This document shows positions 1 through 64,000 of a DNA stretch of 64,000 nt, piece by piece. Made by a program: the position numbers and the translations under genes. This stretch comes from Polytrichum commune (taxonomy: Eukaryota; Streptophyta; Polytrichopsida; Polytrichales; Polytrichaceae). How positions within the stretch are numbered: position 1 is the stretch's first letter; the number at the start of each line of letters is the position of its first letter. The notes under the pieces are model-generated. The model did no database searches. It was not told the DNA's origin and saw only the letters and a list, made by a program, of their open reading frames with translations. Location of the stretch: the NCBI GenBank assembly GCA_950295325.1, contig OX485807.1, forward strand, positions 17,141,001-17,205,000. The letters run 5' to 3'.

Positions 1-84
1 AACCACATTCGGGCACCCAAAGACCGGAATTTTGAGTGTGGGTTTATCCCCGAGTGATGCAGAGAGGTTAGTAGAGTGATTAGC

Positions 85-300
85 ATGTGCAGATGCAAAA
101 TTCTGCAATGATTCGGAGCGACAATCTTCTGCGAGACGTCGCCGAACAAGTCCTGGCGGGGCTCCGAGGACGAGGAAAGGGAAGCCAAGAGTCAGGAGTC
201 TTGCAAGCGAAGTCTCTTGGGAAGACCACAACAGCGCCTTCGGACTTCCGCAGGGTCTTGAAGACGGCAAATTACCTGGATGGATGGATGAATAAACCAA
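85..300 (+). mobile_element. LINE/SINE-like 3' end, copy A
   Basis: GC-richer segment that aligns with 1,495-1,685. Shared blocks include GTGCAAAATTC, GGACGA(A)GGAAA, a 'tcttgcgagtgaagtct' type stretch, GGGAAGACCA and 'gtcttgaag...ttaaattac.tgg'. Both copies end in short simple repeats (TGGA/GATGAATA here, ATA in the other), which is how RTE-type LINEs and some SINEs end. No reverse transcriptase is present, so this would be a 5'-truncated copy. The shared blocks are seen directly; the LINE/SINE assignment is inference. Confidence 0.4.
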
Positions 301-572
301 TGAAATGAAATCAATTTTAAAGTCCAGGAAGCCAAAAGGCTAATGGGATGGATGAATAAACCAAAGAAAATAATTGAAATTGGTTTTAAAGTCCGGGAAG
401 CCAAAAGGCTAATGGGATTACCTGGATGAATGAATAAACCAAAGAAATGAATTAAAATTGGATTTAAAGTTCGGGAAGTCAAAAGGCTAATGGGATTGCC
501 TGGATGGATGAATAAACCGATGAAATGACATGAAATTGATTTTACAATCCGGGAAGTCAAAGGCTAATGGGG
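271..572. repeat. Minisatellite, four copies of a 69-78 bp unit
   Basis: Four head-to-tail copies at 271-347, 348-416, 417-494 and 495-572. Each runs from (ATTACCTGG)ATGGATGAATAAACC to GGGAAGYCAAAAGGCTAATGGG; copy 2 lacks the first nine bases. The array starts exactly at the simple-repeat tail of the LINE-like fragment, so it probably grew from that tail. The long minus-strand open frame across it is only the translated repeat. Confidence 0.9.
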
Positions 573-1494
573 CTCAAGTACATCAATTTGGTTTCAAACC
601 GACTAATCTTTTAGAGACTAAGAGTTTCTATCACTCTAGACATGAGATAGAGACTAATGTCAAGTTGATGATATGATTGAAAGAAAGACTCAAGGTTTCT
701 TAAAACTACATTCTCAAATATTGATGGAGACTTATCTCTAATGGGGTTATATATGTGGCACTCCAACACAGACTATGCCTCGTTTTCAATTGCAGAACAA
801 GAGCAACAGTGGCAGATGAGCAAGGCGTTGTTGAAAACCCATGGTGAGCTAAGAGCAGATAATTTCATGGGGAGTTCTCCAAATCTAGCCAACAACATAT
901 GATAGGTTGTCGAAGAACACATTGTGATGTGAGACATCATATGTATCGTCATGCCCTTCTCATAAATCTTTCAATGAGAGTTTTTCAAGTTTGCTCCCCG
1001 AATTTCAGTAATATATGTGAAAGTTGGAAGCACCAAAGCCTTGAATAGATGGGATTTGAGTTTCCAACATGTGACTCCAACTATTGTTTCTTTCCTTAAA
1101 GTGCCCATCAAGGCTTTCATACTTGGCATTCTTCACCTTTTATCAATGGCTCAACATAACCATGTGAATAGAAATCAAACCCAAAGTATTTATATTCGCG
1201 AGTAATTTCAATTTGGTCCTTGTCTAGGTCTAGTGCCTCTTGGTTTAGTTTCCTTTTGTTGCAGCCAAAGATCGTGATTTTGGTTTCAAAAAAATTAACT
1301 TCAAGGCTAGAAAAAGTAAACTCATCTAGTTTGTTCAGAATTCTTGGGCAACTTCTAAATGATTATTTTTTATAAATCGGCTTTTAAAACAATTATTGGG
1401 CCAATAGAATATTTATAAAACCTCCAGAGCAAACTCCAAGTGAGTTGGCTAAAAGGCGAGTTTGAGAGTGTTTCAATAAAGTCACCTAAATAGT
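573..1494. other. Intergenic, nothing recognised
   Basis: A+T-rich sequence with only short open frames. I see no conserved protein motif, terminal repeat or RNA gene. Confidence 0.6.
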
Positions 1495-1685
1495 GTGGGC
1501 AGGTGCAAAATTCAGGGCAAAAACTTTCACTAAACAACTCATGGTCCCAAGGACGAAGGGAAATAAAGAGCCGGGATTCTTGCGAGTGAAGTCTATGGGG
1601 AAGACCATAGCTTCTTAGGACGTCCACATTGTCTTGAAGCCCTTAAATTACATGGATAATAATAATAATAATAATAATAATAATA
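1495..1685 (+). mobile_element. LINE/SINE-like 3' end, copy B
   Basis: Second copy of the retroposon-like 3' segment seen at 85-300, here ending in a clean ATA/TAA repeat at 1,656-1,685. The 5' end fades without a boundary, as in a truncated insertion. A 10-bp motif TAGGACGTCC occurs inside the element (about 1,616) and again immediately after the tail (about 1,684), but it contains a palindrome and I do not treat it as a target-site duplication. Confidence 0.45.
1656..1685. repeat. (TAA)n microsatellite, about 10 units
   Basis: Uninterrupted trinucleotide run forming the tail of the LINE-like fragment. Confidence 0.95.
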
Positions 1686-2094
1686 GGACGTCCTATGCTC
1701 ATAGTAAATGACAAGGTATAGTATGGGTCCGTGCCATCTTCATCCATTGCATCCATGGATATGAATTAATGTTCCAAGCCATTCTCCCATTGTTTACTTA
1801 ACATGTTATTGTCAATAATCAATCATTTTCATAAGGATGAAGAATGGTGAGATGATGACCTCACTACCACCATGTTTACCCATGTAGATTATCTTTATTA
1901 ATTGGCTTTCAAAGTTCTTTTGAGAGCCAATAGAGTTACTTGTAACATTTGTCTTTGAATCAAACTACAAATGAATTGGCTAGATGGTGAGTTTGAGAGC
2001 ATATTTGTGAAAGTCACTCGAGTCTTCTTGAGGCTCACAATTACATGCTAAAAAAGTGGTGTCAAACTACTAAAAATATTTATGGTGTCTAGTG
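1686..2094. other. Intergenic, nothing recognised
   Basis: Unremarkable A+T-rich sequence between the LINE-like tail and the first hAT-type element. Confidence 0.6.
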
Positions 2095-2102
2095 TCATAC
2101 TG

Positions 2103-2699
2103 CAAACCTTGGACAACTAACCAACTAATTCAACTATTAGTAAACTAGTTGTCTTTCATAATTATAGTTGTTCTGAATTCGGTTTGCCAAAAAATTTAGT
2201 TAACTATAGTTATATATCTAGTTAACTAAAGTTGAGTGCAGCCTAATCACGGAATTATGTTGTAGTGTTGTAGTGTCACTAGTGTGTTCTTTGTGTTGGT
2301 GGTGTACATGGAGGTTGTTCCGGAGCCCAACATTGGGAGTGATTGTATACATGCGTTTCTTGATGATCCTTAGTGGCCTAAGCATATTAAAGACCCTCAA
2401 ATGAAGAAAATCAAGAGGCGATCTTCTTCGATTTTGACGGAGATTGGGGCATGCACTGAGGATGGTGACGGTTGCAAATGGTTCCTTTGTTTATTGGGAC
2501 GATGCTCTAAAAAAATCGAAACTTGTTTGGATCAAATGTAGCAAGGACTCTTCATCGAATGTTATCAAAAAATTCTAGATAACTATAGTTGTTCTTGAAT
2601 TTGGTCTTAAAATTTTTCTAGTTAACTATAGTTCTTCCCTTAAATGTATTGAAAAAAATCTAGATAACCATAACTATTTTGATAGTTGTTCAAGGTCTG
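2103..2699. mobile_element. Non-autonomous hAT-type element, copy 1 (597 bp)
   Basis: Terminal inverted repeats CAAACCTTGGACAACTA and TAGTTGTTCAAGGTCTG, flanked by the near-perfect 8-bp duplication TCATACT(G/A) at 2,095-2,102 and 2,700-2,707. An 8-bp duplication and CA(G) termini are hallmarks of hAT transposons. The interior has many 'actatagtt' subterminal repeats and no transposase frame, so it would need a transposase in trans. The interior is related to copy 2 (5,001-5,760) in opposite orientation. Boundaries and TSD are seen; superfamily is inference. Confidence 0.75.
2277..2284. other. Possible CACTA-transposon excision footprint
   Basis: The octamer CACTAGTG is flanked by TGT on both sides at the position where hAT copy 2 carries a nested CACTA-type insertion. 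It equals the two element termini (CACTA and TAGTG) fused and overlapped, inside the same duplicated trinucleotide (ACA/TGT). This fits excision or near-complete deletion of an element. Pre-insertion sequence that happened to match is the alternative. Confidence 0.4.
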
Positions 2700-2707
2700 T
2701 CATACTA

Positions 2708-3944
2708 TGATGGATGGACCAAGATAGCTTTGCATAGGCTGATCCATGATTTAAAGTGGCAAGTACCATGGGAAAATCCTATTTCAGATCATAAAATTTT
2801 CTCAAAATTTTGGGATTTTATAAAGAAAATCCAAGGGTTTTCACCCAACTTTCGAATTAGTCACCTACACAAGATGAGTTTATCACCTTCCGACAATATT
2901 AGCCATGATGATAAATAGTTCGGAAACTTACCAAGTAAGGGCTTGTGTCCTTCACAATGTGGTGTTAAATAAGGCCCGAGCCCCCAGGTGTTCCACAAAC
3001 AAGGCCCTCTTGAGGGATGGCCTTTGTTTTGCAAAAAGCCCAAGGGAGAGGGCATAAAAGCATTGGCTACGACCGTTCTATATTGCAAACAACTATACGT
3101 TTACCCACACCGGAAACCCGGAGGGCGTTTACATGTTATAACACATCCACATATGAACCTTATGGCGGGACACCAATGTTCCAAATAAATCATAGCCTTC
3201 TTAACGATTGGTTTTGTGGTTGTAAGTGATCGAATTAGAAACCAACTTCGAACATCAAAACGTGTACAGGATGTCGAGATAATCTCAACACCTCTTTGAT
3301 CGCCTTCAACTGACCATTTTTGACATCGACACGGGCTTTACGGTTTAACCGGTGTATTATGGGACACCAGTGGCCCGCCATAAGAATCATATGATGAAGG
3401 AAAACATGATGATGGGCTTTACATTATGGATGGGCCCATCATTAGAGTCATGATGGGGAGGTCATACATGAGATTGTCATACTTAAAAGATGAGTGTCCA
3501 CCTAACTCAACCAAACCTCCTCACCCACTTGGGATCGTGTATGTTAGGTAAGAAGAAAAATTGTAAGGTATCCCAGTACATATAAGGTATGTGGCCCTAT
3601 TGTGGGCACTCCAAACTCTACAAACAATTTTGACCATTCACTTGAATTATATTTTGAAGTGTCTTGTGCATTTAGTAACTGCAAATCAAATAGATTGTCA
3701 TTTCAAGTTTATAACTTTTAGATTTGAGAAGCAAGAGTCAAAGTAGTAGAATTGAATACTCTTAGTTTCTTGTAAAGGGTCCCTATTTTACGCAGTGGGT
3801 TACTTTAAGGACAATCACTTCAAACCTCCCAATAAATGAATCCAATCTTGTTGTGACACATGTTGTTGCGGTGTCAGTTTTTACCTCCAAACCTTGCTAA
3901 ATGTCACTCAAATATGGTGTCCAATCAAGAAGAGTGAGCAAGTA
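2708..3944. other. Intergenic, nothing firmly recognised
   Basis: No gene. An 11-bp inverted motif CTTATGGCGGG recurs as CCCGCCATAAG about 220 bp downstream (around 3,163 and 3,385), which could mark a degraded foldback element, but no duplication was found. Confidence 0.5.
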
Positions 3945-4440
3945 AGGGCTTATTTACACTAGTGGTCACTAACCATGACCACCACTTAGGCTGAAATCTC
4001 TCATCGGTTGAGAAATGTGTGTCAATCCCACTTCGGTTTACTCAAGGTCATCAAAAAGAAAAGTAACCATGGTTTGAGCATGTCAGCAAATGGATGAGAA
4101 ACTAACATGGAATCCTACATGTCTAGAAATTAATAATTTTTGGTGGTCACCCATAATTTTGTAGCGAGAGAACCCAAATAGGTTGTCTTGATGATAAAAA
4201 AAATAAGGTGACTATGACGAAGAAATGGGTTTCTACTGCCTTCTAATTTTTAGTAAATAAATAGTTTCAACAATATATATTTTAAATGGGAAACTATTTT
4301 TGGTATAATTTCATAATTTTTGTTTAAAACACTACGTCCCAATCTAAGCACGCTTTACACCCTATCCAGGTACTAAAGTTGTTAAAAAATGATGTGGATT
4401 TGTCTTGGTCATCGTCTTTAGACCACTAATCATGACCATG
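3945..4440. repeat. Dispersed repeat R2, copy 1
   Basis: Diverged match to 49,809-50,290. Shared stretches include 'tttacactagtg..cactaaccatgacca', 'ctctcat.g.tgaaa', 'aaggtcaccaaaaa.aagagtaacc', 'ttggtggtca' and 'gatgtggattt'. No coding capacity or boundary is visible, so its class is unknown. Confidence 0.5.
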
Positions 4441-4557
4441 ATAAAACCCAAATCATTTTTCCTCACAACCCTTGGTGACGTGTGTAAAAATGGCTCTAAG
4501 GCACATACCTTCCATATGTTGACCTTGTTGTGACTCTGGAGGATCAATGAATGGGAC

Positions 4558-4770
4558 GAACTGACCACTAATTATAGATGAACTGGCTGAGTTTGAGAAA
4601 TAACCGGTTGAAGTTCAAGACTTCATGAAAGCTACCAATCATTTTAGAGGAATCTATGGGAAATACTTCAAATTAGTTAAGAGAAACCGAAAGATCACAA
4701 CATGTAACCGGTTGGACTTGGAAACCCTTAGGATTTTGAACGATTATGCCCAAAAATCTCCCTGGACACT
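4558..4770. repeat. Dispersed repeat R1, copy 1
   Basis: First of at least six R1 copies. The consensus begins near 'gttacagatgaaccggtt', contains 'tgagtttgagaaataaccgg' and ends near 'ccaaaatctccccggacact'. It is tandem with the next copy (about 50 bp apart) and preserves an uninterrupted version of the site where hAT copy 2 is inserted. No frame or long inverted ends, so the class is not assigned. Confidence 0.7.
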
Positions 4771-5000
4771 ACGTTGGGGGATGTTTGGGCACATATAAGG
4801 ATGTCCTATAGTTGGACAATGAACAGGGAGAACTGGCCACTAGTTAGAGATGAACCAGTTGAGTTTGAGAAATAACCAGTTCAAACTCAAGACCTCAGGA
4901 AATTTACCGATGCATTGGGAGGAACTTACAAAACATTCCTCAATGTAATAAAGAAAACCCAAAAATGTTAACATGTAACCAACTAATCTTGGAAACACTA

Positions 5001-5760
5001 CAGACCTCGGACAACTTCCAAAATAACTATAGTCAACCATATATTTTTTCAATACATTTTAGGGAACAACCATAGTTAACTAGAAAAAATCCAGGTATTA
5101 TTATATATTCGAAGAAGTTTGCCTCTTGATTTGCTTTAGTTAAGGGTCTTTCACATGCTCGGGCCACTAAGGATCATCAAGAAACGTCTTTATAAAATCA
5201 CTCACAGTGTTGGGCTTTGGAACAACCTCCATGTACACCACCAACACAAATAACACACTACACAAAATATGATATTTAGTGTTTGATTATATTTAGTGTT
5301 GTTACCACCCTACCATGTTCAACACTAATTTTCAATTCTTTGACAATTAGTGTTAGACATAAACGTGTCGCTACCTTCCCTACTGCCACCTCCCTTATTA
5401 TATCCTTTTTTTCATATCCTTACTAACACCAAATTCAAACATGTAACTTCCACATATTACCATAGTTGATATTTAGTGTTTGAGTTTACATTTAATGTTA
5501 CTTACTTTCATAAGGTTATTGATATTTAAGTTATGCATTCGTATTTAGTGTATCAAACACTAAATATCATATTTTGTGTAGTGACACTACAACACTACAA
5601 CAAAACTCCATAATAGACTGCACTCAACTTTAGTTAACTAGATATACGTATAACTATAGTTAACTAGATTTTATGGCAGACCGAATTTAGAACAACTATA
5701 GTTACGAAAGACAACGAGTTAACTAGTAGTTCAAGTAGTTGGGTAGTTGTCCAAGGTCTG
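5001..5760. mobile_element. Non-autonomous hAT-type element, copy 2 (760 bp)
   Basis: Ends CAGACCTCGGACAACTT and TAGTTGTCCAAGGTCTG, flanked by a perfect 8-bp duplication AAACACTA (4,993-5,000 and 5,761-5,768). It sits in R1 copy 2, and R1 copy 1 gives the empty site. The interior carries a nested CACTA-type element at 5,256-5,583. No transposase frame is present. This is the best-supported transposon in the window. Confidence 0.85.
5256..5583. mobile_element. CACTA-type non-autonomous element nested in hAT copy 2 (328 bp)
   Basis: Begins CACTACACAAAATATGATAT and ends with the inverted form ATATCATATTTTGTGTAGTG, flanked by the trinucleotide ACA on both sides. CACTA termini plus a 3-bp duplication are the signature of the CACTA (En/Spm) superfamily. 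The interior repeats 'atatttagtgtt' many times, like transposase-binding subterminal repeats. A diverged relative is at 54,241-54,575. No transposase frame. Confidence 0.7.
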
Positions 5761-5808
5761 AAACACTAGGATCTCAACTGATTATGCCCAAAAATCTCCC
5801 CGGACACT

Positions 5809-6972
5809 GTGGCCGCATAGAACTGGTGATTCACAAGTCCTTCACTGTTGGAATATTAGGTGGGATCTTGTCTTTGGAATCAGTGTTTTTTTATTGGAAC
5901 CTCTGCATGCTTTTTGCATGTTGGGTGAAGGTAAGCAAGCAGGTCTAAAATGGACACATCTAGTTGTGCACCCATTTGATTTCTCCTAAGAAAATTGAAT
6001 TAACGTGTGTGGATGTTATTAACTTCAGTTCTTTGTTCATGTTCCCCAACTTCTACCGATTAGATTTACACATCGAAACTCGTGTTGCAGTAGCAAATGC
6101 ACAACGATGCATCAATGAAAGTTGGTTTGCAAAATTAGACCTACCCTAATTTAGTTGTAGTTATCGAAAGTGCACGTTTGTTGATTCCTTAACCAAGTAC
6201 ATAGATCCTCCCTATAGTGTTCACTGTTGAGGGTGGAGTAGTTAAATTATATATATATATTTGAAGACATACTCCAATCTCTTTAGATCATGTGTCTTTT
6301 ATGGTGTTTGTTCTTTGATCCTCACCTAACCGCATAGCGATCAAGTACAAGTGTCCGATCAGGAAAAGTAACCAAATAACACCCACATACCTTCTGTGAT
6401 TAGTGCACAATGATTACCAAGATCCAAATCAAGGCCAAAACCTAATTTGCCTCCTTGGTTTTGGAGCTTGTATGAACATTCAAGAGGATAGTTAACAAAT
6501 TTTGAGCATATATAGTCCAATCTTTATAAACACATATCTTTTTGGTGTTTGTCTTTAGATTCACAAACAACTACAGAACGCTCAAATATACTTAATAAAA
6601 AGAATCAAGTGACCAAACTTAGACCCACTTACCTTATCTCCAATGCAAAGTCACACCCTCCAAAGTTGGTGGGGTTGGTACCTAAGGTTGTTGGCCTGCT
6701 AAGCCCACTTCGTATATATTGTGCATGTACTCTACATTCTTTGTCAGTGTTGAGCAGATACTCTTGAGACGAGTGAGATCATCTGGAGATTAATCACACA
6801 TTTGGCAACGGTAACCGTTTCTTTCTTTCTTACCCAGCAATCTGGAAACCTCTTGATGGGAGAAGCTTACATGAATCAAGTTTTCTTATATTGAATGATT
6901 ACTGTTGGGGTTTTGAACATATGAATTGATAGACTTGAAATGAGGACAGCTAGCTCTACTAATCTGTCCATC
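5809..6972. other. Intergenic with a local duplication
   Basis: No gene seen. The only structure is the R3 pair (6,256-6,640). Confidence 0.55.
6256..6640. repeat. Local direct duplication R3
   Basis: Two diverged copies, about 6,256-6,420 and 6,487-6,640. Shared order: 'ccaatct.ttta.a.ca..t.tctttt.tggtgtttgt.ctt..at' then 'aagtgaccaaa...cccac.taccttatct'. Class unknown. Confidence 0.4.
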
Positions 6973-7227
6973 TTAACAGTGGCTTCCAAAAGAGCACTTG
7001 CAATTGTTACCACCTATCATCACCTTCCAACCTACAGTATATGTGTTTCCTTCCACAAAGAGTCCTGTAATAAGCACGCTCACCCAGGCTTGAATAAAGT
7101 AAAGCATCATATGACTATCAAACAATTCAAAACGTGGCATGGCAGAAAGTACATTGACACTTGTGCAAACAGCTACTCCTGCACCGATTAGTGACAAGAT
7201 TAAAGTAACACTGATGTTGCTCAACAT
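6973..7227 (-). other. ATG-started 84-codon open frame with hydrophobic segments
   Basis: Starts at a real ATG (7,225-7,227). Residues 6-24 (SVTLILSLIGAGVAVCTSV) and about 40-58 are hydrophobic and could span a membrane. The first block loosely resembles a helix of plant nucleotide-sugar transporters ('LTLSLIGAG'-like), but I cannot assign a family. It lies about 1.2 kb beyond the stop of the minus-strand zinc-finger gene and may be 3' UTR, a decayed exon or chance. Confidence 0.2.
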
Positions 7228-8405
7228 CCAGAGTTAATATGGCCAGAACCAGAGCCAACGCTCAGGCATAAACCTCATATCAAAATTCAAATCAGGTCAC
7301 TGCCTTGGTGGTACAAAAACCAGAAGATGTACTATTGTACGATTTGCAGCAGGATACTCAAAACAAACCAAGTAAATCGCATCATTCAACATAACAAGTG
7401 AAAGGACATATTGGCTGAAGATTGTGGAAATTGTTGAAAAGGAAAAAAAAGTACTCCCCAGAAAGGGCAAAATGGCAGATGGTTATACAAACATGAATTT
7501 AGGGATAGCATCCACCTGAAAGAATGGAGTATCCCCAAGGTCCGTATCAGCAGAAACATGACAAGATTCATTGTACACACATTATCACACTCTAAGTTGG
7601 TGAGTGGTAGTATTGTGGTCCATATAGCACAGCAATAAATGTAAGCGCAGCCACCTCTGTCCCCTCCGCCATGCAGTAGACCCCATGGTACAGTAGTTAT
7701 TTACACCCTCAAAGCTGACTATTCGCCCTGCTTTGATCATTTTTCCAACCTGGCCTGACTCCTCCATTCCTAGCAACTGTTCTCCTAGAACAAATCCCTC
7801 CTACCTTCCCACAGTTACTAAACACCATGTAAGCTTGTTCCTCCAAAGTAAAGGTACACAAGAAATCACAAGTCCACCAAATATCAATTGCAATTCCAAA
7901 ACCATGTCTAACTCGATGCTGAAAATTGAATGAAGAAAACCTCAAGTCGCAGCAGACTCTCCTTCACACACACATGCTGGATAGGATGACGTGCAACCAG
8001 TGTCCTTGAAGCTCACCCCTGACCGCTAAAAGACCCTCCTGATTCTCAACCCCTCTGCCTTTAGGCCACCCATTGCATCGTCATTGCCCAGGACAGTAAA
8101 GCTTCTCCTTTGAAGTAAAGAGTCTCAGAAGTGGAAGTGGATTGTGCCAAACGTGCAAAATGGTAACACCGATTCTTCCTTGCAGCTCCACAACCTGATT
8201 ACCCAGGATCAACCACAGCCACAGGTTGTTACGCAGGCATCCATGTGTTTCCATGATCAGGTTCACAAAGCATATCCTGGCATAGCTTTACTCCAGGGTC
8301 ATGTTGACCTAAAAACAAGCCTATATGATATGATATGATATGATATGATAAAGCAATCCAAGTTACAGTTTGAGTTACGAGGTGCTCCCACCTATTTCCA
8401 ATAGG
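7228..8405. other. Downstream flank / probable 3' UTR of the zinc-finger gene
   Basis: Not obviously repetitive and of intermediate composition, consistent with transcribed 3' sequence of the minus-strand gene that stops at 8,406. A (TATGA)n microsatellite occupies 8,323-8,350. No polyadenylation site can be assigned with confidence. Confidence 0.4.
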
Positions 8406-10880
8406 TCATGCATGACGTCCAGCTGGCCCACTTGCAAAAGCAGGGGTGCGAATAGGTATTTGTGCAGCTGAGCTAAAACTCACTCCAGTTGCAAAAGCTT
8501 GAGTGCTACCAGGACTGGTTTTTTGTTTACTCTCCTGCCAAGTAGAGCCCTTTTCTTCTTGACCCACAGCTGCTTGAGATAAGCTCTCAGCTTCAGGCTT
8601 GCTTTCGGACCCAGGAACAGATACTGCCTCACTAATCAAGGCTTTGCCTTCACTACCTACATCTACATCCACAGTTATTCTCTGCACCTTAGCTTGATCC
8701 TCACACGTTTCATCAACCCTCACTTTCGTTAATCCTGAAGGTCCCACAGTACCCTCCTCAAAAGCCACGGAAACAGCTTGCCCGGCACCTGCTTCTTGCA
8801 TTTCTACATCTTGTGATACATTTGACGGATTCTCTACATTGAGACCAAGTGTAGATGGTCTTGCGACCATTGCCTCACTAACATCTCCATACATGTTTTT
8901 CAAGCCACCTTCATTTTCCTCTAAGAGCACATCCGATGAACCTGTAACCTGGTGTTGTTGCCCAGAGACTTCAGCTTCTGCCCTAACAGTCTCTAATTCG
9001 GATTGCTCCTCATTTGCACCTTCCTGGAAAGACATAGCTGTGTCTGTTAGGACAGCTGCTTCCAAAATCTCTTGTAAATAATCAGGCCTTCGATCAAGAC
9101 TCCCAGCGCTTCCAGGTGCTGCATGCATACCTTCCCCGTCTGCCTCCACTAGCGCATCGAAAAGGATGGTTGCTTCATCCTGCACTGCGGTGTGTGGAAA
9201 CAGGACTCCTTCCATGCCTTCAGGTTTATTCCCAGATGCTATGTCATGTGATATATGGGCATCTGTATGGTTGTAACCAGCCTCATGACCTGAATGCTCA
9301 AATACATCTACTTGCTGGTTTGCGTTCCCATCCTCTGCCTTGGTGACCTCAAGTCTTGAAACCCTAGAGTCGATCCGCCTGAATTCTTTGTGGGTCACTG
9401 AGCGTGGCCTTGTCTGCTGTTGCTTGAATTGATGATGGGTGGCTTCGCTTGGAGATGGCCCACCTGTTCGAGGCCACGGCCTCCCTCCCTCATGACTGCT
9501 GTTGCTAACCCCGCTGGATGGCGTGTCAGTTTTCACCGATGACTTCCGTCGCAACGGTGTAAGACTTCGAGAAATGCGAGGAGAGCTGTTGATCACTCTG
9601 TGCAGTTGGCGAGCAAGCTCTTCATCATCAACAGAACCCCCACCGGTACCTCTTCCTGGATGTCCTTCTTCCCTTTCAGCCTTAATTTCACCTTTAGCAA
9701 ATGCCCTCTCTCTCCGACTCTCTGAGTGCACGAGTATCTCTAATTTAGGAGGCCCGGGTAACCTAGGCTCTGCATTTCCAGTCTTCCTCCGCAACTCTGC
9801 CCTTGCAGCAGCTTCAGCCCTTGCCGCAAGAGCGGCAGCTTCAAGTGCTTGTTTGGCTGCCGCTGCAGCTTTCACGGCAGCGCTGGCCTTAGCAGCAGCA
9901 TTAACTTTTGCTGCGGCAGCAGTTTTCGCGGCTACGGCAGCCGCATTTTTGGCAGCGGCAGCGGCAGCGACCTCGTGCGACGACCCAGACACCAAGTGTG
10001 GCTGAGATGGCACTTTCCTAGAAGGAGGTAAAGTCCCTGATTTACTATCCCGGTTCACCCCGGCTGCCTCTGGACCCACCCTATTATGCCTCTCCAATTT
10101 AGATGCATCAGCATGGTCCAGATCACCACTGGGCTTATTACTTCGCTCTCGCATCATACGAGGTTTCTTAAGAGTGGGACTAGAACACTCAGCTGTGGCA
10201 GCGGCAGAGGCACATGACCCAGCCTCTGTATTGCAATTTAACCCCAACAACCTGCCTGCTGAACTGGGTTTGCTTCGCATACCAGTGACGCCACCATTGG
10301 CCTCTCGATGCCGTCTGGCGGCGTTCACACAATCAATGCACACGTAGGTGGAGGCATCGGGAATGGACCCCGAATGCTTGAGCTCGCAGTCTGGATGAAC
10401 AGAGCGCCTGCACCGACTACACACCAGCCACATGGACGGGTCCCCTAACAAGCTGGCATCATGGTACATGGCAAGGCAATGAGGGCAAAACATACTCTTA
10501 GAGAAAAGTAGGGCACAAGAGCTGCACAGATGGAGAGACACTCCTCCTCGTTTCACTCTCCGCATGCCGTTGGCGTCGACGACGTTACATCCCATGCACC
10601 CTTCCTCATGCTTCCCGGGCAGTATAACACTTCCCTCACCTGTGCCAACAACCTGGCTCCCACTCACATGTGCCACATGTGAAGAAGCTGTAGGAGACAC
10701 CACTGACGACGGCGGCGATGTCGACAGCCATCCGTTCTGCTTCAACCCTGCTAACAAGCGTTTCCTTGGTGGCAACGACCCCCCTCCCATCACTGCCCGC
10801 GAACCTGCTAGACCACCACTAGCGTCACCAGAATCCCAGGAGCTCGCTGCTCCTCCGCCCCCGCCGTCCATGTCACCCAT
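8406..10880 (-). CDS. PHD-like zinc-finger, alanine-rich nuclear protein (824 aa)
   Basis: Probably a chromatin or transcription-associated nuclear protein; its exact role is not known to me. From the ATG at 10,878-10,880, residues 37-52 hold a basic PPRKR-LLAGLKQNGWL block. C95/C98 form an extra CxxC. Residues 119-184 form a PHD-like cluster: C119-x2-C122, C132-x2-C135, H140, C154-x2-C157, H162, C165, C181-x2-C184. A second basic patch is near 238-246 (KKPRMMRER). Residues 304-370 are an Ala/Lys/Arg-rich, probably helical tract. A conserved-looking DDEELARQLHRVINSSPRIS lies at 418-437. The C-terminal half is acidic and Ser-rich, probably disordered. The frame is open for 2.5 kb without an intron. 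It could be read three codons further 5' only from GTG, which I reject for a plant; ATG at 10,869-10,871 is an alternative start. Coding GC and codon use clearly exceed the flanks. Confidence 0.85.
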   Translation of the reverse strand: MGDMDGGGGGAASSWDSGDASGGLAGSRAVMGGGSLPPRKRLLAGLKQNGWLSTSPPSSVVSPTASSHVAHVSGSQVVGTGEGSVILPGKHEEGCMGCNVVDANGMRRVKRGGVSLHLCSSCALLFSKSMFCPHCLAMYHDASLLGDPSMWLVCSRCRRSVHPDCELKHSGSIPDASTYVCIDCVNAARRHREANGGVTGMRSKPSSAGRLLGLNCNTEAGSCASAAATAECSSPTLKKPRMMRERSNKPSGDLDHADASKLERHNRVGPEAAGVNRDSKSGTLPPSRKVPSQPHLVSGSSHEVAAAAAAKNAAAVAAKTAAAAKVNAAAKASAAVKAAAAAKQALEAAALAARAEAAARAELRRKTGNAEPRLPGPPKLEILVHSESRRERAFAKGEIKAEREEGHPGRGTGGGSVDDEELARQLHRVINSSPRISRSLTPLRRKSSVKTDTPSSGVSNSSHEGGRPWPRTGGPSPSEATHHQFKQQQTRPRSVTHKEFRRIDSRVSRLEVTKAEDGNANQQVDVFEHSGHEAGYNHTDAHISHDIASGNKPEGMEGVLFPHTAVQDEATILFDALVEADGEGMHAAPGSAGSLDRRPDYLQEILEAAVLTDTAMSFQEGANEEQSELETVRAEAEVSGQQHQVTGSSDVLLEENEGGLKNMYGDVSEAMVARPSTLGLNVENPSNVSQDVEMQEAGAGQAVSVAFEEGTVGPSGLTKVRVDETCEDQAKVQRITVDVDVGSEGKALISEAVSVPGSESKPEAESLSQAAVGQEEKGSTWQESKQKTSPGSTQAFATGVSFSSAAQIPIRTPAFASGPAGRHA

Positions 10881-11990
10881 TTCCCTCACACTTAAGACAC
10901 ACCAACCCTCCTCCTAACCCTAGCGATCTGCTGCTCCTCCTCGAAATCTCTTGTTGCCCCGCGGAGGACTTTTTACACAGCGCCAGACACAGCATCACAT
11001 TGCATCAACGATATTATCGAGAAGCATCATCACACCTGCTGCTTGCCCAACTCCTCCTCCTCCTCCTCCTCCACGCCCCAAACCCTCTCCCCGACCCTAT
11101 TCTCCACAAAATCTTCCTCAACGCCAAAATTGCCCACGACCATAGCCACCATCGCTACGAAACCATCATGGCCGTTGATTTCCACCTGGTAATCCAAAAG
11201 AAACCCCTCAACCCCCGTAGAAGTTTTGCTCCTAACCCTAGCACCACCCCCCCACCCACCCCCAACTCTTCTCTCTCGCTCTCTCCCTCTCCCTCCCCCC
11301 TCCCCAACCTAAACGAAATCTTTCCTCTCCCTCAGATAAACAGAGCAAGGTCACATTGCACCACCTCCCTCTCCCCCGAACACCAAATTCCTCGCGCTCC
11401 CAACCTTGATCCTCCCTCCCGCCCTATAACCTTCACATCCCAATATCTCCGCGACCTTTCGCTCAAATTGCGCAAGAAAAACGGCAGCAGCACGACGGGC
11501 GTCACGCGAGCGACATCCCGTCCGTCATGTGTAGGGTGCCGGGGGTGGCAAGCCTCGCATCAATTCACGAGGGAAGCATCATCGACGGATGGCCCGTGCT
11601 AGGGTTGCGAAACGAGCGAGACAGTAGAAAAGAGAAAAAGGATGAGAGTGCAAAGAACAAAGAAAGCCGGGCCACTCCAAAGCAGCAGCAGCAGCAGCAA
11701 CCTCCCCCCCCCCCCCCCTCCTGCCCCTCACCCGCGGGCATCTCACGTGGAAGATTCTGATTCGCCCCCACGACCCCCCTCCCTTCTAGACACCCCCCGC
11801 CTATGACAGCTCGCCACATCAGCAACTCCTCTCTCACTTGCTTTATCTTCTTCTCCTTCTCCTTCGAAGTCCAGCCTTTCGAGCCTTACAAAAAAACAAC
11901 AACAACAAGTATAAGTAACGTATGGTCGATCGAATTCGAGTCACCCTACCCTACCCCCTTGGTCAAAACTTCAAAACCTATATTTATACT
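10881..11990 (-). promoter_or_regulatory. GA-rich leader and promoter region of the zinc-finger gene
   Basis: On the gene's strand this is a GA-rich region (CT-rich as given), typical of long plant 5' leaders. It includes a 14-16 base C run near 11,703-11,718, CAG repeats at 11,682-11,699, and telo-box-like AACCCTA motifs near 10,914 and 11,231. A TATAAATA motif on the minus strand (11,981-11,988) would place transcription start near 11,950. A plus-strand open frame of about 200 codons across it (11,000-11,602) is low-complexity P/S/L sequence opened from TTG and is not called. Confidence 0.4.
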
Positions 11991-14384
11991 TATATTTATT
12001 GCCCTTCCCTATCATTTTCAGGTTTCGTTTTAGGTGCTTCAAGTGTTCACACCCTCTAAATCATTGGGAAGCTTACTTTAGTAGTATACATAGTCTAAAC
12101 TTTGAATGCGAATGAATCCAATCTATGTTCCCCTTTGCGTCTCGCATGCTCTCTTGCTTTCCAAATGGCCTCATGATCGTTTCCCTCTTTAAAGTCTTCC
12201 TTTGCTAGTTACACATGAGCTGGTGGAGCTTGAGAAACAACGGGTTGAAGCTCAAAGCTCTAGGCAAATCGCGGATCGTTTTTGAGGGATCTAAAGGGAT
12301 ACATCTTAAATTAATAACTTAAAAACACCAAAAGATGCCGAGTTGTTTGACTCGGAAACACTTGGATTTCTACTCATTTTGTTCAAAATCTCTCCGGATG
12401 TTGTTTCATGTACTGTAGCTCTCCAGCAACTTGGGCACCTCTCTGCCTAATAATTGATTAAAGTGAAAAAGCAAGTTAGGTAGCCCATAAAACATTGTTC
12501 TAGAATTGGGCATGTTCAAAAAGTAACTCAAAAAGTTAGACATTCATCCAGGTCATATTCTGTAATTCATGGATGGTTTTCCTAATTTCATTTATGGCTA
12601 TCACGATTAACCTACACACTTCCCTTAAACCAACATCCCCTACCCTAAAGTTTGTCTTTTACTTGTATGTCGGGGTTTTGCTTGGCAGCATATTTTGCTT
12701 TGTGTGAGAGTTGTACGGAGTAGTCTTTGTGAGAGACTATGCATGTATTGTTTTTAAAACATGAGTGAGATTAATGCGGCGTGAAGACCCTGTTGAAGTT
12801 ATTTGATGTTACTTCGTTGAATTCTAGTGAATGTCACTTGCATTATTATGATTACATGCACTCTTTGAATGTTATCTCCTCTTTTTTTGGACACTCAACA
12901 AAATTAACCTCCCATAAATTTAAGCACCTTTAAAATGAATTTTATTCTGCCCAAGTTGCTAGAGAGCTACAGTAATACATGTATGTTGCACTCATTAAAT
13001 CATTTTATTCCATGCTTTAACTTTACCCATATTAATTACAAAGTACCACATTCATTCTCATTCATGTGCATTCATGTGATACCTGCCAATTTCTTTGTCA
13101 TAGTTCTTTCTTTAATAAAAACTCAATGAATTTTACAATATCCTTTTCTTCATCTAGAAAATAGTGTGATCATTATCATCAATTTAAGTTTCATTTCTAA
13201 TTCTAATCGTTAAAAAATCAATAATGTAGGTTAATAGAGCGGCGATCTATTATTATTGAAGCGATTCCATATTAGGTCGTAGTGGCACATGATTGACCAC
13301 ACTAATTCATGGGATCGTTATTTTAGAATACGGCATATCAAGAATAGTGCAACGAGTTCCAAGATTGCGAATGTTCCAACACCAAGTGACGAAGGAACTC
13401 TCCAAGGCATGCAACCAACGGCCAACTACTTATTGAGGCGTGGTAACCAAGGAAATGTTTTTCGAGGCTTGCAAATGCCAATTAACATGATAAAACTTTT
13501 ATACACTTTCGATGCCCACCCAAGTAACGTTTTCAATAACATGTTAGGCATTTTGGCATGCACACATCACCCAATAAACAACGTCTCTTTCTATCGTGGA
13601 GTATCATTTGCCAACATTCTTTTTTGCCTCTAAACTAGTCATGGGGATTCCCCTAACTTTATGACTCAAACCAAATATCTCACGAGCGACATATGTACTT
13701 ATGTAGTTTGGGGTTTCCATGTGTTGGATTCCCCCATTGTGTATATGTAGGTGCCACATTGGCACCACCTACAATTTAGAGGTGTTTCATTACAAAGGTG
13801 AACCCATCCCAAAGCACGTCAAATAGTGATACTAGTGTAGGGCACACTATTTTCCTAGAGTCCAAATAGGTAGAAACTTTGGACTTCTTTCGAGGCTGGC
13901 GTGAATAAAGTGTATGTTCGTAATGTTAATAGCCCAATGTCCATTGGACAAACGGCCCTTGCTCCTAGAGCCCACGCTAACGTTGAAACATCTATAAGTG
14001 ATAAAAAGAAACAATTTGCATCTAATTTCTAGGAGGAGTAATAACAGGGGGTTGTTTTTTGCGAAGAGAAACAAATTCTAAGAGGAATACAATCATTTTT
14101 TTTTATGAATATGAGAATTGCTACAAATTTGCAGCAATACTGGAACACATGGTCAATCTATGAATTAACTCATAACCGCTCATCTAAATGTTAATTATCG
14201 GGTATGACAATTGTCAAAACTCTTATGAGGGTAATCAATCACAAGCTACCACCACATAAACCTCAACTATGTTTGCCTAGAAAATATAGATTTCGTCCAT
14301 GTCGGCATTACATGTACCCTACTGAGCAATTCAACGGACAAGGTTGATTGTGGATGCCTCGACCTTAGCTCTCATAATGAAAAT
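11991..14384. other. Intergenic, A+T-rich
   Basis: Contains one R1 copy (listed separately). An ATG-started 114-codon frame at 13,289-13,633 (plus) has no motif I recognise and ordinary intergenic composition; not called. Confidence 0.5.
12207..12402. repeat. Dispersed repeat R1, copy 3
   Basis: Diverged R1 copy: 'agttacacatgagctggtggagcttgagaaa', then 'gactcggaaacacttggatt', then 'caaaatctctccggatgtt'. Full collinearity with 4,558-4,770. Confidence 0.6.
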
Positions 14385-14665
14385 TCATGCGGGGCACATT
14401 GATTTTCAACCCACACTAAGTTAGAAGAAAAACAATATGACCCACACAAATTTTTTCTCTAGAAAATTTAATGTGCTTAATTATGTTCTATTTTTTGCTA
14501 CATTTGTCCCCAAAATATTATTTAATTTTCTTGGTTGGAAGTCTTCATGAAGACTCAAAGGAAGACCAGGGGATCTTCGTCCCACCTTAATCCCACCTCA
14601 ACTAGAATATTAGTGTGGCCCATGCTAATTTCCCACCTCCACCAATAGGATTCTTTAGTGTAGTT
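14385..14665. repeat. Dispersed repeat R6, copy 1
   Basis: Matches 50,396-50,600 in part: 'gtcttcatgaagact' then 'attagtgtggcccatg', then 'caataggattctttagtgtagtt'. The first motif contains the palindrome CTTCATGAAG. Class unknown. Confidence 0.45.
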
Positions 14666-17600
14666 CTTTTAGCTACCCTAGCTACCGTTGGACCTCAAAG
14701 TCTAGATTACTTCATTCATGCATGGGCGCCATGTCCCATATAGTAATTCAGTTGGAAAAAGGGGGAGGGGGGGAGAAGGGCAAATTGGAAAGGAAGGATG
14801 AGGAAAATTTATGAATGACAACATATTAGAAGTTAAACTAGATTACATGGAGTTTTGAGCATATTTAAATGACCTAGTCTCAAATATGTATCTAACCACC
14901 ATTGTTACATATGACTTTATATTCCGCTCTTTGAGCATGTTTTGGTATATGGCTTTAATACTATGGACCAAATAAATTATTATTTTGAAACTTGTTGGGG
15001 AAGGGGAGGGGTGTGCAAATTGTCACATATCATGTATATACACCCTCTAGGTCTTTTGAGTTTTAATAAAAATACAGCTCGGGGGGGGGGCACATATAGT
15101 TGATCGACATGCATGTGTTGCCCTTGATTTGATACCCAGCTACCAACAAAGGATATAGGCAAGAGATGGCCTGATCTTAAATGCGTTTAGCCCTTAATGA
15201 AGGCTTCAATATTTTATTACATTAAATTTAGCTTGATGTGTCTACAAATCAATAAATTAATACTCTTTATTTATGTGTATTGTGCATATCATGTACCATT
15301 TAAATAATGGCCTCTTTTGTATGCATCTCGGTGATTATGCCGTGCGACTAATATTGTGTGCACTCCTTGGGACATATTGTCATGTCACAAGTTACAACAT
15401 GCAATATATATAAGAATCTAAGCGGTCCGAGATGACCCTGAACTACTAGGTGATAGTGGAGAGGTACCCATTTCCAAATGAAATGATTGACAGTCCGATT
15501 CCCACTGCGAAATCTTCTCTCTACTCGATGGGAAAAACTAGCTAGGTAGGTAGGAAGTTGAGAGCCCACCCACCGCAAGGTAGGCAGTAAAACCCACCCT
15601 GCATCAAGAGGATTCTTGAGCAGGGTAGGACCAATGGGATCAAATTCACATCGTATTGCATGATGTTGGTCATTTATTTAATTATTTATTTAAGAATATA
15701 AGTGAACTAGTAGTAGATTATGTTACCCTATATGTGATTGTATTTGTTGATGAAGATAGAACATGACAAGGTTTCTTTATGTTAGTACAATTTGTTTATT
15801 ACTAAGTACATTATAAACACCATTGCACATTGATATCATCTTGAATAAATATGTATTGCAAATGTCAAAAATGCAATGTTTGTTCGTTTCAATGCAATGA
15901 ATACGTGCATACGTATGTGTATGTGTATGTGTATATATGTCTACCTAATCTTCATAGATGTTTAAACAAACCACCTAAGCTTTTTTAACAATTTGTTATC
16001 GGGCAAATCTCAACTCACTATCAACCTACGGTAATAGGATTGGAATCTTGCACTTTACCTTGGTCTATTCTTGGCAATCTAGCTACAAGAGTTTCAATAT
16101 CGAATGTGAAATTTATTTTGGATTTGATAGTTTGTAAATATTTGTATCTTCTTGGAAGTGTTCAATGATACTATATATAAATCCGGTAACATTTTTCTCT
16201 ACAAGTATATTCTAATTTAGTGTTATAACAAGGTTCCATCTGATTGAATTCCACAAAGACAACTCTTCAACCCCTATTTGTAATAAACATCATAAGGTGA
16301 TACACTTGGATATGGCAAAACAACATTTCCTTTCTTGACATTGGTAAGTTTTCTTCAGCCGAGGTATTGTAGTGTCTTGAAGATCTACAATCTCATTGGG
16401 CATGAAAGTTTCAATTGTATGGCAAAAAGATGTCATTGCTACAATCATTATAATTCAACAATCATGCTTTGTGTCCTTGATTTCGAATGATATTCAATTC
16501 AAAAGTGTGTCATTGTAACCATATATGTCAATTATGTCTTCAAACTTTTTATTTCTTATGTAAACTCTAAATAGAAAGACACTTCCTCAAAGTGCAATTA
16601 TACAAACACACCACAACCAATGCAATGCTTTGAAACTAAACGCCTCTAGTCTAAAATTTTAAATTCTCTGAGTGGCTCTATAGAAAAGTAGTGCGTGACG
16701 ATGAATTGTAAAATATGTCTTTCAAGTGGATTTTACTCGGGAGATAAATCCACGATAGGCTCCCAAAATGCCAAACTTTTATATCTACTAAAGTTGTATT
16801 TGCCAAGCATGTTAATAGAACTTGTTCGTCTCTTATGGTTAATTGATGTATTTGTGTCATGCGAGATGTGAGCAAAAGACAATTATCGATTTTTTTGTGT
16901 TATCTTGTACAAGCAATGGGAAGGAGTTAGGTATGCGCTCATTGAGTAGGTTAATATGAAACCATAGCATTATCAAGTGTCAAGGCAGTAGCCTCACCAA
17001 CATCATCGTTAAAACTATTTTTCCTTGTCGCTTTTATGAGGTCCTTTATTATTTGATCTTATGCATATGAATACCAAATAGCATAATCAACAATTGATCT
17101 AGTAACACATTCAAATTGACTTGGACTCAAGGTGAAATGAAAGACAATACAAGAAGAACATATTTGAAGGACTTGGTCGTTTTAAATTCCAAGTTGCAAC
17201 CATGTGTAGACAAAGGCAGTGCCTGAAACCTTGACAATACTCCATTACCACGAGACAAATTACTTTTTGATTGCAAAGTTAATTTTTGAGTAAGAACAAT
17301 ATGAATGGTTGGAATTGAAATATAATTCCATTGTGCATTGAATCAAAGTTTGTGATTACAATTCCACCCACAAACAAATATATTAGCAAGGGTGTCACTA
17401 AATGACAAGCTTGAGACTTTAGAAAACGAGGCTTAAAATGACACCAAGAAATTTCATTCTTTGATGAACCACGCTATAATAGATTTTGACGGAACCATTC
17501 TAAAATCAAATGAGGACAATGTGAGGGAGGTTTAAGCAATTGACAATATGTTTCCTATGAGTTTCATGATATTGTTGTAGAGAATCATAGTAACTTTTAT

Positions 17601-20600
17601 GGATGTACAAAATTGAGATTCTGTTGAACCAAAGTTTGTGATAAATGTTGACAAGTCTTCATAATCGCTTGTCCCGCTCGCATTGGAGTTCCATACTCGC
17701 CAATAATAATTTTAGATATCTCTGTCATGAACAAAAGCATGTCTTGCTATGTTTGTCCCATTCGAGTTGTCTTTGTATCTCATTATGAGGTGATGTTTCT
17801 CAAGTATAACATGAGCTTCTAGAAAATATGTCTTGAACCAAATCGCATCCTCACAACACTTGTTCAAATAAATTACAGGATCATCCAATGAAAACCAATA
17901 TACAAATGTTTTTGAATTATTGTGCCAATGGCCCCTTAATCTTTGTCGTTGGTTGAATAGGTTCACCATGAGCAATTACTTGATGTCATTTGTTCATCAT
18001 CATGAATATTCCATTTATGGGGCTATATTTTTGTCTAGTAGAATCATCATTAATCTAAAGCCTTGTTGGCACATTATGATGATAATCTACCGCCAAGTGT
18101 GTGCCTACTAAGTCACCTTCCTATCTTTGAAAGAAAACATTTTTTTTGGGTCTGCAATCATCAAAATAAATGATCATAATTGTTGATGTGAAGGCCCTAA
18201 CATACCATTGAACCTATTGCAATGTTAAAAAAAAAAACAAACAAACGTCTCTTCGTTCTTGGCAAATGCATGTCCTTTAACAACATTTTCGTAATAATCT
18301 ATGTGGCCCCGCCAAGTAAGTAATGCGGTAAAAAAATAAAAGTGTGTGCCTTAAGCACTATGGAGATAAGATCATTAATGGCCGCACGACTTCTTACCAA
18401 ATCAAGTATAACTAAACAAGTGATGTTGTCCACATTCTCCTTTAAAAAAAAAGAAATGTACATTATGATGCAACCTTGTAGGGTACAAGGTTGTTATCCA
18501 AACCCTTGTCCATAACCATGAAGATCTCTTTACAAACTAACTTGTTATAAATATATTGTGCAAATGTGAATTAACAATCCGCCTCTAACCTATGCGCATG
18601 CCTAGGTGAAATGAATTTGTTCAACTATAATATTCTTATTTTTTTGCAACTTGGACATTGCCCTGTTGAGATATGGATCCCATATTGACTTTCTAAGTCC
18701 CACGTAGAGCTACAAAACTTGAACGAAAGAAACCAATATTGATTTGAGCGTTGTTCCATGTGAACCTTAAAAATGATATCTCTTTGCAGCCCCTTCCCAT
18801 GGAGCACTTTATCATCCTTGTGCTTCATGATTGCTAAGTTGAACTTAGGAACAAACAATTTTTCCTCTTAAAAAACTTAAATTGTCCTACTTTGTCCTAT
18901 GACTAAGTGAGCTTTGGGGGATGGTGGGGGGGGGGGGGGGGGGGGACACATGCCTGGAGGCCATAGTGGAAAATACCATGATATAAGTAGGTAACTCATG
19001 TGGAGGTAACTTTGTGAAACTAGACTTACACTTCGTTAGTAAAACTAGCTCGATACACATTTGCACCAATGTTATTCTAACATCTTGATAAGTGAGCATG
19101 AAAACACTATGCTACCTTTGATATTGGCAAAATAAGGCTATTTTTGTGGTTAATTTACCACACATGCCCAACATTCATAAGGTTAAGGCCTTAGAGCAAC
19201 TTACTTTACCTCCATGTGTGGATGTAAGCATGATTAATGTATCCCCATCATTTCTTTGTAGCCCTCTATCAAAGAACAAGAGATTCAACAACCTACCCAT
19301 GTGTCCCTTATGTGAATTTAGGGTTAATGTAAGTGTGGTTCGTGCTAACTCAAGAAGAAGCCCTCCGGTCTCTAGAAGGTTGGAGTGAATAAAGTGTTTA
19401 TTTATAAAAACACATGTGGTCACGTCCTAAAAGACAATGACATTAGATGTAGAAACACTTCACCTTTTGTAGGGAATGAACACTAGTATCCAGTTACCGC
19501 TAATAATAACTGGTAGCATGTAACCTGGATTTTTGGGTGTTTCACTGAGAAGGGTACCACTTAGAAAATATGAATATAAGTTGGTGTTTTTGTGGTTCAT
19601 GAACACCAAGTCATTAGCTCCTTGTTGGTGGGGATTGATTGTTAGTTTCTATGAATACGGTATGAGTTTGATTCGTATGGAGCTCGTTTGAGTGGATGTG
19701 GATGTAGAATGATATGGTGCTAGCATGTGTGTACATGGAGGTATCGTAGCATCAACCAAAGGTGTAACACTATGCATATGTTAATTGAGCTAAAATGGCA
19801 GTTTGAACAAGACAAATAAAATATTTCTTCTATTTTGTTAAGTTGGTTTAGGACGGCTCATTAAGGTCTGCGACATATTGTCGGTTCTCTAATCTTCTCT
19901 TATAGACTAGCATGAAGTGTGCATATTGTGTGGCTATTGTGTTTGTTTGTTTACAAGTGTCCTTTATTTTTGTGACAAGGAATTTCAATCTTATTCTTGG
20001 GTTTTTCATTGATGGTATGTGTATGGTAGCTTTTTCATATGTTGTTAAGATCACAAGTGGGACTACATTCCATTCCTTTGTTTTGATGCTATTAATGAGT
20101 GGTTGGTACTTTGTGTTTTTCCTAGCAAGGGCTTATGCGGCAAATCTATCATTGCTTTATGTAAATCTATGAGTTGTATTGTGAATTACAGTTTAGGGGC
20201 TCCTAGAGGGTTGCGATCATATGGGTGACTTATGATGCAAAAGTCTTTTAGGTTTGAACCTAGCATTGCAGTGTCAACTTTGCGTCCCACATGTGCATGG
20301 TAGGAGCCATGTTGAGATTGTGTTGTCTTGAGGTAGTCCATTATAAGTTCTTGCATTCATGAGTGTGTAATGCCTTAATAATTTGTTTGATATAAGGAGT
20401 TTTTGCATTTGTTAAACAATTTTTTTATGTCTCATTATTATAAGCGCATGGATGTGTTGTTGTTCGCATTGCAGTAGCACATGTAGCCACGTGTATGCAC
20501 TAAGTGAGTTGCTTGTAGGCATGGCCCATGTATCGACATGTTCAAAATTTGATTAGGCATGTATTATGTTTATCTTTAATAATGGGTTTCCCCAAAAATC

Positions 20601-21436
20601 AATTGATAGTGCTTTGTTTACATCCATGTTTCAAGCCATTTGTGTAATTGGTGTGTTTGGTTTGCTATACCTGCTAGGTTGTGTTTTTTTTTTAAAGTAT
20701 TTCTTTATTTTTTTTTATCATACTTGAGGATGTGTTTCTAGGGGGGTCTGATGAGGCCCTTGTCTGAAGTTTCTTGCATTGAGTGCCACCAGTCTTCTTG
20801 GAAGTAAGATGCTATAACATTTACATGGTTTTTTTTGCTTTTTTAAAAAAAAAATTAACTTGTTCTCTTCCATCTATAGCATGGGCTTCAACTTTGTGGA
20901 GCATTATGGTTTTTATGCGAGAGTTTAGCAATTGAACCTAGATTCAAGTTGATATTTAAGTATGTTTGGACAAACCACTTGTCCATAAGTAATAAAAGAT
21001 GTGCATTTGTGGTGACGAAAACATCAAACAATAATAACAAAAACAACAACCACAACTTTGAATGTTTATATCCCATGTTGGCGAACCACCATATTTGTGT
21101 ACTTTTGCAATCTAATGTATGTCATATTGGCGGTGGGAATAATCTAAAATCCATGCATAAATCCAAATTTACTTCAATCACAGTTAAGAATTAGTTTCTA
21201 TGGGTGGCTATTGTGTATGGTGGGGTATTTAATTTGGGTGTTCGGTTAGATAAAGGACATTTGGGCAGTTTGTGATGATGTGGGTTGATTCATCACGGTA
21301 TGTGGTAGCGAGGAGTTGAAGGGTGTGGTGTATGGCCATCATTTATGCTCGTATAATGTTTTTTAGTCTCATTAGTCTTTTAGTCATTTTGAGGTTTTTG
21401 AGGGGGAATAGATACCACAACCTTCTTTTCACGCTT
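14666..21436. other. Long A+T-rich intergenic stretch
   Basis: No gene supported. Notable only for homopurine/homopolymer runs: G-rich at 14,760-14,780, a G run near 15,080-15,089 and a 20-base G run at 18,926-18,945. There is also a (GTATGT)n-like stretch at about 15,910-15,935. All open frames are short and lack motifs. Confidence 0.5.
18926..18945 (+). repeat. 20-base G homopolymer
   Basis: Uninterrupted run of G preceded by GGTG. Length may be affected by sequencing or assembly. Confidence 0.85.
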
Positions 21437-22042
21437 TTATTGTTCATGAGTTATTTCTTTTGGAGGTTTCAATGATCCGTCCATAAAATAACATAATTGT
21501 GGTGGGTATTCAAGGGGTAGGTTTCTTTCTAGATGGGCGAACAATGCGATATTGAAGATTTGCATGGGTAGTTGTGGTGGGAATGTGAGCCTATACCATT
21601 TTGTATTGTGATTTACAAAGATTTTAGGTGGCGTAGGTTGGGTTGTTTGTGTGAACATTGTAGGAATGTGTAGGGTGTAAGCAACGATGTTCATTTTTTT
21701 TTGTGCATGGTCTTCAAGGCCGTTGGGTACATTTTTATGGTGAATATAGAGTATACGGATGGCTCTATTTTTTAATTTTATTTCAGGTTCCATTCTCAAT
21801 TATTGCGAGATTGTTGGTTCTTTGTATGCGATTGTGTCGGTTGTGGAGTGCGTGATGACATGTGAGTTTGGGAAGGGTCCATTGTGGGGATTGAAGTTGT
21901 AATACCAATTTTGGTTGGGTGTAACTAGTATGGTATCAAAGTTTTGATCATTTTTTGTTGCAAGGGTTGCCCAATGAAAGGTTTGTTGTGCTTTGTTTGT
22001 TGAATGTGGGTAGGCATAGCCATTGCAACTTGTCCATTGCAA
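21437..22042 (-). pseudogene. Possible retroelement pol (RNase H-like) remnant
   Basis: Two adjacent minus-strand frames (22,042-21,800 and 21,799-21,437) continue one another across a stop codon. They have a composition unlike the surroundings (rich in N, P, T, H). Near the end is CYFMDGSLKPP, which resembles the YTDGSL motif around the first catalytic Asp of RNase H in plant LINEs. No reverse-transcriptase motif (YxDD) was found. A broken coding fragment is more likely than a gene. Confidence 0.3.
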
Positions 22043-23867
22043 CTCGTGGTGAGAAATATTAAAGCAAACGATTAGTCATAAGAGTGCTCTGCCCTATTAT
22101 TGTTTTGCACACATGGCTAGTTATGGTTGATGGTCTTACCAAGGCCAATACTTACTCGTTCTAGAAACCACTTGCAATCAACAATCACTTGCCACTAGAC
22201 TTCATTTAAAGAATGAGTTGCTAACACTAACACTTCCAAATCACATCACATACTTGGTTTGTTTTGATTGGTTGCCAAATTTTTGGCTCATTTCAAATAC
22301 CATCAATAAGTCTATGCACACAAGGTAGAGCCAACAAATCACTTTGGTTGTCCACCATAGGTTTTTGCAATTAGCAACCAAAAAACTCCAGTGAACAACC
22401 AAACATATTTACTTTATGCATGTTCATAAGAAAAACATGTGTGTATTCATAGCAACATTCCTTTTAATCAAATATATCGTAACATAAGTGTAGTATAGTT
22501 TTTTCACTATCACTTCGTTCAGAAATAAATAAACTAAGGTACTAAGTATTATGGTAGATTGGTATAGTGTCTATAAGGATTAATAGTCACATTGCCATAG
22601 GAAAGCTAATAACAATCCACGATTCGTCACTCTCAATTTCCTCTTAATAATCATGCACTCCTCTCTCTCTCGAGAAGGTTCATTTGTGCTTCTTATAGTC
22701 ATGTGTGGTTCCGTCATATACGTGGACTTCTCTATATCATATTTGCATGCTTCTACATCGTTTGTGAAGCTCAATAGCTTTTGGCAATTGTCTTGTAACT
22801 TTGCAATTGTTTATTTTCTTTCTAGGATGCAATCGTCTACTTAAGACTCTTGTCATAAGTTTTTGCATTATTCCATTCCTTGATTACTTCATTTTTGATT
22901 GCGACTCAAAATAACGTTGCATTGATCAAACATTCAACTTTCAATCATGATTTAATTTCCATGAAAGACCAAGGCCAACACCTGCAAGGCAAGAATGTTG
23001 CCACCTTACTTCCATACATGTACATCAAAAAGGCAATGATCAATTGAGACGAGATGTGTAGGCTATGGCCAAGCTATCCAATCAACTATGAGTATGAGCA
23101 CAACAATGCACATCATGTGACAACGGGTGATCACAATTCCAACAACTTAGTGGCATAATCGCCTTCTTAACAGTTGCGCTAACTCTCTCAATTGTGCTCA
23201 CGTACTTATAGCCTATCTCTTGTCCTTCCACTTCACTTTCAACCTCATTTCTAATGTCGATTGCCTATCTCTCCTCAACAATCCTTATATTGTAACCAAC
23301 TATGCTCAAAATACACATTTTCTAATAACACAATCAACTTATTTTCCAACGAGACACCGTATTTGGATTCTCTCACCGCAAAACCCAAATCTCCACAAAA
23401 AAACATTAAATATGAACATGTAGGATTCTATGTCAAGTTCTCATCCATGTTCTGGCATGCTCATTCATGGTCACTTTTGCTTTTAACGACCTTGTGTGGA
23501 ACAAAGTGGGACCACTACTCATTTCTCAACCAATGAAAGACTTTAGAAAAGGGTGGTCTTTCATCACTAATGTAAACATGCCCTAAGTTGAAACATATGT
23601 GTTTTCTCGCAACCCTTAATCACATATTTTAATTTGGCCTTAGTGGAATCCTCACCATTGGGTGAATCCTTCATTGCCAAGTGTACCCACCTATTGTGCT
23701 CATTAAAATATGTGTTGTTTTGCAAACTTAAACTCTAAGCTTCAAGTGGTGGCAAGTGCCACATCAGTGTCTAGTCACACACACTTGGATAATCTCCTTG
23801 TTTTTATTTTCCAACTAGGCTTTATTGGCTGCCTACTGCGTATGTGGAAATGTAGGTTCCTTGCAAT
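22043..23867. other. Intergenic, nothing recognised
   Basis: A+T-rich, only short frames, no terminal repeats seen. Confidence 0.55.
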
Positions 23868-24112
23868 GGAGAGATTTCTATTGTATACGAGTATACTTCT
23901 CATTCATCCATAACTTCAATAAAAACTTCACCCCCTATAGGTTTGTGCCCTATGCATCTCAATTTCGGACCTTGAGTGCACTAATTTGAGGTCTTTAAAG
24001 TTGATTTTGATATCAAATCGATTAGTGTAATCATTCGATTGCATACTACAATAAGGTTTTTATGTTGGATGATTGAGAGGTGCACTCGTATACAATAATT
24101 CCCTCTCTCTCC
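23868..24112. mobile_element. Long-TIR MITE (Mutator-like), copy i (245 bp)
   Basis: Arms of about 50 bp: GGAGAGATTTCTATTGTATA... and its diverged complement ending ...TATACAATAATTCCCTCTCTC. Both contain GTATACGAG and CAT(C)CAACATA-type motifs. Flanked by an imperfect 9-bp duplication CCTTGCAAT / CCTTGCACG (23,859-23,867; 24,113-24,121). Long TIRs with 9-bp duplications indicate Mutator-type mobilisation. Same family as 44,923-45,172 and 47,405-47,824. Non-coding. Confidence 0.65.
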
Positions 24113-24215
24113 CCTTGCACGGACAAGGTTGGGCAAACCAATGTGCATTTTTCTAGTATGGTCAAAATCAACCACCCAAGTGCATTTACAACCATGTTAA
24201 GTTTTCTCCATTATA

Positions 24216-24219
<4 letters not shown>

Positions 24220-24246
<27 letters not shown>
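24220..24246. repeat. (CT)n microsatellite
   Basis: About 13 uninterrupted CT units just beyond the MITE. Confidence 0.95.
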
Positions 24247-24249
<3 letters not shown>

Positions 24250-27200
24250 TAAACAAGTCCACCCGTGACGAAAAATAACCCTAATAGAAAAGACTACCTT
24301 AGGGTTTGGTAAAATCTACATGACAAACGTCCACGGTAGATCCGTGTCTATGAATCTATGGTCAAAGGTAGTTACCTAATTCTATAACAAGTAAAGGGGA
24401 AACCTTGAGAGCCTTCTCTCAAAGTTTAAGCATAAGCAACAATTGTTTATGGTAAGTAACCTATGAGATTAGGTTAAGTTGTAAGGACTAGTAAAGGTGG
24501 AAGGAGTGTGTAAACCTACCACAAAGCTTAGTCTTGTGAGGTTCAAATGGCTACAGAACAAGTAGAATACTCAACGGCAGTGTGTATATTCGGTGATACA
24601 AATCGGATGTTTATGTTGTACATGACTATGTGGCATAGATGATAATTGGGTTTTGTAGTTATTTACCTCATGCACGGTACTAACCCTCTTTGTGGATTTG
24701 GTTGGTGGCATGGGCACATGTGAGGCAGACCCATCACAAATTTGGCAACACTCTTCAATTTTGTACCTCATCTTTCTTTTAAAATATTGTGTGTATGTTG
24801 CTTAGACATTCTACAAGAAAATTTAGAAAACAAAGCATATGGATTTAAGGTAGACTTTTGAAGCTCTTTTGAGTTTGTCTTGCACACATTTTTGAACTTG
24901 AACATGTAAACTTCAGATATTTAGCACAACACCTTACCTAAGTGTAAAGAGGTTTTTACCCTCTTTACACTAGATTGATGATCGAGGTTCTAACTTTTTA
25001 CTTTGAGGAGGCAAACCTATATGGGAAAATATCAAATCAGAGAAGATAATTAGACAAAGATTTTTCTTGAGGGATGGTCTCATCCACCCTTATGGGCATT
25101 GAAAGATACACAAATATGTAGGAGAATCAAATGGTCTTCTGAACAACAGAATGTACTAAGAAGTGACCAAGCTTGAAAGTAATCATAGAATTGCTCAAAA
25201 ATTGCCCAACTCTCTCATGCATGTGTTCCTTGGGTCTTCCCTTGCACATACACATACAACATAGCGGCAACGAGAGACATTTCACCCATGCACGTAGATC
25301 CAAGTTCATATATAGAACCGTGGTATGTTTACAAAGCTAAGCTATAGCTTTACTAACAACCTTGTCCTAATTGCGTGTTTCGTATCCTAGGAGAAGTAGG
25401 GCAGTCATAAATTGTAACCATTCAAAGACCCATCTAAGTTTCTAGCAAGACCCTTTGGATTAGCTGAGAGCTACATTTTAAGTGCAATGTGATTTGGCAC
25501 ATGAGTATAAAAGAAAACGCTTTTTCAATAACATTGAATATTCAAAGTGGAGCCAAAGTTTGAGTAACCAATATGAAGAAGACAATTTTTTGGCTTCCAA
25601 AGATAGTTCAACCCACAATACGGTTGGAGAACATTGAATTCCTTCCCCATGTTGATTGGAGAACCCATACATATATGTCTCTAAGTCGGTGTCATACAAC
25701 CATCGACCTCAAGCATGTTGCTTAATAATGGTCATTGAAGTTCCTCAATATGAAGTTAATGCATGAAAACGAAATTCAAGTCTAAGTAGATCTCGTTGGA
25801 ATGCATAAGGAGTTTATGAACATCAAAATTATTATTTTGCATGTTCCACTAAGATCAAAGCATTTATGCAATAATGTAGACACATTATGCGGTGTAGTGG
25901 ATTGGTCCTAGTGCATTTTACATGCAAAAATGTCTCGGACTTGTACTTACTTAAGGTGTGTGTTCTTAAAGTGGACACCTCTAGCATTCCAACATGTGTA
26001 GGGGTTTGACAATCCAAAATAACTTACATGGACCATTACCAAATCCAAACAAGGAACATGACATTTGGTTTTGCTATTTTTGAAGTGAAGCCAAATATCT
26101 TAAGAATTTTTAAAGTGGTGCACATAGAACTTATGAAATGGGTTTCTTTCAAATAAGTACATTTCAAACTTGGAGATGTACTTATGTATTAGAAACTATT
26201 GAAGGTCACAAACCACTTCAAGAGTACATACATGCATGCATATGCACAATCCAATGCTTTTAGGTCATAGTTTCTAAAGTGTGTGGCCCTATTGTGACCA
26301 ATTCTAGCTCCACAAATTGTTTTGCCATTGGATTGTATTAGAAGGTCTCTCATTTGGTTAGCAATTAAAACTTAGAGAGAAACTCATTTAAAAGTTTCAA
26401 ATCAATATTGAGATGCAAAGGTTTCAAGAGGTCGAAGTGGATATTCTCATTCTTTTGGAGCAGTCACATAGAACCCTCACATGATTTTTACATATGGACC
26501 TAAAGTAGATAATATTTCTTAGGGTGCAAGCACGGTCAAGTACAAAACTCCATAACCCTGGATATATTTAAGTGAAAGTGATTCAAAACTAGATACCAAC
26601 TTTGTATTTTGTGAAGGAAAAAAATCACAAACAATTGAAAAACACGTTAATTTGCAAAGCCAACCAATTTATGTTGTCAAAAAATAAATTTAAGAAAACT
26701 CCACATGGTTTAGAAGATGATACAAGTAGTGTGCAAGTACATATGTTGAACACATAATTGTCTAAAATTTGTTTAAAACAAAATAAAATTACATTAAATT
26801 GATTTTTTTCTACCAAGTTTTTTGTAATGATGCCCGCGCGTTTATAATGAATTCAATGAATATGAAAAAATTATCCAACTTCAAAATGTTTAAGGTTTTG
26901 AAATCTACATCCAAATCCAAATTTAGCCATTACCTTTTGAGCAATAATTTTAATGATAATTTTCAAGATCTCATCTTGATGTTATGTAGTTTGAGTACTT
27001 ATGAAGGGTGCCCTGAAAAAAATACCAATTTAAACAAGACTTGGCTACTACATTTAGGCTTTTGACCCCAAAAATGATGGTTTTAGTACACTGGAGCACC
27101 TTTTTTCCGTATACTTGACCATGCTTGCTCCTTTTGAGCACATGATTCAATCTCATTGTAACGCATGTCTCTTTGTAACACATGTCCAACATGAACCAAA

Positions 27201-27456
27201 ACCTCTACAAATACCACTCACATATGGGTGTCAAATAAAGAAGAGTCACCCATAAACCCTATACCTTAATAATGGTTAAAACGCACATACACGTGACTTG
27301 GGGATGATTCAAACTACAGTGAAGAAGTGAAATGGTCGGTCAAGAATTTCATCCCAAGACAAGGTTACTTGAGGCAATGGTTGGTATGCTGCACAAGATG
27401 GATTTTTTAATTTTATTTTATAATCAAAATATTCAAAAATACCTCAAGTTGGAGTT
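24247..27456. other. Intergenic, nothing recognised
   Basis: A+T-rich with short frames only. No inverted-repeat element or gene remnant that I can support. Confidence 0.55.
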
Positions 27457-27939
27457 TTATGCATGCCGAGTTTCTTGTCCAAGGGTTTGGGGGTTGCCCT
27501 CCCTTAGCCAAATGTGTTGCCATGTTGGCAACCACATCATTCTTTCATCCCATGCTTGAAATTCTCCACTGGAGCAGTCTTGACCGTAGTTGTAAACCCT
27601 GGTCAACGAAGAACCCATTTCATAGCCAGTCGGATTGCTCCATTCCCTTAAACTTCTTGACCGGTGCACTTCTTCACCATAATCTAAACTAACCCTTAGG
27701 GCTACTTTGCTTTGGCGGCGAGTGATGACATCACTTGTAAGGCAATTGGCATGTGGAGCCAAATTCCTTAAAACCCGTGTTTCTAGAATCATAGGGTTTC
27801 GTTGCCTTCCACCCCCAAATGTCAGTCCCAAGGCCCGCGTATCTTGACCCTTCTTAAAGGTAGCCCTTCCGTAAAATTCTTTCTCGTGGTCTTTGCTTGA
27901 TGCCAAAATGCTATGCTCAACGATAAGACACCTAAGCAA
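27457..27939 (-). other. 160-codon open frame of unknown nature
   Basis: Longest uninterrupted frame in the 12-54 kb interval outside the histone-like array. It is locally less A+T-rich than its neighbours. It is basic and hydrophilic, with no recognised domain (it contains ETRVLRNLAPHANCL and LTRVYNYGQDCSSGEFQAWD). It opens at TTG rather than ATG, so it is either an exon or transposon-gene fragment, or chance. Confidence 0.25.
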
Positions 27940-29056
27940 TGTCTTATTGACCTTGGCCTAGTCCCAATTCGTGGAAAGCTATGAGAGCTAACCCTAAAGT
28001 AGCTTCAAGGCTAACATAACATTATTCAACTGCTATCAACTGTTCCATTCTAATAGTATTTAGTGACAGTGCTTCACCCAAGTTATCGTGTTGAATATGT
28101 TTAGACAAGCGTTCATAAGGTATAATTATAGCACCTTACATGACATATTTCCAACCCCACCCAACCTGGTCACTTAGTTGAATAATAATATCAACATCTT
28201 GAAACCGAATCCCTTGTTCACAAACCATTGACATTCGATAGCCTAATGACCGTGTTCGACACATCCCCCCAACATGTGTGAGAGTTTGAGTTTGATTTGG
28301 TATGTAAGATCACAACTATGTTTAGTGTAATATCCTACAAAGAGGAAGTGACAATACAACTACGAGTGATGCCAAAGAAAAGGTATTTTAGTATTTAATT
28401 GAATTTAGGTCATGTTTATAGGTGCGACATTTCATGTGTTTCAATCTACATCGATGTAATGGTCTAATCATAAGAATGTGTTTGATAAGTGAGCTAATTT
28501 TAGTTGAAATCACTTTTGACATCAACGACCAAAACCAATAATAAAAACAAGACGCACCTTGAGGCCCAACATAGGTCTTTGGGACCTTCTTAACCTTGAT
28601 GGTCCATCTTGGTCAATATCTTTGAAGGACACATAGAGTGGCCTTTGCATGTTATCTTTGAAGTTGACGAACCATTGCAATAGAGTCCCTAAAAGCTCAA
28701 AGTGGTACTACTAGAGTTTCACTTTTTGGTCGTAGCATTGCCCTTTCCACTTTTGAAAAGAAATAGCTCATATAGTGTGGTTTTACATCCTCCACAAGTT
28801 ATTGCACATGAAGACCAAGTTAAGTTGTTCAAAGTATCTACACTAAATATGATATTTAATGTCACCAATTCTAATTGTCTTGCTCAATACTAATTGGAAA
28901 CTGCAGTATAGTGTCACCAATACTAAATGTTAACCCAACATTATGTGTCACTCCTTGTAGATTGTTTGGGGGTATTATAGATTTACAGTGTTGCAGTTAC
29001 TTGTCACTTACCAAGTGGTTTTTTAGCATAAATTTCAATCATCCATGACAATATTT
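27940..29056. other. Intergenic with a possible CACTA-like end
   Basis: No gene. Near 28,838 the motif CTACACTAAATATGATATTTAATG resembles the terminus of the CACTA-type elements at 5,256 and 54,241, but no matching right end or duplication was found. Confidence 0.4.
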
Positions 29057-29763
29057 CAGAGCTTGGACAACTGCCAAAATAACTATAGTCAACTAGATTT
29101 TTTTCAATACATTTTAGGGAATAAATATAAATAACTAGAAAAATTTCGAACCGATTTGAATACCAACTATAGTTAATTAAACTATTTAAAGACCAAATTA
29201 AAAAACAACTATAGTTAACTAGAAAAAAATTAGACAACTACAACTTGAGAGTCCCAAAATTTGTAAGGGGCTAGCCGACAAGTTCTTTCATTTATCTCAA
29301 AAAATGAAATGAAATATATTACAATGACTTATTTTTAAGAGACCTTATCTAAGAATCAATGCTTGTCACCCATGCCGCCCATCCCAAGAAGGAATAAAAC
29401 CCACTGTTCCTTGCGGTAATTGAACCCATTATACTCTAAGTTACTCATAGATAACGAGGTTGTGCTCATTGGATGTTGATTGAGTCCGAGTCACAAATGG
29501 AATCAAGTCGCAAATTTCAAATTTTAAATAAAAGAAAAGGAAAAGATATGGATGCTCTAAAATGTCATGGTTATACACTGCATGTTGCGCTCAACTTTAG
29601 TTCACTATATATAACTATAATTAATTATATTTTTTAGCAGATTGAAATAAAAACAATTATAGTTAACTACATTTTATGGCAGGTCAAATCACGAACAACT
29701 ATAGTTACGTAAGGCAACTAGTAAACTAATAGTTGAATTAGTTGGTTAATTGTCCAAGGTCTG
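29057..29763. mobile_element. Non-autonomous hAT-type element, copy 3 (707 bp)
   Basis: Ends CAGAGCTTGGACAACT and ATTGTCCAAGGTCTG, flanked by a perfect 8-bp duplication CAATATTT (29,049-29,056 and 29,764-29,771). The first and last 100-150 bp match copy 2, with the same 'aactatagttaact' repeats and 'gcgctcaactttagtt' motif. The centre is different and unrelated. No transposase. Confidence 0.85.
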
Positions 29764-29771
29764 CAATATTT

Positions 29772-30540
29772 CATCAGAAGTTGCTAACAAGAGAAGGTAG
29801 GGTTTTGACCAATGGATGAACTCATCCATTATCCATGACAATATTTGTTCACTTATTCATAAGAAGTGTCATCCAAACAGTTACCTTAGTGACATAAACT
29901 ACCATATGACAATAAATATCATACTTAGTGCTTTCCTCCTTTGGCAATATAATGCAATAGGATTGGACAATTTGTGGGTGCACAAACTCATGCTCCTTAA
30001 GCATCTCTCAAGCTCTAGATGAAAAATGAAATGAAAATACAACTTTGAATCTATATACAATCTACCCTCTCTAAGTGGTATTTTACCACAAGTCTTACTT
30101 TTGTCAAACTCCCTTGAGAAATACACTAGTAAGTGCTATATGTTACTATGTTACAAGAATTTTACTTTGCTCTTTGTTAATTTACATTACATATAATTTT
30201 TACTTGCATTCAAATCCATGAAATATATAATTTAATGCTATGAATTTATGATCACTACTGGGAGTGACACTGTTGGAGGGTGGAGAGTGAGCCAATCCTA
30301 GATAGAGTTGGACATTAGGTAATTGCAAAGAGAGGTTGGGAGTGAGCTGATGCGGAGGGTGGTGGAGAGTGAGCCTCACTAGTTTGATTATCCAATCCAA
30401 TTTAAGCTTGTCCATACTGACTCACATGTAAGCCTTTTATTAGGGTGGCAAGGAGTTATGTTGTTGAGTCTCATATTTGTTTTGATGACTTAAGATTATG
30501 TTTGTTGAGTATGTCTATCAATGTCTATTTCTTATCTTAT
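29772..30540. other. Intergenic, nothing recognised
   Basis: A+T-rich. A short GAGAGTGAGC-type repetition occurs around 30,290-30,375. Confidence 0.5.
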
Positions 30541-30697
30541 AGCCCACCCACACTTACTGGTGCGGGCCACTAGTGAACGGTTCCTACCAAGAGGGGCCAC
30601 TTTTAGAGTTGTTTTAGCTAGTGAGAGCCACTAGATGTAACTAGTGTTGGTACTCACTGTTCACTGGTGTCTCGCACCAGTATGTGTGGGTGGGCTA
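30541..30697. mobile_element. Short foldback MITE (157 bp)
   Basis: Imperfect palindrome: AGCCCACCCACACTTACTGG... at the left and its complement ...CAGTATGTGTGGGTGGGCT at the right. Complementarity continues inward through 'gcgggccactagtgaac'. Flanking bases are TTAT / ATTG, so a TA-type or 2-3 bp duplication is possible but not clear. Confidence 0.55.
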
Positions 30698-32193
30698 TTG
30701 GTTTATGTTCTTGTGACTTTCAATCTTATGATTGCCCACATGTCAAGTTCGATTCACTTGGTGTGTTGTATAACCTGGTCAAGTATTGCAAGTGCGAGCT
30801 ACCACTACATTGATTGTCCCAATTAGTGCGTGATACTATTTGAGTTACACGGTGCTACAACTGTGTATCAAGAACGTATTATTTTACCTAACGAAGTCAT
30901 TATGTTCTATATTGTTCAAACAACTATTGAACCTTTGTGACTAGGAATTGAACTCCATAAGATGTTATTGCGTTGTGTAACTTTGAATAGTAGTATGCAC
31001 TAATCGAGATAATCAATGTAGTATCTTTGTAGGCTTTGATTTGTTGTAAGATCAAATATATTATAGCAACCCATCATTATTTCATGTATGCAAGAGTCTC
31101 ATCACATTACAAAAGTCTCTTATTTTGATCACTAAATCAAGGTGAGTTTTAATATTATTAAATGTGTTGATAATTTATGTGTTATAGTGGATCTATCTTG
31201 ACCATATTAATTGTTACATTTATGAGTGTTGTTTTTTGAATTGCCCATCCTCTCTAAATTGTTACTATGTTGGAATTATGTAAGTGTTACAAAATACATA
31301 TTCCGAAGAGGTGACACTTATAGAGGGTAGACTGTACAACAATGCTTGTGGTGGTGGTGATGGGAGTCTACAAAAGATGGACGTAAGTTATGTCCAACAT
31401 AGCTTTATAAAGAATCATGGCCACATGCCAAGTTTTTTTTGCCAAAACAAACATGTGACATAAGAAAGAGGAAACAAATGAGGAAAGGTGAGGGACGACA
31501 AGTGCAAAAGGTGCATATGGTGGGAGAACCTAGGGGGAGGTGGCGGGCATGGAGCTAAGGTGGAGACATGACATGGACAATAAGACAAAGTAAGACAACT
31601 TAATTAAATGGGATTTTATGGTTCCCTCTTCATCGTTGAGCGGCGCACCCTGGGGACATGGTGGTGGGTCGAGGGGGGGGGGGGGGGGCTAATCAACATG
31701 AGTATGGGCATACATGCTTTTGGCAGGTTTGCACGGGCATGGGCATGGTTGCATGGGTTTGGGTTCATCCATGATATTAAAACTATAAGCACCGGTGTAA
31801 TGGGCCAAGATGGCATGGATCCACACTAATATTGCCTACAAGCATACCTCTCATCCATCCAAGATATTCTTGACATATGACATGCTTGTGGTTGCATCAT
31901 CTCAAATGGCTTGGACTAGATTGATACAATAGATTGCATGTTGAAAAGCAGTGCGAGTGGGAAAGAAGCCAATTTGAAATGGCTTCTTGAAGTGTCTCAC
32001 ATATTAGCAAGTAGCCAAGGTAGCCTTGCACATGCCGATCCAAGATTTAGAATAGCGAGTCCCATGGGCATACCCTATTTTAAATCCTAAGATTCTCTCA
32101 AAATTTGGGAAGTGAAAAGAGGAGGTCCCAAAACTTTCACTCAACTTTCAAAATAGGCTCAAATGCACAATGAGCTAATGAGCTCTTAATAGA
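30698..32193. other. Intergenic with a 16-base G run
   Basis: No gene. G homopolymer at 31,673-31,688 within a G-rich segment (31,650-31,690). Confidence 0.55.
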
Positions 32194-32505
32194 ATGTGTT
32201 CTCAAAGAAGGATCAAACCCACAATTTTGTCCCCCTTTGAAAGATTTATAGATAACTCTACTATGGCTAGCGTCCAAGATAGGCCTCAACGCTTGGCTCG
32301 AGTATTTTGGAAGAATCTATGGAATATACCTCGTATCAATAAAGAAGAGGATAAATGGCTTCCATCTAGCCTAAGGCTAGATATAGAGACCTACTTCATG
32401 GATAATGAATGGGGAACACTGACCTCTAAGGTAGATGAGGCTAATGTGGAGACCTCCAGCTATGTGGAATCATCCAACCAATGGAATCAAGCATTAGAAG
32501 CTTGA
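32194..32505 (+). other. ATG-started 103-codon open frame, unknown
   Basis: Starts at ATG and ends at TGA (32,503-32,505). It contains DRPQRLARVFWKNLWNIPRI and an acidic C-terminal third. Composition is more protein-like than neighbouring frames, but no family is recognised and no promoter or splice context supports it. It could be a transposon-gene fragment. Confidence 0.2.
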
Positions 32506-33592
32506 GCATGTTAGCAATTGTGAATTAGGACCCAAATAAAAAACCAAAATCGTCTAAATCATGATTGAGGAAGGTGTTGATCTAGGCTCTGGAATGAAAG
32601 ATTCTTCGCTTTTCAATTTGGTGTTATAGGGGGGGGGGGATATTCTATATGGTGTCATTTGCCAATACAAAACCAAGTTTAATGTCGATATTGGTTTTCT
32701 CATGTCTCTAAAGTGGTCACGGATAAGATAAAATATTTCTAAATTGGCGTTTCATTATAGAATACTCACAATACAAGATGGTCGGCACCTCGTAGTCACA
32801 GGCCAACCACAAAAGTCAAGCTCGGTGGATAGCACTCCTAATTATGGAGGATGGTGGGTGTAGTTTGATTTTTGCAAAGGCGACTAACCCAAATATCATC
32901 AAGGTGGCACCTAAATCAACATGTATTAGGGCAGCTTCACCCTATAGCCGAAGGTTGACAAGCCGTCGATTTCCACCAATTGGATTGCACGAAACCAAGA
33001 AGTTGGCCTCTCGACCCTTCACACTAGAGGCCAAAGTCCAAAGGTCGTCGCTTTTTAAAATGCCTACATGGCAATACTTTTTTACCAAGGCGGCGGACTC
33101 TTGAAGGAAGTTTGGGTTGGGTATGAATGGAAACCCAAACTATGGTTGAGAGGCCGTGGATTAATTTTCATGAAAAAATAAAAAAACTGACAAGGTCTTG
33201 GCCATTAGATTGGAAGGGTTGTTTTGAGCAAGGAATATAGCGGGATGCTCCTTCTTCATGGAATGTATTTGGACTTTGGGCTTGGCCTTTGGACACTTCA
33301 CACTATGGCCGTTAAGAGGCCGTGGGAGTTCATGACCAGAGGTTTGGACTTTGGACTTGGCCTTTGGAGGCTTCACAATATGCCTGACCGAAGACTCCAA
33401 TTCCTATATTTCATTGGCTATTTTCGACCCATTTCTTTGGACTCTCAAAAAAGTTTGGCCATTCAATCTCACGACCTCTTGACTTGGACGGCCAGGCCCT
33501 TACCCACCGAATTAGAGCGACTATACTTTCCATTAGGAGCCAAAAATTGGTGTCCGATGAAGGAAGCTAACCGAATTAGACTCATCTGCCTC
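32506..33592. other. Intergenic with R7 repeat and a 75-bp duplication
   Basis: A segment at about 32,990-33,080 ('cttcacactagaggccaaagtccaaaggtc ... ctacatggc') matches 63,130-63,220 (repeat R7). A 75-bp direct duplication starts at 33,268 and 33,343, each beginning TTTGGACTTTGG(G/A)CTTGGCC. A G run lies at about 32,630-32,639. No gene. Confidence 0.5.
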
Positions 33593-33763
33593 AGTTACAG
33601 ATGAACCGATTGAGTATGAGGAATAAGCGGTTGAAGTTCAGGAAAACTACCGATCAGGCAGAGGAATTTGAAGAATACAACCTCAAATTCATGTAGAAAG
33701 AATCGAAAAACGTGAACATGTCACCGATTTGATTTGGAAATGGATTCTGCCCCGACACGCTTC
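33593..33763. repeat. Dispersed repeat R1, copy 4, leading into the tandem array
   Basis: Collinear R1 sequence ('cagttacagatgaaccgatt' to 'ggaaatggattctgcc'). Its second half is duplicated together with the start of block A: 33,642-33,830 and 33,831-34,026 form a 189-bp direct repeat beginning GAAAACTACCGATCA. Confidence 0.7.
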
Positions 33764-33963
33764 ATTTCCAGATTGCAGTTGTTGGGGAGAGGGCCGCGCG
33801 AACGCGAGCCCCCCCCCCGCCACGAATTATGAAAACTACCGATCATGCAGAGGAATTTGAAGAATATAACCTCAAATTCATGTAGAAAGAACTGAAAAAC
33901 GTGAACATGTCACCGATTGGATTTGGAAATGGATTCTTGCCCGACACGCTTCATTTCCAGATT

Positions 33964-34290
33964 TCTTTCCAGATTGCAGTTGTTGGGGAGAGGGCCGCGC
34001 GAACGCGAGCCCCCGCTGCCACAAATTATGACGTGTATACCTCCCGTAGGAAGATACTGGAGCAACTCGGCCCGAGGTGCAATGGGGCAAGCTCCTCCAG
34101 GCCATCCACCTTCTGGATCATGGATGCGTCCCGCCCAGGTAAGTGGGTTCCGTTGTCTTCATCGGGGGGCTTTATTCTCACTCTCGTCGTCCATCGCATC
34201 CCCGGCCGTATGGGTTTTCTCAAATCTTTCTCCATCTTAGCAAGCGAGCATGAGATCAACCGTGTGGAAGAAATTTTGCCCGAGCCTTGA
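33964..34290 (+). pseudogene. Array block A, copy 0: H2B helix 1-2 remnant
   Basis: The GC-rich 5' part (about 33,990-34,138) has no assigned homology. After 34,150 the sequence aligns with block D and with H2B helix 1 and the start of helix 2; the segment 'SEHEINRVEEIL' at about 34,242-34,277 corresponds to H2B SFVNDIFEKL. The frame then ends at TGA. The helix 1 portion is more diverged here than in other A copies. Confidence 0.45.
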
Positions 34291-34493
34291 AACTACAACG
34301 TCGCTTGATCGCAATCCTTGGCATTCAACCAGCATTCGAATGGTCCTCGTGCTTGCTTATGAACAGAAATAGTGATCGTTGTAGACATCGTTAACGTACT
34401 GTGGTAAAGTGTTGTTGGGGTATTACAAATGCATTCTGGAGAACACAGATCGCAACCCCAACCTCGATTCTCTCGAAGTTGGGTTTGGGTGTA

Positions 34494-34640
34494 TTTCCAC
34501 GTCAGACTGTAGGGTTGTAAATCCGGCATGTGGGATGCCGGTTGGGTCCAAGTGTCATCCCCCATGGAATAGTATATCTTTACATTGCTGCAGTCTTTGG
34601 GTTTATTCAAAGACATACCATCTATCTCTCCTGCCTCGGC
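34494..34640. repeat. Array block B, copy 0
   Basis: Non-assigned block with an internal 7-bp-stem hairpin (CCGGCAT...ATGCCGG). Other copies are 37,371-37,450, 38,750-38,910 and 42,010-42,170. The frame containing CRVVNPACGMPVGSKCHPPW is conserved between copies simply because the DNA is; no family is recognised. Confidence 0.7.
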
Positions 34641-35574
34641 TCTTACAGTGTTCACCTCTGCGATACGCAGCAATGTGTATGGGATAATGTTTCTTATGGG
34701 GATCGGAGTTTGGGCCCAGCTCAAGTGAATAAGTTATGTGACCCATCGAAATTACCTAAAAGTTGCAATAATATCTTCGATAGACCACACCCCTTTAATC
34801 TATGTAGCACAGTTTTAAAATGAATTCTGTAGATAGACGAAAGTGGTTCTCAACTTGGTCAACATGTCTAAGAAGCACAGAATCTGGGCTGTTTGCATAT
34901 CATTCTGGTTACTCTCAAAGAGATCATGACCTATGAATCACATAAGAATTGCATAAATGCTCCCAACCTGTAAGGTAGGGGAGAACCATGGCAGGGAACC
35001 ACCAAAGATTTCTCACAATTTAATGGCATTCATATTTACTCCCGAATCTGGCCAAGTGTATATTTTATAGTTGAGATTGCTGAGCATCGTCATAAGTTGG
35101 GCATGGCATTACAGACAGAAAGGAAACTATCCTTCGAGTGGATTGATATTTTATTCATTTCTCAAGCAACAAGTGAGTGCTTTGAAAAACATGCAGATGG
35201 AAGTGTTCAGCAGTGGAGGTGCCTGCTTAGTGTAGCAGCTCATTTTCGTGGAGTTTAAAAACGTGAGTGAAGGAAGGTACTGTAACTAGCCTCTTATTAC
35301 ATTCATTTGCTTATGTAGTGTCTTTGGCCACCTCCTGGTAGTTTCATACAAGTTATGCCGGTTCCTTAGGAACCAGCTGGTCAATATCATTCCTCAAACC
35401 TTCGCCACCACTGCAACATTCCACCAGGGACATGGATTAATGCAACTCCTTGAGTGTCTTCATCACAAAATCACGTACGGAAATCCAAAGGGTTTAACAA
35501 CCTCGTACAAAAAAACCAGAAAGACAAACCATGGTAACTCCTGATCGATTCCAACATGAGCCAAGAACCAAGCT

Positions 35575-36541
35575 CACCGTCTTAGTAAGGTTGAACGTTT
35601 GGTGATCCTAAGAGAGATCGATCGTCAGATGGTATGTAGACATCCTCAAAAAGAATAACCACAGTCTTCATTCTGTACATGAGTTGTGTTGTTGAGCTCA
35701 TCACACATTTATCATCATCAGCTAAGCCCCGCCCCAATTCTTGTACACATTTCATACTGGAATCATGCATCTTTGGATTACTTCATTGGATCAGTGCCTT
35801 TATTTGCGGGGTTTTATACCTACAACCGTCGGTCCTCGGATCCCAACGCTACGGGGTTTCTCAAACATGAGCATCATGAAAGCACCATGAATGCGTTTTA
35901 AAGATGGAGGATGCATATCAGGAATTGAGCTTTCTTAGAACCATTTACCAACTCACTGCTACAATCTAGCTCTCCAATGCTTTCAAGCTTCACTCAAAGT
36001 ATTGAGGTTGTTGAGATTGCTGAGCATCGCCTCCAGGTGGACATGGCATGACAGATACAAAGAAAACTAAAATTTTCACACCTCCGGCTGGATTGACATT
36101 CTCTTTCGTGATCCATAGCGAATCTGGGAGACAAGATTAGATTCAAAACAACTATCACGGCTTCCGGAAGGCTTTGTTCGAGTCGGCTTGCACCGTGCTT
36201 TTCTTATGCCCCTTAGGTCACTTCTCTTCGAGCATTCACTCAACTGGTTCTAACTGGTACAGGAAATGCACTGTTCTCTAGATATTTTCGAGGTTGCGCA
36301 CTACAATAAGAAGCCCAGGGTTGATCACTCCTTGCGAGAACCAGACTGCAGTGCCTCTGATTTGATTATGCCCGTGGAGTTGCCCAAGTATGTCATATTC
36401 GAAGGCGCCAAGGCTGTGACCAAACTAACAAGCGCTGACGTTATTCTTTCGTCTGCTCTGTACGAGATTCTGTTGTTTCAGAACGCCACCTTCGATATTC
36501 GGAAACCACGTCTACTTTGGAATACACTGCCCAAACTGTGA
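35575..36541 (+). pseudogene. H2B-derived pseudogene, array blocks D-C-E, unit 0
   Basis: Core histone H2B normally pairs with H2A in the nucleosome. Here, in order: GFYTYNRRSSDPNATG (about 35,800-35,850) corresponds to H2B helix 1 and loop (IYIFKVLKQVHPD-TG). In the same frame, STMNAF (about 35,883-35,900) corresponds to SIMNSF at the start of helix 2, followed by a stop. After roughly 370 bp of unrelated sequence, an ATG frame at 36,266-36,541 resumes with LDIFEVAHYNKKP (end of helix 2) and LPKYVIFEGAKAVTKLTSA (the C-terminal helix, H2B LAKHAVSEGTKAVTKFTSS). This frame runs 34 codons past the normal H2B end. The split, stop and tail indicate a broken gene. H2B identity is strong for the last segment, moderate for the rest. 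Confidence 0.7.
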
Positions 36542-36852
36542 TGGCTTTCCTCATTCCTTGAAAACTCATAGAGGGCGACTTTTACGTAATAGTTAACGAC
36601 TTCTAGCAAGTAGCATGAGACATACGCATATTCCCGGGAGCAGCTCTATCCAATGAACACGTTTCTTGTGGTAGACGAAAACATGCGTGTTAACGAACCG
36701 TGCACATGTGCGAGAGAAAACAATTCCCCCAATATGAAAAATGTGCAAGTTAACATCAGAAGCACTTCAATGGAGCACACAGCGAAGTCGTACTATTGCC
36801 AAATCAATACACACATGTCCTCCGATTTCGATAATAAACATTTCCAGATTGA

Positions 36853-37220
36853 AATTGTTTGTATGGGGCCCGCGCGAACGCGAGGCCCCACTGCCACAAA
36901 TTATGACGTGTATTCCTCCCGTAGGAAGATACTAGAGTCACCCAGCCCGAAGTGCAATGAGACAGACTCCTCCAGGCCATCCACCTTCTGGATTGTGGAT
37001 ACACCCCGCCCAGGTAAGTGAGGTCCATGTCTTCATCGGAGGAATTTATTGTCACTTTCTTCGTCCATCCCATCCCGACGATATGGGTTTTCTCTAATGT
37101 TTTTCAAACTTAGGAAGCGACCATGACATCAACCGTGTGGAAGAAATTTTGCAAGGGCCTCGACACTTCAGCCTCAGTCGATCGCAATGGTCGGCATTCA
37201 ACCAACTTTCGCAGACTCTT
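36853..37220 (+). pseudogene. Array block A, copy 1: H2B helix 1-2 remnant
   Basis: After the GC-rich segment, GIYCHFLRPSHPDDMGF (about 37,038-37,088) matches the H2B pattern IY-x(4)-L-x(3)-HPD-x-G with small indels. Then HDINRVEEILQ (about 37,121-37,153) matches FINDIFEKLAQ. Stops and frame changes between the two parts rule out an intact histone. Confidence 0.5.
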
Positions 37221-37689
37221 GATGTTTCAATATGAAGCGTTTTTTTATGCTCCTACACATCATTATCGATCTTTGTTAGGAATGCGGTAGAGTTTTGCAA
37301 AAGCTTGCTGACGAGCACGCATGACAATTATCCTACAGGGATCCCTAGAGGATTTGTAGTTTAATAGAATTTCCACGTCAGACTGTAGGGTTGCGAATCC
37401 GGCTGGGTCCAAGTGTCATCCCCCGTGGAATAGTATATCTTTACTTTGCTAACTGCTATTACAGTTTTGTTTAGAACATGGAGCGGCGTCAGAGTTGGAC
37501 AATGGCAATACGGAGAGAAAGGAAATTCAAAGAATTTCAAACCTCCGGGCGGATTGCGATCTTATTTCATTTCTCAATCGTCAAGTTCGAGCTTTTGATG
37601 CGCAAACGACGTTGCAATGATGCTTGACGTAGCAAATAATTGAATTCCATGTCAATTATAACAAAACCTAATCCATGTACGGATTTCAT

Positions 37690-38010
37690 CCAAATTGAAG
37701 TTGTATGGGAGAGGGCCGCGCGAACGCGAGCCCCCGCTGCCACAAATTATGACGTGTATGCCTCCCGTGGGAAGATACTAGAGTCACCCGGCCCGAAGTG
37801 CAATGGGGCAGACTCCTCCAGGCTATCCACCTTCCAGATCATGGATACACCCCGCCCAGGTAAGTAAATTCCTTATCTTCATCGGAGGGATTTATTCTCA
37901 CTTTCTTCGTCCATATCATCCGGACAGTATGGGGTTTCTCTAGTCTTTCTCAATCTTAGCAAGTGAGCATGAGATCAACTGTGTGGAAGAAACTTTGCAA
38001 GAGCCTCGAA
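37690..38010 (+). pseudogene. Array block A, copy 2
   Basis: Same layout as copy 1, with the GC-rich part nearly identical to the 41,247 and 44,268 copies. The helix 1 region is degraded; a short 'EHEINCVEETLQEP' remnant remains near 37,969-38,010. Confidence 0.45.
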
Positions 38011-38217
38011 ATTACTTATAGTTTGGGCCCAGCTAAAGTGAATAAGTTATGTTAATTGAACCTTTTGAGTAACTAATGCAACTCCTTGAGTGCCTTCATC
38101 ACCAAAATCACGTACGCATATCCAAGTGGTTTAACAACCTCGTACTAAACAAACCAAACCAGAAAGACAAACCATGGTAAGCTCCTGATCGATTCCAACA
38201 TGAGCCAAGAACCAAGC

Positions 38218-38644
38218 TCACCGTCTTAGTAAGGTTGAATGCTTGGTGATCCTAAGAGAGATCGATCGCCAGATGGTATGTGGACAACCTCAAAAAGAAT
38301 AACCACATTTTTCATTCTGTACATGAGTTGTGTTGTTGAGCTCATCACACATTTATCATCATCCGCTAAGCCCCGCCCCAATTCTTGTACACATTTCATA
38401 CTGGAATCATGCATCTTCGGATTACCTCATTGCATCAGTGTCTTTATCTGCGGGATTTTATACTTACATCCTTCGGTCCTCGGATCCCAACGCTACGGGG
38501 TTTCTCAAATCTTTCTCAAACTGCTTAAGCGAGTACGAAGTAAATCGTGTGGAAGACTCTCTGCGAGAGCCTAGACTTTACAAATTCATTCGATCGCAAT
38601 CCTTCGCAATCCTTCGCATTCATTCTACAATCAAAGACTCCTGA
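38218..38644 (+). pseudogene. Array block D, unit 1: H2B helix 1-2 remnant in one frame
   Basis: An open frame (38,330-38,644, no ATG at its start) contains AGFYTYILRSSDPNATGF. This aligns with H2B IYIFKVLKQVHPD-TGI including L, P, T and G positions. In frame, YEVNRVEDSLREP follows, aligning with FVNDIFEKLAQEA. It then diverges with no YNKKP region before the stop. This is the longest single-frame H2B-like stretch in the array. Confidence 0.55.
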
Positions 38645-39019
38645 TGATTACGTGAAAGTAAATTTTGATGCCACCTATCATTCTCAAATCTGTAAGAAAG
38701 CCGCGAAAGTTTCGAGAACAAATGACAACCAAGCCATTAGGTTTTAACACATTTCCACGTCAGACTGTAGGGTTGTGAATCCGGCATGTGGGATGCCGGT
38801 TGGGTCCAAGTGTCATCCCCCGTGGAATAGTATATCTTTATTTTGCTGCAGTCTTTGGGTTTATTCAAAGACATAATATTCACCTCTCCTGCCATGGCTC
38901 TTACAGTGCTCACAAAGGCAAGTAACCATCAATGTGTATGGGATATTCAATCGCAAAGATTGCAATCATGCTCCCAACTGTAAGCTACGGAAGAACCACC
39001 AACCTTTTCCAGAGGGCTG

Positions 39020-39760
39020 GACAATGGCATTACAGCTAGAAATGGAAGGAAGGCAGTTTCAGACCTTTGGATCAATTGAGATTTTATTTGATCTCTCAAC
39101 CAACAAGTCAGTGCTTTCGAAATGCAGATCATTCTTCGCCCAAATTCATTGGCAAGGTTAAACTGCTCAGGGGCACATTTTCATCTTCTCAACTGTGCAT
39201 TGTGGGAAGTAGCAAGTGATTACTATTTTCTCATTAAATATGTTCGCGTGGCAAGATACCTGTGTCTGTGTGGCCACCTCCTGGTTTCTGCATACAAAAT
39301 ACCTACTTGTTCTATACATTTTTAATTTATAAACAGGTCTATTCGTAAACCTTCACCACCAAAGGGAAGAGGTTATCATAACATCGCACACGGTTAGGGT
39401 TTAACAGCCTCGTAAACTTGATGGCCAATGGAGTAAAATCGGATGCATAACCTGGAAAATGAACCTGTAGTTGCCAACAGTATTGAAAGGACCGATCGTC
39501 ACACTTTCCAACACTTGGTCGTACTTCTCATCCTCCGCGGAACCCATACACATGAGCTTATATTCCAGATCCGCAGTGCCAGATTAACCGTGAGAATGCA
39601 TTCGAGTTATGTTGCCACTCACTTGCATGCAATTGCGCAACTTCGAATTCGAAAACTCTTTATGGTCATCTTGACGAAATGCTAGGACAAGAAGTATTAT
39701 TGAAACTAAAGCTTAAGTGAGGATGAGAAGGAGTATTGAGCGTACTTCAGCGGGGCGAGG
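39020..39760. repeat. Array blocks G and F, unit 1
   Basis: G (about 39,020-39,260, 'ttagattgagattttatttgatctctcaaccaa'-type) and F (39,336-39,760, 'attcgtaaaccttcacca') are duplicated at 42,568-42,800 and 42,837-43,270. No recognised protein; F contains an open plus-strand frame at 39,443-39,685 that is broken in the second copy. Confidence 0.7.
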
Positions 39761-39761
39761 C

Positions 39762-39925
39762 CACAAGGAGCATTTGGGAAACTCCCGCATGGGAAAAGGG
39801 ATGGTTTTCCCACTATGAACATTCCCACTTTGACATAATTCCCTCCTTTTGAAGGGAGTTCTTACGTTTTTCCCGCACACAAGAGGGAATTGTGCCAAGA
39901 GGGAATGTTGTAAATCACCCTTGTG
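39762..39925. mobile_element. 164-bp MITE with 3-bp duplication and empty-site paralogue
   Basis: Ends CACAAGGAGCATTTGGGAA and TAAATCACCCTTGTG (inverted repeats), flanked by GGC at 39,759-39,761 and 39,926-39,928. The paralogous unit at 43,261-43,280 reads straight through with one GGC (43,271-43,273), which is the empty site. A 3-bp duplication suggests a CACTA-like or Harbinger-like source; the termini (CACAAGG) fit the former better. Non-coding, and inserted after the unit duplication, or lost from the other copy. Confidence 0.8.
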
Positions 39926-40187
39926 GGCATTCGTAGGAAATATTAAATTACAAAGGATTGAGGAACATCGACGGGTAATCGAACACCATTACATTCATCA
40001 TATTCATTACACTCATTGTCTCCTGTGTGTACTCTGTGTATGGAGCTAATTACAGTAATTGTAAGTTCACAACTTCACACCAAAGAAATCCTTCCGTCTG
40101 AATCTCCTCGCGTGAAACAGACGTTTCCAAATTGAGAGTCTAATATGTACCCCGCTGCCTGATATTTATCTACTTTGTCCTCCCATT

Positions 40188-40950
40188 GTGCAATCGAAAA
40201 GCAGAGGCAGCGTAATGAGTCAAAGAAGTGCCATAGAACTAGTCAGGGCCGATGCATTGGTGTTTGCGAAGTTTCGCAACACGCGGCTGCTAAGCGAGCT
40301 GGTCATGGCCAGCAGTAGGGCATGGATAAAGCACAGCTCGAAATCTGGCCAAGTGTTAACAATGAGCATCATGAACGCACCATGAATGCGGTTTACAGAT
40401 AGAGGATGCATATTAGGAATTGAACTTTCTTTGGAACCACTTACCAACTCCCTGCTACAATCTAGCTCTCCAATGCCTTCAATCTTCACTCATAGTATTG
40501 AGGTTGTTGAGATTGCTGAGCATCGCCTCCAGTTGGACATGACATTACAGATACAAAGGGAACTAAAACATTCAGACCTCCGGGTGGATTGACATTTTAT
40601 GTTGTGATGCATTGCGAAATCCGGGACACAAGAATGGAGTCAAAATAACTATCACGGCTTCCCGAAGGCTTTTGTTAGGGTCGCCTTGCTCTGTGCTTCC
40701 TTTTGTTGCTCCCTATGTCACTGAATTAGTTCGATGTGGTACAGGCTGTGCACTATTCTCCGGATATCATCGAAGTTGCGCTCTGCGACAAGAATCCCAG
40801 GATTGATCACTTCTGGCAAGATCCAGACTGTAGTGCGTCTAATTTGATTTGCTCGTGGAGTTGGCCAAGTACGTTATTTCGGAAGGCTCCAAGCCTGTGA
40901 CCAATTTAATCAGCACTGCTGAAACTGCGATGGTTTTCTTCATTGCGTGA
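40188..40950 (+). pseudogene. H2B-derived pseudogene, array blocks C-E, unit 1
   Basis: ATG frame 40,188-40,385 ends in KHSSKSGQVLTMSIMNAP, matching H2B HPDTGISSKAMSIMNSF. It stops where an 11-nt direct repeat (ATGAACGCACC / ATGAATGCG) breaks the frame. Downstream, DKNPRIDHFWQDPDCSASN (about 40,786-40,845) and then, one frame over, ELAKYVISEGSKPVTNL (about 40,858-40,910) match the H2B C-terminal region. The frame change and stop codons make it non-functional as H2B. Confidence 0.6.
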
Positions 40951-41246
40951 AACTGATGATAGAAGACAAATTCTACGTCTTAGTTAACGAGTTCTGACAA
41001 GTAGCATGAGACATATGCATATTCTCGGATCAGCTGTATCCAATGAACGCGCCTCCTGTGGTAGACAAAAGCATGCTTGTTAACGAACCGTGCACATGTG
41101 TGCGAGAATAAAACATTTCCCCGAATCTGAAAGATGTGCAAGTTGACATCATTTGCGTTTCACTGGGGCACACAGCGACTTCGTCCTATTGACAATTTAC
41201 GAGACGCAGGAGTTGCAGTTCTGAAATTACGCATTCCCATATTGAA

Positions 41247-41570
41247 GTTGTTTGGATGGGGGCCGCGCGAACGCGAGCCCCCGCTGCCACAAATTATGAC
41301 GTGTATGCCTCCCGTAGGAAGATACTAGAGTCACCCGGCCCGAAGTGCAATGGGGCAGGCTCCTCTAGGCCATCCACCTTCCAGATCATGGATACACCCC
41401 GCCCAGGTAAGTGAGGTTCCTGTCTTCATCGGAGGTATTTATTCGCACTTTCTTCGTCCATCCCATCCCGACGGTATGGGTTTTCTCTAGTCTTTCTCAA
41501 TCTTAGCAAGCGACCATGAGATAAACCGTGTGGAAGAAATTTCGCAAGAGCCTCGAAAGTACTTGTAGTT
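41247..41570 (+). pseudogene. Array block A, copy 3: H2B helix 1-2 remnant
   Basis: Best preserved helix 1 in block A: GGIYSHFLRPSHPDGMGF at about 41,431-41,487, matching H2B IYIFKVLKQVHPDTGI with a one-residue gap. A TAG follows at once. 'INRVEEISQEPR' persists downstream. The rest of the unit, including most of block D, is deleted after about 41,850. Confidence 0.5.
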
Positions 41571-43339
41571 TGGGCCCAGCTAAAGAAAATAAGTTATGTT
41601 ATTTGAAACTTTTGAGTAATCAATGCAACTTCTTGAGTGCCTTCATCACCAAAATCACGTACGGATCTCCAAAGGGTTTAACAACCTACCAAACAAACCA
41701 AACCAGAAAGACAAAGCTTAATAAGCTCCTCATCGATTCAACATTAGCCAAGATCCAAGCTCACCGTCTTAGTACGGTTGAATGTTTGGTGATCCTAAGA
41801 GAGATCGATCACCAGATGGTATGGAGACAACCTCAAAAAGAATAACCAATTTGATCGCAATGCTTGGCATTCATTCTACAATCAAAGACTACTCATGATT
41901 ACTTCAAAGAAAATTTTGATCCCACCTATCTATTTCAAATCTGTACGAAGCATGGTGGACAAAGATGCAGAGAGAACAGATGACAACCAATCCATCAGGT
42001 TTGAATGTGTGTCCACGTCAGACTGTAGGGTTGTGAATCCGGCATGTGGGATGCCGGTTGGGTCCAAGTGTCATCCCCCGTGGAATAGTATATTTTTACT
42101 TTGCTGCAGTCTTTGGGTTTATTCAAAGACATAACACTCACCTCTCCTTCCATGGCTCTTACAGGTCTCACCAAGGCAAGTATGCATCTATGTTTATGGG
42201 ATTTTCAGTTTCAAAGATTGCAAATCATGTAAGCTAGCGAAGAACCATCAACCTTTTCGTACAAAAAAATGGCATTCGTATCCTCTCCTCCGAAATGTGG
42301 TCGAGTGTTAACAATGAGCATCATGAACGCATCATAAATGCAGTTTTAAGATTGAGGATGCAAGTAGGGATTTAACTTGCTTCGAAACCAGTTACTATCT
42401 CACTGCCACAACTATTCTCTCCAATGGCAGTGCAGGCTTTACGCAGTTTGGCGGCAGTTTGGTCTTACGACGCGTATTAAAATAATTGACAATTACGTTC
42501 AGTTGTACATCGCCTTAATGTTTAGAACCTGGTTCGAAGTGGCGTCAGGGTTAGAGAGGGCTAGACAATGGCATTCCAGATAGAAATGGAAATGAGGCAC
42601 TTTCAGACCTTTGGTTAGATTGAGATTTTATTTGATCTCTCAACCAACAAGTCAGTGCTTTTGATATGCAGATCATTTTTCGTCCAAGTTCATTGGCAAG
42701 GCTAAACTGCTCAGAGGCACGTTTTCATCTTCTGAACAGTGAATTGTGGGAAGTAGGAAAGGATTACTATTCTCTCATTATATATGTTTGCGTGGCAAGA
42801 TGCCTATTTGTTCTATACATTTCCAAAATATAACCAGGTCTATTCGTAAACCTTCACCATCAAAGGGAAGAGGTTATCATAACATCGCACACGGATAATC
42901 AAAGGGTTTGACAGCCTCGTAAACATAAAATTGATGGCCAATGGAGTAGAATCGGACGTATAACCTGGAAAATGAACCTGTAGTTGCCAGCAGTATTGAA
43001 GGACCCATCATCACACTTTCCAACACTTGGTCGTACTTCTCAACGTCAGCGGAACCCATATACATGAGCTTCTGTTCCAGATCTGCAGTGCCAGACTAAC
43101 CGTGAGAATGCATTCGAGTTATGTTGCCACTCACTTGCATGCAATTGCGCAATTTCGAATTCGAAATCTGTTTTTGGCCATCTGGACGAAATGTTAGGAC
43201 AAGAAGTATTATTGCAACTAAAGCGTAAGTGAGGATGTGAAGGAATATTGAGCATCCTTCAGCGGGGCGAGGCATTCGTCGGAAATATTAATTTGCAAAG
43301 GATTGAAGAACATCGACGGGATATCATGGCTGGTCATGG

Positions 43340-43960
43340 CCAGCAGTAGGGCATGGATAAAGCACAGCTCGAAATCTGGCCGCGTGTTTAACAATGAGCA
43401 TCATGAACGCATCATGAATGCGGTTTAAAGATGGAGGATGCATATCAGGAATTGAACTTTCTTTGGAACCACTTACCAACTCCCTGCTACAATCTAGCTC
43501 TCCAATGCCTTCAACCATCACTCAAAGTATTGAGGTTGTTGAGATTGCTGAGCATCGCCTCCAGTTGGACATAGCATTACAGACACAAAGGAAACTAAAA
43601 CATTCAGACCTCCGGGTGGATTGGCATTTTATTTTGTGATGCATTGAGAAATCTGGGACACAAGAATGGAGTCAAAACAACTATCACGGCTTCCCGAAGG
43701 CTTTGTTAGAGTTGCCTTGCTCCGTGCTTCCTTTTGTTGCCCCCTATGTCACTGAAATGGTTCGAAGTGGTACAGGTTATGCACTATTCTCCGAATATCA
43801 TCCAAGTTGCGCTCTACGACAAGAATCCCAGGATTGATCAATTCTGGCACGATCCAGACTGTAGTGCGTCTAATTTGATTTGCTCGTGGAGTTGGCCAAG
43901 CACGTTATTTCGGAAGGCTCCAAGCCTGTGACCAATTTAATCAGCACTGCTGAAACTGCG
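43340..43960 (+). pseudogene. H2B-derived pseudogene, array blocks C-E, unit 2
   Basis: Near-identical to unit 1 (40,303-40,930): the same MSIMNA motif at about 43,400, the same 11-nt repeat lesion, the same shifted frame before the ELAKYVISEG-like segment, and the same deletion after SKPVTNL relative to unit 0. The ~320 bp preceding MSIMNA in unit 1 (39,975-40,298) are absent here. Confidence 0.6.
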
Positions 43961-44267
43961 ATGGTTTTCTTCATTGCCTGAAACTGATGATAGAAGACAA
44001 ATTCTACGTCATAGTTAACGAGTTCTGACAAGTAGGATGAGACATATGCATATTCTCGGATCAGCTGTATCCAATGAACGCGCCTCCTATGGTAGACAAA
44101 AGCATGCTTGTTAACGAACCGTGCACGTGTGTGCGAGAATAAAACATTTCCCCCAATCTGAAAGAAGTGCAAGTTGACATTATTTGCGCTTCACTGGGGC
44201 ACACAGCGACTTCGTACAATTGACAATTTACGGGACACAGGGTTTGCAGTTCTGAAATTACGCATTT

Positions 44268-44450
44268 CCAGATTGAAGTTGTTTGTGTGGGGGCCGCGCG
44301 AACGCGAGCCCCCGCTGCCACAAATTATGACGTGTATGCCTCCCGTAGGAAGATACTAGAGTCACCCGGCCCGAAGTGCAATGGGGCAGGCTCCTCTAGG
44401 CCATCCACCTTCCAGATCATGGATACACCCCGCCCAGGTAAGTGAGTTCG
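44268..44450. repeat. Array block A, copy 4, truncated: right edge of the array
   Basis: Matches the GC-rich half of block A through GCCCAGGTAAGTGAG and then switches at about 44,448 to unrelated sequence, so the array ends here. Confidence 0.8.
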
Positions 44451-44922
44451 GAGTCTTCAGACCCCGCTCTTGTACAAGCCCTACCTCTCTGGCTCCTCCA
44501 TAGCTATGGGACAATCCCACAGGAACGCAAGGGGACCTCGTTCAATCGTTGCCTACCATCACCACAAGGCTTGGTTAGGAAGTCATTGTCCATAAGCAAA
44601 CTGTGCATGATGTTACAACCAAACCCACAGCGCACACATTCAAGCACATTTGGTCAATGTGCTTCCTCAATCGGCGATGGCATTCAACTCAACATCGAGA
44701 AGCAGACTCATCAGCAAGTTGAACATGGCACAAAAATCAAGTAAATTGTTGGGGTTACTGATCCGGCTCACGAATATCATTGGGATAATCCGACAGGCCA
44801 GCACTGTTATCCAAAAAGATGAGGAGACGCCTCGTTCGATTGCTCACTGCGATGAAATCGTGCTTTTGGGTCATTGTAGCCGATGCACTAATCACTGTTG
44901 GATAAAACTCTATGTTGAGAAG
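44451..44922. other. Unique flank of the array
   Basis: Less A+T-rich than typical intergenic sequence here, with open plus-strand frames (44,442-44,744; 44,650-44,979) but no motif I recognise. Confidence 0.5.
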
Positions 44923-45172
44923 GGAGAGACAGGGAATTATCGTATACGAGCGTACCTCTCACCCATCCATCCAACATAAAAACTCAACCCCCTCTAGCTT
45001 TGTTGCCAATTCATCTCAAATGACTTCTAATAGACTAATTTTGGGTTTTAGAAGCTAATTCCGGTGTCAAAACAAGTAATAAAAAATAGTCTCTAGGCTT
45101 CATACTATTTAAGAGTTTATATGTTGGATGAATGAGAGATACATTCGTATACGATAATTCTCGAGTCTCTCC
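44923..45172. mobile_element. Long-TIR MITE (Mutator-like), copy ii (250 bp)
   Basis: GGAGAGACAGGGAATTATCG at the left mirrors CGATAATTCTCGAGTCTCTCC at the right. The arms contain CGTATACGAGCG and CCATCCAACATA and are about 52 bp. Flanked by an imperfect 9-bp duplication GTTGAGAAG / ATTGAGAGG. Same family as copies i and iii. Confidence 0.65.
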
Positions 45173-47404
45173 ATTGAGAGGGAGACTCGTTGGTTGAAAA
45201 TGGTTGAAAAGGATGAAGTTTTGTGACACCTACCATTGAGAATGCAGTAATAAAACTTGGATGAAGGCCATCCATGAGGTTCTATCGGGGCAAGAGGGGG
45301 GACATGGTGTTTGTTTGAAAAGGGGCCTATTGTGAGCAAATGCATCGAGCATGCTCCAAATCTCCGTGTTTTCCTAAGCCCAAAGTAAAACCCCTAGTTC
45401 AGTACATGCCTCTTCACACCTCGTGTGGGTGGTTGGCATTTGCCACCTTCTTTTTTTAGTATTGTTATTTGTGGGTGCAAAGGCTACCTATTATGTCGTG
45501 CTTGGTTCCTCGTGAAGCCAACATGTCTAGGGTAAAGTGGGGCCACCTAACTTGGTTATTGATCTTAAACGAGAACCTATATTTGAGTGGCGCATGGTCA
45601 TACATGGATTCAAGAAATTGTACCAAAAAACATGTATCTAAAAGAGATTGGAGTCTTGGACCACTTGTTCCACTATTCTTCACCATTCCAGGTTCAATCA
45701 TCAACAAAATGGGAGAGACCAATTTGAACAGTAAATAATAACTTTTAAAATCTTCATTTTAATAGTGAATAAGATATCCATATAAGTTCCAATAATTATG
45801 AGGAAGATGGTTACTTACACAATTTGAAATTGTTACTCGTCTCACACTAATTGTGTATTTCATGTCCAACAAGAAAGTGGGTGCAAAGCTAAAAGTTTGC
45901 CTTATTAATTGATTTGTCTACACATTATATAATAATCAAAGTCCTCCTATATACATCAATTTATATGTAATTAGATATGGCCAAGTAGTTAAGGCCACTC
46001 TTGCTAATTCACGTATCCAAATCATGAATGCTGCAAATCTTGCAATTGAAGTGCGGTAATTTAGAAAGAAACCCTCCAACTTATTCATCATTGTCCACAC
46101 GGCATAATCAAACCAAATGATGGATTTTTTTATAACCACTAGTGACTTTTGGATTGCATAGGCATCACATATATGGTATTTGCACATTTCACATTTCAAT
46201 AGATGTGACTCATTATGATTATGTTCAGCAGGCAAATTTTCTTTTGGTATGAAGCTTCACCTTCAAAATAGTACATATAGTATATTCAAACATTGTCAAA
46301 GAAAATGCATGCATTAGGTCCATATGTGCCTTCAAAACTCCTATGTTGTTTGATATATGTTTCTTACAACATTGAATCTTTTTATCCAAAAATCCAACTC
46401 ATGCTTTCCATATAAAGGATTGGGATAGGTGCCATCGGATTTATGTTGTCTACTACCCACATTTTATGTTGGAAATATGTCACTAGTAGTTCAACATTTC
46501 TAGAGAATGTAAAAGTTTAAACTTGAATTTTTATGTAACATGACATTAGTCAAGAACTAGAACTAGAGAGAGAGAGAGATATTTTACCATGAGTAGTAAG
46601 GTGTTTTTACCACGTACCTTAATTAAGCACACGTGCCGGTAGACCTTAAGAATCATGCAATCCTTGTTTTCGCATCAAAAAGTCCGCGATCCATAATAAG
46701 ACCTTTGCAGGTAAGGCCCAAACCACACGGGAGGAACGGCAATGAGTTGGATGAATAGCATTGGTTCAAATGAGCAAGTGGTTGCCACATGAGAGGAAGT
46801 ATGGGGAGTGGCAACAATGACTTTTTAGCTTCGGATTTTGCTTTGGATCTTGCTTCGGTATCTACTTGGCAATAAAGTAGAGTGACATGGCACAATAAAT
46901 GTAGTTCACAACTACCGGGCACTAGTGCCCGGAAGTCCCACAATATAAGGAGAAAAACGAGGAAAAGGAGACTTTTCTTGGGCAAGGTGCCACGTTGGAG
47001 GAAGTTGTGAAACTTCCGGTGCCTCTTGTGTGGCAAGGGCCTAAGTTAGATCCTCTTGTTGTGATTTAAAGAAGAATAAACGAACCAAGGCATATATGTG
47101 GTGAGGAGATATTCTTATGCCCACAATCAAGTCCCTTGACAACCCGATTTTCTTCAGGACTCCAGATTTGGAAGTATAAACTTAACGCTCGTTTTTAAAG
47201 AGGTAAATGTATGTGCGGCCGAGGAGCAAAAGACAAGCCCTTCTTGTCAAAGTGGGCATTGGGCAGACCGACAGGACACCATGGTATATATCGGATGGAT
47301 GAAAAGCACGGAAGTAGTACTGCAGGGTGTTTCCTAACTCGCAAAAAAAGTAAAAGAAAAAGAAAGAAAAAGAAAAGTATCAATCTTCATTGATCCAATA
47401 GGAT
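45173..47404. other. Intergenic, nothing recognised
   Basis: A+T-rich. A 127-codon minus-strand frame at 46,653-47,036 opens at TTG and has no motif. (GA)n at about 46,565-46,579; A-rich purine tract at 47,341-47,376. Confidence 0.5.
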
Positions 47405-47824
47405 GGAGAGAGAAGGAATCGTCACATACGAGTGCACTCTCATTCATCCAACATACTTGTCCTAAGTTGAATCTAGTAACATTATTCAGCAGTGTGTGTT
47501 TGTTCATGTGGACCCCGAGGATATAACCATGGGATGCCGCAGTTAGTGCACATTCAGGCTGAAAATTGCACTAGTTATCACATCCATGGTTATATACTCG
47601 GGGCTCACGTGAACGAACGCACGTTGCTGAATAATGTTATGCCCACATGGTAGTATTTTTCAGTTGAACTGACACTGGAAGTGACTTTAAAGATCCCGAA
47701 GTAGTCTACTCCAAGTCACCTGAGATGAATCGGCAACAAATCTACAAGGGATCGAGTTTTCATGTTGGATGGATGAGATGTACGCTCGTATGTGATATTT
47801 CCCTCTCCCTCTCCCTCTCTCTCT
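47405..47824. mobile_element. Long-TIR MITE (Mutator-like), copy iii, carrying a nested foldback (420 bp)
   Basis: Left arm GGAGAGAGAAGGAATCGTCA...CATCCAACATA and right arm 'catgttggatggatgaga...tatgtgatatttccctctccc'. Imperfect 9-bp flanking duplication CAATAGGAT / CAATAAGAC (47,396-47,404; 47,825-47,833). The extra length against copies i and ii is mostly the nested element at 47,477-47,639. Confidence 0.65.
47477..47639. mobile_element. Nested foldback element (163 bp)
   Basis: Inverted repeat with arms of about 60 bp: TAACATTATTCAGCA at one end and TGCTGAATAATGTTA at the other, both continuing through 'ccccgaggatataaccatgg' and its complement. Would form a long hairpin if transcribed. 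The duplication is at most TA. Confidence 0.75.
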
Positions 47825-47833
47825 CAATAAGAC

Positions 47834-49808
47834 TAGTAATGTTGTAAAGAGCTTGAAATCTTTTAGACTTTAGGATTACTCCTAAACCTTTTTTTTTTGG
47901 TTATTTTCCCCCAATACATAACATTATTTAGCAAGCTTCGATTGTTATGTAGGGCCCCAAGCATATGGCATTGGGATTCGGGAATTATGCATCGGGGTCC
48001 GAGTCATCTATCCCATTCAATTTGAATCAAAATTTATAGTTTTGGTGTCGACGAGTTGCATTTTTAGCAACTTGGTAGTCACGGGCGGATTAAAAATGCA
48101 TCTCCTTTTTTCTCGAATGGATAATGCATCTCATAGCTAGTCATGGCCTTCAAGTTTAGGTGTGGACAATGTCATTGGTTTGGATCCGACTTTGGGGGTT
48201 TGTGAGCATTCAAACATATAAAGACCGATATTGTTTCACTCTAGGCAAGAGCTAGCTATGTGCTCACTTGCAAAGTTCACGATTCATTCCAAATAAATAG
48301 GAACTTGTTTATTCACCTTGTCATCGAACACATATGTAATATCACATGGATCGGAGGTACTTGAATAGCATATCGAAGATGGGACCATATGTATTGAATT
48401 TAAACAATCGTAACTATCCAAAAGAACTTTTAACTATAATAAAACACACACACACACACACTCTCACTTAAGACCTTCTTGAAATGTTGGTGATTATTGC
48501 TAAGGCCGAATGCTAAAGCATCCCTATTGAGCCATGGCCGTGTAAAATCTTGGCATCATCGCCCACACGTTAGTGCCCATAGATAGATAGAATAGATAGA
48601 TAGAAACTCCGGTCCCTTTACGTTAGTGCCCATAATAGAATGACCAATCATGCTTGTGTGATGTTTGCACATGACACAAGTCAGGATATCCAGTCAATTA
48701 CTTGGATTAGGTGCGGATGACAATGCACTCTCTGTGCAATCATTCAACGAAGATCATTATGACTTGGCCACATTATTTCTTGAAGTTAGGGCATTAGGTT
48801 GCTTGTAGTCATAGAATCGTGATTGTTAGAGGTATAAGAATGAATAAAGTTTGAATAACCCATATGCTTTGTGGGAAGTGGAAGTTGAGATATCCCACAT
48901 GTATTGTATGATCCAAAGAGGAAAAATGCAATAAAAAGCAAGGCAAGGAGTGAAAGTGACCATCTCACTCTAAGCAATGCTCACATGCCTTTGTGTATGT
49001 GTATTTGCTTGTGCAATTTGATCTCTAGTTTTAATGTGCTTGAATGTTTGGAGTGTTTGGAATTTCTATAGATTTCATAAGCACGTTTCTACATATTATA
49101 GGGCTTGCAAGCTAACTAAAGAATACATCAACACCTTAGCATGTTCCAAATAAGAAACATACTAGTTGAGTTTGTTGTTTTTAAAACCAATGAGTACATC
49201 TTTTCAATTCATATCATTATTCAACTATTATCAATTGTTCCACTTGAATCTTACTAATTTTTCAGGTTTGATCTACTTGTACACAAACATATGTATAATT
49301 CTAATACCTTACATGCCATATTCTCGGCCCCACCCAATATGGTTAGTTAGTTGAATGATATTATGCTCTTGAAGAGATGCTCGTAAATCATGAATTGGTA
49401 TTCTTTTATGAATGTACATTTTAAACTTACATGTATATCCTAACAGTGGTTGAAGCTGAACTTTGTGGACCTAAATTGGGAAAATCACGAAAATCCATAT
49501 GAAAAGGCCCTCAAAGATTCAAGTGTCCCATTTCGGCCTAAAGGTGTCATTTGGGGGGGGGGTGCTTAATGTTAGTTAGTGTCATGTTTAGGTGAAAATG
49601 TCAAAGATGATCCCATTCAAGATTAACCCATTTATGAATCTTAATCCCACAATCGGAACATTCAAAAAGGAAAGAAAGAAAGAAAAACACGCCGACTTCA
49701 TGAGTTGGAACATACATTGTTTTAAAAAATGAAAGACTTGGGCTTGCATTATGCCATATTCATTGTCATTACATATGACTTCTAACTTCCTATCACATGT
49801 AGTAGAAT
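47834..49808. other. Intergenic with microsatellites
   Basis: (CA)n at 48,444-48,461, TAGA repeats at 48,580-48,604, a short direct duplication 'acgttagtgcccata' at about 48,567 and 48,621, and a G run near 49,553-49,562. No gene. Confidence 0.55.
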
Positions 49809-50290
49809 GTGTTAAGGGCATGTTTACACTATTGACTAGTGACCATGACCATTTCTTTCTAAACTCTCTCATTGTTGAAACATGAGTGGTGCGCCCACTT
49901 CATCCTACATAAGGTCACCAAAAATAAGAGTAACCGTGTCAGAATATGAATGACAAGGTGACGTGGAATTGACACGCAATCCCACGTGTTCATGATTAAA
50001 TAATGTTTGGTGGTCATCAAGATTTTGCAGCAAGTGGACCCATATACTAGGTTGTCCCAACAAACAAAAAATGAAGGACTACTATGTCACCTACAACAGT
50101 CAACACCTACTATTTGTACCAACAATTTGTTCGAAAGGAATCCATCAATAACACTATACTATGGTCCAAGTCCGCATTACACTATGTCACACATGACCAA
50201 TATGTTGGAAAGGTGATGTGGATTTCTCTTTGTCGTGGTCTTCAACCCATTGACATGATCACGAGAAATACTAAACATCAAATCCCAATT
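49809..50290. repeat. Dispersed repeat R2, copy 2
   Basis: Diverged, collinear match to 3,945-4,440 (see that copy). Confidence 0.5.
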
Positions 50291-50395
50291 AAACAAATCA
50301 ATAAACTGAATAACCCTACTAGCGTGGATGGAAAATTGTCATGGACCACATTAACTTTACAGTCAAAGTGGAATTAATGTGGGTCCCAATACTCC

Positions 50396-50600
50396 AGGTT
50401 TTCGCCAAAGTCTTCATGAAGACTTCCGATCACCACATTCATCATAAGTCGTAGGACAAATATAGCACAAAGTTAAATAACCACTACGTTCATTTCCTTA
50501 AAAACAATTGATGTGACCTACACTAATTTTCTACTAAAAATTTAGTGCGGGCTCTAAAAAATTAGTGTGGCCCACATCAATAGGACTATTTAGTGTAGTT
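50396..50600. repeat. Dispersed repeat R6, copy 2
   Basis: Shares 'gtcttcatgaagact' and 'attagtgtggcccacat.aataggact.tttagtgtag' with 14,385-14,665. Confidence 0.45.
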
Positions 50601-50684
50601 GCCACGATGATTGTTGTTACTCGGAAGGTGAACATAGAGGAAAGAACATTTTCAAGAAAGAGATGACGTCAGGCAACTCACAAC

Positions 50685-50707
50685 AAACCCTAAACCCTAA
50701 ACCCTAA
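50685..50707 (+). repeat. Interstitial plant telomere-type repeat (AAACCCT, 3 units)
   Basis: Three perfect consecutive AAACCCT units. This heptamer is the plant telomere repeat and also the telo-box found in some plant promoters. No gene start is visible next to it, so a repair scar or chance short array is as likely as a regulatory site. Confidence 0.85.
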
Positions 50708-53700
50708 TAAACATGTGCACGCATTGTCCATGCAAACATTTCCCCCACTCGAGGCACCTATTTGCATGCAGAATGTGGAGTGTGTGGCATTCTCCGATCA
50801 AACAACATTTGTTTTTTCCTTGAGATTTTGGGGGTTAGAATACCGCACACTCGGGCTCGTGGCATCAATGACGGTGGAAAACGTGTTTATATTCATCACA
50901 CAAATTCTTTCATTACTTTTGAGGGAGATATTCTATGCTTTCGTACATACCCTAGAGAGGCCTCCGTATTTCATCTTTATTTGTGCCAAAATGTAGTTTC
51001 CATGTGGGATACAAGTGGGTCCCAACTAACATGAGCATGACATGTGGTGAAATATGAGAGGGAAATGATGATTTTTTTGTGTCATAATGGAGAGGCCTCT
51101 GTAGTATAGCGCGACACAATGTTCAAAGTTACGTGATGGTTATAATCATATTTTGGAATGCCATTCGACCAACTTTATATGGTTTTGAATGTGTTTATAA
51201 TATGCATGCTATCTTCGTGTGAAGAAAAATAAAATTGTCCTCAATCAAAACACAACACGATCAATTTGTTTTTCTCCAAACAATAGGCCACATTAGAGTT
51301 AATCTTGAAGTTTCTCAAAGAGAGATGAAACCTTGGATATAATCCTTCTTTGATTACATATTCTATTAATAGATAGTTAGCTTGTCATGCATTGGGGCTT
51401 ATTTTAAGAGTTAGGTGGAACTTTTGGGAACTCCTCTTTTCACATCTCAAACTTTGAGAGAATTTCAGGATATGAAATAGAGTTCATGTGCATGGGACCC
51501 GTCGTCTTGAATCCTGAATTGGCCTATGCAAGGCTAGGTTGGCCCACCCATCCTAGTAGGACAAGCTAGAAACATGGGTTTTAATAGTCTGACACCACAT
51601 TTTTGTGTGATAATTTAAACATTAAGAGAACTTTATTGACTTTGTGTTAATTCTCATAAACTCAGGGTTTGAGACGAAATCCATGGTTTCATTTGCTTTA
51701 CTTCATGGACAACTCTATTATATACAAGTGATATTTTGGTATTGGTTTTGTCAAGTTCTAGGAAATAGTGCTCGTGTGGATAACATCAATGCTCAACATG
51801 CCGCCATTGATGGACATGTCAACATTGACTTAATTGGTCACTTCTTCTCGGACATGTAAAAAATCGCCTTATTATGACCTAAACCTATGAACTTAACAAT
51901 AATAGCTAACAATAGTTTAGCAGTAAGCGGTTTCTTAGCATTAAACCCAATATCAAGTAACACATCACATGGCATATCTAATGTGATGGGAACTCCAACA
52001 TTGTGTATGTTTGTTATTTTCTTGCATTGTGTGTGTGTGTGTTTTATTTATTTATTTTGTAGTAGTAGTAGTAGTAGTTGTTGTTATTGTTGTTGGGGGT
52101 GGGGGTGGGGGGAGGCATAAATTGAATATTCAATTGCAGGAATGGAATCAAAATACAACTCTTCTAGAATAACCAATGCAATGCAAGTCAAGTGGAAATC
52201 AAGAAATAATGCCCAATTTTCTTGCATTGTGTTATCATTGACTTGTCACTTCGTGTGGCTGGACTCTCAACTTTCATGGGATATTTCAAAGAGGGGAGCA
52301 TTATTGAAAGTAGAGGCAAATATGTGATCCATTAAGTTGGTTTGGTTTGGTACACATATGGAAAATGGGTATAAAGAGTATGGGTTGGGAGATTAGATAA
52401 AAATGAGTTGCAAGGCAATAAAAAAATAGTATTCGTGAAAACATCACATTCACATGTGATATTTTTTCCAACGGTTGATTCGATTTCTAGTCTTGTGGAG
52501 TGCACTTCAACTTTGGAAAAAGAATGCATTTAAAATTTAGTTTATGTATGGGCACTTATAGTACAAGTTCATAGAGTAAAGAAGAAATCTTTCTTATATC
52601 ACAAATGTTATGTTTTGATTGCTATCAAGACTGTTTGGAATAACAATGAAAAACATAACATTCACGATATAAAAAGACTTGTTCCCTTGTTATCACTTGC
52701 ACAAGCTACTAGCATTTTGTATATACATCCAAATGTAGTTAGCAAAAGCTACATCCAAAGACCAAGTCAAGTTGGCCTTCCTTGCATTTGAAAAAAATGA
52801 CATTTGTGACATTTTTGCGTGTCATGTGATATTTTCACAAATACCATGTTAAAAACATGGGAGGGGTCACATGGTCTCACAAATAGGTTGACTCTACTAA
52901 GATCACAAAACTCATGACTTTGTTTATTCATATGTTTAGCAACCACACTAACAAATTTGTTCAATGGATGTATTTTATGACTATGGTAATAACTATTCAA
53001 ATTAATGTGGAATGCTGATAAATTAGCTTGAATCGACCTAATTGTACATTTTAGACTGACTATCTTTTGAATGACATGGCACAACGTTCATGGAATTAAA
53101 ATTCTCTAAATAATTTACGGGACAATCTAAAGGTGACTATAGGTGAATAATAGAAATGAGTATAGAGGTGAACTTTAGTTTAAACCCATGTTGTCTCGCC
53201 CTATAGCATATGCGTCTATGAAGTAGTGTCCCATGCCATCTCAACCGTCCACTCAACATGCCACCATTGATGACTGAATGTTTTGGAACTTCAAAACGAT
53301 GAGTGCGTTGGTGCCCACCTATCCTCGCCATAGGTTGCCAAAATGTATATGTGATATGAGCTTATAGAACCATGGGTTGGGAACATGGCAAACTTTAAAG
53401 CTCCAAGGTGGCGATAAATATGAGATGGTTTACATAGACAAGGTTTTGAGGAACATGGATCCATTGTCCATGTTTTGTTTTGTCATCTCTCAGTGGGGCT
53501 GGGAAGATTGGTTAGGAAACAAGGAAGGACGAGAGAGATGGTGGGAAGGTAGAATTTACTTCATTTTGTTAGATTGTCCCCTACCGTCCCACCTTGTGGT
53601 ACAATTGCATATAAATGAATGTCTTGGGTCATCTATGCATCGTTACTAAACCCCCATCACCATGTGCTCATTGTTGCAATCCAATTCACTATCCATTCCC

Positions 53701-54240
53701 AAAATGCATGATAGACGTAAATCATTTCACCACCCATATGTGCTCGTTGTCCCAGCATTTGATCCTCACCACCATTCGCCCACATATGCAAACCAGCTGT
53801 GTCAGTGCCCATGAACCCAAACACCGTTCATTTCCCAAATGTACAGTAGATGCAAACCAAATTGCATCACCACCCATGTGCCCTCACCATTCCAGAATTC
53901 CAAAGTGCATAATAAACATAAACCATTGTTAAACTGACCACATAGACGTATCGCGTGGTCATGTGACCTGTCAAAATTTGAACAGTTAAAGTTGTAAGTT
54001 GAAATGTAAAGAAAGAGGAAGTATAGTTGATGCTTTGCTCCTCTTCATGCGTGCAATGAAAAATCGTATTATGACAAGTCATGTGACAGAGCGAGGCGTC
54101 TCTATGGTCATTTCAACAAACTATGCAATCAATTCAACGATCCCCTCAACATACAATTATCTTTCAAATGATGGAATTCTCTTTCTCTAAGCATTTATGG
54201 GACATTGTAAGAAGGAGCCACTATTGAAAGTAGAGGTGAT
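50708..54240. other. Intergenic with simple repeats and R5 fragments
   Basis: (GT)n at 52,028-52,041 and (GTA)n at 52,059-52,078. A diverged repeat R5 at about 53,340-53,425 ('atatgtgatatgagc.tatagaaccatgggttggg.a..tggcaaa') matches 54,580-54,655 and loosely 52,330-52,390. No gene. Confidence 0.5.
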
Positions 54241-54575
54241 TAGTACACTAAATCGGATATTTAGTGTTTGATTATATTTAACATTGCTACCACCCTACCC
54301 TGCTCAACACTAATTTTGAATTCTTTGACAACCAATGTTAGAAGATTTGCTAGAAGATATCTTGGAATTCTCATGCTTATCATTGTTATATCCTTTTTTG
54401 GTCATATCCTTACGAACACTAAATTCAAACACGTAACTTCCACATACTACTATAGTTGATATTTAGTGTTTTGAGTTTACATTTTAATGTTACTTACTTT
54501 CATAGAGTTATTGATATTTAGTGTATGCATGCGTATTTAGTGTATACTACACTAAATATCCTATTTAGTGTAGTG
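54241..54575. mobile_element. CACTA-type non-autonomous element, diverged copy (about 335 bp)
   Basis: Right end CACTAAATATCCTATTTAGTGTAGTG mirrors the left TAGTACACTAAATCGGATAT, where the first CACTA has decayed to TAGTA. The interior aligns with 5,256-5,583 ('tttgattatattta.cattg.taccaccctacc', 'cacgtaacttccacata.tac'). No flanking duplication is recognisable (GAT / GGG). Sits about 1.3 kb upstream of the PP2A gene. Confidence 0.6.
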
Positions 54576-54652
54576 GGGCAATATGGGGTATATAGACATA
54601 TGGGTTGGAAGCCTGGCAAAATTTGAGTCGCACGGCAGCCAAAAATATGAGA

Positions 54653-55576
54653 GGGGTCACATGGACCATGGCTCCGAGTAACGGGGAACCGTCGGATGGG
54701 GCCCGGAGAGGGACCACCGTCCAGATTTCGTTTCATCGTCTGTCTCTCAGCCCCCCCCCCCGGGGCTGCCTTCGTTGCGCTGGCCCGCCCGGCTATGGCA
54801 GCCTCGCTTCCCACCCGAGCTCGCATCGCATCGCATCGCATCGCAGTGCAGCGCAGGGGGGCCATTGCGAATCGCGATCCACTCGCTCTTTAGCACTGCT
54901 ATCGCTCCACTCGCTGTGGCGACTCTGTTGGAATTTGGGTAGCTCGATTTCGACTCCCGAGAGCGGACTCTGCGGAGTGCTTTGAGGCCCTTAGGGTTTG
55001 GCCGTTGGGGTTTGCACCTGTGCGTCCTTCGAGGCTCGGATTGCTTGGAATCATCGCGGGTGGGGTGGTGGTGGTGATTTTTTTTATGTGTGTGGATGCG
55101 CCTTGGATGTGGGACAGATGTGCCGGTGCATGTGGCGGGCGGGGGGATGGTGGATCGGGGATGTGGGCATGTGGATGCGGATGTGGTAGTCATGGCGCTG
55201 CCAAGGGTTTTGTAGGCTTTGGCGAAGGTCATGACGATGGTTGAGAGTTGGAGGTGTACGGAGTTGGCAGGTGGCTGTTGACGACGATGATGTACAGACT
55301 GGAGCTTTGACATGGCGGTATTCCCTCTTGTTTGATGCAGTGAGTTTTGGTGCTACTTTCCTTCTTCTCATCGTGACATCCGCCGGGTCGACGAGAGAGA
55401 GAGCGAGAGACCCGATGAAGAGGAGAATAATTGTGACATATTTGAAGGTGGAGTGAGAGGTGAGTTGGAATTGGGAGGAGAAGCTGATGTTGTGGAATGA
55501 TGTTTCGGATGAAGGATAATATTATTGCTTAGGCTCTAGAAAGAGGAAAGGGGGAGGGGGAGGTTTGGATTCAGGC
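54653..55576 (+). promoter_or_regulatory. GC-rich upstream region and 5' leader of the PP2A B' gene
   Basis: Abrupt rise in GC after about 54,650. Contains a (TCGCA)5 repeat at 54,821-54,845, a telo-box-like AGGGTTT at about 54,992, GA repeats at 55,394-55,410 and a G-rich segment just before the start codon. Transcription start and any leader intron cannot be fixed; long open frames on both strands here reflect composition. Confidence 0.45.
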
Positions 55577-58500
55577 ATGGTGTTTAAACTGAGGCGCGTG
55601 ATTACGCGCCAGAAAGGTCCATCGAAGTCCGAGAGCAGCAATGAAACAAATCCAACGAATGGCGGGGGAGCAGCTGGTGGGTCTGTGGCTACATTGGCGG
55701 CCCCGGCAGCTTCAAAACCTAATGTCAATCCTCTCGGAACGAGAAATCCGGCTGTTCCTATAGTTCGACAAGCGGGACCTGTTGCACTTTCATCCTCAGT
55801 CATCGCCCAGAGTAATCAAAGACCGAAAGACAGCAAGCTGCCCAATGGGAGCTTTGAGGCCTTGCCATCTTTTAGGGATGTGCCGAGTGCTGATAGGCAA
55901 AATTTATTCATTAGGAAGCTCAACTTGTGCTGCTATACATTCGACTTCACAGACCAGAGTAAGAATGTGAAGGAGAAGGAAATCAAGAGGCAGACGTTGC
56001 TGGAGTTGGTTGATTATGTGACATCAGGTACAGGGAAATTCACGGAGTCTGTGTTTGAGGATATCACAAAGATGCTGGTGATAAATCTTTTCCGCACTCT
56101 GCCCCCTTCATCCCACGAAAATACTGGGTCTGAAAATTTTGACGCTGAGGAGGAGGAGCCCACAATGGAGCCTGCGTGGCCGCATTTGCAAATTGTATAT
56201 GAGTTTCTCCTACGGTACGTTGTGTCATCCGAGACAGATGCCAAAATTGCCAAAAGATATATTGATCATTCGTTTGTGCTTAAATTACTGGACCTTTTTG
56301 ATTCCGAGGATCCACGGGAGAGGGAATACCTCAAGACAATATTACATAGAATTTATGGGAAGTTTATGGTTCACCGTCCATTTATTCGAAAGGCCGTCAA
56401 CAACATCTTTTACCGCTTCATTTTCGAGACAGAAAAGCATAATGGGGTCGCTGAACTCCTGGAAATTTTGGGAAGCATCATCAATGGCTTTGCTTTGCCT
56501 CTCAAAGAGGAACATAAGATGTTCCTTGTGCGAGCCTTGATACCTCTGCACAAACCCAAATGTGTCTCTATGTATCACCAACAGCTTTCGTACTGTATAA
56601 TCCAATTTGTTGAGAAGGATTTCAAGCTGGCGGACACTGTTATTAGGGGCCTCATCAAGTATTGGCCCGTGACAAATAGTCAAAAGGAGGTTTTGTTTCT
56701 GGGGGAGCTTGAGGAAGTCTTGGAGGCCACGCAGGCAGCAGAATTCCAACGGTGCATGGTCCCTCTCTTCCGACAAATCAGTCGTTGTCTAAACAGCTCA
56801 CACTTTCAGGTAGGTATTCAGATCTCCATGTTATGTCATTGTTTGTTATCTTGTGAGTGTTCTCCTAGTATTCTTTGGCATTCAATCACTTCATGAATGA
56901 TCACATTATAAATTGTCGAACTTTTGGGTGAACTGATTACTCATGGTCGGGGTTGACCAGAGAAGTCTCCCAGAGGGGCTTTGATTTGCACCGATTCTCA
57001 GTCACCTTTCTTACTATTTTCAAGCCACTTGTTGGACTACGTGGTGTGTGAGGAAGAAGTAATACATATCTGCCAGATTTGAATATTGGGTTGTAGTTGA
57101 TTGTTAGTTGGGAATGTGGCCTAAAGAGTTGTTCAGAGAGATTATATACTTTGGTTTGATTTAATCTCAAAATAAATCTCCTCAAAAGTCTCACATTGAT
57201 GAAGATATGACTCTGTTGTATGTACTTGAACATGCTTCACAGTGCCAGGACACTGAATTTTATCATTTTCATCAATTAATCTGATTTTCAAAATTTCCCA
57301 AAATAGAGAATATACTGGATCACTCTCCACACATTAGTCTTACCAAACCATGCTGATTCCATGAAAACTAAGATACCATCTTGAATCTCAACTAAAAAGC
57401 TAGGGTGATTCATAGCATGGTTTTTGCCAGTTTTGGTTCCTAGCCATAGTTGTAAAGATAGCAAAGTGAGATATATTTTGCCATGCCAATCTCCACACAA
57501 CTTATCTGTGCAACCTTTTTGTAGAAAGAGGATGCCAACTTTTGTGTGTCCTTGTATGATGACATAGAGTCATTACTAATCATTAAAAACTAGAGCTATC
57601 TGTGCGTGAGTTGCAGCATTGCTAGAAAATGATCTCACTGGCAGCATTTCTGGACAGCAGGCCTGTCATGTTATTGCAGAACCATTTTGGAGGATTTTAG
57701 AACCAATAAAGTAGGATTAGGTCTCTAATTCCGAGGCATGTTACATTTCTTGTGTACCATCTTAAGAAACATTTTCAAGGAAAATGTTCCTAATCCTACC
57801 AATAAGGTAGGATTACGAACTTTTTCATCAAGACAACGGTCTTTACATCAATTTTTGTATACCTCCAGCATCATGAACATCAGGATATTCGTTTGATCAA
57901 CTTCCAATGTTCCTTTGAGTAGCATGTTTATGAAATGGGCAATGTGAAATAGCATAGGTGCAATTTTCTGTATGGCACTCTTGTATTTAGCTGTTGTTAG
58001 TTGTGACCAATGTAGCTATCAGTTCAGGAGCATCTCTCAGAGAGCTCAATATAATATGAATTGTCATGGCTATGGAACAGAAAGCAGTTTCTTGTTTAGC
58101 ATGTGTTTGGTGTTTTGTTTAAGAAATAAGATTGGCTTTCGTAAGTACACATGAACAACTCTCCTATCAGTCCTCATATCAAGTGCTATTGTGTTCAGTT
58201 ATCACCATGGTCACAATAATAAGCATTTTGTCTTGCTGCAGGTGGCGGAGCGTGCTCTCTTCTTGTGGAACAATGACCACATTGTGAGCTTGGTTGCCCA
58301 GAATCGGCATGTTGTGCTCCCCCTGATTTTCTCAGCTTTAGAGAGAAACACACGAAGTCATTGGAATCAGGCTGTTCATGGATTAACTTTGAATGTGCGT
58401 AAAATGTTTCTAGAAATGGATCAGGATCTTTTCCAGGAATGCCAGCGGAAGTTCCAAGATGATGAAGCAAAAGCAAAAAGCCTTGATGAGAAGCGAGAGG

Positions 58501-58667
58501 AGACATGGAAGCGATTGGAAGTTGCTGCAGCAACTCGGACCATCAAGTATGGTAGTGCTGTGTCAGACAACATATTGGGAAACCAGTCTGGGTCTATTTA
58601 TGATCTGATGGGTGGAGAGAGGTCTTTTGATCTGGTGGGTGGAGAGAGGGCTTTAGTGGGGAGCTAG
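55577..58667 (+). CDS. Protein phosphatase 2A B56/B' regulatory subunit (552 aa, two coding exons)
   Basis: Substrate-targeting and localising subunit of the PP2A holoenzyme. Exons 55,577-56,809 (411 codons) and 58,242-58,667 (141 codons plus stop) join in phase 0 at TTTCAG/GTAGGT and TTGCTGCAG/GTGGCG, across the family motif SSHFQ-VAERAL. Residues 1-95 are a variable, probably disordered Ser/Ala/Pro-rich N-terminus. The B56 HEAT-like domain covers about 96-505 with diagnostic blocks: plant-type acidic loop before [14 protein letters not shown] (200-213), [18 protein letters not shown] (233-250), LHRIYGKF (256-263), [20 protein letters not shown] (275-294), [16 protein letters not shown] (299-314), [10 protein letters not shown] (450-459). 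The 550-aa length fits plant members. The C-terminus ends in a doubled DL(M/V)GGER motif (532-549). The ATG at 55,577 is the first in frame; upstream codons open only from TTG. Confidence 0.96.
56810..58241 (+). other. Intron of the PP2A B' gene (1,432 bp)
   Basis: GT...AG intron with a T-rich 3' end (TTTTGTCTTGCTGCAG). The interior is A+T-rich with no coding or transposon signature. Confidence 0.9.
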
Positions 58668-60130
58668 CCACTGTCCAACTGGTGGTAAGGAGCCTGCAGT
58701 TTTGCTTTCTCATCTTTCTGTTGTCCTACACCTCCTTTGTAATTGAAGGGGCTGTCTGTGGCTAGTTCGGTTAGGTTGACAGGGTTTGTATTATGACCCA
58801 TTCTGAGCTACCGACAAGGCAAACAGATGGCATCCTTGCTGAAGATGTTTGCATCCCAGTGATGTTGGGAAATTGATCAGGTCAGCCATGAGGTTGAAGA
58901 TGGACACTAGTAGCAGAAAGGGTTCAGGCACACTGGTTGCAAAAGTACTGTTGTCGTGTCCTATTGAAGTTTCTCTTGTTCCTCCCCTTGTTTTAACATG
59001 ACTCTTTTGTCTTCATTGGGGAGGTGACCTGAGATTTCTGGGTTTGATCTAGGGTGAGATTAGTAGTTACAATGTTAAAGCAGTGTTTCTGCTTTCATTG
59101 TTTGGTGTAAAGAGACATTCTAGCCACAATTCCAATGTACTTCTGTGCTTGGGCTTTTTGTGGCACAGGAAATTAGATCAATACCTCTGCTTCAATGCAG
59201 GGATGCTGTTTCCCATGTAGAGAGATACAAAGCTGCTGGTCATTGTGTTGCTGCTTTGATTAGAATATCACAAGCTTCTATAGAATCCAATCTGGCTGTT
59301 GTGATAGGTCATTTATCAGGTTCATTAGTACAAAAGAACCGGGTGCTAAACGAACTTGCTTCATTTACAGGTTCTTGAGGATTGAGTACATTTATTGCCA
59401 GTTCAGTAGGGTCATGATATAATTTCCAGAGGTCTTGGTCTTTTTTCAAGGATTCCTCTTATGTTACTAGGTACCATCCTAGATGTTGTGTCATTCTTTT
59501 TGGAGTACTTGCTATGGTGGGCAGTGCAAATTTCTCCTGTTAGAATGACTTGGTGTGGGCTGGGTTAACAGCTTGAGAGCAATCAAGTTAATCCAGGCTC
59601 GATCTGATCCTTTGAACCTCATTGTACGTGTATTATGTAATGGTTAGTACAGCATAAACTTCATGTCCTGCAGTAGTGAGAGCCGCCCTTAAATCTTGCT
59701 CTTTGCAGTCTTATCCTAGATTCTTTAATGTGATTTGGAGCTTCTTAATATTACAAGACTGAACTGACTTTAGGATGACAGTGTAATCTCATGTTTCCTT
59801 GCAGGACTTTGGTTCTGGTCCTGCTAAAAGTACTTTGATGTTTCTACATTTTGGTTACTTATGATCTGTTGTTTCCTATTTGTATACATGTTGAGGATAG
59901 TTGAACGGGCAACTAAATACTTCACCTCTTGCCAAAGAAAGGACAATGTATCCAACTTACAGATAACTGTTCTCCACACATGCTCTTCATCTGGATGTAA
60001 TTAGTTTGTATGTGTCCAGAACCAAGTAGTCACATAGAGGCCACGATTGATCCAGTAGTGTATTGAAGTGTTTCTGTTATAAACGATATCAATTCATCAC
60101 GCGTGATGTATTTTTTATTCTCAAGTTTAG
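58668..60130 (+). other. PP2A B' 3' UTR and downstream sequence
   Basis: Composition stays intermediate for several hundred bases past the stop, as expected of a 3' UTR. An open frame at 59,169-59,378 follows a GGCACAG acceptor-like site but lacks an ATG and any known motif, and a 202-nt exon there would not preserve phase. No polyadenylation signal can be assigned with confidence. Confidence 0.4.
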
Positions 60131-60253
60131 CACGGAGAAGGGTTGCGGCCCAATCTCATGTGTCTTGAGCAATACTGCTCTGTCATGATCAGGAACATTA
60201 CTCAATACCTTACTAAGGAATTGAGGCAACTGGACCCCATCATATTGTCTAAG
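60131..60253 (+). other. Orphan 41-codon exon-like segment
   Basis: Preceded by a T-rich tract ending CAAGTTTAG and followed by AAG/GTATGT, so it has acceptor and donor contexts. Exactly 123 nt are open in phase 0. It encodes a plausible globular segment: LRPNLMCLEQYCSVMIRNIT then QYLTKELRQLDPIILSK. I do not recognise the family. It could be an exon of a gene whose other exons lie outside or are not visible, an alternative downstream exon, or a pseudogene remnant. Confidence 0.35.
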
Positions 60254-60977
60254 GTATGTGGGTGTTATTTGGTTACTTTTTTAATTTGATTGGTGCTTAG
60301 TTAGGTGAAGATCAATGACCAAAATCTATGCGTCATGTTTAAATGAGATAGGACTACGTCCTCAAAATCTCTTAACTACTCCACACTCAATAGGGAACAC
60401 AATTGGGAGGCCAATGTGTCCAGTTAAGGAATCAACAAGCATGCACTTCCGATAACCATAACTAATTCAGGGGAGGTTGGATCTTCAATTCAGTTTGTGC
60501 TCACTTTTTCAACTGACATTTGCTAATGCAACACAAGTTTGGTTGTGTAAATCTCATTGGAAGAAGCTGGAGAACATGATAAGTGAACTAAATGACACCC
60601 ACATCATACCTTCCATGAATTAGAAGATGAGACCTGATTTAGCAAGTTCTGAGAGGGTTTGAACAGGTGAATTTCAGTAAGGTTTGTAAACTGCAAAGCC
60701 CTGGTGCCTAAAGCTTCATTTGATGGACCATGTGGTTTTGCATCATTGCCTTCATGTTGGTACTTCCAACAGCCCAGAATCAAATCCAAATTGGGCGACA
60801 TTGTCATATTCGGGATGAAACCTGTACATGTTTGGACGATTCATTGTTTTGGTCCATATTTCGCTTCATCCCTCCAATGGTTGTTGCCATTGCTCTCTTG
60901 AAAATTTGAAAGAAAAAACAAAATGAAAATAAACAAAATCACTGTTCCAACATGATGAACGGGGCAAACTGACTGCC
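60254..60977. other. Intergenic, nothing firm
   Basis: No recognised gene. A plus-strand frame at 60,704-60,901 opens at GTG and has no motif. Confidence 0.5.
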
Positions 60978-61123
60978 AGTTACAGATGAACCAGTTGAAG
61001 TTTATGACTGTCAGGAAAATTACCCATCCTCTTGAAAGAATCTATGGAATATACCTCAAATGAACAAAGGAAAACTGGAAGGATCTTGACCTATTACGCC
61101 CAAAATTCTCCTGAAAACTGGTC
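60978..61123. repeat. Dispersed repeat R1, copy 5
   Basis: 'agttacagatgaaccagttgaagtt' through 'gaatctatggaatatacctca' to 'gcccaaaattctcctgaaaac', collinear with 4,558-4,770 but lacking part of the centre. Confidence 0.65.
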
Positions 61124-63049
61124 CAACTGACAATACATTTTGGCCTTGGGGTGTCTCTGTTTACTTGGATGAACCTTTTGTTCATATTCGTGGTCAAAGT
61201 TATGCATAAATGTACTTACACGGCTGGCAGTGAGTCAGTCAATCAGTACTTCAAATCGCTACATCTTGGTACAAGCACCAGAGATGAATCCCATGGCAAT
61301 ATAAATGGCACACACACACACGCATGAACCGAGACTTTATGTTGGAGTTGGAACTTGGAAGAATGCATGGCAATTGCCCTTGTTTCTTGTCATAATTAGC
61401 CCCGTCGCCTCTTGGTTGTAATAATGATGCCCACGTCAAGCATTGAAACTGCCAGTTTAAGCTCTAAATGCGATGAGGTCCTCGACTTCATAACTTAGAT
61501 GTGTGGCACTTGCAACTTCCCCATACACTTTTCTGACCGTTGGATTGAGTTGGGAATTGCTTCATCCGGTGCTCAGACAATTGTTATTCTTTAGTTCTAA
61601 TATCATAGCACAGACACAAACATTATAAGAATCCAAAGCAAATTTTGCACCTCTTTAGATGATTGCACATATCATTCTATTGAATGTAGAATGGTGTCAA
61701 TTCTTCATATCGTTGTTTGTCCAAATCTCATCATAATACATGTCATTTTGGTGTCCATTGTGGACTACAAGACTTGCCATGTATCACTTAAATATAGGCA
61801 TCCGATTAAGAAAAGCGATTGCATAAAGTGGGCATGCCTTATTTAGTGCCAAGTCGTGAAAGTGGAAAGGTGAAAATTGATATTGAAATATTGATGCTTC
61901 AAACGTTGGTGTGGACCTTGACTAAAGTCGTTTTGATCAATCTTGTGATTTTTGCAACAAATCAATAGGCACTGTACACAATAGCTTGAGGGCCCAAGAT
62001 CATTCAAATCTTGAATCTTGAATTGGTGGAAAATGTTGATACTATCCCATGTTATTTTCCTCTAGAGCTTGAGGTCCTATGAGACCGAGAAAAAATCAAT
62101 GGTTTATAAAGCTACATGGCATGAAATTGAAAGTGATTAGTGATCTATTGGATTTTTGAGTCAACTGAAAAGAGGTCAACCCCACTAAAAGAGGTGGATT
62201 TAACACAAAACCAAGAGATCATGACATCACAAAGTCCCTTGATTTATTATAACTTATTTTGTGAAGAAAAAATCCCACAATGACATGGCATTTGGTTGAG
62301 AGCCCAGTCATGTATGTCTTTACAGTACACTTGAAGGCATGTGACCACCAAAAAATGTTCCAATGCCCTCATCACCTCGTGGTCCCGGTCCTTGGCCATA
62401 GTCTAAAGTGATCCCAAGTTATAATGAATCACTTTCAAAACTAAACAACTTGCAATAAAAACTAGAGAACGGGATGCAGGCAACCCTTAACGTCTCAGTG
62501 GTCCTAGAGGCCATATCTTCAATGCGCTTTGTTCATCAAACACATACACTGTCAACAATAAATAAATAAAACCTAAAGCCAGTTCTATCCGTAAGATCTC
62601 TCGAAGTATGTGAGGCAACATATATCCAAGAAATAGCATAAAACTCTCATCATCATGTGGATTGCACGATCATAACATCTAAAATAAGGGGTGTCCAAAC
62701 CCTAAAATTCTTGAACAACACTCATGCTTCCATGAGTCGCAAACTACTTTACAACCATTTCAATGAATCGACTTGCATGAGAAGAATTGAATTGAATTGA
62801 ATGTCACAGCCGCAGTGGTTATTATTAAGGTATGCCGTATTGGAAGAACCAACGGCACTATTTGGCTTTAAAATCGGTATATATATGGTGTCAAGTGTGA
62901 AGGGATCGATGGGAAGGAAATAAATGAAGGCTCATGTACACATACAGTCTCTGGCCTCTATAAGTGTACCAGGCTCACCAGTCAGCAGTGCCTTCACTGT
63001 AAGTGCCCAAGTACACAATTTGTTTAGATACTCCGTGAGGAGCTATAAA
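61124..63049. other. Intergenic, nothing recognised
   Basis: (CA)n at about 61,309-61,322 and a (GAATT)n stretch near 62,782-62,799. No gene. Confidence 0.55.
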
Positions 63050-63230
63050 AGGGCCACTTCACACACAAGGCTGAAGGCCCTTGACCATGGCAATGAAAGA
63101 GCTCTCATTGGTCGAAAAGGCGGAGAGAGACCGTCCAAGTTCACTTCACACTAGGAGGTCAAGGCCTAAAGGTCCAAAGAAAAGTTTGTGGATGAAAAGT
63201 CTACATGGAGTCTTACATGGCAGGTTGTGT
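63050..63230. repeat. Dispersed repeat R7, copy 2
   Basis: 'cacttcacactaggaggtcaaggcctaaaggtcc ... tctacatgg' matches 32,990-33,080; related 'cacttcacac' motifs recur at 63,495 and in the foldback below. Confidence 0.45.
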
Positions 63231-64000
63231 ATAAGGATGTATGGTCTACGGGATTTTTGCGTCAGACCCACCTCCAAGAGGTGGGCCTGGCGCAAATTCT
63301 GGGAGACCATGATGTTTTTAATATTTTTCCAGCATGACATATTTTAGGATAGACTGCAGGGCAGATTCGAGAACAAACAAACACCACCAAGTAATTCTCT
63401 TAAATTAATAAAGTTTGAGACATATATTAAACCAAATCCTCCCCTCTTTTTCCTCCAACAAAATATGCAATGGTCCCACAAAATGGTTCATTCTCACTTC
63501 ACACTATGCTTGAGGGCCCAAGACTACATAAAATGACTTTCCCAACACCCATGGTACGGCCTTTGGATGAGAGTCAAGGGTCCTCACCACTACAAGGTCG
63601 CGGCTCTTGGCTCATGTGTGAAGTGGCCCTAAGTTTGATACTTCATACCTAGAGCCACTTCACACACGAGCTAGGAGCCGTGACCATGAAATTGTGAGAG
63701 CCCAAAAGAAAGTGTTCAAAGGTTGTTCCAACACACCTCCAAAATCATGTAGTCTGGTCACAGGTCCTCGAATGTAGTGTGAAGCCATATGTGACCGGAC
63801 CCTGAACCAAATGTTATTTTAATGAATATCTATTCATGCGGGTCCTCACACATAATAAAGCAGAAAAATATCAACGGTTGTGAACATTCGGTGTGCCATG
63901 GTCTCACAGTTTGGTGTTAGGCTTATCTCCAAGAGGTGGATTTTGAGAATAGTCCGAGTGACCATGAATCATGATCCATTGGATGCCATATAAGAAGCCA
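63231..64000. other. Intergenic with R7-like motifs to the window edge
   Basis: No gene. Contains the foldback at 63,596-63,685. Motifs such as 'ccaagaggtgg' recur at 63,275 and 63,931. Confidence 0.5.
63596..63685. repeat. Foldback, 35-bp arms and 20-bp loop
   Basis: Left arm 63,596-63,630 (GGTCGCGGCTCTTGGCTCAT...) and right arm 63,651-63,685 (...GAGCTAGGAGCCGTGACC) are complementary with a few mismatches. Weaker pairing may extend outward. Either a degraded MITE or a hairpin-forming precursor. Confidence 0.7.

Follow-up and report, generated by a model that had tools for sequence, protein, structure and literature searches.

What is the tandem array at about 33.7-44.5 kb of a 64,000-nt stretch of the Polytrichum commune genome (assembly GCA_950295325.1, contig OX485807.1, positions 17,141,001-17,205,000, forward strand; hereafter the window) made of, and is a histone gene its amplified component? 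An initial annotation, which had followed the plus strand, placed the array at 33764-44450 and described it as built from decayed histone H2B in units of 3.0-3.6 kb. The array is indeed present, and several of its repeat families recur at the proposed spacing (3031, 3032, 3512 and 3547 nt), but further spacings between repeat copies (846, 2644, 2875, 4258 and 4496 nt) make its units irregular. Its conserved repeated parts are not H2B: they are U1 snRNA genes, located on the minus strand in blocks that had been left unassigned, together with a second gene of snRNA type. We interpret the locus, with a probability of roughly 0.88, as a tandem snRNA gene cluster comprising U1 genes and genes for a 121-nt RNA (named D3 here), with relics of H2B as hitchhikers. 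The U1 and D3 genes of the array all lie on the minus strand, and a TCCCATA-like element is found at about -65 to -69 upstream of most of them; three units also bear a dead 3' fragment of H2B, 303-343 bp past the U1 3' end and facing U1.

The U1 genes are situated at 33988..34146 (108.4 bits with Rfam RF00003), 36863..37021 (117.9 bits), 37709..37867 (120.3 bits), 41256..41414 (119.9 bits) and 44287..44445 (120 bits), each match spanning the full model; all five (108-120 bits, covariance model) exceed the Rfam gathering score of 69.5. A decayed copy at 33787..33968, also on the minus strand, scores 26.7 bits (E 0.0015), under the gathering score. Besides the full-length model match, the array genes share with U1 its stem-loops, the Sm-site string and a 5' end complementary to the 5' splice site, and the 5' end ACUUACCUG and the Sm site are present in 5/5 window copies. 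Among the 43 U1 copies extracted genome-wide, ACTTACCTG is kept in every one, as is ATTGCAC, and the exact string CATAATTTGTGG in 37; the window's own five copies show both ACTTACCTG and CATAATTTGTGG. The genome-wide lists hold best candidates, and that of U1 lacks the window gene at 33988 and two U1 genes in loci L010 and L011. Loop I of U1 is the U1-70K site. The loop I string GATCANGAAG of the Rfam consensus was found in 0/43 extracted copies, and GAUCANGAAG likewise in none, so that all 43 depart from the consensus GAUCAaGAAG; since this departure is common to all the genome copies, it does not single out the array. Upstream of U1, TCCCATA is exact in 15/43 and within one mismatch in 39/43 extracted copies. 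The array copies would be transcribed and would serve splicing.

The second gene, D3, is represented in the window by three full 121-nt copies on the minus strand, defined by alignment and pairing (34496..34616, with TCCCATA at -68; 38754..38874 and 42012..42132, both at -69), and by one truncated minus-strand copy lacking the 5' hairpin, recognized by sequence match (37369..37450); genome-wide there are 21-22 matches. In an alignment of 19 copies, which leaves aside the truncated copy at 37369, L061, of which just the 5' half is present, and another copy interrupted where L011 ends, TCCCATA stands at -68/-69 exactly in 13/19 and with at most one mismatch in 17/19, against background rates, for any position from -90 to -50, of 0.4% and 6.9%, respectively. 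This promoter motif is common to D3 and to the genome's U1 genes, and D3 has the arrangement of plant-type snRNA genes, an upstream element and a TATA-like one at a fixed distance, the latter recognized by eye. The predicted layout consists of a 5' hairpin, a linker and a stem carrying box-C-like and box-D motifs; the terminal stem and CUGA are present, and in most copies box C (GGGAUGA) departs from RUGAUGA at one position.

One may ask whether D3 is a gene at all, or a short, dispersed, SINE-like repeat that acquired an snRNA-type promoter by chance. The 21-22 dispersed matches, some of them truncated, would suit such a repeat, which we nonetheless regard as rather unlikely. Conservation falls off at both ends of the paired structure, as judged from gapless core-versus-flank comparisons, confined to pairs with enough flank, among nine hand-chosen copies of the 19 (L060, a window copy and seven located outside U1 arrays). 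Despite differing flanks, the motif keeps its -68/-69 position, as in U1 genes, and no A-tail was seen by eye after the 3' ends inspected. Moreover, three base pairs are altered on both sides in diverged copies, although the excess of such changes over column shuffles is modest (22-40 of 500 were as high). D3 probably belongs to the snRNA/snoRNA class.

Its identity with a known RNA was rejected, as Rfam returned no family match and ordinary U3 is listed in 39 copies elsewhere in the genome: the D3 copies of the window gave no match at E<=3, and six D3 loci gave three sub-threshold matches (E 1.1-3.6), with no U8 among their matches at E<=10. The layouts of U8 and U3 are nonetheless the closest to hand. 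D3 resembles these box C/D snoRNAs in its independent promoter, its 5' domain and its 3' stem with the box-C-like GGGAUGA and box D CUGA, and differs from them in having no Rfam match. In the excerpt of PMC8993069 considered here, U8 is described as vertebrate-only; Tetrahymena TtnuCD32, set beside D3 by its description in an excerpt of PMC6315972, differs from the 121-nt D3 as a 98-nt mature RNA described as U14-like. Pairing of D3 with rRNA gave nothing above shuffles. A 12-nt duplex, including one G-U pair, can form between its 5' end and a site in ITS2 some 90 nt upstream of the apparent 25S rRNA start; this pairing is within the shuffle range (2/15 shuffled RNAs as high or higher) and competes with D3's own hairpin. 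A U7-like role in histone processing was also dropped: with the 90-nt stretches that follow 11 histone stem-loops, the longest duplexes of D3, compared without a shuffle control, were 8-11 nt, at differing positions. Tentatively, D3 could be an undescribed multi-copy plant small nuclear or nucleolar RNA with an snRNA-type promoter and a U8-like layout, perhaps acting in pre-rRNA processing, although we consider this more specific proposal doubtful.

As to the histone component, H2B similarity is genuine in several units, but only as three relics on the plus strand. The relic at 36266..36520 corresponds to the 3' portion of exon 2 together with some of the 3' UTR; it has suffered insertions that shift the frame, has a gap in helix 2 and aligns with the genome's own H2B gene at a DNA score of 162 (shuffle maximum 49). 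Those at 40749..40953 (score 115) and 43807..43948 (score 110), each with a shuffle maximum of 50, are more decayed; for all three, 0/300 shuffles reach the observed score. The frame at 36,266-36,541, proposed as H2B-like, bears this out: the best PDB match by phmmer, a chain containing two stretches of H2B, had E 1.1e-12 (next 1.9e-5), and a local H2B profile, searched over 3,389 stop-to-stop window frames, gave 6.2e-8 there, 0.002 at 43874-43978 and 0.02 at 40843-40947, while Pfam hmmscan of the same frame returned no family at E<=1. The frame at 38,330-38,644, also proposed as H2B, found no such backing, with DUF4478 as its only Pfam match (E 0.071) and one unrelated PDB match (E 0.45).

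The remaining pieces, which had been read as displaced parts of the histone fold, fared worse. Block A, proposed as helix 1, obtains scores of 25 and 23 where shuffles average 24.5 and 22.5, with 140/300 and 132/300 shuffles as high; it is at chance level, and on this shuffle control its H2B identity was rejected. Its end, ATGFLKSFSN, belongs to the 5'-flanking DNA of U1, repeat family D4 (63% to the reference copy). MSIMNA (block C) is identical to H2B at 14/15 nt and two of its copies were beaten by just 1/300 of their own shuffles, but a third was reached by 46/300 and that of unit 1 (block A/C) by 140/300. Comparable scores are common across the window (398 of 12,786 70-nt windows, some of these being relics, score at least 30; MSIMNA copies, 25-33), and the relic itself starts with codons homologous to MNSFINDIFE, which makes MSIMNA unneeded as a displaced piece. 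For both reasons it was set aside as an unconvincing H2B piece.

Could the array nevertheless code for divergent H2B-like proteins, a family whose genes contain introns and use blocks A, C, D and E as exons? The H2B similarity at 36.3 kb, stop-free 95-aa frames at four loci and an acceptor-like TACAG directly before the relic might suggest it, yet we hold this to be extremely improbable: besides block A being at shuffle level and block C unconvincing, the ITSREIQ part lies in another frame, a shortened helix 2 is seen in the window, L007, L009 and L010, the best-preserved relic (L011) has an internal stop, and the other two window relics are broken further. Substitutions by codon position (66/66/69 over ten non-independent pairs of five relic copies, the two most broken window relics omitted) show no bias, and a conserved protein frame was rejected on this ground. 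The relics resemble H2B in DNA and peptide over the second half of exon 2 and differ from it as truncated, frameshifted fragments with no exon 1, no complete open histone-fold frame and no signal of purifying selection. Being frameshifted, truncated and devoid of codon-position bias, they are, on sequence grounds, pseudogenes, in line with the pseudogene amplification that had been named as one option.

P. commune histone genes carry a 3' stem-loop, inspected in 5/5 H2B genes and in six of the 14 top histone matches (four read as H3; for L049 and L050 the printed frame is not the H3 frame), and an SLBP gene is present. A genome-wide search with Rfam Histone3 (RF00032) gave no match among just 75 scored of 91,826 candidates and is therefore uninformative.

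How, then, did H2B enter the array? The five H2B relic loci listed by DNA search all adjoin a U1 gene within 3 kb (2.1 kb away in L007 and 3.0 kb in L009, but 0.3-0.4 kb in the other three, namely the window, L010 and L011), and a U1 gene lies downstream of 2/5 H2B genes, at 2.7 kb in L014 and 3.8 kb in L012; the L012 cluster also holds the H2B gene L013, another 7 kb or so beyond. These three H2B genes share a contig with the array, at a distance of 1.27-1.36 Mb, and the U1 gene at 44287 with its upstream DNA is about 84% identical to its L012 and L014 equivalents over 347-363 bp (blastn). Because all listed relic loci and two H2B genes have U1 close by, H2B most likely hitchhiked with U1. 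A neighbourhood with H2B close to U1 would have been duplicated, the H2B copy would then have decayed, and the block may have spread by segmental and tandem duplication with its small-RNA genes kept. Some observations sit less easily with this reading. At L012 and L014, H2B and U1 run in the same direction, whereas in the relic units they converge, and the reading has to assume a rearrangement; the nearest U1 found is 2-3 kb away from the relic in L007 and L009; and the 44287-type promoter, in a loose motif search, occurs in 7/43 U1 copies, including L034 and L035, loci where no H2B was found. Transposon capture, also named originally, is not needed. A mobile element, by taking up U1 DNA together with an H2B fragment and dispersing the two, might account for the presence of relics at five loci of three contigs, and a 435-bp inverted duplication in L041 contains two D3 copies, but the block is repeated together with U1 promoters and many of the loci with listed U1 genes show no H2B match, which leaves such an element quite improbable.

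Hitchhiking of H2B with U1 would make this array an actual example of a histone pseudogene that travelled with a multiplying snRNA cluster. In the titles and abstract openings of the literature surveyed, neither a U1-H2B array nor a D3 RNA is described. A misreading is corrected, in which a splicing-RNA gene cluster, seen from the opposite strand, resembled a histone-derived array, and a conserved snRNA-type gene family, D3, unrecognised here by Rfam 15, is exposed. If expressed, D3 would be a new candidate for a plant processing RNA, open to routine testing.

The minus strand of the irregular tandem array at ~33.7-44.5 kb carries five U1 snRNA genes, scoring 108-120 bits over the full Rfam model, together with a sixth, decayed copy also recognized by Rfam. 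Read on the plus strand, the U1 block terminates in CAGGTAAGT, which is complementary to the end of U1 responsible for base-pairing with 5' splice sites. The initial annotation had proposed a tandem array of decayed histone H2B, in the correct order, at 33.7-44.45 kb; direct repeats are indeed present, several ~3.0-3.6 kb apart and others at different spacing, but the repeated units are U1 snRNA according to Rfam. Among the genome-wide matches listed for the 408-Mb assembly (~406 Mb on seven large contigs) there are at least 42 U1 copies, a lower bound because the copy at window position 33988 and two copies at the H2B relic loci L010 and L011 are absent from the list. The 43 copies extracted (the 42 listed plus 33988) all keep ACTTACCTG, and 37 contain the exact Sm-site string; upstream, at -65 to -67, TCCCATA is exact in 15/43 and present with at most one mismatch in 39/43. 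Loop I is represented by 18 different 10-mers with at least three variable positions, and the Rfam loop I consensus was found in none of the 43. The U1 array is a further case of a known kind. Just beyond it lies an inverted repeat (44964-45109/47630-47775; 146-nt arms, 73% complementary, 2.5 kb between), possibly a mobile element. The window, at G000:C5:17141001-17205000, appears plant-like in its genes, which include one for a PP2A B56 regulatory subunit, split into pieces over 55565-58667 on the plus strand.

What stands of the H2B proposal is a set of pseudogene fragments, an ordinary thing. Three stretches (~36266-36520, 40749-40953 and 43807-43948) align to the H2B gene L014 with scores of 162, 115 and 110, far above a shuffle maximum of 50 (0/300 shuffles each), the first two beginning at the MNSFIND codons and the third slightly later. 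The 36.3-kb relic extends past the C-terminus into the 3' UTR in this alignment, and is H2B-like by PDB H2B chains and by a local H2B profile (6.2e-8); Pfam returned no family for it at E<=1. Of the claimed array pieces, block A was rejected as H2B, its alignment score being no better than shuffles, and MSIMNA (block C) gave mixed shuffle results, unconvincing overall. Outside the window, the best preserved relic is L011; it retains helix 2 and the stop at its original place, yet carries an internal stop codon. Inserted bases put the ITSREIQ segment out of frame in the five compared relics, and substitutions at codon positions 1/2/3 amount to 66/66/69 (summed over ten non-independent pairs); frameshifts and equal codon-position substitutions together argue that the four 95-aa open frames are best interpreted as copies, related to one another, of a single dead sequence.

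The genome also contains five H2B genes, with exon 2 open to the stop and exon 1 ending in KVLKQV; exon 1 was traced back to ATG in L012, L013, L014 and L016. A U1 gene lies downstream of L014 (2.7 kb) and L012 (3.8 kb), with a second H2B gene of the L012 cluster, L013, following after another ~7 kb, and each of the five H2B relic loci listed by DNA search has a U1 gene within ~3 kb; none of the listed U1 genes is near L015 or L016. L012-L014 share a contig with the array, 1.27-1.36 Mb away, and the U1 gene at 44287 is ~84% identical to those of L012 and L014 over 347-363 bp, upstream DNA included. The simplest origin would be a duplicated H2B-U1 neighbourhood, for which rearrangement must be assumed, since H2B-versus-U1 orientation differs between gene and relic loci.

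All eleven histone genes examined (the H2B genes L012-L016, and L048-L053, mostly read as H3) possess, 3' of the stop codon, GGTGTT...AACACC, a stem of 6 bp closing a loop of 4 or 5 nt and in most cases trailed by ACC, which resembles the histone mRNA 3' stem-loop; an Rfam Histone3 search of the genome, in which 75 of 91,826 candidates were scored, did not list them. The H2B relic at L009 (~6100, minus strand) retains a pairable stem-loop, GGTGTT TCAG AACGCC ACC. At G000:C7:8456455-8456868 (L063) the genome encodes the RNA-binding domain of SLBP (PF15247; E 7.2e-13 and 2.7e-9). These stem-loops and SLBP are noteworthy because histone mRNAs of land plants are generally described as polyadenylated.

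The array further contains D3, a 121-nt minus-strand block with 22 genome matches by DNA search and 21 by pattern search (reversed-pattern control, 1); 9/22 have no listed U1 gene within 10 kb. In nine chosen copies, identity is 85% in the core versus 24-33% in the flanks, with a rise to 44% over the 20 nt directly preceding the core and to 41% over the 5 nt that follow it. TCCCATA at -68/-69 is exact in 13/19 copies and within one mismatch in 17/19, the array copies not being independent because they share upstream DNA; random window positions, searched anywhere in -90 to -50, give 0.4% and 6.9%. Of the eight copies in the alignment that lie outside U1 arrays, five have the exact motif (two of them in one inverted duplication at L041), two have it with one mismatch and L047 lacks it.

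The predicted D3 fold (z -2.84; 2/200 shuffles fold equally well) comprises a 5' hairpin, a linker, and a UCCACG/CGUGGA stem around GGGAUGA, CUGA and an inner hairpin. Three base pairs changed on both sides among copies, and further pair types number 12 versus 3-5 in slid controls, an excess that is modest against column shuffles (22-40/500 as high). No credible Rfam family matched D3, ordinary U3 genes are present elsewhere in the genome, and potential pairing of its 5' end with ITS2 over 12 nt was not significant. D3 is most likely a small RNA driven by an snRNA promoter, perhaps a box C/D processing RNA.

The U1 copies would supply U1 snRNP, the H2B pieces are most likely functionless passengers, and D3 most likely acts as another small RNA from an snRNA-type promoter. 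It is D3, a predicted RNA without a credible Rfam family, that sets this locus apart from ordinary U1 arrays.
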